Part shown: positions 1 through 64,000 of the stretch, piece after piece | How positions within the stretch are numbered: position 1 is the stretch's first letter | How the letters are laid out: the number at the start of each line of letters is the position of its first letter | Assembly: GCF_003148825.1 (NCBI RefSeq) | Contig: NZ_QGGZ01000001.1 | Location: forward strand, 930,001 to 994,000 | Length of the DNA: 64,000 nucleotides | Direction: 5' to 3' | Origin: Streptomyces sp. CG 926 | GTDB lineage: Bacteria; Actinomycetota; Actinomycetes; Streptomycetales; Streptomycetaceae | Translations under genes and position numbers: made by a program | Notes under the pieces: generated by a model | Databases searched by the model: none | Seen by the model: the letters and a program-made list of their open reading frames with translations, nothing else | What the model was told of the DNA's origin: nothing

Positions 1-526
1 GGGAGACGGCCTGTACGTGCGCGTCCGACATGACCGGGGTCAGGCGGGCGTCCCAGGTCCAGATGAGGCCGCGCAGACAGCCGTCGGCGAGCACGGCCTG
101 GTCCGCGAGGAAGTCGGCGAACTGCTCGGGGGTGAGCCCGGTGATCCCGTCGAGGGTGCAGGGGACGCCCGCGGCGACGCTCTTGGCGGTGGGCGCCGCC
201 TTGGCCGTCCTGCCGCGCTTCTGCAGGTCGTCGGCGGGCGCGGTGGCGGTCGCGGCGCCCGGGACCTGCCCGGTGATCTTCTGCCCGCCCGGGGCCGGGG
301 CCGGCGCCGGGGTGTTGTCCTTCGCGTCGGCCAGGCGGTCGACCTCGTCGAACGGGTTCCCCGTGGGGCCGGGGGCGGGGGCGGCCGGGGCGGCCTGTGC
401 GCCGGTGAAGGGGGCCGGGGCCGCGGACTCGGCGGCCTGCGTGGCGGCCTGTCCCGCGGTGGCGAGGAGGGTCACGGCTACGGCGGAGGCCAGAAGGGAA
501 GAGCGCACAGCTCTGTGCTTGAGCAC
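1..526 (-). CDS. Secreted protein N-terminus, probable M9 collagenase (partial)
   Basis: The N-terminal 175 residues of an exported protein are visible; the rest lies beyond the left window edge. The GTG start at 526 has a CAGGAG ribosome site about 6 nt upstream. A Sec signal peptide follows: basic MLKHRAVRSS, then a hydrophobic stretch ending near GQA (about residue 27). An Ala/Pro-rich linker covers residues 28-110. The first folded segment begins VPCTLDGITGLTPEQFADF and continues with LIWTWDARL. From memory this resembles the start of the N-terminal domain of actinomycete M9 collagenases, but the catalytic HEXXH region is not in the window. Exported status is sure; the family is a moderate-confidence inference. 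Confidence 0.6.
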   Translation of the reverse strand, partial: MLKHRAVRSSLLASAVAVTLLATAGQAATQAAESAAPAPFTGAQAAPAAPAPGPTGNPFDEVDRLADAKDNTPAPAPAPGGQKITGQVPGAATATAPADDLQKRGRTAKAAPTAKSVAAGVPCTLDGITGLTPEQFADFLADQAVLADGCLRGLIWTWDARLTPVMSDAHVQAVS

Positions 527-699
527 CGAGAACTCCTGATTGGAGAGGTGAGGTGGGGGGTGGTGCGTGAACTGCCCTGCGTCACACGGCGTTTGACGGG
601 GATTAACGTGCCGCGGTGTGAGCTGTAACATAGTAATGTGAAATTGCACTGACAACCCCTGTGCGCCCACCAGTTCACTTCTTTCCTGAGGGAGCCCTC

Positions 700-2073
700 G
701 TGACCGACGCCTCCACCCGCCTCAACACGGGCAGTCACGACCGCCCGGTCTCGCCGGAGTTGTCCCGGTTCATGGCGGGGAACTGGGCCGCGAGCCCGCT
801 GCCCGACTCCGCCCGCGTCCCCGGCCACGACGTCACCCCGGCCCGCCGGGCGCGACTGTCGGCCCGCTTCCCGGGCGAGCGGCTGATCGTCCCGGCCGGG
901 GAGCTGAAGGTCCGCTCCAACGACTGCGACCACCGCTTCCGGCCGCACAGCGCGTACGCCTGGCTGACCGGCCTCACCGGCGAGGACCAGGCGGGCCACG
1001 TCCTGGTCATGGAGCCGTCGGGCCCGCACGACCACGAGGCCGTCCTGTACCTACGGCCGCGCTCGCCGCGGGTGGGCGGGGACGGGGAGTTCTACCGGGA
1101 CCGCCGGTACGGGGAGTTCTGGGTGGGCCGCCGGCCCGACCTCGCGGAGGCCGAACGCCTCACCGGCATCCGCTGCGCGCACCTGGACCGGCTCGGCTCA
1201 CCGGCCGGACGGAACGCGACCTCCGACGCCGAACTCGCCTCCGCCCTGTCGGAGCTGCGCCTGGTGAAGGACCCGTGGGAGGTGGCCCAGCTCCAACTGG
1301 CCGTCGACCACACGACGGCGGGCTTCGAGGACGTCGTACGGGCCCTGCCGCGCGCGATGGCGCATCCGCGCGGGGAGCGCTGGATCGAGGGGGTCTTCGG
1401 CCTGCGCGCCCGGGCGGAGGGCAACGGCACCGGCTACGAGACGATCGCGGCGTCCGGCGCGCACGCCTGCACCCTGCACTGGATCCGCAACGACGGCCGG
1501 CTGAACGGCGAGGAACTGCTGCTCCTGGACGCGGGCGTGGAGACGGACACCCTCTACACGGCGGACATCACCCGCACCCTCCCACTGTCGGGCCGCTTCT
1601 CCTCCGTCCAACGCCAGGTGTACGAACTGGTCCTGGCCGCCCAGGACGCGGGCATCGCGGCGCTGCGCCCGGGGGCGAGCTTCGGGGACTTCCACCGGGC
1701 CGGCATGCGGGTGATCGCGGAGGGCCTGGCGGAGTGGGGCGTCCTGAAGGACGCGGAGGGCGACCTGCACCGGCGGTACACGCTGTGCAGCAGCGGCCAC
1801 ATGCTGGGGCTGGACGTTCACGACTGCGCGAAGGCGCGGGCCGAGACCTACCTGGACGGCGTCCTGGAGGAGGGGCAGGTCCTGACGGTGGAGCCGGGCC
1901 TGTACCTCCAGCCGGACGATGAGACCCTGCCGGCGGAGCTGCGGGGCATCGGCGTCCGCATCGAGGACGACCTGGTCATCACGTCGGACGGCGCCCGCCT
2001 GATGTCGGGCGGCCTCCCGCGCACGGTGTCCGGCATCGAGGACTGGATGGGCCGGCTGCTGGACGCTCCCTAG
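700..2073 (+). CDS. pepP: Aminopeptidase P family protein (Xaa-Pro aminopeptidase)
   Basis: This metallopeptidase of the M24B (pita-bread) fold removes the N-terminal residue preceding proline; it is probably cytosolic because no signal peptide is seen. The 457-residue protein has an aminopeptidase P N-terminal domain (about 45-180) and a catalytic domain. The five metal ligands are all identifiable: the two Asp of LLLDAGVETDTLYTADITR, the His of SSGHMLGLDVHD, the Glu of LTVEPGLYL and the Glu of GVRIEDD. The GTG start at 700 is preceded by GAGGGAG with a 5-nt spacer. An in-frame upstream extension to 661 lacks a ribosome site. The gene is convergent with the LysR gene, and its TAG stop is the first base triplet of a long hairpin. 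Confidence 0.93.
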   Translation: MTDASTRLNTGSHDRPVSPELSRFMAGNWAASPLPDSARVPGHDVTPARRARLSARFPGERLIVPAGELKVRSNDCDHRFRPHSAYAWLTGLTGEDQAGHVLVMEPSGPHDHEAVLYLRPRSPRVGGDGEFYRDRRYGEFWVGRRPDLAEAERLTGIRCAHLDRLGSPAGRNATSDAELASALSELRLVKDPWEVAQLQLAVDHTTAGFEDVVRALPRAMAHPRGERWIEGVFGLRARAEGNGTGYETIAASGAHACTLHWIRNDGRLNGEELLLLDAGVETDTLYTADITRTLPLSGRFSSVQRQVYELVLAAQDAGIAALRPGASFGDFHRAGMRVIAEGLAEWGVLKDAEGDLHRRYTLCSSGHMLGLDVHDCAKARAETYLDGVLEEGQVLTVEPGLYLQPDDETLPAELRGIGVRIEDDLVITSDGARLMSGGLPRTVSGIEDWMGRLLDAP

Positions 2074-2141
2074 TGCCGTGGCCGGAAAGGTGCGCCGGGT
2101 CGGGCGTCGCGACCCGGTGGACCTTGCCGGTCACGGCACTA
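2071..2141. terminator. Bidirectional terminator hairpin embedding both stop codons
   Basis: A near-perfect inverted repeat of 71 nt lies between the convergent pepP and LysR genes. The outer arms are TAGTGCCGTG and CACGGCACTA, and the inner arms pair GCCGGAAAGGT with ACCTTGCCGG and CCGGGTC with GACCCGG. The first three bases on each strand are the TAG stop of the gene being terminated. Confidence 0.8.
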
Positions 2142-3059
2142 GCCACCCCCCTGACCGCTGTGCGGGGTGGCGAGCCGGGCGGTCAGCTCCTCGACGAACG
2201 CCTCCAGATGGGGCGGGCGCGGTCCGGTGCGGGTGGCACAGAACCAGGTGCGGGTCAGGGGCTGCGCGCCGATGCCGACGAGGGCGAGGCCGTGCGAGGC
2301 CGCGTAGGGGGCGGCCACCCAGTTGGGCAGCACGGTCACGCCCTGGCCGCCGGCCACCATCTCGATGACCAGATCGGTCACCACCGGCATGGTGGTGATC
2401 CGGGCCGGCCGGGACCCGACGGGGATCGGCAGCGGTAGCGACGGGATCCGCTTCTGGTCGTAGAAGTCGTAGAGGACGAGATCGGCCCCGTCGAAGTCAC
2501 GGGCGGTCAGGTGCGCCCGCGAGGCCCACGGGTGGCCGGCGGGCACCACCGCCACCATCTCGTCCTCGAACAGTCTGGTCAGAGACACCCGGTCCATCTG
2601 CAGGTCCGGCTTGGTGACCAGCGCGACGTCGACGAGGTCGGCGAGCAGCGCGGGGATCGGCGCGTCGTCGGCGACGGTCTCGATGCGCACGTCGATGTCC
2701 GGCGCCCGCTCACGGAAGGCGCGGAGCACGGGCGGCAGCCACGGGAAGGTCGTACTGCACTGCGCGGTGAAGCGAACCCGCCGGTCGCGCCCGTCACGGA
2801 TCTCGCGCAGGTCCCGGGCCGCCGAGTCCAGTTCGCCGAGGACCTGGCGCGCCGCGACCAGCAGTCGGCGACCCGCGGCGTTGGGGACCAGGCGGCGGCC
2901 CTTGCGGTCGAAGAGGGGCATGCCGAGGCGGGCCTCCAGCCGGGTGAGCCGCTGGCTGAGGGCGGGTTGGCTCACGTAGAGCCGCTCGGCGGCGGCGGTC
3001 AGCGAACCGGCCTCGGCGGTGGCGGCCAGGAGCTCCAGGTCACGCAGGTCCACATCCAT
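2139..3059 (-). CDS. LysR family transcriptional regulator
   Basis: A 306-residue LysR-type regulator. The N-terminal winged helix-turn-helix covers residues 1-60, with the typical LELLAATAEAGSLTAAAERL and SQPALSQRLTRLE segments. A periplasmic-binding-protein-like effector domain follows (about 92-295). It is divergent from an SDR-like gene and a tautomerase, so control of that pair is the natural inference. The ATG at 3059 begins MDVDLRDLELL, the usual family start. The effector cannot be read from sequence. Its stop lies inside the shared terminator with pepP. Confidence 0.9.
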   Translation of the reverse strand: MDVDLRDLELLAATAEAGSLTAAAERLYVSQPALSQRLTRLEARLGMPLFDRKGRRLVPNAAGRRLLVAARQVLGELDSAARDLREIRDGRDRRVRFTAQCSTTFPWLPPVLRAFRERAPDIDVRIETVADDAPIPALLADLVDVALVTKPDLQMDRVSLTRLFEDEMVAVVPAGHPWASRAHLTARDFDGADLVLYDFYDQKRIPSLPLPIPVGSRPARITTMPVVTDLVIEMVAGGQGVTVLPNWVAAPYAASHGLALVGIGAQPLTRTWFCATRTGPRPPHLEAFVEELTARLATPHSGQGGG

Positions 3060-3070
3060 AACCCAGGATT

Positions 3071-3101
3071 ATCACACCATCCAATCTTCGTCGTGGTGTT
3101 A
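3071..3101. promoter_or_regulatory. Putative LysR operator in divergent promoter
   Basis: The 119-bp gap between the LysR gene and the SDR gene contains an imperfect dyad: ACACCA (3074-3079) and TGGTGT (3094-3099), 14 nt apart and flanked by A/T-rich ATTATC and TTATGA. Position and symmetry suit a LysR site, but no binding evidence exists. Confidence 0.35.
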
Positions 3102-3178
3102 TGAGTTGGGCGCTCCTAGGTTCGTGGTGTCAGCCGGTCGGAACCCCGACGGACGACATCGACGAGAGGCACAGCGCC

Positions 3179-3943
3179 ATGACCGACACGCACACCGACA
3201 TCGACGACACCACGACCACGACCGCTCTGGTCACCGGTTCCTCCAGCGGCATCGGCCTGGACATCGCCCGCGCCTTCCTCGCGAGCGGCGCCAATGTCGT
3301 CCTGAACGGCCGGGACGCCGACCGCCTCGCCAAGGCCGCGGCCGCCCTCGGCCACCCCGGGCGGATCGCGTGGGTCGCGGGCGCCATCGCCGAGCCGACG
3401 ACGGGCGAGGCCCTCGTGCGTACCGCCCTCGACCGGTTCGGCCGCATCGACGTCCTGGTCAACAATGCGGGTACCTTCGCCCCCAAGCCCTTCACCGAGG
3501 TCACCGAGGAAGAGCTCGACGGCTTCCTGACCGGCAACCTCAAGGGCACCTATCTCACCACCCAGGCCGTGGTACGGGCGCTGCGCGCCCAGGGCCGGGG
3601 CGGCAGCATCGTCAACATCGGCACCGTCCTGGTGGACCACGCGTTGGCGGGCTTCCCGTCCTCCGCGCCGGTGGTCAGCAAGGCGGGGGTGCACGCGCTG
3701 ACGACCAGCCTGGCCGCCGAACTCGCCGCCGACGGCATCCGCGTGAACCTCGTGGCCCCCGGCATCATCCGCACCCCGCTGCACGCGGGCTCGGACGTGG
3801 ACGCCTTCGGCGGGCTCGCCCTGCTGAACCGGGTCGGCGAGGTCCCGGAGATCTCCGAGGCGGTGCTCTACCTCGCGGGCGCCACCTTCGTCACCGGCCA
3901 CGCCCTGCGCGTGGACGGCGGCCACGTCACCGGCCGCGCCTGA
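3179..3943 (+). CDS. SDR-fold protein lacking the catalytic tyrosine
   Basis: A 254-residue short-chain dehydrogenase/reductase-fold protein. The nucleotide-binding TGSSSGIG (residues 19-26) and the structural NNAG (about 95-98) are intact. The active-site region reads SSAPVVSKAGV: the lysine (K168) is present, but the residue four before it, normally the catalytic tyrosine of YxxxK, is proline (P164). The usual catalytic serine is also not obvious in NIGTVLVDH. It may therefore be a non-classical SDR with different chemistry or a binding protein. The ATG at 3179 follows GAGAGG with a roughly 10-nt gap. It is followed after 44 bp by a tautomerase gene, probably as one transcript under the LysR regulator. 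Confidence 0.85.
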   Translation: MTDTHTDIDDTTTTTALVTGSSSGIGLDIARAFLASGANVVLNGRDADRLAKAAAALGHPGRIAWVAGAIAEPTTGEALVRTALDRFGRIDVLVNNAGTFAPKPFTEVTEEELDGFLTGNLKGTYLTTQAVVRALRAQGRGGSIVNIGTVLVDHALAGFPSSAPVVSKAGVHALTTSLAAELAADGIRVNLVAPGIIRTPLHAGSDVDAFGGLALLNRVGEVPEISEAVLYLAGATFVTGHALRVDGGHVTGRA

Positions 3944-3987
3944 GCCGACACCCCACTCCCCCTCCCCACCGGAAGGACACCCTCACC

Positions 3988-4197
3988 ATGCCGTACGTCA
4001 ATGTCAGGATCACCCGTGAAGGCGCCACCGCCGCACAGAAGGCCGAGATCATCGCGGGTGTGACCGACCTGCTGGTCCGGGTCCTCGACAAGGATCCGGC
4101 CACCACGTTCGTCCTCATCGACGAGGTGGAGCTGGAGAACTGGGGCGTGGCCGGCGTCCGGACGGACGAGTACCGCCGTCTCCGCGCACGGCACTGA
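3988..4197 (+). CDS. Tautomerase family protein (4-oxalocrotonate tautomerase-like)
   Basis: A 69-residue protein of the tautomerase superfamily. The initiator Met is followed directly by Pro, and the start MPYVNVRITREG supplies the N-terminal proline that acts as the general base in this family once Met is removed. The length matches the small oligomeric 4-OT type (about 60-75 residues). A GGAAGG ribosome site lies 11 nt before the ATG. It follows the SDR-like gene and is likely co-transcribed. The substrate is unknown. Confidence 0.88.
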   Translation: MPYVNVRITREGATAAQKAEIIAGVTDLLVRVLDKDPATTFVLIDEVELENWGVAGVRTDEYRRLRARH

Positions 4198-4583
4198 AGG
4201 GTGTTGCAGAAGGTCGGGCTTCGGCAGGCCGAAGCGGCGCCTGACCTGCTGTTTCACCGTGTCATGGCGAGGTTGTGCATGGCGGCGACGGCCTGGGCGA
4301 AGGTGTGCTCGACGCGTGCACGGACGCGTCGGTGTTCGGCGTTGTCCTCCTCCTGGCCGCGCAGGAGGGGACGTCCGGCCCTTCTGCGGTGCGGGACGAT
4401 CAGGCCGGTGCCGAGGTAGGCCCCGTCCGCGATCACCGTCGACCCGGCCGCCGCGGCCGGCAGGCCCGACTCCCGCCACACGTGGGCGTCGGCCTTGTTG
4501 CCCGGCGCCGGCCGGGCCGACGCGATCACCAGACGACTGTCCTCCTTAACGAGTGGCTGTGACGGTCGCCCTGCTGGGACCAT
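4198..4583 (-). pseudogene. Degenerate IS5-type transposase fragment
   Basis: The minus strand encodes the C-terminal part of an IS5-type (DDE_Tnp_4-like) transposase: GNKADAHVWRESGL, VIADGAYLGTGLIVPH and NAEHRRVRARVEHTFA. The N-terminal half with the first catalytic Asp is absent. After VEHTFA the reading jumps straight to AAMHNLAMTR, so the roughly 25-30 residues normally lying between are deleted. It is a dead remnant marking the left edge of the accessory region. Confidence 0.8.
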
Positions 4584-4589
4584 GCGCCG

Positions 4590-4877
4590 GTGAACTCAGA
4601 ACTCCCCGCCGGATGGACGATCGAGCGCGTGCGCGCTCTTTCCGGAGACCCAAGCGCCGCCCAGCTCTCCTTCTCCTCCGATCGGCTCGTAGTCGTCGAG
4701 GTGGCCGGTCAGGGCGACTACGAGCCGCTTCGGCCCGATGTGATTCTTGCGTTCCACGAGTTGTGCCTCGTGAGGGACGACGGTGAGTGGTTCATGGGGC
4801 AGCTCGACGATGACGGCTCGGTGATCTGCTGGGCCTCCTACGGATCCGACCTGGCCGAGGCCATCCGCAGCCTCTGA
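4590..4877 (+). CDS. Hypothetical protein (95 aa)
   Basis: A small soluble acidic protein with a GTG start. It has no signal peptide or membrane segment. Codon bias is Streptomyces-like but softer than in the core genes. It is wedged between an IS5 remnant and the left end of an insertion sequence. Readable features are a beta-rich core (LVVVEVAGQGDYEPLRPDV) and an EWFMGQLDDDGSVICWASYG segment, a texture reminiscent of small immunity-type proteins. I do not recognise the family. Because the IS5 remnant ends 6 nt upstream, the N-terminus may have been altered. Confidence 0.55.
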   Translation: MNSELPAGWTIERVRALSGDPSAAQLSFSSDRLVVVEVAGQGDYEPLRPDVILAFHELCLVRDDGEWFMGQLDDDGSVICWASYGSDLAEAIRSL

Positions 4878-4927
4878 ACAACACCCCGCACCATCAGTCA
4901 CTTTCGCAACAGGCCCTGGCTTGATCT

Positions 4928-6385
4928 TCAACCTGTGCGGCGGGGCCGTGGGGTGGTCGACTTCGGCTTCCCGGACGCTGCAGTGTCCGCTCTGCTGGGT
5001 GTGTGGACGTCGTGGCGTGGGGTGGGCCGGGGGTTCTTTCGACTGGGTGGTCGTCCGGGTCCGGGGCGGGTGGGTTTCGGTGCTTCGGCCGGGCAGACGA
5101 CCTTGGGGCGGATGTGCCGAAAGTCGCGGCGGACACGTGCCGGGGTGAGTCTGTCCGAGGCGATGGGCTTCTCCCATGGCCGACACCGGTCGGCTGCGAG
5201 TGGCCAGGCCCGTCGCAGTTGCGTATAGGCGGCGAGGATCAGCCAGGTCCAGCGGTCCGCCGCCTCGGGGGTGCGGATCATCGGGCAGGTCCAGCCGAGG
5301 GTCTGCTTGAACAGGCGGAAGGTGTGCTCGATGTCGAGACGACGCGGGTATGCCTGCCAGAGCCGGTCGGTGTCCGCTGCGTCTGCGTCGGTGCCGGACC
5401 ACCAGAGCCAGACCGGCTTCGGGGTCGCTCCGCTGGGCAGGTGATCGATGTCCAGGCGGATCACGGTCCCCTCGACGATGGGGAGGGTGCCGTCGGCTGC
5501 TGCCCAGGAAGAGCAGTGGGTGAGCTTGGGGTGGAGCCGGTCCCACGAGCGTGCTCGGACGGTTCCGTAGAGGCGGGTTTCGGTGACGGTTTCGGTGTCC
5601 GGGGTGCCCCATGTGTCGGGCTGCCCGAAGACGAACTCGCCGCCATGCCGGGGCGGTCGGCCCATGGTGTGAGGCCGCCGCGGCGGGGCCGGCCTGCACA
5701 GGACGCGGTCCGAGCGCATCCGGGCCAGGACCTTCACCGGCAGGTCCCGCAGAATGTGGGCCAGGCGTGGTGCGTCGTATCCAGCGTCCGCGATGACCAG
5801 GACCTCCGGGTCACCGGTCCACCACTGGCCTGCGGTGATCAGTCTCTCGACCAGTTCGCGCAATTGTCGGGCGGTGACGGTGGCGGTGTCGTCCCCGGGT
5901 GCCGGACGTCGAGCGTCCAGCGGGGCGGTCCATGAGCTGCGGCCCGGCTCCAGCGCGCAGACAATCGAGTACGGCCACCCGGGAACGGGGATGTGCTGGT
6001 CCTTGCCCCGGCCGTAGGTGTGACACAGGATCCGCTGCGGCGAGGTGTGGGCGGCGGGCCGAAGCCGGCAGGTGACATCGACGGCCAGGACCGGCCGGCC
6101 GTCCGCCGCCCGCGGCAGCGGCGCCGAGGCCGGAGTCCGTCGCATCCGGTCCGCGTCGATTCGGCCTTGGGCGAGCGCGGCGTAGAGTCCTCCGTGTCCA
6201 CGGCGGTGTTCGCCCACCAGCGACAGTTCGGGCAACGACCTCACCGGCCCGTCCCCGCACTGAACCGCGTCGGCCAGCTCGAACTGAGCATCCGAACCAG
6301 CGGTGAGACAGGCATAGAACTCGCCCCGGAACCGGGACAGTTCAGCCAACGGCTGTCGCCGGGCATCGTGATGCAGCAGAGTCAT
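4928..6385 (-). CDS. DDE transposase (IS4/IS701-like, NF041680-type)
   Basis: A 485-residue transposase with an RNase-H-fold DDE core. Candidate catalytic residues are the Asp of VLAVDVTCRL (about 115), the Asp of VLVIADAGYD (about 215) and the Glu of RRLDIEHTFRLFKQ (about 375). The last of these is the typical region around the third acidic residue in IS4-like enzymes. The start chosen, MTLLHHDARRQPLAEL, begins the conserved sequence; a longer in-frame form would begin at 6433. The C-terminal tail of about 60 residues is Pro/Arg-rich and probably disordered. The reading frame is intact, so the element may be active. Confidence 0.85.
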   Translation of the reverse strand: MTLLHHDARRQPLAELSRFRGEFYACLTAGSDAQFELADAVQCGDGPVRSLPELSLVGEHRRGHGGLYAALAQGRIDADRMRRTPASAPLPRAADGRPVLAVDVTCRLRPAAHTSPQRILCHTYGRGKDQHIPVPGWPYSIVCALEPGRSSWTAPLDARRPAPGDDTATVTARQLRELVERLITAGQWWTGDPEVLVIADAGYDAPRLAHILRDLPVKVLARMRSDRVLCRPAPPRRPHTMGRPPRHGGEFVFGQPDTWGTPDTETVTETRLYGTVRARSWDRLHPKLTHCSSWAAADGTLPIVEGTVIRLDIDHLPSGATPKPVWLWWSGTDADAADTDRLWQAYPRRLDIEHTFRLFKQTLGWTCPMIRTPEAADRWTWLILAAYTQLRRAWPLAADRCRPWEKPIASDRLTPARVRRDFRHIRPKVVCPAEAPKPTRPGPGRPPSRKNPRPTPRHDVHTPSRADTAASGKPKSTTPRPRRTG

Positions 6386-6418
6386 CCTCACGGCCTTCGT
6401 GCTGGACGTGTGTGTTCC

Positions 6419-6450
6419 TTGGTCGGAGCACACGTTCGGACGAAGGTCGT
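6419..6450 (+). repeat. Subterminal IS repeat, copy 1
   Basis: TTGGTCGGAGCACA followed by a diverged stretch and GACGAAGG, lying just upstream of the transposase start. The same block with four substitutions recurs at 13728-13760 in the same orientation relative to an element end. Confidence 0.6.
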
Positions 6451-6513
6451 TTCCGCGTACGGCGGATACCGAACCGAGTGATCAAGTACGACACGCCGTT
6501 CGAGGAACGCCTG

Positions 6514-6747
6514 CTACCGCCGGCGCAGAGATCTGGGTCCGCAACGAGTTGACCAGTCGCCGGCCGGTGACAGCCGCTCTCCACCGGCCCGCACGACAAC
6601 AAGCCTGCCATCTTCGAAAGCGATTCGATCACCAACAGCCAGGAAGAGCGGGCTCGCCAGCTCGAAGGCATATCGGTTGCCGATCTCAAGATCCTTGACC
6701 AGTACCAACCGCGAGGTCGGCGTGGCTCCGTCAGCTATCAGGCGCAT
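6514..6747 (-). CDS. Possible small protein (77 aa) within IS outer segment
   Basis: A 77-codon ATG-initiated frame inside the IS, between its transposase and its right end. Residues 1-60 have reasonable protein character (LVKDLEIGNRYAFELA, GDRIAFEDGRLVVVRAGG), while the last 15 residues are Arg/Ser-rich and look out of frame. It could be a cargo gene or the truncated 5' part of a host gene. No family was recognised. Confidence 0.3.
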   Translation of the reverse strand: MRLIADGATPTSRLVLVKDLEIGNRYAFELASPLFLAVGDRIAFEDGRLVVVRAGGERLSPAGDWSTRCGPRSLRRR

Positions 6748-6827
6748 GCCGAGATGGTCCCACGCGGCCTGAGATCCCCTCGACCCTGCTCAGCGGCTGA
6801 CCAACGACCCAGACGTTAAAGATCAAG

Positions 6828-7607
6828 CTAGTACCCGATTCGCTCCGGCAGCGTCACATGTTTCTCCCACCCCGCGCGTCCGTACACCGGCTTGGCCGGC
6901 GGCCAGTTCACCGAAGCCGCCCCCGGGCACAGGAGCGCCACACGGTCCGGCAGGAGATACGGCGCCAGACCCAACGGGGGGCGTACCCCGTCCGGGGCCC
7001 GCCCCAGCTGCGCCACGAAATGGCCGAGCTTTAACGACGCCACGTAGCTGTACAGGCCGTGCTCGTGTTCCATCCGCGTGAACGACTCCGCGTACACCAG
7101 CTCTCCTGGAGACGTCTCCGGCTCGTAGAACGACACGGACACCACCATGGTGGGCCCCAGCGCGGCGTCCCGGTACAGGCTCTCCGGATCAACCGGGAGG
7201 ATGATCTCCGATGTCGGCCGGCCCCCGAGCTGAGGCCCCCGGTACGAGACCATGAGCGTCTTGACCACCCACAACGACACCAGAGCCTGCCGCTCGCCTG
7301 TGAGCACCACCGGCAGACCCCGGATCATCTGCGAAAGCGGTTCCCGAACCCGCTTCTCCAGCTGCGACATCCACCCGTTGTTACAGCCTGTGCACACTAC
7401 GCGGGCCTGATCGTTGAACAGCCCATTCTTCGTCTCATCCCGACGGTAGGCAACCCGGGGGCCATGAGGATCACGACCTTCGTTCTCGTTGATCGTGCGC
7501 TGGTGCGTAGGCGCGTCGGTGTACTCGGGGAACTCCCTCCTCAGCCACTTCGGAAGAATGTGCTCCTTCGACATGGGCCCCTGGGCGCCACAGAACATGC
7601 AAGCCAT
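6828..7607 (-). CDS. HNH-like zinc-finger protein, candidate nuclease
   Basis: A 259-residue protein that begins with a CxxC pair (MACMFCGAQG), followed by SKEHILPKW and later VCTGCNNGWMSQLE. This order (CxxC, a His-rich S-K-E-H-x-x-P-x-W segment, then CxxCN) is the pattern of a treble-clef HNH-type fold. The EH may correspond to the catalytic His region. The remaining 150 residues, including WVVKTLMVSYRG, are not assignable. The ATG at 7607 was chosen because it directly precedes the first Cys pair; a longer frame to 7679 would add a hydrophobic, atypical stretch. The stop codon TAG lies inside the IS right end, so the C-terminus may be IS-derived. A role in defence is conceivable but unproven. 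Confidence 0.65.
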   Translation of the reverse strand: MACMFCGAQGPMSKEHILPKWLRREFPEYTDAPTHQRTINENEGRDPHGPRVAYRRDETKNGLFNDQARVVCTGCNNGWMSQLEKRVREPLSQMIRGLPVVLTGERQALVSLWVVKTLMVSYRGPQLGGRPTSEIILPVDPESLYRDAALGPTMVVSVSFYEPETSPGELVYAESFTRMEHEHGLYSYVASLKLGHFVAQLGRAPDGVRPPLGLAPYLLPDRVALLCPGAASVNWPPAKPVYGRAGWEKHVTLPERIGY

Positions 7608-8193
7608 GAACAGCAATGCTAAAAGCCAACTCCCAACCGGGGGAGGGCAATAGCGCCACGGCAGAGCTGAAACAGTCACAGGGACTTCAAGATCACCTCA
7701 TTGCCCCTTTAGCCCGTATCTCGGCCAGACCCCTTTCGGGCGTTTCCACCGGCCTGTCGGCGTGCGCATGAAAAGTGCTCACCGGGGGACGGTGCTACGC
7801 ACCCTGCCACGCGTTCTGGGTGCTGTTCAGGGCGTGTGGGCGAAGCGCACTCGCCCTGCGAGTAGGTCACCCGACGAATCCCTGTCGGCGTTCACCGGGA
7901 AGAAGCCGTCGCCCCAGCTCGTCATTGCGCAGAGCACTGCACTCGGGCATCACCGAGTTTCACGGATCCGGCTTTCGGCATGCGAAGTTCGACTCGCAGC
8001 CACGCCACCGGGGCATCGGACGCAGAACTGGCCGGTTGTCGCGGGGCACTGACACCTCATGCAGGAGACGGGGCAACCAGTCCGGTCTGCGTCCCGGCCA
8101 ACGGCGAGCCGGCTTTTCGGGAGCAGCCGCTCCCGGTGCGGAAGGGCAGCAGTCGCCCGCCTGCGCGGTGCGCTGCTGCGCGGGCCCGCTGGT
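7608..8193. other. 586-bp stretch without a convincing gene
   Basis: Lower GC and mixed codon bias on both strands. The minus strand downstream of the helical-repeat gene contains a Cys-rich reading (CPVSCMRCQCP, then CVRCPGG), but no ribosome site or homology supports it. I see no RNA gene or repeat here. Confidence 0.4.
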
Positions 8194-10470
8194 TCATTCG
8201 ACGCGGGGCTCCGTGCGCTGCCAGAACGCTCGGGAGAGCACTCTCTGGTGATGCTTGAAGCGTTCCTTGCGCAAGGCATCGGTGAAGCTCCGGCCCCTAC
8301 TTGCGGTGGCTGCCGAAACCAGCGCGGCCGCGTTGGCGGAGAGCCCGGCCGCCTCCAGCGCCAGCACCAGCACGACCTGATAGGGCTCCTGTCTGGCCGC
8401 CGCAGTCGTGGTCATGATGCGGTTGCCCACTGCCTCGTGCTCCGCGCCGGTGGCCCCACCGAGCCGTTCCAACTGCTTGAGGAGAAGCACGATCTCCTCC
8501 GCATCCCGGTAAACCAGCGCCTGCAGCAGACACGTCAGCTCCGCGTGCAGCCCCGCAGCTCCCAGGGCGAGCACAAGCGGTGCCATTCCGGCGGGCGGAC
8601 CGCTCTGCGCTTGGGCCAAGAGAAAGGGACTGCCGGTGAAAGCGGACCCGGCCTGGTTCAGGTGGATCAGGAACCAGGCCGCATGGCCGGTGGGCCTGCC
8701 ACGAACGGTGCACGTGAAGACAGTCCGTGCGTACTCCGTCAGCCCGTTCCTCTCCAGACCGGCGACCACCGCTGCGGCTTCTTTGTAGCCGGCGGTCCGG
8801 GCCGCCCTTTCCAGCAGGACCGTCGCGCCGGGGTGGGTGCGGTCCAAGCCGTACAAGAGCTGCGAGAGGTCCGCGGGAGGCACGCTCTGCAAGGCGGTGA
8901 TCAGTGCTTCCGAAGCCTGCTGGTGACGGCCCATGGCGTGCATGTCCGTGATCAGCACCCGGGTGTCGGCCGTTGGACGGGAGGCGATGGCATGGTTGAC
9001 GACGGCGGTCGCGACATGATGCTTGTCCATGGCCTGCAGTGCCGAGACGAGAGCCAGCAGATGCTCGATTGTCTGGTTCTGCGTCGCGCTGAACACGGTC
9101 TCGGCATCGCTGTACAACCCTGCACGCGAGAGGGCCTCAGCCAGGGCAGCCACGTCGTACGCGGACCGACGGGTCGCGGCCGCAGTGTGCAGCACGCTCT
9201 TGACGGGGTGCATCCCCGCCTCCGTAAGGGAGCAGCTCAGGGTCACGATGTCGTGCACCGTGCGTTCGACGGCGACCGCTTCTATGGCGGAGACGACCGT
9301 CACGTCCAGCCCTGTGCCGGCCAGCCAGGTGAGCATGGGCACCACGTCGGGCAGCGGCCTGGTGGCGCAGGCGGCACCGAGGAGCGTCGCGGCCTGCTCC
9401 CGTAAGCCGCTCGCATGCAGGCTGCGGACCAGTAAGGCTATGTCGCGCGAGGTGTGCAGCTGCACCGAGGCACGAAGTAACTGGACCAGGTGTTCTTCCA
9501 GGCCCGCGTGGTGCAGGCTCACGATCAGCGCGCAGGTCTCCTCCACCGAACGCGTCATGACCATTGCGGGCAAGGCGGCCTCGGCGTGTGCGTGCAAGCC
9601 GGCGCTCTGCAGGCCCGCCAGTAGCACGGCGACCTCCTGGACCTCCCGGGAACGGCTGACCGAGGCCACCAGTTCGCTCGCCATCGCCCGCTGGGTCCGT
9701 GATTCGAGATCGGCGACGACCGTGATCAATTCGGCCACCGAGGCGCTGCGGTCGGTCTCTTCCAGTAGGGCCATCAACGAGATCCGGCCGACTGGATGCG
9801 CCTCCAGGTCCTGGGCCTGTTCCAGCTGGGTTTCCAGGTGATGGCACTGCTCCTCGGCCGCGATCAGTTCCGCGCGGGCAACGGCCAGTGCCTCCCGGAG
9901 GTAGCCCACCTGCTGCCCGAGATCGCGGCACTCGTTCTCGAGCTCGTCGAACTCACCCTGCCACAGCTCGAGGTCGCTCCGGCGGGCGAGCCGCTGGCCT
10001 TCAAGGTCCACTTGGAGCTGTCGGCAGCGCCCCTGGGCCTCGGCCAGGCGCTGGGTGCGGTCCATCAGCGCTTCTTCCAGGGCACGCTGGCGGGTCCGTA
10101 TGCGGCGGGTCTCTTCATCCGCCTCGGCCAGCCGATCCTGCAGAGTCTGTTTCTCGCTGTCGCTGCGGTGACACTTCAGCGCCTTCCAATGCAGGGAGCG
10201 CAGACCCGTCTCGGCTTCGAACGTGACCGGCGAATCCACCTCGCGCAGATCGGCAAGCACCCCGGCGACGAAGTCCCACGGGGGGACGCGCTCTCCACCC
10301 AGATAGCGGGTGACGGTGCTGGGGTCCATGTGCCGGCGTGCCGCATAGCGGCGGACGCTGACGCCCAGCGCGAGGAACACGCCGCGGAGGTCCTCGGCAA
10401 AGACCCGCTTCTCGGGCGGAAGGCCTTCCTTCAGAGGTGACAGACGAGCTGGTTGTGCCGTGCGCTCCAT
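8194..10470 (-). CDS. HTH / coiled-coil / tandem helical-repeat protein
   Basis: A 758-residue soluble protein in three parts. Residues about 25-75 form an XRE-like helix-turn-helix (DLRGVFLALGVSVRRYAARR, then DPSTVTRYLGGERVPP). Residues about 105-225 are a long Glu/Arg/Leu-rich coiled coil. Residues about 250-735 are about 15 imperfect repeats of 31-36 residues with the pattern 'small-acidic-hydrophobic, LL..L..AGL, ..A..LL..A', for example VAVLLAGLQSAGLHAHAEAA and VVLVLALEAAGLSANAAAL. They resemble PPR/TPR-like two-helix repeats. No enzymatic motif is visible. It could be a DNA-binding scaffold or sensor. It is transcribed away from a small membrane-protein gene, and similar long HTH proteins occur in other streptomycetes. 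Confidence 0.8.
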   Translation of the reverse strand: MERTAQPARLSPLKEGLPPEKRVFAEDLRGVFLALGVSVRRYAARRHMDPSTVTRYLGGERVPPWDFVAGVLADLREVDSPVTFEAETGLRSLHWKALKCHRSDSEKQTLQDRLAEADEETRRIRTRQRALEEALMDRTQRLAEAQGRCRQLQVDLEGQRLARRSDLELWQGEFDELENECRDLGQQVGYLREALAVARAELIAAEEQCHHLETQLEQAQDLEAHPVGRISLMALLEETDRSASVAELITVVADLESRTQRAMASELVASVSRSREVQEVAVLLAGLQSAGLHAHAEAALPAMVMTRSVEETCALIVSLHHAGLEEHLVQLLRASVQLHTSRDIALLVRSLHASGLREQAATLLGAACATRPLPDVVPMLTWLAGTGLDVTVVSAIEAVAVERTVHDIVTLSCSLTEAGMHPVKSVLHTAAATRRSAYDVAALAEALSRAGLYSDAETVFSATQNQTIEHLLALVSALQAMDKHHVATAVVNHAIASRPTADTRVLITDMHAMGRHQQASEALITALQSVPPADLSQLLYGLDRTHPGATVLLERAARTAGYKEAAAVVAGLERNGLTEYARTVFTCTVRGRPTGHAAWFLIHLNQAGSAFTGSPFLLAQAQSGPPAGMAPLVLALGAAGLHAELTCLLQALVYRDAEEIVLLLKQLERLGGATGAEHEAVGNRIMTTTAAARQEPYQVVLVLALEAAGLSANAAALVSAATASRGRSFTDALRKERFKHHQRVLSRAFWQRTEPRVE

Positions 10471-10703
10471 GTTTCAACAACCTCGCCGCAGACGCTGCCG
10501 ATCCGATCGAACGTCCAGTATCCCGGCTGGGACCCGACTGCGGCCGCTGCACGTGTTGCCGCTGCGGACGGCAACACCCCCGCCCCCGGCGAGGGGGTGC
10601 CGTCTGCACCGGCAACACCCAACGCCGCCGTCCCAAGTCCTGGCTCGCTCAAGATGGAATGAGCGGCTCGAAGGAGCCCTGTCCAGGTAGGAGACACAGA
10701 CAC

Positions 10704-10892
10704 ATGGAACGGCTCGACGACGGCGCCGGAGAGCGCAAGTCACCGCAACCCGCCGCACCGTGCCCCCCGCACCGGCGGCAACGGTTCAACCGGCTGGTGC
10801 GCCGACTGCTGCTCCAGTCACTGCTGGGCGCCGCCGGTGCCGCGGGCGCCACACTGATCACCTGGCTGCTCGCCTGGCTCCAGTCGCTCTGA
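10704..10892 (+). CDS. Small single-span membrane protein (62 aa)
   Basis: The ATG at 10704 is preceded by GTAGGAG with a 9-10 nt gap. The protein has a polar Pro/Arg-rich first half (MERLDDGAGERKSPQP), then basic RRQRFNRLVRRLLLQ leading into a hydrophobic Ala/Gly/Leu helix ending in WLLAWLQSL. It is too short and compositionally simple for a family call. It is divergent from the helical-repeat gene, separated by 233 bp that must contain both promoters. Confidence 0.5.
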   Translation: MERLDDGAGERKSPQPAAPCPPHRRQRFNRLVRRLLLQSLLGAAGAAGATLITWLLAWLQSL

Positions 10893-11260
10893 CGAAGGCT
10901 TGGAATTCGCGAGCTCACCGAAGAGCTCGGCCTGGACACGACGGCGGCCGAGGGTGGGGACCTCATGTGGGTCGTCGACCAGCGTGTGACCCGCCCGGGT
11001 CCGACCCCGCCGCCGCGCAAGCGCCACCTGATCTACCGCTTCCACATCAGCCCCGACATCCGCGAGACCCTCGCCGAACAGGAGCTGGACGAGCTCCCCG
11101 ACGCCAGCCACGAAGTCGGCGTCATCGAGTGGATCGACTACCGAAAGACCGCCGAGCTGCCTATCTTCCCGCCCATCGGCCCCGCCCTCGCCGATCCACA
11201 CGCCCCGTCACCAACACGGCCCCATACGCCGTCACCGACACGAACTACACCTGGGTGTAG
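10893..11260 (+). pseudogene. Truncated, frameshifted Nudix hydrolase
   Basis: The frame opens at 10893 right after a stop and reads IRELTEELGLDTTAAEGG, which is the second half of a Nudix box (RE-x-x-EE-x-G). Everything upstream, including the GX5E part of the box, is missing. The reading continues to ELPIFPPIGPALAD and then loses sense. The typical C-terminus (PVTNTAPYAVTDTNYTWV, stop at 11260) continues in another frame, so there is also a frameshift near 11195-11215. Confidence 0.75.
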
Positions 11261-11619
11261 CGCTCGGATGCATCGACTTGGGGCCGGCCCCACGCATCAA
11301 CCGACCCACCGCAACAGAACTTGTGCTATCAGGCGTGACGGTTTGCGGGTGGCTGCGCTGGGGGAGGGCGGCGGGACGATGTGCAGCCGGTGGCTCTTTT
11401 TACCGGTGGTCGAACGGGAGCCGGCGGCGGTGGCTCGGCGGGCGTCGGCCAGGCGCTGCCGGTCGGCCGGGGTGAGTAGTGGGAAGGCCGCGCGGCTCGA
11501 TCTGGGCGAGCCGTCGTGCCCGTGGCTGCTGCCCGGGCCGGCGCCGACCTGACCGTCGGGGGCCCGATGGGGCTCCGCGCATTCACCGATTGCCCGGCCG
11601 GCGTTCTCCGCGATCCGCC
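11261..11619. other. Gene-free scar between pseudogenes
   Basis: About 360 bp of degenerate sequence. The minus strand reads LTPADRQRLADARRATAAG, which could be a transposase or HTH relic, but it has no start, no continuity and no partner sequence. Confidence 0.35.
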
Positions 11620-11751
11620 TCACCCGTCGCCAAAGCCCCCTACCGGCGCCGCCGCGACAACCAAGCAGAATGGCACGCCGCCGCCCGGCCCAACCTCTTC
11701 TACCGCATGATCGGCCAGCTCTACCGCTGCCTCCAGCAGGACCAGCAATAA
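11620..11751 (+). pseudogene. IS110-family transposase C-terminal fragment
   Basis: The plus frame ends with YRRRRDNQAEWHAAARPN, then LFYRMIGQLYRCLQ and a stop at 11751. This is the typical tail of an IS110-type transposase, in which a 'tyr-RRRRD...WH-AA-RNLFNRMIG-LH-CL' segment precedes the stop. No other part of the enzyme precedes it. Confidence 0.6.
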
Positions 11752-11801
11752 CGAGGAGCCGGCCTTTCCAGCCCACCTTCCGAGATGGGCACAGCGGCCA
11801 C

Positions 11802-12236
11802 CTAGCCAGAGACCGCTTGCTGATCCGGGGACCGCACCCAGGGGGCGAAGCGTTGATCCGAGCCTGCACCCTCGCGCCAGTACCGCAGGACGGATTCCTG
11901 GACAACATCGAACCGCTCAGCTGCGATCAGGCACGAGATCGGCTCCTGCCCGCCCGCGTCGGCCTCAAAGGCGATGACGACGGGCGGCGTTTCGCCGACC
12001 TGACGCGTGACTCTGAGGAGCTCGTCCGCCGTCGGTGCACGGAAGGTCGGATCGTAGAACGCGGACGGGCAGGAGACGAAGAACGGATCGCCGAAGACCA
12101 GTTCCAGGCCGTGGTGGTAAGCCAGGTCGTGGCCGGCAGCAAGTCTGAACTCCCCACCGTCCCAGGCGACCACGTCCCAGTCCCACCAGTTCCCCTCAGG
12201 GAGCCGGATCGCAGCATGCGTTTCTTCGATGTCCAC
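11802..12236 (-). CDS. Hypothetical protein (144 aa)
   Basis: The GTG at 12236 is preceded on the minus strand by AAGGGG about 6 nt upstream. The product is an acidic soluble protein with several Trp (LPEGNWWDWDVVAWDGG), a central LELVFGDPFFVSCPSAFYDP segment and LIAAERFDVVQESVLRYW near the C-terminus. No signal peptide, membrane span or known motif is seen. The size and acidic, aromatic-rich texture recall immunity proteins or SUKH-like orphans of accessory regions, but this is only an analogy. Neighbours are transposase debris, so it is a likely transferred gene. Confidence 0.55.
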   Translation of the reverse strand: MDIEETHAAIRLPEGNWWDWDVVAWDGGEFRLAAGHDLAYHHGLELVFGDPFFVSCPSAFYDPTFRAPTADELLRVTRQVGETPPVVIAFEADAGGQEPISCLIAAERFDVVQESVLRYWREGAGSDQRFAPWVRSPDQQAVSG

Positions 12237-13078
12237 CCGCGCCCCTTCGCTCGTTCGAACAGATCGACAGGCTACACAGCGGCTTTGACCGTGCGACTTG
12301 ACGAGTGAGGGCCCTGAGGTGTCTACGACGGACGGTACGGCCTCCCCAGGACCGCAGTCTTGAGGCGCAGCTGCTCCTGTGGCCGGCGCGGGATGGCCGA
12401 GTACCCGCTCGACTGCACCACCCTGCCCCACGACAAGCCGCTGTACGAGGCGGACATCGACCTGTCCGGGCCGATCTCGGACTGCGGCGCCCACCTGTCG
12501 GTGATCCAGGACGCCGCCGTCCCCCTCCCTACGGAGCTCAACGAGCCCGGGTCGGCCAGGACGCGACGGACGAACTCGCCGCCCAACGGGTACCGATCCA
12601 GCAGATCGCGACCGGACTCGGCACCGGCAAGGCCGCCGCCCGCACCTACCTCAACAGCTACCTCGGACACTGAACCGTGCAGTGGGTCGACAACGGCCCG
12701 CTACGGGGCCATCTCTGCGCGTACAGGGAACGTTCGAGATGCGGACGTGGGAGGCGGTGACGGAGCAGGCCGTGGCGGCGCAGAGGGGGCGGGGGTGGGG
12801 CCGGGCGAAGACCCTGGCGCGGCTAAGGGAAGGGCGGGAGCGGTGACCGGCACCGAGGCGGTCGGGGCCGGAGTTCCCGAGGCCTCAGCGGCAGTGCTGC
12901 CGAGTAAGACGGTCGCGATGCTGAGAGCGAGTGTGGTTAAGCATCTGGATCTCAAAGGACGTGCTTTCTGAGCTAGGTCATAGCGCGCCAAGGCGGGAGG
13001 CAATGGTGCGTCAGTTCGAAGAGGGGGCAGGCTATGCAGCACTTTGAAAGATCGTCAACGAGGTTGAGATGAGGGCTG
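12237..13078. other. Degenerate accessory DNA, no sure gene
   Basis: The plus strand near 12550-12672 reads an HTH-like tail (LAAQRVPIQQIATGLGTGKA, stop at 12673) without a sensible start. The minus strand from about 12960 to 12701 reads a signal-peptide-like segment (LTTLALSIATVLLGSTAAEA) followed by a Pro/Ala-rich tail, preceded by a possible promoter (TTGACG, 18 nt, TAGCCT near 13028-13057). It has no good start codon, so I treat it as a remnant of a secreted-protein gene. Confidence 0.35.
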
Positions 13079-13273
13079 ATGACCATCAATCTGACTCGAT
13101 TCGGCGCAGCTGCCGCGCTTACCCTGGCTCTGTCGGCCGCGACCGGTGGCGCCTTAGCTGTGCCGGCCCGATGCGCGGCTTTCGCTGGATCGACCGCAGG
13201 GCGCGAATCGTCGACTCGTCGGAGATCCCTGTGGTCGTCGGCCATTCAACGCCGGAGCCCGCGAGGTCGCTGA
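13079..13273 (+). pseudogene. Signal-peptide fragment of a secreted protein
   Basis: The ATG at 13079 begins MTINLTRFGAAAALTLALSA and ends a clear Sec signal at ATGGALA. After about residue 28 the reading turns into Arg/Ser-rich nonsense that is antisense to another gene fragment. The original mature domain has been replaced by rearranged DNA. Confidence 0.4.
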
Positions 13274-13451
13274 CGAAGACAATCTCCACCGCCAGGAGAG
13301 TACGTGCCCAGCCCACCGGAGGCAGCGGAACGTCGGGGGTGACGGGCGCCGATATGGCTTCGAGCTGTTTGACTCGCCGATCGATCGCCTCCTCGTCAGC
13401 GTCCCAGTCGGGAAGGGAGCCAGCAGCGACGAACGGGAAAGGCCGCCAGTT
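13119..13451 (-). pseudogene. Truncated hypothetical gene in a chimeric frame
   Basis: The minus-strand frame reads a coherent protein segment: DWDADEEAIDRRVKQLEAI, then GWARTLLAVEIVFVSDLAGS and STIRALRSIQRK. Upstream in the same frame it is fused to an IS110 transposase tail (from 13502), and downstream after about 13175 it runs into unrelated Arg-rich sequence. Both ends are therefore junctions. The family is unknown; the core looks like a real globular protein. Confidence 0.45.
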
Positions 13452-13570
13452 CGTCGAACCGTTGAACGGGTTGCGCTGTGCGGCAGCGTGCCAGTCAGCG
13501 TGACATCGCGTCGCCGCCGGTAGTGGGCTTTGGCGCCGGGCGAGGCGGTGATCGCGGAGAACGCCCAGAG
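13452..13570 (-). pseudogene. IS110-family transposase tail, minus strand
   Basis: The minus strand reads WAFSAITASPGAKAHYRRRRD, then after a one-base frame change HADWHAAAQRNPFNGSTNW. This is an IS110 C-terminal segment. It faces away from the plus-strand IS110 piece at 13580-13711. Confidence 0.6.
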
Positions 13571-13579
13571 ACATCCGGC

Positions 13580-13711
13580 GTGGTTGAGCAGCTCGGCGCC
13601 CGGGTGCTCGCCGAGATCGGAGACGACCGACGGCGATTCGCCGACGCCCGCGGGCTGAAGGCTTACGCCGGCGCCTCGCCCATCACCCGGGCCTCCGGCA
13701 AGAAGAACGCC
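13580..13711 (+). pseudogene. IS110-family transposase central fragment, plus strand
   Basis: The plus strand reads VVEQLGARVLAEIGDDRRRF, then ADARGLKAYAGASPITRASG. This is the conserved helix-hairpin-helix-containing segment of IS110 transposases. In an intact enzyme it is followed by the segment found inverted at 13452-13570, so the element has been scrambled. Confidence 0.7.
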
Positions 13712-13727
13712 CGTCATCACGTGCATC

Positions 13728-13760
13728 TTGGTCGGAGCACATGATCAGACGAAGGCCGCC
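13728..13760 (+). repeat. Subterminal IS repeat, copy 2
   Basis: TTGGTCGGAGCACA then GACGAAGG, matching 6419-6450 with four scattered substitutions over the first 29 bases. Confidence 0.6.
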
Positions 13761-13837
13761 CCCACGTCCGGGGATTCTCCATGTGAGCGACGTAGTTCGA
13801 GGCGCCCTTCGAGGGGACCCGAACCTCGAGCGAGTCC

Positions 13838-14083
13838 CTACCAGCCCATGTTCTTGGCCACTTCGCCCTGGGCTGCGGCGATCTCTTCACTGGTGGACTC
13901 GACGATGTCCACCTCCTCCAGGCGTGCCAGCAGGTCTGCGAGAGCCTGCTTCTGAGCCGGGTGCGTGATCGGTACAGCGTTCAGGTCGGTGCTCATCAGC
14001 CAGTCGAACAGCACGATCGCGTCAGCACGCCACAGGCGGAGATCGACGGTCGGTGTAGAACCCCAGGGGAACCCAGTTTCCAT
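13838..14083 (-). CDS. Small hypothetical protein (81 aa)
   Basis: The ATG at 14083 begins METGFPWGSTPTVDLRLW. The product is acidic and helical, with WRADAIVLFDWLMSTDLNAV and QALADLLARLEEVDIVES segments and no signal or membrane helix. It appears intact, unlike its surroundings. The ribosome site is weak. It lies between a subterminal IS repeat and an IS outer end, so it may be IS cargo or a small gene captured beside a relic. I do not recognise a family. Confidence 0.55.
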   Translation of the reverse strand: METGFPWGSTPTVDLRLWRADAIVLFDWLMSTDLNAVPITHPAQKQALADLLARLEEVDIVESTSEEIAAAQGEVAKNMGW

Positions 14084-14384
14084 GTGAGCATCTTGCCAGG
14101 TCACAGCGCTGTGATGCATCGCAGATCAACGGTCACGCGGCTGCCTGCCCAACCTTCGGCGTCGACGACGCCGAAAGATAAAGAACAAGCTAGGCCGTCT
14201 CGGGGCACTGTCGAAGCGCTGCCGTGGGGCGGGGACACGGCGGAGTGTCCCGCAGGACGAGGCGCGACCACCGGGTACAACCGAGACGAACCAGCACGCG
14301 CCGAGCCGAGGAGACACTCCGCCGGGGCACCGCCGCACACCGAAGCGATCCCCGGCGGAGCCACCGGGTACGCGCAGCCGAACC
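14084..14384. other. Non-coding stretch with solo IS end
   Basis: No gene is seen. Positions 14177-14196 carry GATAAAGAACAAGCTAGGCC, the same outer end as the IS right end at 6815 (two mismatches over 17 bp), in the same orientation relative to the subterminal repeat at 13728. Confidence 0.45.
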
Positions 14385-14430
14385 CAGCCCCGCCGGCGAT
14401 CGAGGCGCGGGGCCCGGGGCAGCGCCCCGG
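14385..14430. repeat. Streptomyces-type dispersed palindromic repeat, likely terminator
   Basis: CAGCCCCGCCGGCGATCGAG followed by GCGCGGGGCCCGGGGCAGCG and CCCCGG. From memory this motif recurs hundreds of times in streptomycete intergenic DNA. It contains a GGGGC/GCCCC stem and lies just downstream of ridA on the minus strand, where it probably ends the catabolic operon. Confidence 0.6.
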
Positions 14431-14452
14431 CACCACCGCCCCGGCGGCCCGG

Positions 14453-14851
14453 CTACGGCAGGACCGCCACCCCGTCCAGTTCGACCAGCGCCGCCTCGTC
14501 CCAGAGCCGCACCACGCCGATGACGGCCATCGCCGGATAGTCGCGGCCCGCCAACCTGCGCCAGATACCGCCCAGTTCGGCCGCGTGGGTCCGGTACGCC
14601 GCCACATCCACCGCGTACACCGTCACCCGCGCCAGCTCCGCCGGCGTGCCCCCCGCCGCGGCGAGGGCTGCCAGAAGGTTGGCGAGGGCGGTCTCGAACT
14701 GCTCCGGCAGGCTCTCGCCGACCACCTTGCCCGCGCCGTCCAACGCGGTCTGGCCCGCCAGGAACACCAGCCGGCTTCCGGTCGCCGCGACCGCGTGCGA
14801 GAAGCCCGTCGCGGGCGACAGCTCCGCCGGGTTGATCCGGTCCAGGCTCAT
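14453..14851 (-). CDS. RidA family protein (enamine/imine deaminase-like)
   Basis: A 132-residue YjgF/YER057c/UK114-family protein. The family's central features are visible: the hydrophobic VFLAGQTALDGAGKVVG strand-turn, the LANLLAALAAAGGT helix, and a basic/aromatic late strand (PAMAVIGVVRLWDEAALVE). RidA proteins deaminate reactive enamines or imines; in 2-aminobenzoyl-CoA clusters a RidA-type protein could handle the imine formed after dearomatisation. Its ATG overlaps the TGA of the acyl-CoA dehydrogenase gene in an ATGA arrangement, so translation is coupled. Confidence 0.88.
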   Translation of the reverse strand: MSLDRINPAELSPATGFSHAVAATGSRLVFLAGQTALDGAGKVVGESLPEQFETALANLLAALAAAGGTPAELARVTVYAVDVAAYRTHAAELGGIWRRLAGRDYPAMAVIGVVRLWDEAALVELDGVAVLP

Positions 14852-16050
14852 CGCGCCGTCACCCCCGCCATCCCCGCCGCGCCCGCGGCTCCCGCGGCCC
14901 CCGCGTACAACTCCTTCGCGATGATCGTGCGCTGCACCTCGCTCGCCCCCTCGTAGATCCGCGGTGCCCGTACCTCCCGGTAGAGGTGTTCGAGCAGGTG
15001 GCCGCGCTGGAGGGCGACCGCGCCGTGCAGTTGGACCGCGTGGTCCACCACGTACTGGGCCGTCTCCGTGGCCAGCAGCTTCGCCATCGCCGCCCGGCGC
15101 GGTACGTCCCCCGCGCCACGGTCGTAGGCTCCGGCCGCCGCGTACACCAGCAGCCGGGCCGCCTCCGTACGGGTGGCCATCTCGGCCACCCGGTGCGCCA
15201 CCGCCTGGAGGTCGCTCAGCGTTCCGCCGAAGGCGGTCCGGTCCGCCGTGTACGCGAGCGTCGCGTCCAGCGCGGCCCGGGCCATGCCCACCGCGAAGGC
15301 GCCGACGCTCGGCCGGAAGAGGTTCAGGGTGTCCATCGCGACGCGGAACCCCCGCCCGGGTTCGCCGAGCAGGTCCCCCGGGCCGACCGGTACCCCATCG
15401 AAGGTGAGGGAGCCGATGGGGTGCGGGGAGAGCATGTCCAGGGCCGCGCCGGAGAGTCCGGGGCGGTCGGCCGGGACCAGGAACGCCGAGACCCCCTTCG
15501 CCCCCGGCCCCTCCCCCGTTCGGGCGAACACGGTGTAGAAGTCCGCCTCGGGGGCGTTGGAGATCCAGCACTTCTCACCGCTGAGCCGCCAGCCACGGCC
15601 GTCGCCATCCCCATCGCCATCGCCATCGCCATCGGCCGCCGGATCGGCGGTCGCCGCCAGGGCCAGTGCCGCCGCGTCCGAGCCCGCCCCCGGCTCGCTC
15701 AGCGCGAAGGCGGCCACCGTCCGCCCGGCGCGTACTCCCGGCAGCCAGCGCTCCCGCTGCCGCTCGCTCCCCGCGCGTAGCACCGGGTACGCCCCGAGCC
15801 CCTGCAGGGCGAGCGCCGTCTCGGCCTCCGTGCAACCGTAGGCGAGGGACTCCCGCAGCAGGCACAGTTCCAGCGCGCCCGAGGCGAACACCCGCTCCAG
15901 CAGGCCCAGCTCGCCCAACGCCGCCAGCAGCGGCCGGTTGACCCGCCCCGGTTCCCCCTTCTCGGCCAGTGGCCGCAGCCGCTCCGCCGCCAGTGCGCGC
16001 AACTGCCCGCACCACTCCTCCTGGTCCACCCCGAGCGCGAATCCGGTCAT
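14848..16050 (-). CDS. Acyl-CoA dehydrogenase family protein
   Basis: A 400-residue flavoprotein dehydrogenase. The signature FALSEPGAGSD (residues 114-124) and the C-terminal RIYEGASEVQRTIIAKEL are present; the Glu in YEG is the position of the catalytic base in short-chain enzymes. Within the middle domain a loop is expanded to about six Asp-Gly pairs (residues 139-150), encoded by a hexanucleotide repeat. The C-terminus is an Ala/Gly-rich tail. The gene is divergent from the CoA ligase gene, coupled to ridA, and probably acts in ring-product beta-oxidation. The ATG at 16050 is the only plausible start. Confidence 0.92.
   Translation of the reverse strand: MTGFALGVDQEEWCGQLRALAAERLRPLAEKGEPGRVNRPLLAALGELGLLERVFASGALELCLLRESLAYGCTEAETALALQGLGAYPVLRAGSERQRERWLPGVRAGRTVAAFALSEPGAGSDAAALALAATADPAADGDGDGDGDGDGRGWRLSGEKCWISNAPEADFYTVFARTGEGPGAKGVSAFLVPADRPGLSGAALDMLSPHPIGSLTFDGVPVGPGDLLGEPGRGFRVAMDTLNLFRPSVGAFAVGMARAALDATLAYTADRTAFGGTLSDLQAVAHRVAEMATRTEAARLLVYAAAGAYDRGAGDVPRRAAMAKLLATETAQYVVDHAVQLHGAVALQRGHLLEHLYREVRAPRIYEGASEVQRTIIAKELYAGAAGAAGAAGMAGVTAR
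15604..15633. repeat. Hexanucleotide repeat GCCATC x5 inside acyl-CoA dehydrogenase
   Basis: Five consecutive hexamers, one with a C for the first G, encode the (Asp-Gly)n loop on the minus strand. The repeat is in frame, so length changes would not disrupt the protein. Confidence 0.85.
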
Positions 16051-16080
16051 CCGAATATCCCCGCATCTATCGCGTCCTGT

Positions 16081-16107
16081 TGACTGCCGTCACCATCACG
16101 ATACGCT
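16081..16107 (+). promoter_or_regulatory. Divergent promoter with palindrome TGACTGCCGTCA
   Basis: The palindrome TGAC-N4-GTCA (16081-16092) lies between the divergent dehydrogenase and ligase genes. On the plus strand TTGACT (16080-16085), 16 nt and TACGCT form a plausible sigma-70-type promoter. On the minus strand GTGACG, 18 nt and TAGATG form another. The palindrome overlaps both -35 boxes, the usual arrangement for a repressor site. The same palindrome lies at 22778. Confidence 0.5.
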
Positions 16108-16195
16108 CCTGGAAGGACCTTCCGGCGTGGCCGGGAGAACTACCGCACGGCCGGCTCCACCCCACCCCGGACCGCTGCAAGGGGGGCGACCCGCC

Positions 16196-17851
16196 TTGGA
16201 CCTCAAGCCTTCCGCTCACATCGACACCTTCGCCCGCGACCATCTGCCACCCGCGGACACCTGGCCGGAGCTCGTCTTCGATCTGCCCGAACTGGCCTAT
16301 CCGGACCGCCTGAACTGCGGGGCCGAGCTGCTCGACGCCACGATCGCCCGGTTCGGTCCGGCCGGCGCCGATCGCCCGGCCTTCCGCAGCTCGACGGGCG
16401 AGGTGTGGACGTACGGAGGCCTGCGCGAGCGGGTGGACCGCCTGGCCCACACCCTCGTCGCCGACCTCGGCGTGGTCCCCGGCAACCGGGTGCTCCTACG
16501 CGGACCCACCGGCCCCTGGCTCGCGGCCTGCTGGCTCGCGGTGATGAAGGCGGGCGCGGTGGCGGTCACCGTACTGCCGCAGCAGCGCGCGCAGGAGCTG
16601 GCCACGGTGTGCGCGATGGCCCGGGTGGGGCACGCGCTGTGCCACGCGGACGTGCTGGACGACCTGGTCAAGGCGGAGGTGCCGGGGCTGCGGATCACCG
16701 TGTACGGGGGCACCGCCCCGGACGATCTGCTCCGGCTGGCCGAGAGGCACCCCGAGCCGTTCCCGGCCGCCCCGACCTCCGCGGACGACGTCGCCCTGAT
16801 CGCCTTCACCTCCGGGACCACCGGTCGACCCAAGGGCTGCATGCACTTCCACCGTGACCTGCTCGCGGTCGCCGACACCTTCTCCCGCAGCGTGCTGCGG
16901 CCCCGCCCCGACGACGTCTTCGCGGGCAGCCCCCCGCTCGGTTTCACCTTCGGCCTCGGCGGGCTGGTCGTCTTCCCGTTGCGCGCCGGGGCCTCGGCGC
17001 TGCTGCTGGAGGAGGCGGTGCCGCGCCGGTTGCTGCCCGCGCTCGCGGAGCACCGGGTGACGGTGCTGTTCACCGCGCCCACCGCGTACCGGACGATGCT
17101 GGACGCGCTGGGCCCGTACGACGTGGGCATGTACGACCTGTCGGCGCTGCGCCGTTGCGTCTCGGCGGGGGAGAACCTGCCCGCCGCCACCTGGCAGGCC
17201 TGGTACGAGCGGACCGGCCTGCGCATCATCAACGGCATCGGGGCGACCGAGCTGCTGCACATCTTCATCTCCGCCGCCGACGAGGACATCCGGCCCGGCA
17301 CGACGGGTCGGGTGGTCCCGGGTTGGGAGGCCCGGGTGGTGGACCGGGCCGGCCGGCCGGTCCCGGACGACGAGCCGGGGCTGCTGGCCGTGCGCGGCCC
17401 GGTGGGCTGCCGCTATCTGGCCGATCCACGGCAGGGCGAGTACGTACGGGACGGATGGAACCTGACCGGTGACACCTACGTCCGCGATCCGGAGGGCTAC
17501 TTCCGCTATGTCGCCCGGGCCGACGACATGATCGTATCGGCGGGCTACAACATCGCGGGCCCCGAGGTGGAGGAGGCGCTGCTGCGCCACCCGGACGTGG
17601 TGGAGGCGGCGGTGGTGGGCCTCCCGGACGAGCGACGCGGGCAGATCGTGGTGGCGTACACCGTGGCCCGCGACGGCGCGGTGCTGACGGAGGAGGTGCT
17701 GCGTACCTTCATGCGGGCGGAGCTGGCCCCGCACAAGTGCCCGCGCTCCTTCGTCTTCCTCCCCGCCCTCCCGCGTACCGCGACGGGCAAACTGCAGCGG
17801 TTCCGGCTGCGTGATCCCGACGCCCGACCCGACCCGCCCCACAGGATCTAG
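16196..17851 (+). CDS. Benzoate-CoA-ligase-family enzyme (probable 2-aminobenzoate-CoA ligase)
   Basis: A 551-residue AMP-forming aryl-CoA synthetase. The adenylation P-loop-like motif FTSGTTGRPKG is at about residues 203-213, the INGIGATELLHIF motif (A5-like) at about 344, and the GDTYVRDPEGYFRYVARADD hinge region with the C-terminal catalytic Lys in PRTATGKLQRF. INGIGATELLHIFIS is characteristic of the benzoate/aminobenzoate ligase branch. The TTG start at 16196 follows AAGGGGGG by 9 nt and begins the conserved region; an in-frame GTG at 16127 is an alternative. It is followed after 9 nt by the PaaX-family gene. The substrate is inferred from the linked monooxygenase fusion. Confidence 0.85.
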   Translation: MDLKPSAHIDTFARDHLPPADTWPELVFDLPELAYPDRLNCGAELLDATIARFGPAGADRPAFRSSTGEVWTYGGLRERVDRLAHTLVADLGVVPGNRVLLRGPTGPWLAACWLAVMKAGAVAVTVLPQQRAQELATVCAMARVGHALCHADVLDDLVKAEVPGLRITVYGGTAPDDLLRLAERHPEPFPAAPTSADDVALIAFTSGTTGRPKGCMHFHRDLLAVADTFSRSVLRPRPDDVFAGSPPLGFTFGLGGLVVFPLRAGASALLLEEAVPRRLLPALAEHRVTVLFTAPTAYRTMLDALGPYDVGMYDLSALRRCVSAGENLPAATWQAWYERTGLRIINGIGATELLHIFISAADEDIRPGTTGRVVPGWEARVVDRAGRPVPDDEPGLLAVRGPVGCRYLADPRQGEYVRDGWNLTGDTYVRDPEGYFRYVARADDMIVSAGYNIAGPEVEEALLRHPDVVEAAVVGLPDERRGQIVVAYTVARDGAVLTEEVLRTFMRAELAPHKCPRSFVFLPALPRTATGKLQRFRLRDPDARPDPPHRI

Positions 17852-17860
17852 AGTGAAACC

Positions 17861-18661
17861 GTGGTCGAGCAGCACACTCCGCGATCCCTGATCGTCACGT
17901 TCTACGGAGCCTACGGGCGGGCCTTCGAGGGGCCGGTCCCGGTGGCCGCGCTGATCCGCCTGCTGGGCGCGGCCGGCGTGGACGCCCCGTCCGTCCGCTC
18001 GTCGGTGTCCCGGCTGAAGCGGCGCGGCTTCCTGCTGCCCGAACGCACGGCGGACGGTTCGGCGGCGTACGGGCTCTCCGAGGAGGCCCGGCAGCTGCTG
18101 GACGACGGCGACCGCCGGATCTACGGCAGCCCGCGGCTGTCGGACGAGTGGTTGGTGGCGGTGTTCTCGGTCCCGGAACAGGAGCGGAACAAGCGGCACC
18201 TGCTGCGTTCGCGGCTGGCCCGGCTCGGTTTCGGCGCGGTGGCGCCGGGCGTGTGGATCGCCCCGGCCCGGCTGGCCGAGGAGACCGCGCACACCCTGGA
18301 GCGGCTGCACCTGACGCCGTACGTGGAGCTGTTCCGCGGCGCCCACCTCGGTTTCGCCCCGGCCGCCGAGGCGGTGGCCCGCTGGTGGGACCTGGCGGCC
18401 CTGGCCAAGCAGCACGAGGAATTCCTGGACCTGCACGAACCCGTCCTGCGCGCCCTGCGGACGGGCCCGGAGCCGACCCCGGAGGAGGCCTACCGGGGCT
18501 ACCTCCTCGCGCTGGACACCTGGCGCCGGCTGCCGTACGCCGACCCGGGCCTGCCGCGGGAACTGCTCCCGGCCAACTGGCCGGGCGACCGGGCGGCGGC
18601 CGTCTTCGCCGAGCTGCACGAACGGCTGCGCGCCGCCGGGGAGCGCTTCGCGCGACCGTGA
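17861..18661 (+). CDS. PaaX family transcriptional regulator
   Basis: A 266-residue regulator of the PaaX family, typically repressors that respond to aryl-CoA thioesters. It has an N-terminal winged helix (PRSLIVTFYGAYGRAFEG, then APSVRSSVSRLKRRGFLLPE) and a PaaX-type central domain (DEWLVAVFSVPEQERNKRHL, with LRSRLARLGFGAVAPGVWIA). The GTG start lies 9 nt after the ligase stop, so it is co-transcribed with the enzyme whose product may be its inducer. The palindrome TGACTGCCGTCA in both promoter regions of this locus is the natural candidate operator. Confidence 0.88.
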   Translation: MVEQHTPRSLIVTFYGAYGRAFEGPVPVAALIRLLGAAGVDAPSVRSSVSRLKRRGFLLPERTADGSAAYGLSEEARQLLDDGDRRIYGSPRLSDEWLVAVFSVPEQERNKRHLLRSRLARLGFGAVAPGVWIAPARLAEETAHTLERLHLTPYVELFRGAHLGFAPAAEAVARWWDLAALAKQHEEFLDLHEPVLRALRTGPEPTPEEAYRGYLLALDTWRRLPYADPGLPRELLPANWPGDRAAAVFAELHERLRAAGERFARP

Positions 18662-18668
18662 CCGTGAC

Positions 18669-18702
18669 CGGGCCCGGGCCGGGCCGGGCCGGGCCGGACC
18701 GG
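18669..18702. repeat. GGGCC short tandem repeat
   Basis: A run of CGGGC/GGGCC units follows the PaaX-family stop. It is self-complementary and may act as a terminator or be simple slippage. Confidence 0.5.
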
Positions 18703-18816
18703 ACAACGTGCCGCCGTGGTGGCGGGACGGTCTGCCCCGGTAGGAAGCGCCTCGCGGACCGGGTCCGGGGCGGAAATCCGGGTGCGGGCGGGGCGCGTGC
18801 CGCGTCACGATGGGAC

Positions 18817-19656
18817 ATGAACTGGACCTTCACCACAGATCTGGCGGCCTTCGTGCGCGCGGCGGGCCCTGCCCTGGCCGCCCGGCCTGTCCCCAACACC
18901 GTCCTGCTGACCGTGACCGACCGTCTGGCGCGGCGCGGTACCGACACCTATGGCGACGGTACCCCCTTCTTCGGCTGGTGGACCGGATCCGACGGCGCCG
19001 TCGCCGGCGGCCTGCTGTGCACCCCGCCGTTCCCGCTGTATCTCGGCGCGCTGCCCGAGGAGGCGGTCCGCGCGCTGGGGGCGGCGCTCACCACCGAGCC
19101 GCTGCTCGCCGGGGTCCGCGCGCTCAATGCCCGCCGCGCGGACGCCCGGGTGCTGGCAGAGACCTGGGGTCGGCCCACCCGGACCGCCGAGGAGCTGCGC
19201 CTGTACCGGCTGGCCGCACTGGCCGCCCCGGACCCAGCCCCGGCCGGGCGGGCCCGGCCCGCCACCGAGGCCGACCTTCCGCTGCTGCTGGAGTGGGTCA
19301 CGGCCTTCAAGGCCGAGTCGGGTGTGCCGGGCAGCGCCTCCGAGGCCGTGCTGCGCGACCGGATCTCCTACGGCGGAGCCCTGCTGTGGGAACGGGCCGG
19401 GGTCCCCGTCTCACTGGCCGGTTTCTTCCGAGCCATCGGCTCGGCCTCCCGCATCGGCCCGGTCTACACCCCGCCGGAGCACCGCGGCCGCGGCTACGCC
19501 GCCGGGGTCACGCACGCGGCGAGCGAAGCGGCGTACGCGACGGGCGCCGCCGAGGTCCTGCTCTTCACGGACCTGGCCAACCCCACGAGCAACGGCGTCT
19601 ACCTCCGGCTGGGCTACACCCCGGTCGAGGACCGCACCGAGATCGTCGCGTCCTGA
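18817..19656 (+). CDS. GNAT family N-acetyltransferase
   Basis: A 279-residue protein whose C-terminal half is a GNAT domain. The acetyl-CoA-binding motif A is visible as IGPVYTPPEHRGRGYAAGVT (R/Q-x-x-G-x-G/A type), followed by LLFTDLANPTSNGVYLRLGY, the usual late strand-helix. The N-terminal half resembles the partner domain of two-domain GNATs. The acceptor is unknown. It lies between the PaaX gene and the convergent monooxygenase gene, and may be unrelated to the catabolic locus. The ATG at 18817 begins MNWTFTTDLAAF. Confidence 0.85.
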   Translation: MNWTFTTDLAAFVRAAGPALAARPVPNTVLLTVTDRLARRGTDTYGDGTPFFGWWTGSDGAVAGGLLCTPPFPLYLGALPEEAVRALGAALTTEPLLAGVRALNARRADARVLAETWGRPTRTAEELRLYRLAALAAPDPAPAGRARPATEADLPLLLEWVTAFKAESGVPGSASEAVLRDRISYGGALLWERAGVPVSLAGFFRAIGSASRIGPVYTPPEHRGRGYAAGVTHAASEAAYATGAAEVLLFTDLANPTSNGVYLRLGYTPVEDRTEIVAS

Positions 19657-19671
19657 TCGGGATGACACGGG

Positions 19672-21921
19672 CTAGCCGCGTCCCGTCGGTGGGGGGCGGC
19701 TGCCCGCGCGGTACGGGGCCGGCCAGGGCGCGCCCGGGCCTTCGTAGGACTGCTCGGCTGCCGCGTGCAGGGTCCAATGGGGGTCGTAGAGGTGGGGGCG
19801 GCCCAGCGCGCACAGGTCGGCACGGCCGGCCAGGAGCAGGGAGTTCACGTCGTCCCAGGAGGAGATGGCACCGACCGCGATGACGGGTACACCGAGGGCG
19901 CCCCGGATCCGGTCGGCGTACGGGGTCTGGTACGAGCGCCCGTACTCGGGGGCCTCGTCCGCGACCACCTGACCCGTGGAGACGTCGATGGCGTCCGCGC
20001 CCCGGGCGGCGAAGGCGGCCGCGATCCGTACCGACTCCTCGGGCGAGGTGCCCCCGGGTGCCCAGTCCGTGGCCGAGAGGCGGACCGTCATCGGGCGGTC
20101 CTCGGGCCACACGGCGCGGACCGCGTCGAAGACCTCCAGCGGGAATCGGAGCCGGTTCTCCAGGGAGCCGCCGTACTCGTCGTCACGGTGGTTGGTCAGT
20201 GGGGACAGGAACCCGGAGAGCAGATAGCCGTGGGCGCAGTGCAGTTCGAGCAGGTCGAACCCCGCGTCGGCGGCGCGGACGGCGGCGGCCGCGAACTCGG
20301 AGCGCAACGCGTCCATGTCGTGCCGCCCGAGGGCGCGCGGGAGCGCCGAGACACCGGGCCGGTAAGGCAGCGCGGAGGCGGCCACCAGCGGCCAGTTGTC
20401 CTCGGGCAGGGGGTCGTCCATGCCCTCCCACATCACCCGGGTCGAGCCCTTGCGGCCCGCGTGGCCGAGCTGGACGCCGAGGGCGGTGCCGGGCGCCGAG
20501 GTGTGGACGAAATCGGCGATCCGCTTCCAGGCGGCCGCCTGTTCCTGGGTGTAGAGGCCGGCGCAGCCGGGGGTGATCCGGCCCTCGGCGGACACGCAGA
20601 CCATCTCGGTCATCACCAGGCCGGGGCCGCCGAGGGCCCGAGCGCCCAGGTGGACGAGGTGGAAGTCGCCCGGCACGCCCTCCTGGGCCGAGTACATGTC
20701 CATCGGTGAGACGACGACCCGGTTGCGCAGGGTCAGGCCCCGCAGGGTGAAGGGGGTGAACATCGCGGGGGTGCCGTCGGGGCAGCCGAAGTCCTTCTCG
20801 ACCGCCCGCGTGAAGCGTGCGTCGCGCAGCCGCAGGTTGTCGTGCGTGACCCGGCGGCTGCGGGTGAGGAGGTTGAAGGCGAACTGCCGGGCGGGCTGGT
20901 CGACGTATCCGGCGATCTCCTCGAACCACTGCCGGCTCGCCGCCGCCGCCCGCTGGGTGCTGGCGACCGCCGGACGGCGTGCCGCCTCGTACGCGGCGAG
21001 GGCGGCCGGGACGTCGCCGGGGGCGGCGCCCACCGCCTCGGCAAGCGCGAGCGCGTCCTCCACGGCCAGTTTGGTGCCGGATCCGATGGAGAAGTGGGCG
21101 GTGTGCGCGGCGTCGCCGAGCAGGACGACGTTCTCGTGCGACCAGCGCTCGTTGACGACGGTACGGAACTGCGTCCAGGTGGAGCGGTTGCCGTGCAGCG
21201 GGCGTCCGCGCAGGGCCTCGCTGAAGATCTTGGCGCAGCGGGCCGCGGCCTCGTCCTCGTCGCACAAATCGAAGCCGGCCGCCCGCCACACCTCGTCGCG
21301 CATCTCGACGATCACCGTGGAGGCGTCGGCGGAGTAGGGGTAGGCGTGCAGTTGCATGACCCCGTGCTCGGTCTCCGCGATCTCGAAGCGGAAGGCGTCG
21401 AAGGCGAAGTCGGCGGCGAGCCAGATGTAGCGGCAGCGTCCGCCGGTCAGCGTCGGCCCGTAGTGCGCGGCGCCGGCTTCCCGGATCGCGCTGTGCACCC
21501 CGTCGGCCGCGACCACCAGGTCGTAGGAGGCGGCGAGTTCGGCCACGGCCGGGGCCTCGGAGCGGAAGCGGAGGCGGACGCCGAGGCCGGCGCAGCGCTC
21601 GTGCAGGATCTCCAGCAGCCGGCGCCGACCGACGGCCGCGAAGCCGTGGCCGCCGGAGGTCAGCAGCCGGCCGCGGTGCACGATGTCCACGTCGTCCCAG
21701 CGCACGAATTCCGCGCTCAGGGCCGTGTGGACGACGGTGTCGGCCCGCTCGATGCCGCCGAGGGTCTCGTCCGAGAGCACCACGCCGAAGCCGAAGGTGT
21801 CGTCCGGGGCGTTGCGCTCCCAGACCTCCACCGTGTGGCCCTGGCGGGCCAGCAGCGCGGCGGCGTAGAGCCCTCCCGGTCCCCCGCCGACGACGGCGAC
21901 CCGCATGGCACCAGGAGTCAT
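19672..21921 (-). CDS. FAD monooxygenase / old-yellow-enzyme fusion (2-aminobenzoyl-CoA or salicylyl-CoA type)
   Basis: A 749-residue bifunctional flavoprotein. Residues 6-370 are a class A FAD monooxygenase: VVGGGPGGLYAAALLARQGH (dinucleotide fold), VVAADGVHSAIR (DG motif) and LLGDAAHTAHFSIGSG (GD motif). Residues 390-740 are an old-yellow-enzyme-type FMN barrel: FTPFTLRGLTLRNRVVVSPM, QLGHAGRKG and LLELHCAHGYLLSGFLSPLTN. This fusion is the architecture of Azoarcus 2-aminobenzoyl-CoA monooxygenase/reductase and of proteins named salicylyl-CoA 5-hydroxylase/oxidoreductase. It acts on the aryl-CoA made by the linked ligase. The ATG at 21921 is 4 nt after the hydratase stop; MRVAVVGGG at 21906 is an alternative. 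Confidence 0.92.
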   Translation of the reverse strand: MTPGAMRVAVVGGGPGGLYAAALLARQGHTVEVWERNAPDDTFGFGVVLSDETLGGIERADTVVHTALSAEFVRWDDVDIVHRGRLLTSGGHGFAAVGRRRLLEILHERCAGLGVRLRFRSEAPAVAELAASYDLVVAADGVHSAIREAGAAHYGPTLTGGRCRYIWLAADFAFDAFRFEIAETEHGVMQLHAYPYSADASTVIVEMRDEVWRAAGFDLCDEDEAAARCAKIFSEALRGRPLHGNRSTWTQFRTVVNERWSHENVVLLGDAAHTAHFSIGSGTKLAVEDALALAEAVGAAPGDVPAALAAYEAARRPAVASTQRAAAASRQWFEEIAGYVDQPARQFAFNLLTRSRRVTHDNLRLRDARFTRAVEKDFGCPDGTPAMFTPFTLRGLTLRNRVVVSPMDMYSAQEGVPGDFHLVHLGARALGGPGLVMTEMVCVSAEGRITPGCAGLYTQEQAAAWKRIADFVHTSAPGTALGVQLGHAGRKGSTRVMWEGMDDPLPEDNWPLVAASALPYRPGVSALPRALGRHDMDALRSEFAAAAVRAADAGFDLLELHCAHGYLLSGFLSPLTNHRDDEYGGSLENRLRFPLEVFDAVRAVWPEDRPMTVRLSATDWAPGGTSPEESVRIAAAFAARGADAIDVSTGQVVADEAPEYGRSYQTPYADRIRGALGVPVIAVGAISSWDDVNSLLLAGRADLCALGRPHLYDPHWTLHAAAEQSYEGPGAPWPAPYRAGSRPPPTGRG

Positions 21922-21925
21922 GTGG

Positions 21926-22753
21926 CTACCTGCCCTTCCACTCCGGCGGCCGCTTCCCGGTGAAGGCGGCGTGGAACTCCGCGTAGTCCTGGCCGTGCAT
22001 CAGCAGGGCCTGGGTGTTGGCGTCCAGTTCCACGGACGCCGCCAGGGGCATGTCGAGCTCGGCGGTGAGCAGCGCCTTGGTCTGCGCGTGGGCGAGGGCG
22101 GGGCCCGCGGCCAGGCGCGCGGCGAGTTCGGCGGCCCGTACGTGGGCCTTGCCCTCCTCGGTGAGCTCGCTGAGCAGGCCGATCCGCTCCGCCTCGGCCG
22201 CGTGTACGGGCTCTCCGAGCATCAGCAGGCGGGTGGCGTGGCCGAGGCCGACGACCCGGGGCAGCAGGTAGGCCGCGCCCATGTCGCCGCCGGAGAGGCC
22301 GACGCGGGTGAAGAGGAAGGCGAAGCGGGCGGTGGGGTCGGCGATCCGGAAGTCGGCGGCGAGGGCGAGGACGGCGCCGGCTCCGGCGGCCACCCCGTGC
22401 ACGGCGGCGATCACCGGGAAGGGGCATTCGCGGAGGGCGCGGACCACCTGGCCGGTCATCCGGTTGAAGTCGAGGAGCTGGGCGGTGTCCATGGCGAGGG
22501 TGGCGCCGATGATCTCGTCCACGTCTCCGCCGGAGCAGAAGCCGCGCCCCTCGCCGCCGAGCACGAGGGCGCGTACGGAGCGCTCACGGGACAGTTCGCC
22601 GAGCAGATCGCGCAGGTCGGCGTAGGCGCCGAAGGTGAGCGCGTTGAGCTTTTCGGGGCGGTCGAAGGTGACGGTGGCGACGCCGTCCTGCCGGGTGACC
22701 CGGAGGTGGTGCCACCGTTCGGTCGCTGGTGTGGAACCGATGAAGGGGCTCAC
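21926..22753 (-). CDS. Enoyl-CoA hydratase family protein
   Basis: A 275-residue crotonase-superfamily enzyme. The oxyanion-hole segments are visible: the strand-loop ending LVLGGEGRGFCSGGDVDEII and AAVHGVAAGAGAVLALAADF. The Glu positions expected for a classical hydratase are not obvious in the GLSGGDMGAAYLLPRVVG segment, so isomerase- or hydrolase-type chemistry is possible. It is the first gene of a two-gene unit with the monooxygenase fusion and shares the upstream palindrome with the ligase/dehydrogenase locus. Confidence 0.88.
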   Translation of the reverse strand: MSPFIGSTPATERWHHLRVTRQDGVATVTFDRPEKLNALTFGAYADLRDLLGELSRERSVRALVLGGEGRGFCSGGDVDEIIGATLAMDTAQLLDFNRMTGQVVRALRECPFPVIAAVHGVAAGAGAVLALAADFRIADPTARFAFLFTRVGLSGGDMGAAYLLPRVVGLGHATRLLMLGEPVHAAEAERIGLLSELTEEGKAHVRAAELAARLAAGPALAHAQTKALLTAELDMPLAASVELDANTQALLMHGQDYAEFHAAFTGKRPPEWKGR

Positions 22754-22777
22754 CTCACCGACGGTATCACCAGATCG

Positions 22778-22790
22778 TGACTGCCGTCAC
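22778..22790. promoter_or_regulatory. Second copy of palindrome TGACTGCCGTCA
   Basis: It is identical over 12 bp to 16081-16092 and lies 25 bp upstream of the hydratase start. On the minus strand GTGACG, 18 nt and TACCGT could be the promoter, again with the palindrome on the -35 box. Confidence 0.5.
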
Positions 22791-22881
22791 AGAAGCGCGA
22801 CAAATTCGCGTCGCGGGGCGGATCGAGGATCCGGGGGGCGGCCACGGAATGAGAATTCGACTTCGTATCGTTGAAAGTGGG

Positions 22882-23427
22882 ATGTTCACTTTCCCGACCC
22901 CGACCCCGACCCCGACCCCGGCCCTGACCCCGACCTCGCCATCGACCCCGATCCGAGCCCGAAGCCGACCCCCCGACCCCGGAACGGATGCACCTTCCTT
23001 GCCCGACGCCTCCGCCTGGCGGATCGCCCTGCCCCACACCGCGGCCGCCGTACCCCTCGCCCGCGCCCTCGTCCGCACCGCGCTGGCCGACGCCGACGCA
23101 CCCGCCGACCGGGACACCGCGGAGCTCCTGACGGCGGAGCTGGTCGCCAACGCCGTGGAGCACACCAGCTCCGGCGCCCCGATCGAGCTGGTCGTGGAAC
23201 TGCTGGCGAACGGCTGCCAGGTCGAGGTCCACGACGGCGACCCCTGCCCGCCCGGCGACCTGTCGGCCCGTCCGGACGCCGGCCGACCCGACCCGTGGCA
23301 GGAGCACGGCCGCGGCCTGCTGCTGATCCGGAGCCTGAGCTCCGACTGCGGCCACCGCCGCACCCCGCACGGCAAGGCCGTGTGGTTCACCCTGCCCGCG
23401 CAGCGGACCGGGCCCACCCGCGCATGA
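22882..23427 (+). CDS. ATP-binding anti-sigma-type regulator (HATPase_c)
   Basis: A 181-residue protein with a GHKL ATPase domain of the RsbW/SpoIIAB type. The N-box is LLTAELVANAVEHTSSGAP and the G-box region is HGRGLLLIRSLSSDCGHRR. Such proteins bind anti-anti-sigma partners or sigma factors. The first about 45 residues are a Pro-Thr repeat tail encoded by a hexanucleotide run. The ATG at 22882 was chosen; an in-frame ATG at 22849 would add eleven residues with codons atypical for the host. The stop abuts the argF stop of the opposite strand with no spacer. Confidence 0.8.
   Translation: MFTFPTPTPTPTPALTPTSPSTPIRARSRPPDPGTDAPSLPDASAWRIALPHTAAAVPLARALVRTALADADAPADRDTAELLTAELVANAVEHTSSGAPIELVVELLANGCQVEVHDGDPCPPGDLSARPDAGRPDPWQEHGRGLLLIRSLSSDCGHRRTPHGKAVWFTLPAQRTGPTRA
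22893..22935. repeat. CCGACC hexanucleotide run
   Basis: Near-perfect repeats of CCCCGA/CCGACC at the 5' end of the HATPase gene encode a Thr-Pro tail. Confidence 0.75.
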
Positions 23428-24447
23428 CTATGCGTCACCTCGGCCGGGTCGGCCGAGGGTGGCGACGAGCACGGCCTTGATGGTGTGCAGCCGGTTCTCG
23501 GCCTCGTCGAAGACGATGGAGTGCTCCGACTCGAACACCTCGTCCGTCACCTCCAGGGAGTCGAGCCCGTGCCGCTCGTGGATCTCCCGGGCCACCTTGG
23601 TGCCGAGGTCGTGGAAGGCCGGCAGGCAGTGCATGAACTTCACGTCCGGGTTCCCGGTGGCGCGCAGCACGTCCATGGTCACCGCGTACGGCGACAGGGC
23701 CGCGATCCGCTCGTCCCAGACCTCCTTGGGCTCCCCCATCGACACCCAGATGTCGGTCACGACGAAGTCCGCGCCGACGACCCCCTCGGTGACCTCCTCG
23801 GTCAGGGTGAGCCGGGCGCCGCTCTCCGCCGCGAGCGCCCGGGCCTCGGCCACCACCGACTCGGCGGGCCAGTAGGCCCGGGGCGCGACGATCCGTACAT
23901 CCATACCCAGCAGCGCACCGGTCACGAGGTAGGAGTTGCCCATGTTGAAGCGGGCGTCGCCGAGGTAGGCGAAGGCGATCCGGTCGAGCGGCTTGGTGGT
24001 GTGCTCGGTCATGGTGAGCAGGTCGGCCAGCATCTGGGTCGGGTGCCAGTCGTCGGTGAGGCCGTTGAAGACGGGGACGCCCGAGTGGGTGGCGAGTTCC
24101 TCGACGGCCTGCTGGCTGTCACCCCGGTACTCGATCCCGTCGAACATCCGGCCGAGCACCCGGGCGGTGTCCTTGACCGACTCCTTGTGTCCCATCTGGG
24201 AGCCGGCCGGGTCCAGGTAGGTGGTGTGCGCACCCTGGTCCGCGGCGGCGACCTCGAAGGCGCAGCGGGTCCGCGTCGAGGTCTTCTCGAAGATCAGCGC
24301 GATGTTCCTGCCCTGGAGGTGGCGCTGCTCGACCCCGGCCTTCTTGGCCGCCTTCAGGTCGGCGGCCAGCTCGACCAGACCGCGGAACTCGGCGGCCGTG
24401 AAATCCAGCTCCTTGAGAAAACTACGGCCGGCGAGGTCGGTGGCCAT
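23428..24447 (-). CDS. argF: Ornithine carbamoyltransferase
   Basis: A 339-residue carbamoyltransferase. The carbamoyl-phosphate-binding FEKTSTRTR (about residues 53-61), the [10 protein letters not shown] region (about 140) and the ornithine-site [10 protein letters not shown] (about 270) are intact. It converts ornithine and carbamoyl phosphate to citrulline, or the reverse. The length and the linked arginine deiminase gene suggest the catabolic (ArcB-like) isozyme, although a biosynthetic role cannot be excluded. It has its own control region, with a terminator for the upstream gene and an 18-bp palindrome 53 bp before the ATG. Confidence 0.93.
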
Positions 24448-24499
24448 GGGGTCGCTCCAGCGTCACGGTGACAGGGGATGGTGGAAGTCTATACGATCC

Positions 24500-24517
24500 T
24501 CTGTATTGATATACAGA
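24500..24517. promoter_or_regulatory. ARG-box-like palindrome upstream of argF
   Basis: TCTGTATTGATATACAGA is a perfect 7-bp inverted repeat around TGAT in otherwise GC-rich DNA. It fits the ArgR/AhrC box (TNTGAATWWWWATTCANW) at about 15 of 18 positions. A -10-like TATAGA lies between it and the argF start. Confidence 0.6.
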
Positions 24518-24547
24518 CCGGGCCCGGGGTCTTTTCCCCGGGCCCGG
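24518..24547 (-). terminator. Terminator after arcA
   Basis: A perfect 12-bp stem (CCGGGCCCGGGG / CCCCGGGCCCGG) with a TCTTTT loop, located between the arcA stop and the ARG-box-like palindrome. Confidence 0.75.
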
Positions 24548-24592
24548 AACCTCTCCCCCAGGTCCGGGCCCTCTCCCCCAGATCCGGCCGCC

Positions 24593-25828
24593 TCAGACCG
24601 CGTCCCGCTCGACGGGACAGCTCATGCAGCGCGGCCCGCCCCGGCCCCGCCCCAGCTCGCTGCCCGGGATCTCGATCACCTCGATACCCATCTTGCGCAG
24701 GTGCGTGTTGGTCGTCACGTTCCGCTCGTACGCCACCACCACCCCCGGCTCCACGGCCAGCACGTTGCACCCGTCGTCCCACTGCTCGCGCTCCGCCGAG
24801 TGCACGTCCTGCGTCGCGGTCAGCACCCGGATCGAGTCCAGACCGAGCGCCCCGGCGATGGCCCGGTGCATGTGGTCCTCGGGGTGGTCGGTGACCTTCA
24901 GCTCGTGCGGGCCGCCGCCGGGCTCGATCGTGTAGGAGGGGAGCATGCCGAGCCCCGCGTACTGCGTGAACGTATCTCCGTCGACCATCGTCATCACCGT
25001 GTCCAGGTGCATGAACGCCCGCGACTTGGGCATGTCGAGCGCCACGATGGATGTCGCCGAACCGGCTGCGAACAGGCCGCGCGCCAGCATCTCCACCGCC
25101 TGCGGGGTCGTCCGCTCGCTCATCCCGATCAGCACCGCCCCGTTGCCGATGACCAGGACGTCCCCTCCCTCGATGGTCGAGGGATAGTCGGACTGCCCCT
25201 GCGACCAGTAGTGGAAGGCGCCGGAGGTGGTGAAGAGCGGGTGGTGCTTGTAGATCGCCTCGAAGTGGACCGTCTCGCGCTGCCGGGCGGGCCAGCGCAT
25301 CGCGTTGATGGACACCCCGTCGTAGATCCAGGCGGAGGTGTCCCGGGTGAAGAGGTGGTTGGGCAGCGGGCCCAGCAGGAAACCGTCCAGGTCCAGCGCG
25401 TGGAAGCGCACCGACACCGGCTCGGCGTGCCGCTCCAGGAACTCCCGCTTGGTCATCCCGCCGACCAGCGCCTCCGCCAGCTCGGCCGAGGTCAGCCCGT
25501 CGAAGACCGACCGCAGGTGGTCCGTGGCGAGCGGCCCGTACTCCTTCTCGTCGAAGACCCGGTCCAGTACGAGGTGTCTCGCCTCCGGGATGTCGAGGGC
25601 CTCGCACAGGAGGTCACCGAAGAGGTGGACCTCCACGCCCCGGTCCCGCAGCACGTCCGCGAAGCCGTCGTGCTCCTGGCGGGCCCGGCGCACCCACAGC
25701 ACGTCGTCGAAGAGGAGCGCGTCCTTGTTGCTCGGTGTGAGCCGCTTCAGCTCCAGGTCGGGCCGGTGGAGGATGACGCGGCGAAGCCGCCCGGTCTCGG
25801 AGTCGACATGGAATCCCATGCCGTACAC
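24593..25828 (-). CDS. arcA: Arginine deiminase
   Basis: A 411-residue guanidino-modifying enzyme that hydrolyses arginine to citrulline and ammonia. Family markers are [30 protein letters not shown] and [14 protein letters not shown], and the C-terminal CMSCP motif carries the catalytic Cys. It lies upstream of the ornithine carbamoyltransferase on the same strand, separated by a terminator and an ARG-box-like site, so the two are neighbours in the arginine deiminase pathway but probably separately controlled. GTG at 25828 is used; ATG at 25819 ([10 protein letters not shown]) is equally plausible, and neither has a strong ribosome site. Confidence 0.93.
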
Positions 25829-25865
25829 ATTCCCAGACCGAACGGCTTTTTGACCCGGCGTCCGC

Positions 25866-26378
25866 TCAGCGAGGGGTGGCGAGGCCGAGAAGCGCCGAGG
25901 GAGCGCCGGTGAGCTCCGGTGCGGTCAGGCCCAGTTCGGGCATGGTCAGGTTCGGCACCCCGGAGTTGGAGGCGTCCGGCATCGTCAGCAGACCGCCGGC
26001 GACCAGACCGGGGGTCCGGGCGAGCAGATCGGTGGCCGGCGCCTCGACGGAACCCTTGCCGTCCGTCTCCGGCTTGCCCAGCAGGTTCGGCACCGGGGAG
26101 GTGACGAGGGTGCGGCCGAGCTCGGTGCCGATCGGGACCGAGGGGAGCAGTGGGGTCGGGAGCATGTTCCCCTTGTGGAAGCGGGGGGACTCGGGCGCTC
26201 CAGCGACCGGCACCGGTACGCCGGTGTCCACGCGCGGGACGTCCACGCCCAGCGTGGTCTTCACGGCGTCCAGCGGGACACCGACCGGCACCGACTGGGC
26301 CATGGCCGGGGTGGCCGCACCGGCCGCAGCCATACAGGTCATGAGCGCCGCAATGCTTCCGCGCGCGGTCATCTTCAT
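25866..26378 (-). CDS. Secreted hypothetical protein
   Basis: A 170-residue exported protein. The signal peptide runs [20 protein letters not shown] to about PAMA (residue 27). The mature part is rich in Pro, Val, Thr, Leu and Gly, and resembles low-complexity secreted streptomycete proteins ([23 protein letters not shown]). No catalytic motif or sorting signal is seen. It ends 37 bp before arcA on the same strand, but a shared function is not evident. The ATG at 26378 has GGAC/GGAA-type purines upstream. Confidence 0.65.
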
Positions 26379-26471
26379 AGGTGACGTTCCGTCCTTCCAG
26401 GGTCGCGGACATTCCGCTGCCCTGGATGAACGATCCCGCCGGTGGGTTTCCCGGAGTTCTCCGTGAAAGTT

Positions 26472-26505
26472 CCCCCATACGACCTAATTCGAGGCCGTAC
26501 GGGGG
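26472..26505 (-). terminator. Likely terminator of the hen1-pnkp unit
   Basis: An imperfect 13-bp stem (CCCCCATACGACC / GGCCGTACGGGGG, 11 of 13 paired) around an A/T-rich loop, about 60 bp past the pnkp stop. Confidence 0.5.
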
Positions 26506-26563
26506 CCACTCCTTTACGGGCCGTGCTGACGCGGCCCGGTCCCGCGGCGGTACCGGCTTCGGC

Positions 26564-29146
26564 TCACAGGCGGGGGTCGACCGGCTCCGACTCCAGGGCG
26601 AGCACCGCGAAGACCGCCTCGTGGACCCGCCACAGCGGCTCGTCGGCCGCCAGCCGGTCCAGCGCCTCCAGCCCGAGCGCGTACTCGCGCAGGGCGAGCG
26701 AGCGCTTGTGCCCGAGGAACCGCTCCCGCAGCCTCTCCAGGTGGTCCGGGCGGGTGTACTCCGGGCCGTAGATGATCCGCAGGTACTCGCGTCCGCGCAC
26801 CTTGACCCCGGGCTGGACCAGTCGGCCCTTGCCGTCCTTGGCGTACGCCTGGAGCGGCTTGACGACCATGCCCTCGCCGCCGGCGGCCGTCAGTTCCAGC
26901 CACCAGTCGGTGCCGGCCCGTACGGAGTCCTCGTCCGCGGTGTCCACCAGGATCCGGCCGGTGCGGCGCAGCAGCCCGGTACCGGCCGCCTCGTCCGCGG
27001 CGACCAGGCGGTCCAGCCAGAACAGCTGCTCGTCGTGGGGCACCGCGGCCAGCGACCGCCCGGCCACCGCCAGCAGCTGGAACGGCGCGAACCGTACGCC
27101 CTCCAGCCCGTCGGTGGTCCAGCAGTAGCGCCGGTAGGAGTCGGTGAAGGCGGCCGCGTCGGCGGCCCGGCCGCGCTGGCGCTCCAGCAGCTCGCCGGTC
27201 TCGACGCCCCGGGCGGTGGCCGCCTCCAAGGCGGCGATGGCGCCCGGGAAGACGGCGCCGGAGGCCGCGCCCACGGCGGCGTACTGGTTGCGCAGCAGGC
27301 CGGTGGACTTCAGCGACCAGGGCAGGAGTTCACCGTCGAGCAGCAGCCAGTCGGTGTCGAGCTCCTCCCAGAGGCCGGCGTCGGTGATCGCCGAGCGCAG
27401 CCGGGTGAGGACCTCCTCGGTCATCGCCGGATCCTTGAAGAAGGGCCGCCCGGTGCGGGTGTAGACGGATCCGGTCGGGCCGTCGACGCCGAAGCGGGTC
27501 CGGGCCGCGTCGGCGTCCTTGCAGACGAGGACCGTGGCGCGGGAGCCCATGTGCTTCTCCTCGCACACCACCTGGGCGATGCCGTCCTTGCGGTACTGGG
27601 CGAAGGCCTCGGCCGGGTGCTCCAGGTAGCCGTCCTCGCGGGAGGTGGCCGTGGGCGCCATGGTCGGCGGGAGGTACGGGACGAGCCGGGGGTCCACGGC
27701 GAAGCGGCTCATGACCTCCAGGGCCGCCGCCGCGTTCTCCTCGCGCACGTTGACGTTGCCCAGGTGCCGGGTCTCCACGACCCGGCGGCCGTGCACGTCG
27801 GCCAGGTCGAGCGGGCGCCCACCCCCAGACTCCGTCCGGGGGGACCCCCAGGGCCCGCCCGGGGCCTCGGCGACGAGCGGCTTGACCGGCTCGTACCAGA
27901 CCTTCTCGGCCGGTACGTCGACCAGTTCGCGCTCGGGCCAGCGCAGGGCGCTCATCCGGCCGCCGAAGACGGCACCGGTGTCGAGGCAGATGGTGTTGTT
28001 GATCCAGGTGGTGTCGGGGACCGGGGTGTGTCCGTAGACCACGGCGGCCTTGCCCCGGTAGTCCTCGGCCCACGGGTAGCGCACGGGCAGGCCGAACTCG
28101 TCGGTCTCGCCGGTGGTCTCCCCGTAGAGGGCGTGCGAGCGGACCCGGCCGGAGGTGCGGCCGTGGTACTTCTCGGGCAGGCCTGCGTGGCAGACCACCA
28201 GCTTGCCGCCGTCGAGGACGTAGTGGCTGACGAGGCCGCGGATGAACTCCCGCACCTCCTCGACGAACTCCTCCGGCTCACCCTCCAACTGCTCGATGGT
28301 CTCGGCGAGGCCGTGGGTCCGCTGGACCTTGGAGCCCTTCAGATAACGGCCGAGCTTGTTCTCGTGGTTCCCGGGCACGCACAGGGCGTTGCCGGACTTC
28401 ACCATGCCCATGACGCGGCGCAGCACGCCGGGGCTGTCGGGTCCGCGGTCGACGAGGTCGCCGACGAAGACGGCGGTGCGGCCCTCGGGGTGGACCCCGT
28501 CCTCGTAGCCGAGCTTTCCGAGCAGGGTCTCCAACTCGGAGGAGCAGCCGTGGATGTCTCCGACGATGTCGAAGGGGCCGGTGAGGTGGGTGAGGTCGTT
28601 GAACCGCTTCTCCAGGACCACCTCGGCGCTCTCGGCCTCTTCGACGGAGCGCAGGACGTGGACCTTGCGGAAGCCCTCGCGTTCCAGGCCGCGCAGCGAG
28701 CGCCGCAGGTCGCGGCGGTGCCGCTGGATGACCGCGCGGGGCAGGCCGGCCCGGTCGGGGCGGGTGGCGTTGCGCTCGGCGCAGACCTGCTCGGGCATGT
28801 CCAGGACGATGGCGATGGGCAGGACGTCGTGCTCGCGGGCGAGCTGGACGAGCTGCCGGCGGGCGTCGGGCTGGACGCTGGTGGCGTCGACGACGGTGAG
28901 CCGGCCGGCCGCGAGGCGCTTGCCCGCGATGTAGTGCAGGACGTCGAAGGCGTCGCGACTGGCGCTCTGGTCGTTCTCGTCGTCGGAGACCAGGCCCCGG
29001 CAGTAGTCGGAGGAGATGACCTCGGTGGCCTTGAAGTGCTTGCGGGCGAAGGTGGACTTGCCCGATCCGGTGGCCCCGATCAGGACGACGAGGGACAGGT
29101 CGGTGACGGGAAGTGTGCGCGTACGGGGGGTCTCGGTACCGGTCAT
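26564..29146 (-). CDS. pnkp: Polynucleotide kinase-phosphatase-ligase (RNA repair)
   Basis: An 860-residue bacterial Pnkp, close to the 870 residues of the Clostridium thermocellum prototype. The kinase P-loop GATGSGKST is at residues 24-32. The calcineurin-like phosphatase motifs GDIHGC (about 193), GDLVDRGPDS and GNHENK follow. A C-terminal adenylyltransferase/ligase domain has EEKHMGSRATVLV (about 530), with the nucleotidyl Lys, and LLLDGELLPW. It heals and seals broken RNA ends with Hen1, such as tRNAs cut by ribotoxins. The ATG overlaps the hen1 TGA (ATGA). A ten-residue palindromic insertion lies at about residue 435. Confidence 0.93.
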   Translation of the reverse strand: MTGTETPRTRTLPVTDLSLVVLIGATGSGKSTFARKHFKATEVISSDYCRGLVSDDENDQSASRDAFDVLHYIAGKRLAAGRLTVVDATSVQPDARRQLVQLAREHDVLPIAIVLDMPEQVCAERNATRPDRAGLPRAVIQRHRRDLRRSLRGLEREGFRKVHVLRSVEEAESAEVVLEKRFNDLTHLTGPFDIVGDIHGCSSELETLLGKLGYEDGVHPEGRTAVFVGDLVDRGPDSPGVLRRVMGMVKSGNALCVPGNHENKLGRYLKGSKVQRTHGLAETIEQLEGEPEEFVEEVREFIRGLVSHYVLDGGKLVVCHAGLPEKYHGRTSGRVRSHALYGETTGETDEFGLPVRYPWAEDYRGKAAVVYGHTPVPDTTWINNTICLDTGAVFGGRMSALRWPERELVDVPAEKVWYEPVKPLVAEAPGGPWGSPRTESGGGRPLDLADVHGRRVVETRHLGNVNVREENAAAALEVMSRFAVDPRLVPYLPPTMAPTATSREDGYLEHPAEAFAQYRKDGIAQVVCEEKHMGSRATVLVCKDADAARTRFGVDGPTGSVYTRTGRPFFKDPAMTEEVLTRLRSAITDAGLWEELDTDWLLLDGELLPWSLKSTGLLRNQYAAVGAASGAVFPGAIAALEAATARGVETGELLERQRGRAADAAAFTDSYRRYCWTTDGLEGVRFAPFQLLAVAGRSLAAVPHDEQLFWLDRLVAADEAAGTGLLRRTGRILVDTADEDSVRAGTDWWLELTAAGGEGMVVKPLQAYAKDGKGRLVQPGVKVRGREYLRIIYGPEYTRPDHLERLRERFLGHKRSLALREYALGLEALDRLAADEPLWRVHEAVFAVLALESEPVDPRL
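27821..27850. repeat. 30-bp palindromic insertion within pnkp
   Basis: A CCCCCAGACTCCGTCCGGGG core flanked by GGACCCCCA. It encodes WGSPRTESGG in frame on the minus strand. From memory, similar GSPRTESGG-encoding palindromes are scattered through streptomycete genomes. Confidence 0.6.
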
Positions 29147-30759
29147 GCTGCCTCGCCCTCCTTCGGGGTCTCGGTGGTGTCGGTCGCCGCGCCGGTGTCG
29201 GTGGCGGCGGGCTCGGTGGTGTCCGTCGTCGCGGAGGTGTCGGTGACCGCGGCGGTGTCGGTGACCGCGGCGGTGTCGGTGGCCGCGGCGGTGTCGGTGG
29301 CCGCGGTGGTGTCGATGCCGTCGTGCTGGGTGAAGACGGCCATCTGGGTCGGCGGGCCGACCTCGGGGTCGTCGTCGCCGACGGGCACGTACCGCACCCC
29401 GTAGCCGTGGCGCCGCGCGACCTCGTCGGCCCAGGCGCGGAACTCCTCGCGGCTCCACTCGAAGCGGTGGTCGCCGTGGCGGACGTGCCCGGCGGGCAGG
29501 GTCTCCCAGCGCACGTTGTACTCGACGTTGGGAGTGGTGACGAGGACCGTACGGGGGCGGGCCGAGCCGAACACCGCATACTCCAGCGCGGGCAGCCGCT
29601 CCGGGTCCAGGTGCTCGATGACCTCGCTGAGCACGGCCGCGTCGTAGCCCGCCAGCCGCTTGTCGGTGTAGGCGAGCGAGCCCTGCAGGAGCTTCAGGCG
29701 CGCGCTCTGCCGTTCGCCCATCCGGTCCAGCCGCAGCCGGCGGGCCGCGATCTGCAGGGCCCGTACGGACACGTCCATGCCGACGATCTCGGTGTACGTC
29801 GGGTCCCCGAGCAGCGCCTGGAGCAACTGCCCCTGGCCGCAGCCGAGGTCCAGCACCCGCTGCGCGCCTGCGGACCGCAGGGCGACGAGGATCGCCTCGC
29901 GCCGCTGCACGGCGAGCGGCACGGGCCGCTCCTCGGTGTCGCGGGTCTCGTCGACCGCGTTGTCGATCTCCTCGACCTCACTGCCGTCGGCCTCGGCGAG
30001 GCGGACCAGTTCCAGGCGCTCGATGGCGTCCTGGGTCAGCCGCTTGTGCCGGGCCAGGTAGCGGGAGGTGATCAGAGCGTGCTCGGGGTGGGCCGCCAGC
30101 CAGCCGTCTCCGGCGCGCAGCAGCTTGTCGACCTCGTCCGGGGAGATCCAGTAGTGCTTGGCGTCGTCCAGGACCGGCAGCAGGACGTAGAGCTGCCGCA
30201 GCGCGTCGGCGAGGCGCAGCTCGCCCTCCAGGACGAGCCGTACGTAGCGGGAGTCCCCCCATTCCGGGAACTGCTCGTCGAGCGGTACGGCGTCGGCCTG
30301 TACGAGGTCCCAGCCGAGCGGACCGAACAGCCGGTGCACGAGCTCGGCGCCGCCGCGGGCGGGCAGCACCGGGATCTCGACGCGCAGCGGCCGGACCTGC
30401 TCCGGCAGCTCCGGGCGGGTGGCGCACTGCCCCTTGAGCGCGGTACGGAACACTCCGCTGAGGGCGACGGCGAGCAGCGAGGACGCGGCGTAGGGCCGGT
30501 CGTTCACGTACTGCGCGAGCGCGGCGTCCGGCGCCCCGCCCCGGCCCTTGCCCCGGCCGCGCCGCACGAGCGCGACGGGGTCCACCTCCAGCAGCAGGGC
30601 CGCCGTGCACCGCTGGGCCGAGGCCTCGGGGTAGAACACGTGGGCGGTGCCGTGGGAGGTGGAGAACGCCTGCGTCTTCCCGGGATGCTTGTGCAGCAGG
30701 TAGCCCAGGTCGGTGGCGGGTCGTTCAGGGGAGCCGGTGGTGGAGATCGTCAGGAACAC
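29143..30759 (-). CDS. hen1: RNA 3'-terminal 2'-O-methyltransferase Hen1
   Basis: A 538-residue protein that methylates the 2'-OH of the RNA 3' end at the break site so that repaired RNA resists re-cleavage. The N-terminal Pnkp-interacting region spans about residues 1-240. The SAM-binding motif VLDLGCGQGQLL is at about 300. The metal-binding residues are in LSEVIEHLD (about 376) and GHVRHGDHRFEW (about 423). The last about 58 residues are a repetitive Thr-Asp-Thr-Ala tail not needed for the family fold. The ATG begins MFLTISTTGSP, the usual family start. It forms one operon with pnkp. Confidence 0.94.
   Translation of the reverse strand: MFLTISTTGSPERPATDLGYLLHKHPGKTQAFSTSHGTAHVFYPEASAQRCTAALLLEVDPVALVRRGRGKGRGGAPDAALAQYVNDRPYAASSLLAVALSGVFRTALKGQCATRPELPEQVRPLRVEIPVLPARGGAELVHRLFGPLGWDLVQADAVPLDEQFPEWGDSRYVRLVLEGELRLADALRQLYVLLPVLDDAKHYWISPDEVDKLLRAGDGWLAAHPEHALITSRYLARHKRLTQDAIERLELVRLAEADGSEVEEIDNAVDETRDTEERPVPLAVQRREAILVALRSAGAQRVLDLGCGQGQLLQALLGDPTYTEIVGMDVSVRALQIAARRLRLDRMGERQSARLKLLQGSLAYTDKRLAGYDAAVLSEVIEHLDPERLPALEYAVFGSARPRTVLVTTPNVEYNVRWETLPAGHVRHGDHRFEWSREEFRAWADEVARRHGYGVRYVPVGDDDPEVGPPTQMAVFTQHDGIDTTAATDTAAATDTAAVTDTAAVTDTSATTDTTEPAATDTGAATDTTETPKEGEAA
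29175..29318 (-). repeat. 18-bp tandem repeats encoding (TDTAAx) tail of Hen1
   Basis: About eight imperfect 18-bp units (consensus on the plus strand GGTGTCGGTGACCGCGGC) encode hexapeptides such as TDTAAV and TDTAAA. Two adjacent units (29241-29276) are identical. Confidence 0.85.
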
Positions 30760-30886
30760 ACGGCCGATTATCGTCCGCGGTCCTCCCCGCCTACCAGGGA
30801 ATTTCCGCTACCGGGGCACCACGCGGACGCCGGTGCGCAACACTTCGTCGACTCACCTACCGTCGACCGACCGACCGGGGGAACCC

Positions 30887-31456
30887 TTGACGATATCGCT
30901 CGGCGAGCGGCTCACGCTCGCGCCCGCGCGGCAGACGGCGATCGAACCGGCAGAGACCTGCTCGGGCCTGATCTCTTCGGGGACCGCCACGGACCGGGCC
31001 CTCTCGGTCGACGGCCGCCCCGAGCTGACCGTTCGCGACATCCGGTGGCGGAACGGCGAACGGGACGTGCGGATGCACCTGCCTGATGTGCTGCCGGAGA
31101 TGCCCAGGGCCTTGGCGAAGCTTCACGACCGGCGGCGCGCCGGCGTGTACCGGACCGACGACGGCCGGACGTGGATGACCGCCTGGTCCGTGCTTCCGGG
31201 GGACGGCGACTGGCCGAAGTGGCGCAGGCCGACCGGGGTCGGTGAGCTCGGCGCGCTGTGCGGGGCCGATCGGCTGCGGGTCGTGCACGACCACGGCGTC
31301 GTCGAGATCGGCAGCAAGGAGGCACTCCTGGGTGACCCCGGGCGGACGAGGCGACAGCTCTGCGCCCTGCTGGACGACGACGTCGAGGCCGCGCCTGCCG
31401 TGCTGTACGCCGTCACGCGCCTCGTCCCCGTGCTGCGGCACATCGGATGGCTGTGA
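30887..31456 (+). CDS. Hypothetical protein (189 aa)
   Basis: The TTG start at 30887 follows GGGGGAA by about 4 nt. The protein is soluble and Arg/Asp-rich, with a recognisable globular middle (MPRALAKLHDRRRAGVYRTD, TWMTAWSVLPGDGDWPKW) and a C-terminal helix VLYAVTRLVPVLRHIGWL. No signal peptide, membrane helix or motif is identified. It is divergent from hen1 and convergent with the homocysteine methyltransferase gene, with only three bases between stops. Function unknown. Confidence 0.6.
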   Translation: MTISLGERLTLAPARQTAIEPAETCSGLISSGTATDRALSVDGRPELTVRDIRWRNGERDVRMHLPDVLPEMPRALAKLHDRRRAGVYRTDDGRTWMTAWSVLPGDGDWPKWRRPTGVGELGALCGADRLRVVHDHGVVEIGSKEALLGDPGRTRRQLCALLDDDVEAAPAVLYAVTRLVPVLRHIGWL

Positions 31457-31459
31457 CGG

Positions 31460-32368
31460 TCACCTTCCGTGAACAGCCGCGGCCAGGTCGGCGATCCGGT
31501 CGGGGCCGATGCGGCAGCACCCGCCGATGAGGCGGGCTCCGGTGGCGCGCCAGGCGCCGGTGGGCCAGGGGGCGGGGGCTTCGGGTGTGTGCCAGGTGCG
31601 GGTGGTGGCGTTCCAGACGGAGCCGTCGTTGGGGTAGGTCAGCAGCGGTTTCTCGGTGACCGAGGCGGCCGCTTCGAGGGCGGGCAGGACATCGGCCGGA
31701 TCACAGCAGTTGACGCCGACCGCGATGACCTGCGGGGAGGCGGCGGCGAGGGCGAAGGCCTCGTCGAGGGGTTGGCCGGCCCGGGTACGGCCGGCGGCCA
31801 CCGTCCAGGAGAGCCAGGCGGGCGCGCCGGTCTCCGCGAGGACGGTGAGCAGGGCCTCGGCCTCGTCGGTGTCCGGGATCGTCTCCACGGCCAGGACGTC
31901 GGGGCCCGCGGCGAGCAGGGCCTCGATGCGGGGGCGGTGGAAGGCGGCGAGCTCGCGCACGCTCAGCCCGTACCGGCCGCGGTACTCGGAGCCGTCCGCG
32001 AGCACCGCTCCGTACGGGCCCACGGAGGCGGCCACCCACACCTCGTGGTCGGCGGCCTCGGCCACCCGGGCGGCCAGGCGCACACTGCTCCGCAGCAGGG
32101 CGGTGGTCTCGGCACGGTCGTGGCCGTGGGCGGCGAAGGCCTCGTAGCCGACCTGGTAACTGGCGGTGATCAGTACCTCGGCGCCGGCCCGGGCGTACGC
32201 CGTGTGGGCGGCCGCCACGTGGTCCGGGTGCTCGGCGAGCACCCGGCCCGACCAGAGATCGCCGGACAGGTCGCAGCCCTGGGCGGCGAGTTGGTTGCTG
32301 AGCCCGCCGTCCAGGAGTACGGCCCGGTGGGCCAGGGCTTCGGCGAGCGGGCCGGACGCGCGGGGCAC
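31460..32368 (-). CDS. mmuM: Homocysteine S-methyltransferase
   Basis: A 302-residue zinc methyltransferase that makes methionine from homocysteine using S-methylmethionine or SAM. The zinc ligands are the Cys of GVNCCDPADV (about residue 225) and the CC pair of IGGCCRIGPDRI near the C-terminus (about 289). The barrel start LLDGGLSNQLAAQGCDL is typical. The GTG at 32368 follows AAAGGGGAAA. It lies 14 bp downstream of the F420-type oxidoreductase gene on the same strand and is probably co-transcribed with it. Confidence 0.9.
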   Translation of the reverse strand: MPRASGPLAEALAHRAVLLDGGLSNQLAAQGCDLSGDLWSGRVLAEHPDHVAAAHTAYARAGAEVLITASYQVGYEAFAAHGHDRAETTALLRSSVRLAARVAEAADHEVWVAASVGPYGAVLADGSEYRGRYGLSVRELAAFHRPRIEALLAAGPDVLAVETIPDTDEAEALLTVLAETGAPAWLSWTVAAGRTRAGQPLDEAFALAAASPQVIAVGVNCCDPADVLPALEAAASVTEKPLLTYPNDGSVWNATTRTWHTPEAPAPWPTGAWRATGARLIGGCCRIGPDRIADLAAAVHGR

Positions 32369-32382
32369 GGCTTTCCCCTTTC

Positions 32383-33306
32383 CTACCGGACCTGGGACAG
32401 CACCTGGGCGGAGATCAGCTCCAGGTGGTCCAGGTCGTGGAGGTCGAGCAACTGGAGGTAGACGCGGGAGGCACCGGCGGCCCCGTAGGCGCCGATCTTC
32501 TCCACGACCTCGGCCGGCGAACCGGCCAGGCCGTTGGCCTTGAGTTCGTCGACGTCGCGGCCGATGGCGGCGGCCCGGCGGGCGACCTCGGCGTCGTCCT
32601 TGCCCACGCACACGACGAGGGCGTTGGAGTAGCGGAGGTCGTCAGGCCCTCGCCCGGCCTCCTGGGCCGCTTCCCGGACCCGGGCGAACTGCCGCTCGCT
32701 GTCCGCGATGGACGCGAAGGGCATGTTGAATTCGTCCGCGTAGCGGGCGGCGAGCCGCGGGGTGCGCTTGGCTCCGTGGCCGCCGACGAGGACGGGGACC
32801 TTGGCCTGGGCGGGCTTGGGGAGCGCGGGCGAGTTCTCCACCCGGTAGTGCTTGCCCGCGTGGTCGAAGGTGGCGCCGGCCTCGGTGGCCCAGAGGCCGG
32901 TGACGACGGCCAGCTGCTCCTCCAGCCGGGACATCCGGTCCGTCGGGAAGGGGATCCCGTACGCCTTGTGCTCCTCCTCGAACCAGCCCGCGCCGAGGCC
33001 CAGTTCGATGCGGCCGCCGGACATCTGGTCGACCTGGGCCACCTGGATGGCGAGGACTCCGGGCAGCCGGAAGGTTCCTGCCGTCATCAGGGTGCCGAGG
33101 CGGATCCGCTTGGTCTCCCGGGCCAGGCCCGCCAGGGTGATCCAGGCGTCGGTGGGGCCGGGCAGGCCGTCGGAGGATCCCATGCGCAGATAGTGGTCGG
33201 AGCGGAAGAACGCGTCGAAGCCCAAATCCTCGGTGGCCTTGGCGACGGTCAGGAGGGTGTCGTAGCTCGCGCCCTGCTGGGGCTCGGTGAAAATGCGAAG
33301 ATCCAT
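32383..33306 (-). CDS. LLM class F420-dependent oxidoreductase
   Basis: A 307-residue luciferase-like monooxygenase-fold protein. The pattern GFDAFFRSDHYLRMG, IRLGTLMTAGTFRLPGVLA and IELGLGAGWFEEEHKAYGIP is typical of actinomycete F420-dependent reductases rather than FMN luciferases. The substrate is unknown. The ATG at 33306 has AGGATGGAGG upstream; an in-frame ATG six bases earlier is possible. It precedes mmuM. Confidence 0.85.
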   Translation of the reverse strand: MDLRIFTEPQQGASYDTLLTVAKATEDLGFDAFFRSDHYLRMGSSDGLPGPTDAWITLAGLARETKRIRLGTLMTAGTFRLPGVLAIQVAQVDQMSGGRIELGLGAGWFEEEHKAYGIPFPTDRMSRLEEQLAVVTGLWATEAGATFDHAGKHYRVENSPALPKPAQAKVPVLVGGHGAKRTPRLAARYADEFNMPFASIADSERQFARVREAAQEAGRGPDDLRYSNALVVCVGKDDAEVARRAAAIGRDVDELKANGLAGSPAEVVEKIGAYGAAGASRVYLQLLDLHDLDHLELISAQVLSQVR

Positions 33307-33508
33307 ACCCTCCATCCTGCACTTCCCGCCCCGGCAGGGTGAATCTTCGTCAACCGGACGGCCCACGCCCCGGCGCGCCAGTGACCGGCCCGGACGGTGA
33401 TCGTTGCTCGGACGGAGCCGGACCGCCCGGCCCGCGCGCCGGCGGCGTCCCGCAGGTGCGTCCACCGCCCCCTTCCGCCTTGGGAGGGCCAGGGCCGAGG
33501 AGGCCGCC

Positions 33509-33772
33509 ATGTCCCACGAGGCCGTGCCGGATACCCACCGACACACCGGACCGACCGGACAGGCAGCGCACGCAGCGCACGCAGCACACGACCGGGCAGG
33601 TCAGGAGCCTGCGGTACCCGCCCAGGGGGACGGCGCGCCGAAGGGCCTGCTGCAGCAGATGGAAGAACTGATGGCGGCGCTGAACGCCGACCTGTCCCAG
33701 CTCGACGCCGACCTCCAGGCCTCCACGGACCGCACCCCCGAGGGCGAGCGTCCGTCCTCCCGGTCCTCCTGA
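33509..33772 (+). CDS. Small hypothetical protein (87 aa)
   Basis: A strong GAGGAGG ribosome site precedes the ATG. The first half is His/Ala-rich (THRHTGPTGQ, AAHAAHAAHD) and disordered. The second half is one amphipathic helix (LLQQMEELMAALNADLSQLD) with heptad-like spacing, so a coiled-coil oligomer is likely. No family is recognised. A clear terminator follows the stop. Confidence 0.6.
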   Translation: MSHEAVPDTHRHTGPTGQAAHAAHAAHDRAGQEPAVPAQGDGAPKGLLQQMEELMAALNADLSQLDADLQASTDRTPEGERPSSRSS

Positions 33773-33778
33773 CCAGGC

Positions 33779-33804
33779 GGGTCCCGCCGAGCGCGGCGGG
33801 ACCC
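33779..33804. terminator. Terminator hairpin
   Basis: GGGTCCCGCC and GGCGGGACCC form a perfect 10-bp stem with a 6-nt loop, between convergent genes, so it may serve both strands. Confidence 0.75.
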
Positions 33805-33818
33805 CATCCGTGGCGCGC

Positions 33819-34304
33819 TCAGGCCACGCCCGAGGCGGAACCTCGCTCACGGACCACCATGCGGCGCAGGATCGCCCGCACCCGGTCGCTCGACTCGTCG
33901 GCCGCGTCGATCGACTCTATGCACTGCCAGTACAGGGCCTCGTCGTCCGTCCCGCAGGCCACCCCGACCAGGGCTATCCCCACTTCACCCAGCAGCGCCT
34001 GGAGTCCGAGCATCGCCTGCCGGACGTCCGACACCTCGCTCAACTGCGCGGCTCTCGGCGGATACTCGGGCGCGCTGCCCTCTCCGCGCAGGGCCGCCCG
34101 GTCGAGCACCCCGCAGCCTCTCCCTCCCGCTTCCCCCAGTCCCCGTGCCTCCGATCTCAGCTCCGGCGGCCCGGTGACCGCCAGATAGCTCCCTATGCCC
34201 TGCGCGAGCGCCTGGGCCTGCCAGGCCTCGCCCACGATGTCCCACGCGACCCCACTCTGTGCCAGCGCGTGCCGGCCGGCCGCGATGAGCCGTACCGCAT
34301 CCAT
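33819..34304 (-). CDS. Hypothetical protein (DUF6099-like)
   Basis: A 161-residue helical protein. It begins MDAVRLIAAGRHALAQSGVA and contains IVGEAWQAQALAQGIGSYLA and ALYWQCIESIDAADESSDRV. From memory this resembles the streptomycete DUF6099 family; I could not test that. No catalytic residues or membrane spans are seen. The ATG at 34304 has a GGGGGAC-type purine stretch upstream. Monocistronic by context. Confidence 0.6.
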   Translation of the reverse strand: MDAVRLIAAGRHALAQSGVAWDIVGEAWQAQALAQGIGSYLAVTGPPELRSEARGLGEAGGRGCGVLDRAALRGEGSAPEYPPRAAQLSEVSDVRQAMLGLQALLGEVGIALVGVACGTDDEALYWQCIESIDAADESSDRVRAILRRMVVRERGSASGVA

Positions 34305-34427
34305 ATGCCGTCCCCCGTCCGCACGACATCCCGCCATCCTCACCACTACCCAGCGTGAGGGCAAGGAGTCAGTAAAGCCAGGGGTATTCGGAAAATGTGG
34401 ACACAAATGTGATTGTGGATGAGCCCA

Positions 34428-34799
34428 TCACTCCGAAGAGTGACGATCCGGTGTCGATGTATCCGGCACGGGAAAGCGGAGTTCGTTCCTCTCGATCTTC
34501 GCGGCGAGCGCATCCAGCACATCCACCCCGAGAACCTCACAGAACTGCAGCAGATACGCGAGCACGTCGGCCACCTCGTCGGCCACGCGGTGGGCGGATT
34601 CCGGGGTCTCCATGACCTTCGCCGACTGCTCGGGCGTCAACCACTGGAAGATTTCCACCAGTTCGGCTGCCTCGACACTGAGCGCAACCGCCAGGTTCTT
34701 GGGTGTGTGGTACGGCTCCCAGCCGCGGGCGGCCGCGAACCGCACGAGCCGGCGCTGCAATCGGTCCAGCCGCTCCTCGGAGCGGTGCGTCTCGTTCAT
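34428..34799 (-). CDS. MazG-like nucleotide pyrophosphohydrolase
   Basis: A 123-residue all-alpha NTP pyrophosphatase. The metal-binding EXXE and EXXD pattern is visible as SVEAAELVEIFQWL followed by VADEVADVLAYLLQFCEVLG, which is the core of MazG/RS21-C6-like enzymes that hydrolyse non-canonical nucleoside triphosphates. The N-terminal helix is LDRLQRRLVRFAAARGW. Its ATG overlaps the TGA of the upstream P-loop ATPase gene (ATGA), so the two are translated together. Confidence 0.9.
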   Translation of the reverse strand: MNETHRSEERLDRLQRRLVRFAAARGWEPYHTPKNLAVALSVEAAELVEIFQWLTPEQSAKVMETPESAHRVADEVADVLAYLLQFCEVLGVDVLDALAAKIERNELRFPVPDTSTPDRHSSE

Positions 34800-36166
34800 G
34801 CCCTCAGGTCTACCATCGCGACGCCCGGGAGGTGGCGGGCGGCCGCCGCGGTCGACTCCCCCACCGCGGCCACGAGCCGGATGTGGCCGCGGCCGCAGGA
34901 CAGCTGGGCCAGCCGCAGCAACTCGGCGCTCTGGCGCCCGTCGAGGCCCCGGTCGAAGCCGTCGGCCAGCACCGTCAGCGCCTGCCGCGCGGAGAGGAGT
35001 TCGGCCGCGGGATCCATGGCCAGCACCCCCGGCCCGGTGAGCAGGACCAGCGCCAGCGCGAGGAAGTGGAGTTCGCCCGCGCCCAGCCGGGCCAGCTCGG
35101 TCGCGGGCCGGCCGGTGCCCCGGTCCAGCACCGCCTCGATGAGGCCGCCGCCCCCGGGAGTCCGTACATCCAGCCCTGCCACGGCCCCGGCGCAACCGGT
35201 ACGGGCTGCCTCCGCCAACAGCGCGTGGCGGGTGCCGCATTCGCTACGGGTCCGGCGCAGCACATCGGCCAGATTGGCGCAGTCGCCCAGCAGCCGGCCC
35301 TCGCCCGGCGCGACGGCGGCCCGCATCCGGTCCGGGCGGGGGTCGCACGGGAACACCGCGCGCAGGGCCACGACCACTTGTTCGGCGGCGGCCAGCACCT
35401 GGCGCTGGCCCGCGGTGGAACCGGCGACGCGGAGCGGGAGCAGCGCCGTGCCGAGCCGGTCGTCGGGCAGCGGGGCCCGGGTGACACCGACGGCGCCGCC
35501 GGTCAGCCACGCGGCCTGGACCGAGCGTCGGCCGGGGTCGCGCAGGGCGGTGGCCAGCAGGATCTGCCCGTCCTGGGAGAGCCGTTCGCCGACGATCCGT
35601 AGCGTGGGCTCGGCCTGGACGGCGAGGTCGAGCCGGACCGGGCCGGCGGGTCCGTCCACGGTGCAGCCGAGCCGGAAGCCGCGCCGGCGCTGCGCGTCGG
35701 GGACGGCCCGGTCGGGGATGCGGGCCCGCGGATCCGGGAAGGCCGCCTCCAGCGTGGCTCCGGAACCCAGTGCGGCCAGGGCCTCGTAGGCGGCCAGGGC
35801 CTGGGACTTGCCGCTGCCGCTGGGCCCGGCGAAGAGGGTGAGGGGGCCGAGCGGGAAGACCGCCGAGCGGTGCGGACCGAAGGCGGAGAGCCGCAGCTCG
35901 GTGACCACGGGCCGCGGATACCGCTGCGCGGGCACGACCGGGGCGGCGCCTTCCGCCACCCCGGCGGCAGGAGGCGCGGGCGAGGCTCCGGGTGACACGG
36001 CGGCAGCGGCCTGGGCCGCCCGAGCGTCGTCGACAACCGCAACGGCAGGCGGAACGGGAGCGACGGGGAGAACGGGATCGACAGAAGGAACGGGATCGGC
36101 TGGGGTGTCGGCTAACGCGACGGCGGTGGGCGCGCCTACCGCCGTCGCGTCCGAAATGGCGTCCAT
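34796..36166 (-). CDS. P-loop ATPase (SMC/RecF-like, AAA_21 type)
   Basis: A 456-residue protein with an Ala/Val/Pro-rich disordered N-terminus (about residues 1-85) and an ABC-ATPase-like domain. Walker A is LFAGPSGSGKSQAL (about 112-125). LGAGELHFLALALVLLTGPG (about 367-386) resembles an ABC signature, and GVLAMDPAAELLS sits where Walker B is expected but has Pro instead of the usual Glu after Asp. Its hydrolytic status is therefore open. It is translationally coupled to a MazG-like enzyme. Function unknown; nucleotide-pool surveillance or defence are possibilities. Confidence 0.75.
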   Translation of the reverse strand: MDAISDATAVGAPTAVALADTPADPVPSVDPVLPVAPVPPAVAVVDDARAAQAAAAVSPGASPAPPAAGVAEGAAPVVPAQRYPRPVVTELRLSAFGPHRSAVFPLGPLTLFAGPSGSGKSQALAAYEALAALGSGATLEAAFPDPRARIPDRAVPDAQRRRGFRLGCTVDGPAGPVRLDLAVQAEPTLRIVGERLSQDGQILLATALRDPGRRSVQAAWLTGGAVGVTRAPLPDDRLGTALLPLRVAGSTAGQRQVLAAAEQVVVALRAVFPCDPRPDRMRAAVAPGEGRLLGDCANLADVLRRTRSECGTRHALLAEAARTGCAGAVAGLDVRTPGGGGLIEAVLDRGTGRPATELARLGAGELHFLALALVLLTGPGVLAMDPAAELLSARQALTVLADGFDRGLDGRQSAELLRLAQLSCGRGHIRLVAAVGESTAAAARHLPGVAMVDLRA

Positions 36167-36233
36167 GCGCGGGACGGTACGGCCCGCCGGACCCCCCGTG
36201 GCCCCGGCGAACCGTTCCCTCGCGGGGACCTTC

Positions 36234-36629
36234 CTACGATCGGGGGACGGCCGCGGCCGCGATTCCCTCGACCTCGGTCCCCACCGGCGCGAGCAGGAAG
36301 ACGTTCCGGTCCACCCGGTGCATCCCGCTGCCCAGGCCGAAGACCACGCCGCTGCTGAAGTCCAGGATCCGCTTGGCCACTTCGCTGTCCGCCCCGGTGA
36401 GGTCGAGCAGGACCGGGATCTGCGCGATCAGGTACTCCGCCACCTCCCGCGCGTCCGCGAAGATCTGAACTCTGATCACCACGAAGCGCCGCTGCTCCGC
36501 CGCCGACGCCCCGGGCGCCGTGGGAATCGTGCGGTGGTCCACCCGGGAGGGCCATTCGTTGCGACTGCGCAGGGGGACCACCTGCGCGAGCCCCTCCCAC
36601 TGTTCGTCGGTGACGTCGTACCTGCTCAC
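36234..36629 (-). CDS. SepF-like cell division protein
   Basis: A 131-residue protein of the SepF/Sfl family that anchors or modulates FtsZ at the membrane. The SepF core is recognisable: FADAREVAEYLIAQIPVLLD, ADSEVAKRILDFSSGVVFG and VDRNVFLLAP. Streptomyces encode SepF and two SepF-like proteins (SflA, SflB). The absence of the dcw cluster here suggests this is one of the Sfl paralogues. The GTG start at 36629 has GAGGCGG upstream. Confidence 0.85.
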   Translation of the reverse strand: MSRYDVTDEQWEGLAQVVPLRSRNEWPSRVDHRTIPTAPGASAAEQRRFVVIRVQIFADAREVAEYLIAQIPVLLDLTGADSEVAKRILDFSSGVVFGLGSGMHRVDRNVFLLAPVGTEVEGIAAAAVPRS

Positions 36630-36740
36630 CGGGCCGCCTCGGCCGTGCGCTTCATGTGCATCCCCCCATCCTCTCGCGTTTCACCCGTTCAGCCCAACAA
36701 CGACACGAGCGTCCCGGGTACTCTCGGAGAGCCAGATAGG

Positions 36741-36759
36741 TTAGGTTAGGCATACCTAA
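36741..36759. promoter_or_regulatory. Iron box (DmdR/IdeR-type)
   Basis: TTAGGTTAGGCATACCTAA closely matches the actinobacterial iron-regulator consensus TTAGGTTAGGCTCACCTAA. It lies 26 bp upstream of the DUF2470 gene start. Confidence 0.9.
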
Positions 36760-36784
36760 GTCACTCGGACGAGGAGAGATCCGC

Positions 36785-37504
36785 ATGCGCCTGATCGGTG
36801 CCCCCGCCACCCCGGCCGACCGGCCCACCGATGCCGAGCGCATCCGGTCGATCCTGACCGCCGCGCACTCCATGACCGTGGTGACCGACGGACTGCGCTC
36901 CGAGGTCCGCCACCTCGACGGCAGCGACCCGATGGGCCGGCTTCACCTGCACCCCGCCGAGCCCGGCGGCGAGTCCGAGATCCGGCCCACGATCCGGCTG
37001 GAGTTCACGGACATCGCCCCCACCCCCGTACGGGACCGGGTGCGCGCCCGCGTCACCGTGCTGGGCCGCCTGCTGACCCCCTATTCCGACCTGGCCCAAG
37101 GCTCCGGCGCCGACTCCACCTGCATGGAATTCGACCGGGCCGTCCTGGAGACCTCGCAGGGCCGCGCGCACGTCGGCCTCGACGAGCTGGACGCGGCCTG
37201 CCCCGACCCGCTGTCCCCGTACGAGGCGGGCATGCTCACGCACCTCCTCGACGACCACCACGACCTCGTCACCCTGCTGCTGCGGCTGGTCCGGCCGCTG
37301 CCCACCGCCGCCGTGCTCCGCGCACTGCCGGTCGCCATGGACCGGTACGGGATCACCCTGCGGCTGGAGGAACGGCGCGGCCACCGCGACGTACGGCTGC
37401 CCTTCCCCTCTCCCCTCGACGACGTCGAGCAGGCCGGTACGCAGATCCAGGCGCTCTTCAGCGCGGCCCGGCGGAGCTCGCACCCCAACACCCTGCCGGC
37501 CTGA
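36785..37504 (+). CDS. DUF2470 domain protein, iron-regulated
   Basis: A 239-residue soluble protein with a C-terminal DUF2470/HugZ-like domain (AGMLTHLLDDHHDLVTLLLR, RYGITLRLEERRGHRDVRLP, FPSPLDDVEQ). Such domains occur in haem-utilisation proteins. The N-terminal half resembles a degenerate flavin-split-barrel partner. The iron box in its promoter implies repression by DmdR1 when iron is plentiful. The ATG at 36785 follows GAGGAGAG. Confidence 0.85.
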   Translation: MRLIGAPATPADRPTDAERIRSILTAAHSMTVVTDGLRSEVRHLDGSDPMGRLHLHPAEPGGESEIRPTIRLEFTDIAPTPVRDRVRARVTVLGRLLTPYSDLAQGSGADSTCMEFDRAVLETSQGRAHVGLDELDAACPDPLSPYEAGMLTHLLDDHHDLVTLLLRLVRPLPTAAVLRALPVAMDRYGITLRLEERRGHRDVRLPFPSPLDDVEQAGTQIQALFSAARRSSHPNTLPA

Positions 37505-37546
37505 CGGGCCGGAATAAGCGGCCTCGGACCCAGGTTGGGGACGATC

Positions 37547-38467
37547 ATGAAGGCCATCGCATACAGCGCATACGGAACGCCCGCCACGCTCGAACTCGTC
37601 GACTTACCGCAGCCCAAGGTGGGGCCCGGCGAGGTGCTCGTCCGCGTCAAGGCCGCCGGGGTCAACCCTGTGGACTGGAAGCTCGCCGCCGGATACCTCG
37701 ACCCGATCCTCGAAGTCCGTTACCCGGTGATACCCGGCTGGGACGTGGCCGGAGTCGTCGAAGCGGTCGGCGAGGACACCTTCGACCACGCCGTCGGTGA
37801 CGAGGTCTACGGCTACGTCCGCAAGGAGTGGGTCGAACTCGGCACGTACGCGGAGCTGGTCTCCGCCCCCGTCCGCACCCTCGCCCGCAAGCCCCGCGAG
37901 CTGAGCTTCGAACAGGCCGCGGGCATCCCGCTGGCCGGCCTCACCGCCTACCAGTCGCTCACCCGTGTCGGCCTCAAGGCCGGGGAGACCGTGGTCATCC
38001 ACTCCGCGGCCGGTGGCACCGGATCCCTGGGCGTACAGATCGCGGTCGCGCTCGGCCTGCGGGTCATCGGCACGGCGGGCGCGCACAACCACGACTACCT
38101 GCGCTCCCTCGGCGCGGAGCCCGTGCTGTACGGAGAGGGGCTGGCGGACCGGATCCGCGAGCTCGCACCCGAAGGCATCGACGCGGGCCTGGACTTCTAC
38201 GGCGACGACATCATCGGAACGCTGCAGTCCCTGGTCAAGGAACGCCACCGGGTGGTCTCCATCGCCGACTACGAAGCGGCCGCCAAGGGCGCCCACCAGC
38301 TGTGGGTGCGCCCGGACACCGCCGACCTGACCTTCCTGGCGGAACTGGCCGACACGGGGAAGCTCACGGTCAACGTGGAACACGCGCTGCCGCTCGCCGA
38401 GGCCGCCAAGGCCTGGGAGCTGAGCGCCGCGGGCCGTACCCGCGGCAAGATCGTCCTGACCGTCTGA
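37547..38467 (+). CDS. NADP-dependent quinone oxidoreductase (MDR family)
   Basis: A 306-residue zinc-free medium-chain dehydrogenase/reductase. It has the GroES-like N-domain (MKAIAYSAYGTPATLELVDL, then VKAAGVNPVDWKLAAG) and a Rossmann domain with HSAAGGTGSLGVQIAVALG (AAGGVG-type NADPH motif). No Cys/His zinc ligands are present. It probably reduces quinones or enones. The ATG at 37547 follows GGGGAC. A perfect bidirectional hairpin lies 70 bp after the stop. Confidence 0.9.
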   Translation: MKAIAYSAYGTPATLELVDLPQPKVGPGEVLVRVKAAGVNPVDWKLAAGYLDPILEVRYPVIPGWDVAGVVEAVGEDTFDHAVGDEVYGYVRKEWVELGTYAELVSAPVRTLARKPRELSFEQAAGIPLAGLTAYQSLTRVGLKAGETVVIHSAAGGTGSLGVQIAVALGLRVIGTAGAHNHDYLRSLGAEPVLYGEGLADRIRELAPEGIDAGLDFYGDDIIGTLQSLVKERHRVVSIADYEAAAKGAHQLWVRPDTADLTFLAELADTGKLTVNVEHALPLAEAAKAWELSAAGRTRGKIVLTV

Positions 38468-38537
38468 CCGTCCGGTCGTCCGGTCGTCCGGCTGCCGTCC
38501 GGGCGGCCGACCGACCGACCGGCCCCGCGACACACGG

Positions 38538-38572
38538 GCGCGCCGCCGGAGCACGGTGCTCCGGCGGCGCGC
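38538..38572. terminator. Perfect 17-bp bidirectional terminator
   Basis: GCGCGCCGCCGGAGCAC and GTGCTCCGGCGGCGCGC are exact inverted copies around a single G, between the convergent quinone reductase and sulfur operon. Confidence 0.85.
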
Positions 38573-38578
38573 ACCCGC

Positions 38579-39922
38579 TCAGGACGTGACCGGCACGCTC
38601 TCCTGGGTGTGCCGGTTGACCGGCCGGGTGAGGCCGTAGTTCTCGCGCAGGGTGGCGCCGGTGTACTCGGTGCGGAAGAGACCGCGCCGCTGCAGGATCG
38701 GCACGACGTGGTCGACGAAGGCGGTGAGTCCGGTCGGCAGGACCGGCGCCATGATGTTGAATCCGTCGGCGGCGCCCTGGGTGAACCACTCCTGGAGCTG
38801 GTCGGCGATCTGCTCGGGGGTACCCGCGAAGACGCGGTGGCCCCGGCCCGCGCCCAGGCGGGCGATCAGCTGACGCAGGGTGAGGCCGTCGCGCCGGGCG
38901 AGTTCGGCGACGAGGGTGAAGCGACTCTTGTTGCCGTTGATGTCGCGTTCCTCGGGCAGCTCCGGGAGCGGGCCGTCCAGCGGCAGTCCGGTGAGGTCCA
39001 CGTTCAGCATGCCGGAGAGCTGGGCGAGGCCGTACTCGGGCACCTGGAGATCGGTGAGCTGCTGCTCCAAGGCCTTCGCCTCGGCCTCGGTGGACCCGAT
39101 GACGGGGGCGATGCCGGGCAGGACGAGCAGGTCGCTCTCGGCGCGCCCGTACTTGGCGAGGCGGGACTTGAGGTCCTTGTAGAAGGTCTGGCCGTCGGCG
39201 AGGGTCTGCTGGGCGGTGAAGACGGCCTCGGCGTATCGGGCGGCGAACTCCTTGCCGTCCTCGGAGGAACCGGCCTGCACGAGCAGCGGGTAACCCTGCG
39301 GGGAGCGCGGGACGTTGAGCGGCCCGGCGACGCCGAAGTGTTCGCCGCGGTGGGCGGCGGGGTGGAGCTTGTCGGTGTCGGCGTAGATGCCGCGCTCCTT
39401 GTCGAGGACGATCGCGTCGTCCTCCCAGCTGTCCCAGAGCTTGGTGGCGACGTCGAGGAACTCGCGGGCGCGCTCGTAGCGCAGGTGGTGCTCCAGGTGC
39501 TCGTCGCGGTTGAAGTTGCGGGCCTCGTCGACGGTGCCGGAGGTGACGATGTTCCAGCCGGCCCGGCCGCCGCTGATGTGGTCGAGGGAGGCGAACTTGC
39601 GGGCCAGGTTGTAGGGCTCGTTGAAGGTCGTGGAGACGGTGGCGATGAGCCCGATGTGCTCGGTGACGGCGGCGATGGCGGACAGCAGGGTGAGCGGCTC
39701 GAATCCGCCGAGGGCGTTGTGACGGGCCTTGCCCCAGAGGGCGACTCCGTCGGCGAAGAAGATGGAGTCGAGCAGTCCGCGCTCGGCGGTACGGGCCAGG
39801 TCCTGGAAGTACCGCAGGTCGGTGATCAGCTCGGGGCGGCTGTCGGGGTGGCGCCAGGCGGCGTCGTGGTGACCGGCGTTCATCAGGAAGGCGTTGAGGT
39901 GGAGGGTGCGGTTCGCGGTCAT
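38579..39922 (-). CDS. NtaA/DmoA-family FMN-dependent monooxygenase
   Basis: A 447-residue luciferase-like flavin monooxygenase of the NtaA/SnaA/DszA/DmoA type. Marker segments are LDSIFFADGVALWG, FEPLTLLSAIAAVTEHIGLI and GGRAGWNIVTSGTVDEARNF. These enzymes use FMNH2 from a partner reductase to cleave organosulfur or similar substrates. It is the last gene of a six-gene sulfur operon; the reductase gene is in the same operon. 91 bp separate it from the permease gene. Confidence 0.9.
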   Translation of the reverse strand: MTANRTLHLNAFLMNAGHHDAAWRHPDSRPELITDLRYFQDLARTAERGLLDSIFFADGVALWGKARHNALGGFEPLTLLSAIAAVTEHIGLIATVSTTFNEPYNLARKFASLDHISGGRAGWNIVTSGTVDEARNFNRDEHLEHHLRYERAREFLDVATKLWDSWEDDAIVLDKERGIYADTDKLHPAAHRGEHFGVAGPLNVPRSPQGYPLLVQAGSSEDGKEFAARYAEAVFTAQQTLADGQTFYKDLKSRLAKYGRAESDLLVLPGIAPVIGSTEAEAKALEQQLTDLQVPEYGLAQLSGMLNVDLTGLPLDGPLPELPEERDINGNKSRFTLVAELARRDGLTLRQLIARLGAGRGHRVFAGTPEQIADQLQEWFTQGAADGFNIMAPVLPTGLTAFVDHVVPILQRRGLFRTEYTGATLRENYGLTRPVNRHTQESVPVTS

Positions 39923-40013
39923 GGCTGTTCCCTGTGTTCGGTGGCGTTGCGTGCTGGGGCGGCCCGGAGGGCGCGGGCGTCGGGCGGGGACGCGGAGGGG
40001 CCGGGCCGGGCGC

Positions 40014-41234
40014 TCAGGCGGGGACGCGCCAGGTGCTCAGCCGGCGTTCGATCGTGACCAGCAGCTGGTTGAAGGCCACGCCGACGGCGGAGATGGTGAC
40101 GATGCCCGCGTACATCTGCGGGATCGCGAAGTTGTACTGCGAGGCGTTGATCAGGTAGCCGAGGCCGGCCTTGGCGCCGATCATCTCGGCGGCCACCAGG
40201 ACCAGGATGGAGACCGCGCCGGCCAGCCGGATGCCGGTGAAGACGGCCGGTACGGAGGAGGGCAGGATCACCTTCTGGAACAGCCTCGGGGTGGACAGGT
40301 CCATCGAGCGGGCCAGCCTGACGAGGGTGGGATCGGCGTTGCCCACCGCGCTGATGGTGTTCAGCAGGACCGGCCAGAGGCAGGCGTAGACGACGATCGA
40401 GACCTTCGAGGTCTCGCCGATGCCGAGCAGCAGCACGAAGACCGGGAGCAGGGCCAGCGCGGCGGTGTTGCGGAACACCTCCAGCAGCGGGCCGAGGAAC
40501 GCGGCGACCGGCCGGTACCAGCCGATGAGCAGGCCGAGCGGCACCGCGACGACGACGGCGATGGCGAAGCCGCCGAAGGAGCGGGCGAGGCTGGCCCGGG
40601 TGTGCTGCCCGAGCTGGCCGTTGCCCAGGAGGTCCCACCAGGCCGTGGCGACCTCGCTGACCGGCGGCAGGAAGGTGGCGTCGACCAGGCCGAGGCGGGG
40701 TGCGGTCTCCCAGAGGACGAGCAGGGCGACGAGGGCCGCCGAGCGCAGGACGGTGGCGCGCAGCCCCCGGCCGAGCGCCCCGGCGGCCTTCCGGAGGGGG
40801 GACGGGGCGTGTCGGCGGCCGTGGGCGGTGCCCCGACCGGCGCCCGGGAAGGCGGGAACCTGCGGCGCGAGCGCGGCATCCGCTCCGGTGACGGTCCGCG
40901 TCCCGCGCCGGTCGACGGAGGCGGGAGCCGCGGGAGCTGCGGGAACTGCGGGAACCTGTGGCGCGGCCGCGGCCCGCGTGGCCTGCGCGGCTTCCGGGTC
41001 CCGGGAAGTCGCAGGGGCTTCGGCCGCCTCGGTGGGGGCGGATGCCGTTGCCGAGGCGGCCCGGCCGGCCCCGCGCAGCCGGCGTACCAGCAGCGACGGG
41101 ACACCGGACCGCGTCCGGCGGGGCTCCCGGCCGGCGACCTCCGCAGCCGCGGGCGCCGTGTCCTGCCGTACCGCTTCGCGTACCGTCTGCCGGTCGGCCG
41201 GGGCGTCGGCGGGGGTGGTGATGTCGGTGGTCAT
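40014..41234 (-). CDS. ABC transporter permease, SsuC-like
   Basis: A 406-residue membrane permease. Residues about 150-400 form the usual BPD_transp_1 fold with six helices, including AALALLPVFVLLLGIGETSK and the cytoplasmic EAA-type loop. The first about 145 residues are an unusual Ala/Pro/Arg/Thr-rich cytosolic extension absent from typical SsuC (about 260 residues). The ATG overlaps the TGA of the ATP-binding gene. The start at 41234 is supported by that ATGA overlap; a shorter internal start cannot be excluded. Confidence 0.88.
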   Translation of the reverse strand: MTTDITTPADAPADRQTVREAVRQDTAPAAAEVAGREPRRTRSGVPSLLVRRLRGAGRAASATASAPTEAAEAPATSRDPEAAQATRAAAAPQVPAVPAAPAAPASVDRRGTRTVTGADAALAPQVPAFPGAGRGTAHGRRHAPSPLRKAAGALGRGLRATVLRSAALVALLVLWETAPRLGLVDATFLPPVSEVATAWWDLLGNGQLGQHTRASLARSFGGFAIAVVVAVPLGLLIGWYRPVAAFLGPLLEVFRNTAALALLPVFVLLLGIGETSKVSIVVYACLWPVLLNTISAVGNADPTLVRLARSMDLSTPRLFQKVILPSSVPAVFTGIRLAGAVSILVLVAAEMIGAKAGLGYLINASQYNFAIPQMYAGIVTISAVGVAFNQLLVTIERRLSTWRVPA

Positions 41235-42070
41235 ACGGTGGCCTCCTCCTTCTCCAGTTGCTGGGCGCGGGCCACCTCGTCGTGGAGCAGGGTCCAGATC
41301 TCGTGGCGATAGCGGGCGAACTCGGGGCTGGAGCGCAGGTCCTCGCCCTGGAAACCGTCGCCGCGGGCGCCGAAGGAGACCGGGACGATCTCCTTGACGC
41401 GACCGGGGCGAGAGGTCATGACGGCCACCTTCTGGCCGAGGTAGACCGCCTCCTCGATGCCGTGCGTGATGAAGACGACGGTCTTTCCGGTGCGCTGCCA
41501 GATGCGTCGCAGCTCGTCCTGGAGGGACTCGCGGGTCTGCGCGTCGAGGGCGGCGAACGGCTCGTCCATCAGCAGTACGTCCGGGTCGTAGGCCAGCGAG
41601 CGGGCGATGGCCACGCGCTGGCGCATACCGCCGGAGAGTTCGTGCGGGTGCCGGTCCTCGAAGCCGGTGAGGCCGACGAGGTCCAGGAACTCCCGCGCCC
41701 TCGAACTCCGTTCACGGCGCGGGACGCCGGTCGCCTCCAGTCCGAACTCGACGTTGCCGAGCGCTGTGCGCCAGGGCAGCAGGGCGTACTGCTGGAATAC
41801 GATGCCTCGGTCCAGGCCCGGCCCGGTGATCGGCTTCCCGTCGAGCAGGATCCGTCCGGACGACGGCCGGGTCAGCCCGCCGAGCAGGTCCAGGAGGGTG
41901 GACTTGCCGCAGCCGCTGGGGCCGACGACCACCACGAACTCCCCCGCCTCGATCTCCAGGTCGATGCCGTCGAGTGCGGTGAACTGCTCCTTGTTCCTCC
42001 TGTTCCTCCTGTTCTTCCTGTCTTTCGTCGGGAAGGTCTTGGTCACTTCCTCGAACACGATCTTCGCCAT
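41231..42070 (-). CDS. ABC transporter ATP-binding protein, SsuB-like
   Basis: A 279-residue ABC ATPase of the nitrate/sulfonate/taurine group. Walker A is VGPSGCGKST (about residues 49-58), the Q-loop is IVFQQYALLPW, the signature LSGGMRQRVAIARS and Walker B VLLMDEPFAALD; the H-loop is FITHGIEEA. A short RKNRRNRRNK repeat near residue 20 comes from a repeated nonamer. It follows the substrate-binding gene by 6 bp and overlaps the permease gene. Confidence 0.94.
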   Translation of the reverse strand: MAKIVFEEVTKTFPTKDRKNRRNRRNKEQFTALDGIDLEIEAGEFVVVVGPSGCGKSTLLDLLGGLTRPSSGRILLDGKPITGPGLDRGIVFQQYALLPWRTALGNVEFGLEATGVPRRERSSRAREFLDLVGLTGFEDRHPHELSGGMRQRVAIARSLAYDPDVLLMDEPFAALDAQTRESLQDELRRIWQRTGKTVVFITHGIEEAVYLGQKVAVMTSRPGRVKEIVPVSFGARGDGFQGEDLRSSPEFARYRHEIWTLLHDEVARAQQLEKEEATV

Positions 42071-42076
42071 GGCGGA

Positions 42077-43111
42077 TCAGCCCTTCCCGAAGCCGTTGAA
42101 CTCGTTCGTGTAGAGGTCGGCCGGCTTCAGCTGTCCCTGCTTGATGTCGCCGCGCTCGCCGAGCCAGTCCAGCCAGAGCTGGAACTCCTTGTCCTCGATC
42201 CGGCCGCCCTGCTCGGCGACCCCGTACGAGCGCCAGTACTGCAGGGTCGCGGTGTCCTCGTTGCGGCCGCGCTTCTTGACGATCTCGGTCTGCCGGGCGA
42301 TGACCTCCTCGCGCGGGGTGGTGCGCGCCCATTCGATGGCCTTGGCCACGCCGGTGACGAAGGTCCGTGCGGTGTCCGGGTTCTGCTTGATGAAGCGCTC
42401 GGTCATGACGTAGGAGCCGGCGCTGAACTTGCCGAGCAGATCGAAGTCGCTGAACAGCGGTCTGATCCCGCCGGCCGCCACGGCCTTGTCGCGCAGGATC
42501 CCGCCCAGCACGCCCACGTCGATCTGCTTCTGGCGCAGCACCTGGTCGGTGTTGACCGGCGGCACGACGAGCGACTCGACCTTGGCGGAGTCGGCCTTGG
42601 CGAGGCCGTTGCGGCTCAGGTAGATGTCGAGGACGGCCTGGGAGTGCGCGCCCAGGGTGTTCATGCCGACCTTCTTGCCGAGGAGGTCGCGGGCGGAGCG
42701 GATCGGGCTGTCCTCCAGGACGTAGTAGCCGCTGTACGACTGCTCGTCGACGCCGTAGTAGGAGATGACGGCCTTGATGGGGGCCTTGCCGGAGGCGAGT
42801 TTGACGATCGCGCCGTTGAAGGCTCCGCCGAAGTGGGTCTGTCCGGTGGCGGCGGACTGGATGTCCTGCGGGCCGCTGATGGTGTTGCCGACCCACTCCA
42901 GCTTCAGGTCCTCCAAATAGCCGAGGTCGGCGGCGAGTTCGGGAAGCGTGACGGCGCCGACCGAGCCCTGGTACTTCAGGGTCTTGATCTGCGCGCCGAG
43001 GCCGCCGCCGCCCGCGGTGGCCGTGCCGCAGCTCACCGCGGCCGCCGAGATGCCGAGCAGGGCGAGGAACTGGCGTCGGGAGGTGGTGGTCGTGGTGAAC
43101 GCTGCGGGCAT
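42077..43111 (-). CDS. Sulfonate ABC transporter substrate-binding protein, SsuA-like
   Basis: A 344-residue Tat-type lipoprotein. SRRQFLALLGISAAAVSC combines a twin-arginine signal with a lipobox ending at Cys. The mature part is an NMT1/SsuA-type periplasmic binding fold (VTLPELAADLGYLEDLKLEW, GKKVGMNTLGAHSQAVLDIY). It captures aliphatic sulfonates, or sulfate esters, for the SsuBC-like pump. The ATG at 43111 follows AAGGAAC. Gene order and spacing place it in the dioxygenase-reductase-transporter-monooxygenase operon. Confidence 0.92.
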   Translation of the reverse strand: MPAAFTTTTTSRRQFLALLGISAAAVSCGTATAGGGGLGAQIKTLKYQGSVGAVTLPELAADLGYLEDLKLEWVGNTISGPQDIQSAATGQTHFGGAFNGAIVKLASGKAPIKAVISYYGVDEQSYSGYYVLEDSPIRSARDLLGKKVGMNTLGAHSQAVLDIYLSRNGLAKADSAKVESLVVPPVNTDQVLRQKQIDVGVLGGILRDKAVAAGGIRPLFSDFDLLGKFSAGSYVMTERFIKQNPDTARTFVTGVAKAIEWARTTPREEVIARQTEIVKKRGRNEDTATLQYWRSYGVAEQGGRIEDKEFQLWLDWLGERGDIKQGQLKPADLYTNEFNGFGKG

Positions 43112-43154
43112 GACGGTTCCTTGTCGGTGCGGTTCGGTCGCGTGGTGGCGGGGG

Positions 43155-43757
43155 TTACGGGGTGGCGGTGAGGGCGGCAGCGGAGACGGCGGAGGGGGTG
43201 ACGTCGGCGGAGGTGACATCGGCCGGGGGCGCGGAGCGCAGCGCCGCGGCGAACTCGTCGACGGCCTGGTAGAGGTCCAGTTCGGCCTCGGGCCGCAGCC
43301 GGTCGGGGCCGGATCCGCGCTCGACGGAGGAGTCCAGGACGAACCGGCCGGCGGTGACGTGCCGGGCGCCGAGGGCGGCGAGCACGGGGCGCAGCGCGTA
43401 GTCGATGGTCAGGACATGGGCGAGGCTGCCGCCGGTGGCGAGCGGCAGGACGGTCTTGCCGTCGAGGCCGTCCTGCGGGAGCAGGTCGAGGAAGGCCTTG
43501 AGCAGTCCGGTGTACGAGGCCTTGTAGACCGGGGTCGCGATGATCAGGCCGTCGGCCTCGGCGACGGCTTCGAGCGCGCGGCGGATCTCGGGTTCGCCGC
43601 GGCGGGCGGCGAGGAGGTCGGCGGCGGGAAGCTCGCGTACGGACAGGTGGGCGGTCTCGAAGCCTGAGTGGGACAGGCGGCGCACGACGTGGTCGGCGAC
43701 GACGGCGGTACGGGAGTGGGCGGAGGGGCTGCCGGTGATGGCGAGCAGGTGGGGCAC
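43155..43757 (-). CDS. NADPH-dependent FMN reductase, SsuE/MsuE-like
   Basis: A 200-residue flavodoxin-fold reductase. LLAITGSPSAHSRTAVVADH is the FMN-phosphate loop region, and GLIIATPVYKASYTGLLKAF is the signature of the SsuE/MsuE group. It supplies reduced flavin to the monooxygenase at the end of the operon. The GTG at 43757 is used. The C-terminal 30 residues are Ala/Thr/Ser-rich. Confidence 0.92.
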   Translation of the reverse strand: MPHLLAITGSPSAHSRTAVVADHVVRRLSHSGFETAHLSVRELPAADLLAARRGEPEIRRALEAVAEADGLIIATPVYKASYTGLLKAFLDLLPQDGLDGKTVLPLATGGSLAHVLTIDYALRPVLAALGARHVTAGRFVLDSSVERGSGPDRLRPEAELDLYQAVDEFAAALRSAPPADVTSADVTPSAVSAAALTATP

Positions 43758-43794
43758 GGGGGCTCCTTGGGACTCGTACGGGGAGCGGGTGGGG

Positions 43795-44745
43795 TCAGGC
43801 GGAGGTCGCGGAGGTGGAGGAGCCGGAGGCGATGCCGAAGGCCGGGTTCGGGACGACCTCCGGGCTGATCAGGCGGGAGGGCTCACCGTCGGGGCCGACC
43901 GGGATGTCGCCGTCGACGGTGACCCGGCGCAGGGTGCGCTCGTGGTCGTCGGAGTCGTCCACTCCGTAGTGCTGGGTGGCGCGGTTGTCCCAGATCGCGA
44001 CGTCGCCGGCCCGCCACTGCCACCGGACGGTGTTCTCGGGGCGCTCGATGTGCGACTGGAAGAGGTCGAGCAGGGCACGGGAGTCCTGCCCGGTCAGGCC
44101 GTTGATCCGCTGGACGAAGTTGCCGAGGAGCAGGGTGCGTTCGCCGGTCTCGGGATGGACGCGGACGACGGGGTGCTCGGTGAGGAACTTCGTGGAGGTG
44201 AACACCTCGCGGTACTGGGCCAAGGCCTCGGGCAGGGCGTCGGGCTTGAGGGCGGCGTAGTCGTACTCGTTGGAGTGGACGGCCCGCAGGCTGTCGGCGA
44301 GGGTGCGCAGCGGTGCGGGGAGGTGGCTGTAGGCGGCGGCGGTGTTGGCCCAGAGGGTGTCGCCGCCGTACGGCGGGATGGTGACGGCGCGGAGGATGGA
44401 GAAGGCGGGGTAGGCGGGGACGAAGGTGACGTCGGTGTGCCACTGGTTGGCGCGGGCGCCGTGGTGGGAGTCGATGCCGAGGGCGTAGCGGCCGTCCGCG
44501 GAGGGGACGGTGGGGTGCGCGACGGGGGCGCCGAGCAGTCGGGCGAATGCCTCATGGGCGGCTTCGTCGAGGTGGTCCTGGCCGCGGAAGAAGACGACCT
44601 TGTGGGCGAGGAGGGCGGCCCGGATCTCGGCGACGGTGCCGGCGGGCAGGTCGCCGCCGAGCCGTACGCCGCCGATCTCGGCTCCGATGCGGCCGCCGAT
44701 CTTGGTGACAGTGGTGGTGGCGGCGGTCGTGGTGGCAGTGGCCAT
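43795..44745 (-). CDS. TauD/TfdA family alpha-ketoglutarate dioxygenase
   Basis: A 316-residue non-haem iron oxygenase. The Fe ligands are the His and Asp of NQWHTDVTF (HXD) and the distal His of [11 protein letters not shown]; the 2-oxoglutarate-binding Arg lies in [13 protein letters not shown]. In sulfur operons such enzymes desulfonate taurine or cleave alkyl sulfate esters (TauD/AtsK type). It is the first gene of the operon, 353 bp downstream of a leader ORF. Substrate inferred from context. Confidence 0.9.
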
Positions 44746-44949
44746 GAGGGCTCCCTGGGTCGGGGCCGCGGGATTATTTCCGCAGCGGAAGAAATGGCGA
44801 CGGAGCAGCCGGGCGCTGCGCTGCGCCGAGCGGATACGGGTGCGGGTACGGGTACGGATGCACGGTGGTGCGGGTACGGATGCACGGCGGTGTGGGTACG
44901 AGGTGGCGCGGAGCCGGGCGCCCGAGGCCGTGGAGGCCCCTCAGGCGTC
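44746..44949. other. 5' leader of the sulfur operon with short tandem repeats
   Basis: Non-coding. Positions 44832-44905 contain GGTACGGGTACGGATGCACG-like units repeated about 2.5 times. The segment lies between the hairpin and the dioxygenase start. Confidence 0.5.
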
Positions 44950-44984
44950 CCGGTGGTGCACCACCCCTGGGGGTGCACCACCGG
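44950..44984 (-). promoter_or_regulatory. Strong hairpin, candidate attenuator
   Basis: CCGGTGGTGCACC and GGTGCACCACCGG are a perfect 13-bp stem around a nine-base loop. It is transcribed after the leader ORF and before the dioxygenase gene. It lacks a U-tract, but in streptomycetes hairpins alone often suffice. Confidence 0.5.
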
Positions 44985-45097
44985 ACGGGAGGGGGTCGGG
45001 CAGGCGTGGCCCGGCGGGACCCACGTCACCGACGGAGGCCGGGACCGGGTGGACCAGTCGGCCGGGGCGCCGGTTCGACGGGGTCAGGCGCGGCGGG

Positions 45098-45199
45098 TCA
45101 GACTCGGCCGAGGGCCGGACAGCGGCCCGGACACGCGCCCGGCTCGGTACAGAGGCCGGTGGTGTGGAGCCGCGGGGCGAGGAGTGCGTTCGCGGACAT
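45098..45199 (-). CDS. Putative leader peptide with three Cys codons
   Basis: A 33-codon ORF on the minus strand (MSANALLAPRLHTTGLCTEP and so on), starting 454 bp upstream of the dioxygenase ATG. It carries Cys at residues 17, 23 and 27, all TGT. Streptomyces sulfur-assimilation operons are commonly preceded by tiny ORFs of the pattern 'RLH-x-x-LC...C', annotated as putative leader peptides. The PRLHTTGLC here fits that pattern. It probably senses cysteine (charged tRNA-Cys) through ribosome stalling ahead of the hairpin at 44950. Short length limits certainty. Confidence 0.6.
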   Translation of the reverse strand: MSANALLAPRLHTTGLCTEPGACPGRCPALGRV

Positions 45200-46024
45200 G
45201 TCCCGGAGCGTGTCAGCGGCCCCGGCGGGGGTCAACCCCCGACCGCGGCCACCGAGTGCACCCCTCGACCGCCTCGACGTCCACCCCGCGGACCACGTAC
45301 GACCTGCGGTTTCCTCCACACCCGGACCCGCCCACCGACCCACCCGGACGGCCGAAAAGCGTGGCCGGATTTCATGGCCCCGCAACGCGGCCGCCACGCG
45401 TTCGCCGGGATCCACCCCCACCGCCCGAGGGGCCGACCCAACCCCGCCGCCCCGCGCCCGCACACCCGGAGCGTGCCCGAGAGGCCCGGCCTCCGGGGGC
45501 CGACTCCGTCCCGGCGACGGCCGACGCAGGCCGCAGCCACCCGGGGTGCCCCAAAGCCCCAGCCTCCGGCAGGCCGGCTCAGCCTCGGCGGCCTGAGGAG
45601 CGGCCTGCGCCTACGGCACGTCGGCCTCGGCCGCCGCCCCCGCAGGCCCGCACCGCACGAAGCTCCCGACCTACCGGCGGCCGGCTCGGCCCGGGCGCCC
45701 CGCACCTACGGCGCGTCGACCCCGGCTGCGGCCTGCGGCGCTTCGACGGCCGCCCGCGCAGGCCCGCGCCGCCTGGGGCGTGTCCCAAGGTCACGGTCTG
45801 CCGGATCCGGCCGGCAGGCACGCTCCTGCGCCCCGACACACCGTGGCTCGTCTCGCCGATCGGCACACAGCCAGGAGCCACCCCACCCGGGCCGCCCCCT
45901 GCCGGATCCAGCCGGGGACGGCCGGGGACGGCCCGGGGCCAGCCCGGGCCGGGGCTCCCCACCGAGCCCCCCGCAGGGGACCCGGCATGATCGGGGGCAC
46001 ACACCCAGCCCCCGAGGAGACCGC
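45200..46024. other. 825-bp GC-rich gene-free region between leader and ROK gene
   Basis: All six frames are open because of extreme GC, but none shows a start with ribosome site or sensible protein texture. Positions 45611-45656 and 45706-45773 are an imperfect duplication sharing CTACGGC, CGTCG and CGCAGGCCCGC blocks. The region presumably contains the promoters of the sulfur operon and of the ROK gene. Confidence 0.5.
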
Positions 46025-47275
46025 GTGACGCGTATGGCCGGTGACAGCCGGGCCGCCGCCAATGCCGCCACCGTGCTGCGGACGGTGCTCGACCACGGGC
46101 CGGTCGCGCGCAGCGCGATCGCGCCGCTGTGCGGGCTGAGTCCCGCCGCCGTGTCCCGGCAGACCACCGGGCTGCTCCGTGGTGGGCTGCTGCGCGAGCT
46201 GCCCGGGCCCGGCGGCGGGGTGGGGCGGCCGCGGATCCCGCTGGATCTGCACACCGGGGCCGTCGGCGGGCCGGTCGCCGCCGGACTGCACATCGGGGTG
46301 CCGCGTTCGACGTTCAGCCTCGTCGACCTGCGCGGGCAGCTGCTCGCCCGGCGGGCCTTCTCGCACGAGGGGCGCCCGACGCGCGGGCTGTCCACCGAGA
46401 TCGCCACCGAACTGCGCCGCTTCCTCGACGCGTACGACTCCGGGCGGCCGCTCCTCGGTGTCGGCGTGGCCCTCGGGGGCTGGGTCGACCCGGACGAGGG
46501 AATCGTCGTACGGCACCCCGCGCTCGGCTGGACCCGCAAGCCGCTCGCCGCCGAACTGTCCGCCGCGCTCGGGCTGCCGGTGCGGGTCGACAACCACGCC
46601 CGGGCCGTCGCACGGGCCGAGATCCTCTTCGGCCGCCCCGAGGCCCGCCGGAGCCTGGTGCACCTGTTCGTCGGCCGGGTCGTCGACGCCGCCTTCGGGA
46701 TCGAGGGGACCGTGCACCAAGGGCCGGGCGCTGCGGCCGGTGACGTGGCTCATCTGCCGGTGCCGCGTTCGCAGGCCCCGTGCGCGTGCGGCCGTACCGG
46801 CTGCCTGGAGGCGACCGCGTCCGACACCGCGCTCGGCGCCGAGGCCGTGCGGCGGGGCATCGTGCCGGACCCTTCGGTGAACCTGCTGGTGGACGCGGCC
46901 GCCGCCGGCGATCCGCGCGCCGACCGGCTGCTGCGCGAGCGCGCCCGCGCGGTGGGCCGCGCGGCGGCTCTTCTGTTGGATGTCTTCAATCCGGCGGTGA
47001 TGGTCGTGACCGAGTCGGCGAGCGTCCTGGACGAGGCGTACCTGGAGGAGATCCGGGACGCCGCGATGGAGCTCTCGCACGTCTGCGACGACCCCGAGCG
47101 GATCGTCGTACCGCACGCGGGTCCGGCCGTCCTTCCCGAGGCGGCGGCAACCGTGCTGCTCAGCCGGGTGTTCCAGGACCCCTTCGGTGGGGCCCGAGAG
47201 GGGGAGATCACACCCATCGGTATGGTGCCACTTGAGCGTGCTCCCCTACATTCGAGCCATGACGGTCCTGCCTGA
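46025..47275 (+). CDS. ROK family transcriptional regulator
   Basis: A 416-residue ROK repressor. It has an N-terminal winged helix (ARSAIAPLCGLSPAAVSRQT) and a sugar-kinase-like domain with the zinc/ROK motif CACGRTGCLEA and the VGVALGGWVDPDEG phosphate-loop region. ROK regulators next to sulfur operons control them in other streptomycetes, and here the gene is divergent from such an operon. The GTG at 46025 follows GAGGAG. Its 3' end overlaps the start of mutA by 17 bp. Confidence 0.9.
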   Translation: MTRMAGDSRAAANAATVLRTVLDHGPVARSAIAPLCGLSPAAVSRQTTGLLRGGLLRELPGPGGGVGRPRIPLDLHTGAVGGPVAAGLHIGVPRSTFSLVDLRGQLLARRAFSHEGRPTRGLSTEIATELRRFLDAYDSGRPLLGVGVALGGWVDPDEGIVVRHPALGWTRKPLAAELSAALGLPVRVDNHARAVARAEILFGRPEARRSLVHLFVGRVVDAAFGIEGTVHQGPGAAAGDVAHLPVPRSQAPCACGRTGCLEATASDTALGAEAVRRGIVPDPSVNLLVDAAAAGDPRADRLLRERARAVGRAAALLLDVFNPAVMVVTESASVLDEAYLEEIRDAAMELSHVCDDPERIVVPHAGPAVLPEAAATVLLSRVFQDPFGGAREGEITPIGMVPLERAPLHSSHDGPA

Positions 47276-49120
47276 CGACGGGCTCTCCCTGGCCGCCGAG
47301 TTCCCTGACGCGACGCATGAGCAGTGGCAGCGCCTTGTAGAAGGCGTACTGCGCAAGTCGGGCAAGGAAGTCTCCGGCGAGGCCGCAGAAGACGCGTTGT
47401 CCACCCCAATCGAGGACGGGCTCACCACGCGCCCGCTGTACACCGCGCCGCCCGACGGGGCGGCACCCGACACCGGTTTCCCCGGCTTCGCCCCGTTCGT
47501 CCGCGGGGGCAGGCCGGAAGGCACCACCGCGAACGGCTGGGACGTGCGCCAGCGCCTCGCGGGTACCGACCCGGTACGCGTGAACGAGGCGGCCCTCGCC
47601 GATCTGGAGAACGGGGTCACCTCCCTCTGGCTCACCGTGGGCCGGAACGGTCTCCCGATCGAGGGCCTCGCCCGGGCGCTGGACGGGGTCTACCTGGACC
47701 TCGCCGCCATCACCTTGGACGCCGGAGCCCAATACGCCGAGGCCGCGCGCGCGTTGCTGCGTCTGTTCACCGAGAGCGCGGTGGCCCCCGAGGCCGCTCG
47801 GGCCTCGCTGGGCGCCGACCCGCTGGGCCACGAGGCCCGCACGGGTGAGGCACTGGACGCGGCCGGTGCTGTCGAGCTGGCCGTGGAGGCCGCCGCCGGC
47901 TGGCCCGGGGTGCGCGCCCTGACCGTGGACGCGCTGCCGTACCACGAGGCCGGTGGCAGCGCCGCCGAGGAGCTGGGCCTGTCCCTGGCCACCGGTGTCG
48001 CTTATCTGCGCGCCCTCACCGAGGCGGGGCTGAGCACCGAAGCGGCGCTCGGACAGCTGGAGTTCCGCTACGCCGCCACCGCGGACCAGTTCCTCACCAT
48101 CGCCAAGCTGCGCGCCGCGCGCCGACTGTGGGCCCGTATCGCCGAGGCCTCGGGGGCCCCGGAGGCGGGTGCCCAGCTCCAGCACGCGGTGACCTCGCCG
48201 GTGATGATGACCCGCCGAGACCCCTGGGTGAACATGCTGCGCACCACCGTGGCCTGCATGGCCGCCGGTGTGGGCGGTGCGGACTCGGTGACCGTGCTCC
48301 CCTTCGACAGCGAGCTCGGCCTGCCCGACGCCTTCGCGCGCCGGATCTCCCGCAACACCTCCACCATCCTGCTGGAGGAGTCGCACCTGGCCCGGGTGAT
48401 CGACCCGGCCGGCGGCTCGTACTACGTGGAGCGCCTCACCGACGAACTGGCCCACGCCGCCTGGGGGTTCTTCCAGACCCTGGAGAAGGCCGGCGGCCAG
48501 GCCGCCGCCCTGCGGTCCGGGCTGGTCGCCGAGCGGCTCGCCGCCACCTGGGCCGCGCGCTCCAAGAAGCTGGCGAAGCGGCGCGAGCCGATCACGGGCG
48601 TCAGCGAGTTCCCGCTGCTCTCGGAGAAGCCGGTCGTCCGCGAGCCCGCGCCCGCCGTACCCACCGGCGGACTGCCGCGCGTACGGCGTGACGAGGCCTA
48701 CGAGGCCCTGCGGGCCCGCAGCGACGCGCACCTCGCGGCGACCGGCGCCCGGCCGAGGATCTTCCTCGCCGCGCTGGGCCCGGCGGCCGCGCACACCGCG
48801 CGCGCCACCTTCGCCTCGAACCTGTTCCAGGCGGGCGGCATCGAGCCCGTGCACGATCCGGTGTCGGTGGATCCGGCGACGGCCGCCGAGGCCTACGCCG
48901 CGAGCGGGGCGGACGGCATGGCCGTGCTCTGCTCCAGCGACGCGCTGTACGAGGAGCAGGCCGCGGCGGTGTCCGAGGCGCTGCGCGCGGCGGGTGCCAC
49001 GACCGTCTTCCTCGCCGGCCGGCCGGGCACCGCTGAGGCTTCCGTGGACGAGTACGTCTTCGCCGGCTGTGACGCCGTCGCCGTACTGTCCTCCGTACTC
49101 GACCGGATGGGAGTGCCGTC

Positions 49121-49124
<4 letters not shown>
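47259..49124 (+). CDS. mutA: Methylmalonyl-CoA mutase small subunit
   Basis: A 621-residue subunit, catalytically silent in the family, that pairs with MutB. It keeps the mutase barrel ([40 protein letters not shown]) and a C-terminal B12-fold ([20 protein letters not shown]) that lacks the DXHXXG cobalt-ligand His: the position reads LGPAAAHTA. The ATG at 47259 begins [15 protein letters not shown]. The gene overlaps mutB by four bases (TTGA). Confidence 0.94.
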
Positions 49125-51310
<2,186 letters not shown>

Positions 51311-51320
51311 GCGGGCGCCG

Positions 51321-52310
51321 GTGCCGAAGATCGACATCGAGGCGTACGCGAAGGGGGTGCTCGACGGGAAGCGCGCGTTCATCGCGCGTGCGATCACCCT
51401 CGTCGAGTCCACCCTGCCCGCTCACCGGGCGCTCGCGCAGGGCCTGTTGACGGAACTGCTGCCGCATGCGGGCCGGGCCCGCCGGATCGGCATCAGCGGG
51501 GTGCCGGGGGTGGGCAAGTCCACCTTCATCGACGCGTTCGGCACGATGCTGACGGGGCTCGGCCACCGGGTGGCGGTGCTCGCGGTGGACCCGTCGTCGA
51601 CGCGCACGGGCGGCTCCATCCTGGGTGACAAGACCCGGATGGAGCGGCTGTCGGTGGACCCGGCGGCGTTCGTGCGGCCGTCGCCGTCGGCGGGCACGCT
51701 GGGCGGGGTCGCCAAGGCCACCCGCGAGTCGATGATCGTGATGGAGGCGGCGGGCTACGACGTGGTCCTCGTCGAGACGGTCGGCGTGGGCCAGTCGGAG
51801 ACCACGGTGGCGGGGATGGTGGACTCCTTCCTGCTGCTCTCCCTGGCCCGTACGGGCGACCAGCTGCAGGGCATCAAGAAGGGTGTCCTGGAGCTGGCCG
51901 ACGTCCTGGCGGTGAACAAGGCGGACGGCCCGCACGAACGCGACGCGAAAGCCGCGGCCCGGGAACTGTCGGGCGCGCTGCGGCTGATGCACCCGGTGGA
52001 CGCGGCCTGGACCCCGCCGGTGCTGACGTGCAGCGCGCGGGAGTCGACCGGCCTGGACGAGGTGTGGAGCCGGCTGGAGCAGCACCGCACCCTGCTGGAG
52101 GCGGGGGGCCGGCTGACGGCGAAGCGGGCGGCGCAGCAGGTGGAGTGGACCTGGTCGATGGTGCGCGACGAGCTCCTGGAACGCCTGCGGGCGGACCCGG
52201 CGGTACGGGGGCTCGCGCCGGAGCTGGAATCCGCGGTCCGGGCGGGCACGGTGACCCCGACCTCGGCGGCGGACCGCATCCTGGCGGCGTTCGGGAACGC
52301 GGGGAACTGA
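51321..52310 (+). CDS. meaB: Methylmalonyl-CoA mutase-associated GTPase MeaB
   Basis: A 329-residue G3E-family GTPase that loads and protects the mutase cofactor. P-loop GVPGVGKST (about residues 59-67), the MeaB switch segment VLAVDPSSTRTGGSILGDKT, VETVGVGQSE (G3) and VNKADG (G4, N-K-x-D). The GTG start lies 10 bp after mutB, so mutA-mutB-meaB form an operon. A strong terminator follows. Confidence 0.95.
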   Translation: MPKIDIEAYAKGVLDGKRAFIARAITLVESTLPAHRALAQGLLTELLPHAGRARRIGISGVPGVGKSTFIDAFGTMLTGLGHRVAVLAVDPSSTRTGGSILGDKTRMERLSVDPAAFVRPSPSAGTLGGVAKATRESMIVMEAAGYDVVLVETVGVGQSETTVAGMVDSFLLLSLARTGDQLQGIKKGVLELADVLAVNKADGPHERDAKAAARELSGALRLMHPVDAAWTPPVLTCSARESTGLDEVWSRLEQHRTLLEAGGRLTAKRAAQQVEWTWSMVRDELLERLRADPAVRGLAPELESAVRAGTVTPTSAADRILAAFGNAGN

Positions 52311-52317
52311 GGACGGG

Positions 52318-52352
52318 CCGGGCGGCGGCGCGGTCGATGCGCCGCCGCCCGG
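52318..52352. terminator. Bidirectional terminator
   Basis: CCGGGCGGCGGCGC and GCGCCGCCGCCCGG form a perfect 14-bp stem with a seven-base loop between convergent meaB and asparaginase genes. Confidence 0.85.
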
Positions 52353-52356
52353 AAGG

Positions 52357-53358
52357 TCATGCCCCGACGAGTACCGAGCCGTCCGCGCCCAGCGCCTCGC
52401 GCAGGATGCGGTCCTGCTCGACCTTGTTGTCCGTGGCGAGCAGCGCGGAGAGGACCGCGATACGGGCCTGTCCCGCGCGCAGGGTTCCGGTGGGGACGGC
52501 TCCGGCGGCCACGAGGTCGACCGCGCCGCCGTGCGTGTAGATCTCGGTGACCGGCCCGGCCATGACCCGGGTGGTCAGCGCGACGAGGATCCCGCGGCCG
52601 ACGGCGGCCCGGACGGCCTCCACGATCTCCGGGGTGGCGTTGCCCGCACCGGTTCCGACGAGGACGATGCCGCGCGCGCCCGCCTCGACGGCGGCGTTCA
52701 GCAGGACCGGGTCGCCGTCGGCGTGGTGCACCACCACGTCCACGCGCGGCGGGAGTTCCGGCATGGCGGGCAGCGGGAGCGGAGCCGGGCGCTGCGGGGT
52801 GCGCAGGATGGTGACCTTGCCGAAGCCGATCTTCCCGAAGAGTTCCTTCGAGGGGTCGGCGAACGCGTCCAGCTCCACGGCCTGCGTCTTCACGGTGCCG
52901 CGGGCGGCGTGCACCCGCCCGGCGAAGGCGATCAGCACGCCGAGCCCGCGCGTGTGCGCGGCGGTGAGCAGGGCGTCGTAGAGGTTCCCCGGGCCGTCGC
53001 CGTCGGCGGTGCCCATGGGGCGCTGCGAGCCGGTGAAGACCACCGGGCGCGGGTCGTGGTGGTGGAGGTCGAGGAGGAACGCCGACTCCTCCAGGGTGTC
53101 GGTGCCGTGCGTGACGACGATGCCGTCCACGCCGGGGTCGGCGAGCACCTCGTGCACGGTGCGCAGCAGGGTGAGCTGGTGTGCGGTGGTCAGACGCGGG
53201 CTGTTCACGCTGAACAGGTCGACGAGTTCGACGGTGATGCCCTCGGGGAGTGGTGCGGTGGCGATCACCTCGTTCCCGTCGGCGTCCGCTGCGAAGCCGG
53301 AACCCTGCCAGCGGCTGGCTATGGTCCCGCCGGTGCTGATCACGACGATCCGTCCCAT
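52357..53358 (-). CDS. Asparaginase
   Basis: An L-asparaginase-family enzyme (about 333 residues, type II-like length but without a signal peptide). The two threonine active-site motifs are VISTGGTIASRW and VVTHGTDTLEESAF; SQRPMGTADGDGPGNL follows. It deaminates asparagine to aspartate. ATG at 53358 (MGRIVVISTGG) follows GAAGGG; an earlier in-frame ATG at 53382 lies at the edge of a nonamer repeat and lacks a ribosome site. It is divergent from an AsnC/Lrp regulator. Confidence 0.92.
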   Translation of the reverse strand: MGRIVVISTGGTIASRWQGSGFAADADGNEVIATAPLPEGITVELVDLFSVNSPRLTTAHQLTLLRTVHEVLADPGVDGIVVTHGTDTLEESAFLLDLHHHDPRPVVFTGSQRPMGTADGDGPGNLYDALLTAAHTRGLGVLIAFAGRVHAARGTVKTQAVELDAFADPSKELFGKIGFGKVTILRTPQRPAPLPLPAMPELPPRVDVVVHHADGDPVLLNAAVEAGARGIVLVGTGAGNATPEIVEAVRAAVGRGILVALTTRVMAGPVTEIYTHGGAVDLVAAGAVPTGTLRAGQARIAVLSALLATDNKVEQDRILREALGADGSVLVGA

Positions 53359-53373
53359 CGGCCGTGGCCGCCC

Positions 53374-53420
53374 TTCACTCATGTCACTCGTGTCACTCGT
53401 GTCACTCGTACGTCACTCGT
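53374..53420. repeat. Nonamer direct repeats in the asparaginase 5' region
   Basis: Four exact copies of GTCACTCGT at 53383, 53392, 53401 and 53412, plus a degenerate copy at 53374. They sit immediately upstream of the asparaginase start. Confidence 0.85.
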
Positions 53421-53459
53421 ACATATGTACTCAAAGCAGCAATGATAGAGCGATCTACG

Positions 53460-53474
53460 CGCAATGTGATTGCG
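53460..53474. promoter_or_regulatory. AsnC/Lrp-type palindrome
   Basis: CGCAATGTGATTGCG is a perfect inverted repeat of CGCAAT around three bases, 45 bp upstream of the AsnC gene. A further ATTGCG half-site is at 53511 and a GCAAT at 53449. Lrp/AsnC proteins usually autoregulate through such arrays. Confidence 0.6.
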
Positions 53475-53518
53475 TTTTCCCTCAAGCCCGTTCATAAACG
53501 CCGGGTGATAATTGCGTC

Positions 53519-53974
53519 ATGGATGCCATTGACCGAGATATCTTGCGCGAGCTCCAGGCCGATGGCCGCCTGAGCAACCAGGAACTCGCCCAACGCGTGG
53601 GACTGACCCCCTCCCCCTGCATGCGTCGGGTGCGCCAGCTGGAGCAGGACGGGGTGATCCAGGGTTACCGCGCGGTGATCTCCCCCGAGGCGGTGGATCG
53701 CGGCTTCGAGGTGCTCGTCTCGGTCGAGGTGCGGCGCGACCGGGAAGCGGTCGAGGCCTTCGAGGCGGCCCTCCAGGACATCCCCGACGTCATCGAGGCC
53801 TACCGCCTCTTCGGCAGCCCCGGCTGCCTGCTGCGGATCGCCGTCGCCGACCTGCGGGCGTACGAGCGCCTGTGGATCGAGAAGCTGACGGCCCTCACCG
53901 GCATCACCGAGGTCAACTCGCAGATCATCATGAAGCGCATCAAGGAACCGAACGGCCTGCCCGTCGGTCCCTGA
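53519..53974 (+). CDS. Lrp/AsnC family transcriptional regulator
   Basis: A 151-residue amino-acid-responsive regulator. The N-terminal HTH reads IDRDILRELQADGRLSNQEL and VGLTPSPCMRRVRQLEQDGV; the C-terminal RAM domain (about 68-145) carries GSPGCLLRIAVADLRAYERL. It is divergent from asparaginase, so regulation of that gene by asparagine or a related amino acid is likely. The ATG at 53519 begins MDAIDRDILREL. Confidence 0.93.
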   Translation: MDAIDRDILRELQADGRLSNQELAQRVGLTPSPCMRRVRQLEQDGVIQGYRAVISPEAVDRGFEVLVSVEVRRDREAVEAFEAALQDIPDVIEAYRLFGSPGCLLRIAVADLRAYERLWIEKLTALTGITEVNSQIIMKRIKEPNGLPVGP

Positions 53975-54032
53975 CATGGGCGAACCCGCGAGCGGCGGAG
54001 TTCGGGACGACAGGAACAGGAAGCAGCACCAC

Positions 54033-56135
54033 ATGGAACCCCTCGGCATCGGTGATCCGATCCGGCTCGGTCCGTACCGCGTACTCGGCGTCCTCGGCGA
54101 AGGCGGCATGGGCAAGGTGTACTTCGGCCGGGAGGACGGTGGCCGCACCGCGGCCGTCAAGGTGCTGCTGCCCGAGCTCGCGCACGACCCGCATCTGGTC
54201 CAGCGCTTCCTGCGCGAGGCGCGGACCGCCCAGGCGGTCACCGGCGGGGGCGTCGCCCGGGTGCTGAACGCGCGGGTCGACGACCACGACGGCCGGCCCT
54301 GGATCGCCACCGAGTTCCTGTCCGGACCCACCCTCGACGACGCCGTACGCCGCTACGGCCCGTTCGGCGCCGACGGCGTACGCGCGCTCGCCGCCTCGCT
54401 CGCCGCCACCCTCGGGGACATCCACGCGGCCGGGCTCGTCCACCGCGACCTCAAGCCCGCGAACATCGTGCTCACCTCGGCGGGACCGCGCGTCATCGAC
54501 TTCGGTATCGCGCGGCCCGAGCACGGGCTGACGCTCACGACCACGGGCCAGGTGCCGGTCACCCCCGGGTACGGCGCCCCCGAACAGGTGCTCGGCCAGC
54601 GCGTCGGCCCGGCCGCTGACGTCTTCTCGTTGGGCGCGGTCCTGGCGTACGCGGCCACCGGACAGCGCACCTTCGACGGAACCCATGTGGCCGCCGTTCA
54701 GTACGAGGTGGTGCACGGGGAGCCGCGACTGGACTCCGTACCGCCCGAGTTGCGGCAGCTGATCGCGCCCTGCCTCGCCAAGGACCCCGCGCACCGGCCG
54801 ACCCCGGAGCAGATCGCGGGCGCTTTCGCCCCACCACCGGGAGCGGACCGGATCTGGCGCACCGGGGAGCTGTCCAAGGACATCGAGCGCCGGGGGGCCG
54901 AGGCCGACCGGCAGGCCACCGTGGTCGCGCAGGGGTCCGGCACGGATCCGTCCCGCAGGCGCGTGCTGCGCACCGCGCTCGCGGCCGGGGGCGTACTGGC
55001 CGCCTCGGGCGGGGCCACGGGCGCCTGGTGGCTGCTGCGCGAGGAGCCGCGCAAGATCCCGGCGGCCGGACTGGCCGAGAATGCGGCACCGCTCCCCATC
55101 ACCGCGGGGAGCCACGGCACGGCCCCCGGCGAGCTGTGGGGCCCGCTGCCCGTGGCGGCCAAGGCGGTGGACGGAGTGGTCACCGACCCGCTGCCCGTGC
55201 TCGACGTGGTCGTCTTCGCCGCCGCCGGTGGCGGACTCGCGGCCCGGCTGACGACCGACGGCAAGGAGAAGTGGCGGCTGCCCGACGTCCGGCCGGCCGC
55301 CGGCCTCGTCGGACTTCCCGACCACCGGTTCGCGACCGCCGGCCCGGGCGGGGCGCTGCTCGGCTTCGAGGCTTCCACCAGCCGGCAGGAGTGGTCGGTG
55401 GGCGATGCCGACACCGGGCGCATCCTGGCCGCGGACGAGTCGGCGGTCTACCTGGTGACGCGCGGCGGGAAGCTGCGCGCGGTGGACACCACCGCACGCA
55501 AGATCCGCTGGACGGTGCCGCTCACGGCGGCGGCCGTCGAGGCACCCGGGCCGCGGGCCGCGGTCGGTAGCGGCCGGCTCGTCGTCTTCGGCGCCGACGG
55601 CGACGTCGTCGCGGTCGACACCGCGTCCGGGGCCACGGTCTGGCGGCTCGACGACCAGGCGAGGTCCGCCCTGCGGCCGCTCGTCCTGGAGGACCGCGTG
55701 TACCTCGGCGGTCGGAAGCTGACGGCCCTGGACATCAGGACGGGCACCTCTGTGTGGAAGGACGAGGAGACCGAAGCCACCGGCGCCCTGCGGAAGGGGA
55801 CGGGCGGCTGGGGCCCGGCGACCTCGTGGAGCGGGCGGGTGTTCGCGATGGACGGTGCGGCGCTGTGCCAGGTGTACACGGAAACCGGTGGGGCACTTGC
55901 GATGGACCGGAGCCCGAACGGCCCGGTGCCGCACAATCCCCCGCACGTGGAGGCCCGCACGCTGTGGGTCGTCCAGGGGGACGGTCGGGGCGTCTCGGCC
56001 CACGGCGTCGTCAGCGGCCGGCGGTACTGGACCTGGTCGGCCGAGTCGCGGGGGCCGTGGGGCATGTCCGGCGCGGGGAACCGCGTCTTCCTCGTCAACG
56101 ACGGGAAGCTGACGGCCATGCCCACCATCGAATGA
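54033..56135 (+). CDS. Ser/Thr protein kinase with extracellular PQQ-type propeller
   Basis: A 700-residue receptor kinase. The glycine loop GEGGMGKVYF (about residues 22-31), AAVKVL (K43), HRDLKPAN (about 136-143) and DFGIA (about 156) are intact. One membrane helix follows (about 308-336, VLRTALAAGGVLAASGGATG). The outer part (about 340-700) repeats PQQ/propeller strands such as GATVWRLDDQAR, with Trp at blade ends. The ligand is unknown. ATG at 54033 follows AGGAAG; the earlier ATG at 53976 lacks a ribosome site. First of three kinase-like genes in a row. Confidence 0.9.
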   Translation: MEPLGIGDPIRLGPYRVLGVLGEGGMGKVYFGREDGGRTAAVKVLLPELAHDPHLVQRFLREARTAQAVTGGGVARVLNARVDDHDGRPWIATEFLSGPTLDDAVRRYGPFGADGVRALAASLAATLGDIHAAGLVHRDLKPANIVLTSAGPRVIDFGIARPEHGLTLTTTGQVPVTPGYGAPEQVLGQRVGPAADVFSLGAVLAYAATGQRTFDGTHVAAVQYEVVHGEPRLDSVPPELRQLIAPCLAKDPAHRPTPEQIAGAFAPPPGADRIWRTGELSKDIERRGAEADRQATVVAQGSGTDPSRRRVLRTALAAGGVLAASGGATGAWWLLREEPRKIPAAGLAENAAPLPITAGSHGTAPGELWGPLPVAAKAVDGVVTDPLPVLDVVVFAAAGGGLAARLTTDGKEKWRLPDVRPAAGLVGLPDHRFATAGPGGALLGFEASTSRQEWSVGDADTGRILAADESAVYLVTRGGKLRAVDTTARKIRWTVPLTAAAVEAPGPRAAVGSGRLVVFGADGDVVAVDTASGATVWRLDDQARSALRPLVLEDRVYLGGRKLTALDIRTGTSVWKDEETEATGALRKGTGGWGPATSWSGRVFAMDGAALCQVYTETGGALAMDRSPNGPVPHNPPHVEARTLWVVQGDGRGVSAHGVVSGRRYWTWSAESRGPWGMSGAGNRVFLVNDGKLTAMPTIE

Positions 56136-56323
56136 GCCTGCGCTCACGGGGGTTCCGGCACGCGCCGGAAGGTCGGCTGCCGGGCGACCCGCGGAGACTC
56201 CCCGCCCGACTCCCCGCCCGGCCCACCGGTTCCCCGCCCGGACCACAGGTTCCACCCGGTTCCCCCGCCCGGACCTGCACGGCCTAGGCTCGGGCCCAGC
56301 AACCGACCCGGGAGAGCCCGCGC

Positions 56324-57259
56324 ATGGAACGCCTTCGGCAGGACGACCCGTCGCACATCGGGCCGTACGTCATCCTGGCGCGGCTCGACGCCGACTCCAC
56401 CGAGCGCACCGTTCCCGAACGCCGCTACCTCGGGCGCACCGCCGACGGGCAACGCACCGTCCTCGTCTGCGTGCCGCGGATCGGCGCCGACCCCTCCCGG
56501 TGGGCGATCGAGGCCGAGGGGGCCCGGCGGCTGTCCGTGCCCCGGTTCCTGGGCATCGCGGAGGTGGGCGGCACGGCCGGGTTCCCCTGGTACGCCGCCC
56601 CGTACACCCCGGCGCTGCCGCTGCCGGCTGTGCTCGCCGCGTACGGCCGGCCGCTGCCCGAGGAGACCGTCCGTAGGCTCGGCGCCGCGCTGGCGCAGGC
56701 GCTGGCCGCCGCGCACACGCAAGGGGTGACGCACGCCGGGCTGTCGCCGGCCGCCGTCCTGGTCACCGCGGGCGGACCGCTGCTGACCTGCGTCGGTGCC
56801 GTACGGGCCGCGGCCCCCGACGGCGTGGGGCGGGCCGGGCTGCCCGGGCTCGATCCGGGGTGCCTGGCCGGGGAGCTGATGGCGGGCGGACCGCCGCGGC
56901 CGCTCGGAGACGTCTTCGCGCTGGGGGCCGTCCTGGCCTACGCGTCGACCGGTCACACCGTGCCCGAGCGGAGCGAACTGCCGCCGGGGCTGCGGACGCT
57001 GGTCGGATCCTGTCTGTCGTCCGATCCGACGGCCCGCCCGCAGTCGGCGCAGGACGTGCTGCGCGCGCTGGTGTCCCCCGGTTCGGACGCGACCTCGCCG
57101 CAGGACGCCCACCCGGTGGCCGGCACGGTCCTCGACCACGCGACCGTCCCGCTGCCGGGCCGGGTCGTCGCGGCGCTCGCGGCCCAGTCCGCCGCGCTGC
57201 TCGCCACCGAACTCCCCTCCCCGCAAAGGCCGTTCGCCCCGGCCCAGAAGGTGCACTGA
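56324..57259 (+). CDS. Pseudokinase (degenerate Ser/Thr kinase domain)
   Basis: A 311-residue protein with kinase-like length and helix pattern but missing catalytic residues. The HRD region reads THAGLSPAAVLVT instead of HRDLKPxN. The DFG region reads LLTCVGAVRA. No Lys occupies the VAIK position (TVLVCVPRI). The late DVFALGAVLAYASTGHTVPE and LSSDPTARPQSAQDVLRAL segments are typical of bacterial PASTA/PQQ-type kinases. It has no membrane helix. It is flanked by two active-looking kinases and ends 4 bp before the second, suggesting a regulatory or scaffold role. Confidence 0.8.
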   Translation: MERLRQDDPSHIGPYVILARLDADSTERTVPERRYLGRTADGQRTVLVCVPRIGADPSRWAIEAEGARRLSVPRFLGIAEVGGTAGFPWYAAPYTPALPLPAVLAAYGRPLPEETVRRLGAALAQALAAAHTQGVTHAGLSPAAVLVTAGGPLLTCVGAVRAAAPDGVGRAGLPGLDPGCLAGELMAGGPPRPLGDVFALGAVLAYASTGHTVPERSELPPGLRTLVGSCLSSDPTARPQSAQDVLRALVSPGSDATSPQDAHPVAGTVLDHATVPLPGRVVAALAAQSAALLATELPSPQRPFAPAQKVH

Positions 57260-57263
57260 CTCG

Positions 57264-59507
57264 ATGTCCGTCCCGGCCCAGCACGCTCCAAGCGCACCAC
57301 GCTCCTCTCATGCCCCACGCGCCCCGCTCTCGCCCCTCACGCACGAGGATCCGGAGCAGCTCGGCGGATTCGGGCTGCTCGCCCGGATCGGCAGCGGTGG
57401 CATGGGCACGGTCTATCTGGCCCGATCGGCGTCCGGCCGGACGGTCGCACTCAAGACCGTGCACGCCAAGATCGCCGCCGACGCCACCTTCCGTACCCGG
57501 TTCCGGCTGGAGGCGGACGCCGCGCGGGTCATCGGTGACCGCTACGGGGCCCGGGTCTTCGCCGCGGACGCCTTGGCCTCGACGCCGTGGCTGGCCACCG
57601 AGTACGTCATCGGGCCGCAGCTCGACGAGGCGGTCGGGCTCGCCGGCCCGCTGCCCGAGCCGTGCGTCCGCGCCTTGGGCGCGGACCTCTCGCGGGCGCT
57701 GGGCCAGTTGCACCGCTCGGACGTGGTGCACCGCGACCTCAAGCCCTCCAACGTCATGGTCACGGCCACCGGGCCCAAGGTCATCGACTTCGGGATCGCG
57801 CGAGCCCTCGGCGACGAACGGTTGACCCGCACCGGGGCCGCGGCGGGCACGCCCGCCTTCATGTCGCCCGAGCAGGCCGGTGGTCTCGAACACTCCCCCG
57901 CCGGTGATGTGTTCGCGCTGGCCGGCGTACTGGTCTTCGCGGCCTGCGGACACGGCCCCTTCGGCGGGGGCCGGGCCGCGGACCTGCTGTACCGGGTGCG
58001 GTACGCGGAGCCCGACCTGGGCGGCGTACCGGCGGCGCTGGTATCCGTACTCGCCCGCTGCCTGGACAAGGACCCGACGCGCCGGCCCACGACGGCTGAG
58101 CTGGCCGAACTGTTGGCTCCCGGTGACGGCCCGTTCGCGGACGGGCTGCCGCAGCCGGTGCTCGCGGACATCGCCCGGCGGGCCGCGGCGGTGTGGCAGG
58201 AGCCGCCTCCCCGGCTGCCCGCGCCCGCCGGGGAGGCGACCACCGTCGTCGCCGGTGGCGGCAGCGGCGGCAGCGGTGACGTGTCGCGCCGCAGGCTGCT
58301 GGTCGTCGGTGGTGGCGTGGCCGGCGCGGTGGCACTCGCGGCGGGAGGCGGGCTGTGGGCCTGGCTCGGCGGCCGCGGCAAGGGGGAGGAGGCGGTGGAG
58401 TCCGGACCGCTCGCCTTGAAGCCGCCACCGGGCGCCCTGTGGCAGGTCGACGTCGCACGGCCCTTGGTGGGCGGCGTGCCGATGCGGGTCAGTGGCACGG
58501 TGGTGATGGCCACCAGGGTCACGACCACCGGAGTCTCCCCGAAGAACGGCACGTACCTGACGGACTTCCAGGGGTACGCGGACGCCTGGCGCACGGCCAC
58601 CGACGGCACGATGCTGTACGGCCTCCGAAAGCCGGACTCCGCGGACAGGGCTCTCGCCGTGGTGCCGCTGTCCTTGGATACGGGCCGTGAGCAGGCGCCG
58701 CTCCTGCGGCTGCCGGCCTTCGACGGTACGCAGGTGCTCTCCCAGATCCTCGGCGTGGCCGAGGACACCGTCTTCCTCTGCGCCCAGGCGGCCGGGAGCG
58801 GGCAGTGGTTCGTGGTGGCGGCCCATCTGAAGACCGGCAAGGAGCTGTGGCGGCAGCCGACGGCCGGGCCCTCCGCGAACTCGATCGAGCGGCGGCGTCC
58901 GACCCTGGTCCGGGTCAAGGCGGTAGCCGGCGGGGTGCTGTTGTGGCAGCGGGCGGAGCAGGGGGACGCCCTGCGGGTGTCCCTGCACGACGCCGCCGGC
59001 GGCGCCGAGCGCTGGACCGTGTCGCTGTCGGCGCCGGGCGCGACCCCGCACGAACCGGTCACGGACCACGAGCACGTCTATGTCGGCGCGGAGCGGCTGC
59101 AGGCGCTGCGGCTCACCGACGGGACGGTGGCGTGGTCCTTCGGGAACGACCGCGACGTCGGCAAGGTGGTGGCCCAGCGCCGGTACGGCCTGCCGACGGT
59201 CCGGGACGGTGTCGTGTACGCCGTGGAAGGCACCCGGGGCGTGATCGCCGTCGGCGCCGACTTCGGCGTGCTGCGCTGGGAGGAGATCGCCCCGGACGGG
59301 ATGGATCCGAATCGCGAGATCGCCCCGGTGGTGACCGCCACGCACGTCTACAGCATGGACGCGGCCGGTCTGCGGGCCGTCGACTCCCGCTTCCACCGCG
59401 CGGTCTGGCGTTACGAGACGGACGCCTATCTGCTGGCTCCGGACCCGGACGGGAAACAGCTCTACGCCCGCGAGGAGCGCGTGCTGATCGCCGTGCCGAC
59501 GCAGTAG
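57264..59507 (+). CDS. Ser/Thr protein kinase with extracellular PQQ-type propeller
   Basis: A 747-residue receptor kinase with a Pro/Ser/Ala-rich N-tail (1-32). Glycine loop IGSGGMGTVYL (about 42-52), K64 in VALKTV, VHRDLKPSN (about 155) and DFGIARALG are intact. The membrane helix is VVGGGVAGAVALAAGGGLWAW (about 347-367). The extracellular part (about 380-747) is a propeller with repeated GKELWRQ, GGAERWTVSL and GTVAWSF strands. The ATG is four bases after the pseudokinase stop, so the genes are co-transcribed. Confidence 0.92.
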   Translation: MSVPAQHAPSAPRSSHAPRAPLSPLTHEDPEQLGGFGLLARIGSGGMGTVYLARSASGRTVALKTVHAKIAADATFRTRFRLEADAARVIGDRYGARVFAADALASTPWLATEYVIGPQLDEAVGLAGPLPEPCVRALGADLSRALGQLHRSDVVHRDLKPSNVMVTATGPKVIDFGIARALGDERLTRTGAAAGTPAFMSPEQAGGLEHSPAGDVFALAGVLVFAACGHGPFGGGRAADLLYRVRYAEPDLGGVPAALVSVLARCLDKDPTRRPTTAELAELLAPGDGPFADGLPQPVLADIARRAAAVWQEPPPRLPAPAGEATTVVAGGGSGGSGDVSRRRLLVVGGGVAGAVALAAGGGLWAWLGGRGKGEEAVESGPLALKPPPGALWQVDVARPLVGGVPMRVSGTVVMATRVTTTGVSPKNGTYLTDFQGYADAWRTATDGTMLYGLRKPDSADRALAVVPLSLDTGREQAPLLRLPAFDGTQVLSQILGVAEDTVFLCAQAAGSGQWFVVAAHLKTGKELWRQPTAGPSANSIERRRPTLVRVKAVAGGVLLWQRAEQGDALRVSLHDAAGGAERWTVSLSAPGATPHEPVTDHEHVYVGAERLQALRLTDGTVAWSFGNDRDVGKVVAQRRYGLPTVRDGVVYAVEGTRGVIAVGADFGVLRWEEIAPDGMDPNREIAPVVTATHVYSMDAAGLRAVDSRFHRAVWRYETDAYLLAPDPDGKQLYAREERVLIAVPTQ

Positions 59508-59796
59508 GGCGGCGCGAGCGCGGGAAGGCCCGCACGCCGGCGGCTCGTGGCCGTCGGGGTACGGGCTTTCCGCTCGGTGGGTCATCAGCTCGGGATGTGC
59601 GCCTCGAAGAGGACGGCGACCGCGAGGCCGCCCACGGTGACGGAGGAGGGGGAGCCCATTCCTGCGAACTCGGTGCGGGGCGGCGCGGATTCAGGGCAGT
59701 GTGTACCGCTGCCCCGTCAACAGGACGGCGGGGAGGGCACATCGACGGCCGGGAATCGCATCGTGAACGGCTTGACGTTCGAAGTGGAGTGAGCGC

Positions 59797-60033
59797 ATGA
59801 GCAACAACCCGTTCGACGACGCCGACGGTCGGTTCTACGTCGTGGTGAACGACGAGGAACAGCACTCGCTGTGGCCGTCCTTCACCGAGGTTCCCGTCGG
59901 CTGGCGCGTCGTGTTCGGCGAGGAGAGCCGCGAGCGGTGCCTGGCACACGTCGAGGCGAACTGGACCGATCTGCGGCCGAAGAGTCTGCGCGACGCTTCG
60001 ACCGCGGACCCGGCCCGCGTCGGCTCCGCGTGA
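59797..60033 (+). CDS. MbtH family protein
   Basis: A 78-residue MbtH-like chaperone of NRPS adenylation domains. The signature is intact: [38 protein letters not shown] and [11 protein letters not shown]. No NRPS or siderophore gene is present in the window, so it is an orphan that probably serves a cluster elsewhere or serves several in trans. The ATG follows GGAGTGA. Confidence 0.93.
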
Positions 60034-60172
60034 GCTGACCGCGCACGACCTAAGAAGGCCGCGGAATGGGGCTCGGCGCCGTCCGAACCGCACCGGGCCC
60101 TCGATGCCGGCGGCGCGCGCAGCCCCCGCCAAGGGCACGCCGAGACGCCGGGCCGCACGGGTCAGAACAGCG

Positions 60173-62761
60173 TCAGAACGGCGTCGGATCAGCGTCGTCG
60201 ATCGGGCGGCGGGCCTCCGCCAACGCGACCTCGTGGACGAACCACTCCAGTACGCAGCGGAGCTCCTCGCCGTGCTCGGCGAAGACCTCCAGCGGGAAGG
60301 ACGGGCGCAGGTCGAGCTTCGCCTCCGCCAGGTCGATGCCGTCGATGGCGTTGAACCGCTCCATCAGGCCGCGGCGCAGCGGCTCGTCGTCGAACGGCGG
60401 GCGCCGCTTGAGGTACTGGAAGACGACCTCCGCCGTGCCGCTCACCGGGTAGACGCCGATCGGCCACAGTGCCCGCGGCGCGTTCGGGCCGCCGGCGTCC
60501 AGGGTCGGGAAGCAGCTGGTCTCGTTCGCCTTGCCGTAGACCCGGTAGCCGCCCTGCTCCTCCCAGAACCGGAGCACGCCCAGAACACCCTCGACGACCT
60601 GCGGCGTCTGGTTCCCGCGCAGCAGCGTCTCGAAGCGGGTGGCCGCCTCGTCACCGCCGGCCGACGGCGATGCCGGTGGCCCCGCCGGACTCTCCGGGAT
60701 CTCCCGGCCGACCAGGACCGCGAGGTCGGTGCTGCTCAGGCGGTGGGCCTTCGAGGCGCGGCCGTTCTCGTCGAAAGGCACGCCCTCCGCCTCCAGAACG
60801 ACCTTGGGGTCACCGGAATGCCGGTCGTCCGTCCACCGGAAGCCACCGGCGATCCGTCCGTCGGCGGTCAGCACGCGGTACGCGCAGTGCAGGCCCTTCT
60901 TGGCCGCCATGTGGTTGCCCACGGCGATGGCGCTGGTGCCGATCAGTGCGGCGAGTTCGCCGTACGAGGTCCAGGTCCCGGCCGGTACGGCGAGCAGGGT
61001 CTCCCGCAGCTCCCGCCAGCCGGCCCATTCGTCGTCCGCCCGCACGACCCCTTCCAGGGGTCCGGGCCACAGCCGCACGGCCCGGTCGGCCAGTTCCCCG
61101 GCCCGGGCGAGGATCTCGGTGCGGCCCCAGCGCTCCTGTGCGGCGATGTGCTGGTTCATCCGCAGCGCGCTGGAGTCGAGCAGTTCCTGCTTGCGGTGGA
61201 AGGGGTGGTTGGAGAGTCGAGCGTTCTCGCCGGAGAGCGTGAGGTTACCGAGGGTGTGCACGAGCAGGTGGTGGATCTCCTCGGGGCTCTCCCCGTCCGC
61301 GACCTCCTCGGCCAGCAGGTCGAACCACTGCTGGGCCGGGCGCTGCGGCAGCACGTGTTCCACGGTGAGCGGGGCCTTGTCGTAGTCGACGGGCTCGCTC
61401 GACCCGTAGCTCTCCTCCAACCGGCGCAGGATCTGGAAGCGCTGGTTGCTGCGGCCGGTCTTGTAGAAGGGACGGGTGCGGACGGCTTCCCGGACCGCGT
61501 CGTCGCCCGGCCAGACACGGGCGCCGGTGCGGGGGCGCGAGAGGAAGCGGCGTACGGCCTCGGCCGGGGAGCCGTCCTTGTCCAACTCCTTGGGGAGTTC
61601 CATGAACACCCGGTTGCTGCCCGTCGTGGACAGGCCGGCGAAGAGGCGCCGCACCATGTAGCTCTCCGCGAACGCGAGGGCGGCCGCCGCTTCAGCGGCC
61701 GTGGTCACGGCCCCGTCCACGAGGTCGAGGAGGTGCAGGGCCAGCGGGTAGTGGGTCTGGCCGCCCCAGCGCGACAGGCGCTCCAGTACCGCCCGCAGCG
61801 CGGGGTCGTTCTCCCGCTCGGGTTCCATGATCCGCATGAGCCGGTCGGCGCGCAGGGAGAACCGGGCGATCTCGGCCTCCAGTGCCGCCTCGTCCCCGGT
61901 GAGCGGCTCCAGGCGCTTCTTCTGGTCCCGGTAGATCTCGCTCTGCCGCGCCCGACTGTTCCCTCCGACGACGAGGTCCAGCCACACCAGCAGCTCCAGG
62001 CGGTCGGGGCCGAGCAACTCCTGCATGGGGAGCCACCGCTTGCGGTAGACGTCCTCGCCCCTGGTGGGCAGGTACATGAAGAGGTAGTTGCGCAGCAGGT
62101 CGCTCTGGCTGAGCCCCACTCCGGTGTTGTTGATGGACTCGAAGATGCGGTAGACGTTGTCGCCCTCGGCGGCGGTGATCGCGACGATCGAGAGGCATTC
62201 GCCGAGGACGGACTCGACCGCGTCCACCCAGGGCTCCCCGCCGTTCTCCGTCCCCTCGGCCAGAGCGGCGACGAAGAAGCGGTAGGCGGCGCCCACGTTT
62301 CCGGCGCCGCCGGCCTTCGGGAGGCTGTCCACGCAGGCGGTGTACGCCTCGCGGTCCGCCTGCGTCGGCAGCAGCCGGTATCCGTCGTGCCCGTCCTGGT
62401 AGGAGTTGACCAGGATCAGGTCGTTGATGCGGGCGGCCTTCTTCGCCGAGCCCCGGCCGCGGTGGTGGTCCCGCAGCGCGGTGAAGGCGAGCATCAGGGT
62501 GGTCATGCGCTGCTGCCCGTCGACGACGAGCCAACGCCGCATCCCGCCCGCGGCGACGCGCTCGGGCGCCAGCACCACCGATCCGAGGAAGTGGCCTGAT
62601 CCGGAGCGGCCTTCCTGTCGGTCCTCGACCAGCTCCTGCACGTCGTCCCACAACTGCCGCAGTTCGTCGCGCTGCCAGCTGTAAGTGCGCTGGTAGAGCG
62701 GTACCTGGAACTGCTGCTCCCCCTGAACCAGCTTGCTGAACGTCGTCTCCTGAGCGTGCAC
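60173..62761 (-). CDS. GmrSD-like DUF262-DUF1524 nuclease fused to an alkyltransferase-like domain
   Basis: An 862-residue protein. Residues 1-about 230 are DUF262 (ParB/Srx fold): QETTFSKLVQGEQQFQVPLY and the hallmark DGQQRMTTL at 81-89. Residues about 465-540 are DUF1524 (HNH fold): VEHVLPQ, then HTLGNLTLSGENARLSNHPF. This pair is the GmrS-GmrD architecture of type IV restriction enzymes. Residues about 590-645 resemble the MGMT/ATL DNA-binding domain (GTWTSYGELAALIGTSAIAV, then CAYRVLTADGRIAGGFRW), with Ala in place of the active Cys of PCHRV. A C-terminal 180-residue region is unassigned. GTG at 62761 follows GGGGAGAGGA. It is divergent from a RelE-like/helicase gene. Confidence 0.9.
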   Translation of the reverse strand: MHAQETTFSKLVQGEQQFQVPLYQRTYSWQRDELRQLWDDVQELVEDRQEGRSGSGHFLGSVVLAPERVAAGGMRRWLVVDGQQRMTTLMLAFTALRDHHRGRGSAKKAARINDLILVNSYQDGHDGYRLLPTQADREAYTACVDSLPKAGGAGNVGAAYRFFVAALAEGTENGGEPWVDAVESVLGECLSIVAITAAEGDNVYRIFESINNTGVGLSQSDLLRNYLFMYLPTRGEDVYRKRWLPMQELLGPDRLELLVWLDLVVGGNSRARQSEIYRDQKKRLEPLTGDEAALEAEIARFSLRADRLMRIMEPERENDPALRAVLERLSRWGGQTHYPLALHLLDLVDGAVTTAAEAAAALAFAESYMVRRLFAGLSTTGSNRVFMELPKELDKDGSPAEAVRRFLSRPRTGARVWPGDDAVREAVRTRPFYKTGRSNQRFQILRRLEESYGSSEPVDYDKAPLTVEHVLPQRPAQQWFDLLAEEVADGESPEEIHHLLVHTLGNLTLSGENARLSNHPFHRKQELLDSSALRMNQHIAAQERWGRTEILARAGELADRAVRLWPGPLEGVVRADDEWAGWRELRETLLAVPAGTWTSYGELAALIGTSAIAVGNHMAAKKGLHCAYRVLTADGRIAGGFRWTDDRHSGDPKVVLEAEGVPFDENGRASKAHRLSSTDLAVLVGREIPESPAGPPASPSAGGDEAATRFETLLRGNQTPQVVEGVLGVLRFWEEQGGYRVYGKANETSCFPTLDAGGPNAPRALWPIGVYPVSGTAEVVFQYLKRRPPFDDEPLRRGLMERFNAIDGIDLAEAKLDLRPSFPLEVFAEHGEELRCVLEWFVHEVALAEARRPIDDADPTPF

Positions 62762-62863
62762 GCCCGTCCTCTCCCCAAACCCTCGGTACCGACGAGCCAT
62801 TGTCGCCCCGTGCCGTACGGTGATCAGTCGAAACGTCGACACGCGTACGACCCGGGGGCACAG

Positions 62864-64000
62864 ATGGCGACGCTGGGAATCCACAAGGACTTCCTCCTGG
62901 AGTTCGCCCGGCTGGAGAAGACGGTCCAGAAGCGGGTCCACGAGGTCTTCGACAAGTTCCGCGAGCACCGCCATGCCGGGCTCCACCTGGAGAAGTTGGA
63001 GAACCCCCGCGACCCGCGGATCCGCACCATCCGCGTCAACAAGTTCATGCGCGGGGTCGTTCTCGCTCCGGAGTCCGGCGACAGCTTCCTCCTCCTGAAG
63101 GTCATGGCGCACGACGACGCCATCGCGTGGGCGCTGAGCCACCGGGCGACGGTGAACTCGGCGACCCAGGGCATCGAACTGCGCGACGACATCGCCCTGG
63201 AGCGCGCCGCCGCCGATGTGCGCCACGCCTCGCCGGTGGCGGAGGCGCGGCTCTTCGCCGAGGTCGCCGACAAGGAGCTCACCCGCCTCGGCATCGACCC
63301 CGATCTGCTGCCCCTGGTACGGAACCTCAGTACCGAGGCCCACCTCGACGCCCTCCGCAAGATCCTTCCGGAGCAGCAGTACGACGTACTCGCCGGGCTG
63401 GCCGCGGGGCTGAGCCCGGAGGACGTCTGGCGCGAGTCCGTGGCCGCTCAGGCCGAACGCGCCGCCACCGCGGCCCGGCAGGCACCCGCCGGGGACGAAC
63501 TCGCCGCCGCGATGGCCCGCTCGCAGGGCCGGATCGCCGTGCTCTCCGGGCCCGAGGAGTTGCTGGAGGTCCTGTCCCGGCCGTTCGACGCCTGGCGGGT
63601 GTTCCTGCACCCCAGCCAGCGGCGCATCGCCTACCACCCCTCCTACAGCGGGCCGGCCCGGGTGACCGGCGGCCCCGGCACCGGCAAGACCGTGGTGGCC
63701 CTGCACCGCGCGCTCCATCTGGCGCGGCAGCTGCCCGAGGACGCGCCCGACGGATCGGTGCTGCTCACCACCTACACCAGGAACCTCGCCGCCGACCTGC
63801 GCCACGGACTCGAACTGCTCATCCCGGACGAGGCGCTGCGCGCGAAGATCCGCGTCGTCAACGTCGACGCCCTCGCGAATCAGCTCGTACGCGAGGACCG
63901 GGGCGGGCCGCTGACCATTCTGACCGGCCAGAAGGACATCAACTCCCGCTGGAACGCCCTCGCCCGCAGGCTCGGTCTCGACTACGGCGACGTCTTCCTC
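62864..64000 (+). CDS. RelE-like domain fused to UvrD-type helicase (partial)
   Basis: The first 379 residues of a larger protein; it runs off the right edge in frame. Residues 1-about 105 are similar to RelE/ParE mRNA-interferase folds (HKDFLLEFARLEKTVQKRVH, then NPRDPRIRTIRVNKFMRGVV and LLLKVMAHDDAIAWALSH). Residues from about 240 start a superfamily 1 helicase: ARVTGGPGTGKTVVALHRAL (Walker A at 269-276) and SVLLTTYTRNLAADLRHGLE (motif Ia region). The ATG at 62864 follows GGGGG. The divergent promoter with the DUF262 gene is about 100 bp. Confidence 0.88.
   Translation, partial: MATLGIHKDFLLEFARLEKTVQKRVHEVFDKFREHRHAGLHLEKLENPRDPRIRTIRVNKFMRGVVLAPESGDSFLLLKVMAHDDAIAWALSHRATVNSATQGIELRDDIALERAAADVRHASPVAEARLFAEVADKELTRLGIDPDLLPLVRNLSTEAHLDALRKILPEQQYDVLAGLAAGLSPEDVWRESVAAQAERAATAARQAPAGDELAAAMARSQGRIAVLSGPEELLEVLSRPFDAWRVFLHPSQRRIAYHPSYSGPARVTGGPGTGKTVVALHRALHLARQLPEDAPDGSVLLTTYTRNLAADLRHGLELLIPDEALRAKIRVVNVDALANQLVREDRGGPLTILTGQKDINSRWNALARRLGLDYGDVFL

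Follow-up and report, generated by a model that had tools for sequence, protein, structure and literature searches.

The gene at 60173..62761 on the minus strand of the window (the whole stretch of 64,000 nucleotides of Streptomyces DNA that was analysed) encodes a GmrSD-type nuclease extended by an ATL-like winged helix, which has lost both the repair cysteine and the Arg finger, and by a further C-terminal domain. Our preferred reading, to which we give a probability of roughly 0.43, is that this is a modification-dependent (type IV-like) GmrSD nuclease of a defence island, in which the ATL-derived winged helix helps to direct the enzyme to DNA through an altered mechanism. The ATL-like domain is probably a module for DNA targeting, and calling it an alkylguanine reader would go beyond what is proven. 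Should this module set specificity, it would give bacterial nucleases a novel means of recognising modified phage DNA: a repair fold that no longer repairs and lacks the usual base-flipping Arg would serve recognition, and a testable code would be predicted where the recognition helix begins. Should it not, the protein would still illustrate the reuse of DNA-repair folds as appendages of defence nucleases. There is also a caution here, in that a missing Cys alone is insufficient for naming such domains alkylguanine readers.

The nuclease core and its surroundings

The open frame is stop-free over 862 residues, its coordinates including the stop codon. A GTG start is plausible, since in two homologues ATG occupies the corresponding position (L021, MRANET; L207, MRAQEI). 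The sequence-only reading had taken the combination of DUF262 and DUF1524 for a GmrSD-type nuclease, and this is borne out by both Pfam domains and by intact motifs. GmrSD_N (DUF262, a ParB/Srx-like domain) occupies residues 9-228 (62078..62737, minus strand; Pfam E 8.6e-32) and contains the DGQQR motif at residues 81-85 (62507..62521, minus strand). GmrSD_C (DUF1524, the HNH nuclease domain) occupies residues 417-559 (61085..61513, minus strand; Pfam E 4.5e-26), with EHVLPQ at residues 468-473 (61343..61360, minus strand); LGNLTL and NHPFHRK are also present in the core. The protein carries the E/D-H-N-N residues that define the DUF1524 HNH domain in the accessible part of PMC4619093. Among 63 ATL-bearing cores, EHxxPQ is found in all, LGNLxL in 62 and DGQQR in 62, the exception (L020) having a split frame, while the HNH-domain motif NxPFxxK is found in only 56 by the pattern used.

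By analogy with its relatives, the window protein would cleave modified DNA with stimulation by NTP, which the DUF262 domain would use in gating the HNH nuclease of DUF1524. BrxU and Eco94GmrSD, as described in the accessible parts of PMC10952713 and PMC12409352, resemble it in being single-chain DUF262-DUF1524 proteins; they are NTP-linked and cleave modified DNA. They differ from it in that those descriptions include neither an ATL-like nor a C-terminal extra module, and in a specificity for cytosine modifications, of which BrxU accepts several (PMC10952713). SspE likewise combines DUF262 with DUF1524, and the PADLOC SspE models match the window protein (best E 9.7e-19), but its sequence is distant and, in the part of PMC10952713 at hand, it nicks DNA and senses phosphorothioate through an N-terminal patch.

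Directly upstream lies a divergent gene for a UvrD-like helicase (62864..64000, plus strand, running on past the end of the window to give 716 aa in the genome), which matches the NERD+UvrD and GajB models and has counterparts adjoining most close homologues. We do not accept it as an obligate partner, since adjacency holds in few of the stretches examined for group C. Gabija consists of GajA and GajB, a UvrD-like helicase beside an OLD-type nuclease; the partner here is GmrSD_N/GmrSD_C by Pfam and not OLD, and Gabija was rejected. The neighbouring genes examined are mostly of defence type (UvrD, AIPR/AbiU, type I R-M), and the locus is set in a Streptomyces defence island.

The ATL-like module and its distribution

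The nuclease is followed by an ATL-like winged-helix region (residues 572-690; 60692..61048, minus strand), in which PF01035 matches residues 586-647 with E 1.2e-8, scoring 35.1 bits where the family cut-off is 27. In the ATL-region alignment (A1), from which four fragments of 67 distinct matches were left out (two L011 pieces, L037 and L039), all 64 members match PF01035 at the limit of E<=1. A chance match is ruled out by these two results together. One homologue, L030, scanned whole, scored 26.2 against 27 bits, just below the family cut-off. By sequence profile, the best PDB matches of the region are Atl1 (1.8e-8) and the Vibrio parahaemolyticus protein 2kif (8.3e-8), with MGMTs ranking behind them from 1.9e-5. 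The PDB names 2kif a methyltransferase family protein, and its acceptor place is without Cys in the alignment shown.

A model of residues 560-862 had a mean pLDDT of 59.1, with about half of the ATL part below 50. The ATL region was also modelled by itself, on 13 close sequences, one of five models exceeding 60 pLDDT; its first 38 Foldseek matches consist entirely of MGMTs, ATLs and AGT-derived tags, and no match reached E 0.001. The VIA comparison, in which Z below 8 can be commonplace, gave 3gva (Z 7.3; 3.1 A over 93) and 3gx4 (Z 7.1; 3.3 A over 95) as its top rows, and 2kif at Z 6.0 (3.8 A over 93). A strong sequence profile, seconded by more moderate agreement of the model, thus assigns the module to the MGMT/ATL fold, as had first been proposed.

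At the acceptor-Cys position the window protein has Ala627 (60881..60883, minus strand), and Ala stands there in 63 of the 64 aligned sequences, with Gly in the other. Because Cys has given way to Ala, the module is non-repairing, again as originally read, and the absence of Cys in 64/64 rules out a true repair protein. Conversely, the flipping Tyr, here Tyr600 (60962..60964, minus strand; Atl1 Y25, human Y114), is kept in 63/64. The Arg-finger position (Atl1 R39, human R128) is taken by Ile612 (60926..60928, minus strand). Arg occurs there in 2/64 of the alignment compared with 24/26 MGMT/ATL controls, which comprise the 23 best non-GmrSD-linked loci of about 70 matches and five from the genome itself, less L183 (a fragment) and L122 (no match), many of them from related genera. 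Gln occupies the place in 22/64 overall; group C has it, as does the MGMT control L119. Both the Arg finger and the flipping Tyr are common to AGTs and ATLs, according to the accessible part of PMC10779285. A second Arg of Atl1, R69, contacts the flipped base; the column aligned with it (Gly640 here) has Arg in 0/64. Two residues further on, Arg642 is present in 53/64 and falls opposite an Arg of 2kif, the Vibrio ATL, so the R69 contact cannot be called lost. Furthermore, several residues have become newly fixed: W597 and T598 in 64/64, F641 and W643 in 61/64 each.

The module therefore has in common with Atl1 and 2kif its fold, the Tyr, the lack of Cys and an R-V after the acceptor position, and differs from ATLs in the lost Arg finger, in having Ala at the Cys place where most ATLs have Trp, and in its fusion to a nuclease. 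The claim of the sequence-only reading that fared less well is that the domain reads alkylguanine: the Tyr speaks for it, but the residues argue weakly for such a reader because the Arg finger is nearly gone. The idea of a degenerate tail is half right, since the flipping Arg has disappeared, yet the module is kept in all close homologues found and has fixed residues of its own.

The fusion of GmrSD with PF01035 is already in print; the accessible part of Machnicka et al. 2015 (PMC4619093) reports PF01035 in several GmrSD homologues, mainly from Streptomyces, with the same core domains and the same extra domain as here. Among the open-access papers listed in our search, this was the only relevant one on fusions of ATL with restriction nucleases. 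That part of the paper gives the extra domain a single sentence, on where it occurs, and makes no mention of the change from Cys to Ala, the absent Arg finger, independent gains or the domain at the C-terminus. New here are the repeated gain, the likeness to Atl1 and the presence in all close homologues found. Homologues at E<=1e-100 occur in 50 of the 295 Streptomyces genomes searched, and in all 50 the match extends past residue 686 and so takes in the module. A tree built from the nuclease core, for which 28 of the 83 cores were set aside by hand as near-copies or fragments, requires two changes of the ATL character; 0% of 200 bootstrap trees allow one, showing that the fusion arose at least twice. 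Twenty of the 56 rows are GmrSD cores of the same phylum without the module. In L030, which belongs to the second ATL group, the ATL domain stands behind a RAMA domain, and its relative L036 has RAMA without ATL.

For groups A and B, divergence is faster in the ATL region than in the core (in group B, identity to the window protein is 64.8% for the core, 45.2% for ATL and 56.9% for the last domain), and hardly so for group C (49.6% versus 47.1%). Faster divergence fits new specificity and would also fit relaxed constraint. An ATL gene in G043 that looks standalone (L038/L117) is a relic, as it begins inside the end of a GmrSD core (WPGP). No carrier was found among viral contigs scanned with the ATL and last-domain alignments, while tblastn of the ATL region gave none in phages and one match in a plasmid; with the full protein, 257 plasmid records matched, one covering >=80% of the query.

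Possible roles of the module

According to the preferred reading, the ATL-derived winged helix, now without repair Cys or Arg finger, would be retained for DNA targeting, and most likely helps to dock the nuclease on modified foreign DNA through a remodelled contact surface, canonical O6-alkylguanine flipping being the less likely route. We infer both DNA binding by the two extra modules and recognition of the modification. Endonucleases bearing a reader are an established theme: a winged helix on an endonuclease senses 6mA in type IV restriction (PMC11037411), although the accessible part of that source concerns other combinations of winged helix and nuclease and names neither ATL nor GmrSD.

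Against the preferred reading, losing the Arg finger also fits a total loss of base reading. The extra modules need not set specificity, because BrxU and SspE sense modification without any such module. Hence the ATL-like domain might have only a structural or general DNA-binding role (affinity, dimer contact or spacing), with the DUF262/DUF1524 core sensing the modification as in those relatives (PMC10952713, in part). We consider this somewhat unlikely. It is consistent with the loss of the Arg finger, with the same-phylum cores that do without the module, and with the non-specific, minor-groove contacts of the AGT helix-turn-helix (PMC10779285, in the part available). It sits poorly with at least two gains and retention in all close homologues found, and the fixed pocket Ala and several fixed aromatics go beyond the needs of a mere spacer.

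A more specific form of targeting, though a doubtful one when all its parts are taken together, is that the ATL fold was recruited onto GmrSD at least twice and rebuilt as a new class of modified-DNA reader working without the Arg finger. Such a reader would keep the Tyr, have a roomier pocket (Ala for Cys), carry Arg642 on the old active-site loop and add the fixed W597, F641 and W643; residues that differ between the groups where the recognition helix begins would determine the phage modification recognised, perhaps a modified guanine; and the C-terminal domain would be a second reader, common to other nuclease families.

It is less probable again that the module is a non-repairing reader of alkylguanine type, which would target the nuclease by flipping a modified guanine into the former active-site pocket. 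This would make sense of the ATL fold and the conserved Tyr600, Ala for Cys could give a roomy pocket without repair, and Arg642, on the loop that bears Atl1 R69 and the Vibrio ATL Arg, could contact the flipped base. Flipping without Arg is conceivable, given Gln at the finger place in group C and in control L119. Against it, the Arg finger, which occupies the space that a flipped base vacates, is kept by the controls and lost here, and we know of no O6-alkylguanine modification in phages.

Streptomyces produce DNA-alkylating compounds. A part in alkylation damage rather than in defence from phages, with the ATL-like sensor marking DNA alkylated by such a product of the host or a competitor for cutting by the nuclease, is nonetheless very improbable: archaeal ATL-EndoV and AGT-EndoV fusions, which join AGT/ATL to an endonuclease as here, are linked to repair (PMC10779285, accessible part), but their nuclease is a different one, whereas here the core belongs to the phage-defence family GmrSD, most of the neighbours examined are genes of defence type and the Arg finger is lost.

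The C-terminal domain

The further domain without assignment that the sequence-only reading had placed after the ATL region proved to be a conserved one of about 150 residues (700-852; 60206..60664, minus strand), found in 60 aligned sequences, of which L048 was left out of the alignment used (A2). It has no Pfam family: scanning the tail gave no match in the window copy, and no match across the 60 members improved on E 0.048. DUF4268 (PF14088) is a known extra domain of GmrSD. As an identity for this domain it gained no support, the hhalign probability being <1% for two alignments against 12 DUF4268 domains, with no Pfam match.

Foldseek matches of the domain's model reached E 0.69 at best. 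VIA placed DUF1801/YdhG proteins at Z 8.4 (3.6 A over 116) and Z 8.2 (3.7 A over 117); hhalign detected no similarity to DUF1801/YdhG and the model is weak, so that the suggested kinship is a structural lead only. Other VIA rows were the unnamed protein NB7804A at Z 8.0, the C-terminal domain of T4 MotA with DNA at Z 6.2 (3.4 A over 99), and, at Z 6.1 (4.4 A over 107), YjbR; we place no weight on these, such Z values being common.

The same domain also ends proteins of other Actinomycetota that have an EVKR-type nuclease-like stretch, and it may therefore be a portable targeting module; in the window protein it would probably serve as a second such module for DNA.

Architecture, spread and origin of the fusion

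The nuclease gene (60173-62761, minus strand) encodes a single chain of 862 residues, in which GmrSD_N (residues 9-228), GmrSD_C (417-559) and DNA_binding_1, the AGT/MGMT DNA-binding domain (586-647), all score above their Pfam cut-offs; among NCBIfam models, ogt and Ada match weakly and fall below cut-off. The closest PADLOC model for the core is 'Orf5' (E 1.1e-133), followed by HEC-06, mREase_IV and SspE. The nuclease motifs of GmrSD proteins were defined in a 2015 survey (PMC4619093), and the window protein carries them as DGQQR (residue 81), EHVLPQ (468), LGNLTL (504) and NHPFHRK (518); a pattern search of 63 ATL-bearing cores recovered the first motif in 62, the second in all 63, the third in 62 and the fourth in 56. 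A second GmrSD core in the source genome (locus L001, contig C20 of G000) is distant, at 26% identity, and is without the ATL region.

Passages of the same survey record PF01035 in several GmrSD homologues, chiefly from various Streptomyces species, and list DUF4268 and DUF4357 as further extra domains (PMC4619093). The GmrSD-PF01035 architecture is not new, having been known since 2015; the titles and passages searched contained no later follow-up of it. New in the present work are the recognition of an ATL subfamily that has been remodelled, the evidence that it was gained twice, and the finding that its last domain recurs in other proteins.

A homologue at E<=1e-100 occurs in 50 of 295 Streptomyces genomes, and in all 50 the match extends beyond residue 686, so that none of them is without the ATL region; GmrSD proteins that do lack it are present in Streptomyces as more distant relatives (e.g. 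L026 and L047). By core identity to the window protein the 50 genomes form three groups: A (approximately 70% or more), B (approximately 65%) and C (approximately 50%). Across Actinomycetota, 31 of 396 genomes contain a match at E<=1e-10, the majority through the GmrSD core alone. One group C Streptomyces copy (L049) is carried by plasmid NZ_CP108689.1 (63101-65680), where type I-E CRISPR genes lie some 6 kb away, and L117:5034-5390 (G043) is a relic of a GmrSD-ATL tail severed from its core.

On a core tree (IQ-TREE; 56 cores, after exclusion of 28 near-copies or fragments from a set of 83), the distribution of the ATL region cannot be explained by fewer than two changes, a single change being compatible with none of 200 bootstrap trees. 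A single clade holds 33 ATL-bearing rows (support 100/100) and the remaining three (L030, L037 and L039) are placed elsewhere, although long branches flagged elsewhere in the tree make its details unsure. The domain order of L030 is GmrSD_N, GmrSD_C, RAMA and DNA_binding_1 (26.2 bits vs a cut-off of 27), while L036, a relative of the three, has RAMA and no ATL match; hence, two distinct candidate readers can trail one GmrSD core. RAMA has been suggested as a reader of adenine methylation, on mixed evidence (PMC11037411 section 29).

Fold and remodelling of the ATL module

When the PDB was searched with a profile of 64 ATL regions, the best match was S. pombe Atl1 (1.8e-8) and the second was V. 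parahaemolyticus protein 2kif (8.3e-8), taken as an ATL because its acceptor place shows no Cys in the alignment; MGMTs rank after both, from 1.9e-5. Similarity extends beyond the Pfam domain, covering the LeaEGV stretch that lies downstream in ATLs. Residues 566-690 were modelled with a mean pLDDT of 71.9, the other four of five models not exceeding 60. The 38 leading Foldseek matches of this structure are all MGMTs, ATLs or AGT-derived tags, none of which attains E 0.001, and VIA places Atl1 top with a Z of 7.3 (3.1 A over 93), unrelated rows reaching at most 2.7. The sequence-only reading would have been refuted by a fold unlike that of MGMT/ATL. ATLs and MGMTs lead all three comparisons, and profile and model together indicate that the region most likely folds like an ATL, which does not refute that reading.

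The acceptor Cys place is Ala in 63 of 64 ATL regions, Gly in one and Cys in none which, with the three Pfam domains, bears out the earlier description of nuclease domains joined to an MGMT/ATL-like domain whose acceptor Cys has become Ala. The flipping Tyr is kept in 63 of 64; R629, the Arg of the acceptor motif, and both W597 and T598 are present in all 64, and F641 and W643 in 61 each. The Arg-finger place is Arg in just two regions, being Val in 27, Gln in 22, Ile in seven, Met in three, and Asn, Lys and Gly in one each. Control MGMT/ATL domains, found by the same profile or taken from the source genome with one fragment excluded, keep the Arg in 24 of 26 cases (L119 has Gln and L187 Leu), and its loss is therefore a trait of the fused subfamily rather than an alignment artefact. 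In Atl1, R69 contacts the flipped base, according to passages of PMC10779285; it aligns with Gly640, a column with Arg in none of the 64 regions. Arg642, however, occurs in 53 of the 64 regions and pairs with an Arg of 2kif in the alignment, so such a contact may survive.

Residues 610-613, at the start of the recognition helix, vary by group, examples being SAIA or HAVP for group A, HPVP for group B and GAQA for group C. Identity to the window protein is 82.4% for the core and 69.9% for the ATL region in group A, 64.8% and 45.2% in B, and 49.6% and 47.1% in C. The module diverges faster than the core in A and B and hardly in C, a pattern that fits both changing specificity and weaker constraint. 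Four other ATL-like proteins, L184, L185, L186 and L187, carry Pro or Ala where the acceptor Cys would be and are possibly a separate ATL-like family; L184 has an additional N-terminal stretch, HTH-like in appearance.

Among relatives, as far as the passages of PMC10952713 describe them, BrxU and GmrSD cut DNA bearing modified cytosines, SspE senses phosphorothioate, and the DUF262 domain acts as an NTP-binding and NTP-hydrolysing gate for the HNH nuclease. By analogy, the window protein would be an NTP-gated HNH nuclease that cuts modified DNA, and its two added modules, the ATL-derived one and the last domain, would target it to DNA. The module had been proposed as an alkylguanine reader that binds and does not repair. 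The second half of this stands, since the repair Cys is absent from 64 of 64 regions and the module cannot repair; the reading of alkylguanine is weakly supported, because with the gap-filling Arg lost (Arg finger in 2 of 64) the module probably flips no bases in the usual manner. That the module is present throughout the close homologues found, was gained more than once and holds fixed residues speaks against its being a dead tail.

A portable last domain

Residues 700-852 are alignable across 60 sequences, with no Pfam family in the window copy and a best match of E 0.048 among the members scanned. Of 395 further Actinomycetota genomes searched with its profile, 10 contain this domain. In the loci readable at length (L135, L136, L138, L140 and L141), it is the C-terminal end of proteins of approximately 330-410 residues with an EVKR-type nuclease-like stretch, e.g. 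VPTIVEVKRSTDTRIRREVVGQMLDYA, which we take to be PD-(D/E)XK-like; Pfam gave no named domain in the four scanned, and L135 matches PDC-S11 (PADLOC, 3.5e-7). Hence, the domain is portable and follows nuclease-like proteins of at least two kinds. For its weak structural model, VIA ranks two YdhG/DUF1801 proteins highest (Z of 8.4 and 8.2), a tentative likeness that profiles do not support.

UvrD-like neighbour and defence island

A UvrD-like helicase gene (62864-64000, plus strand, running past the window end; L003:7865-10012) is transcribed divergently from the nuclease gene. In its product, the first 100 residues have a RelE/ParE-like look and no Pfam match. UvrD sequence adjoins the nuclease gene in 14 of 15 related loci (L007 is without; L009 and L015 carry one and the same protein), looking intact in 10 and split, decayed or partly found in L005, L008, L011 and L018; the pair is convergent but adjacent in L012, L013, L014, L017 and, judged by a remnant, L011. 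The 295 Streptomyces genomes hold 13 UvrD genes at least 64% identical to that of the window, 10 of which adjoin a nuclease gene; the others lie 1.7 kb (G498) or 17.5 kb (G610) from one, or in a genome with no nuclease match (G678). From the nuclease side, 10 of 14 group A genes adjoin such a UvrD, one is near, and three are without (G657, G419, G441). The helicase is a frequent companion in group A, not a proven partner.

A UvrD paralogue (47-48% identical) lies 3.5-7.6 kb from the nuclease in 11 of 14 group B genomes. In one of these (L207:7489-16865, G523) the two are separated by a DGQHR-stretch gene without a Pfam match and a very large helicase with an MTES_1575 nuclease domain, neighbours that group B loci have in common; locus comparison places the helicase also in L208, L209 and L210, and not in L211. 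UvrD is found in few of the group C stretches examined: L095 contains a distant relative near the nuclease gene, L087 a piece, and G641 a copy about 5 kb away.

Beyond the window lie genes for a second UvrD-like protein (48% identical; L003:11394-13520), an AIPR/AbiU-like protein (L003:13588-15801) and type I R-M (L206:285-6708), all on the minus strand, alongside a protein kinase gene; the surroundings of the nuclease gene are a defence island.
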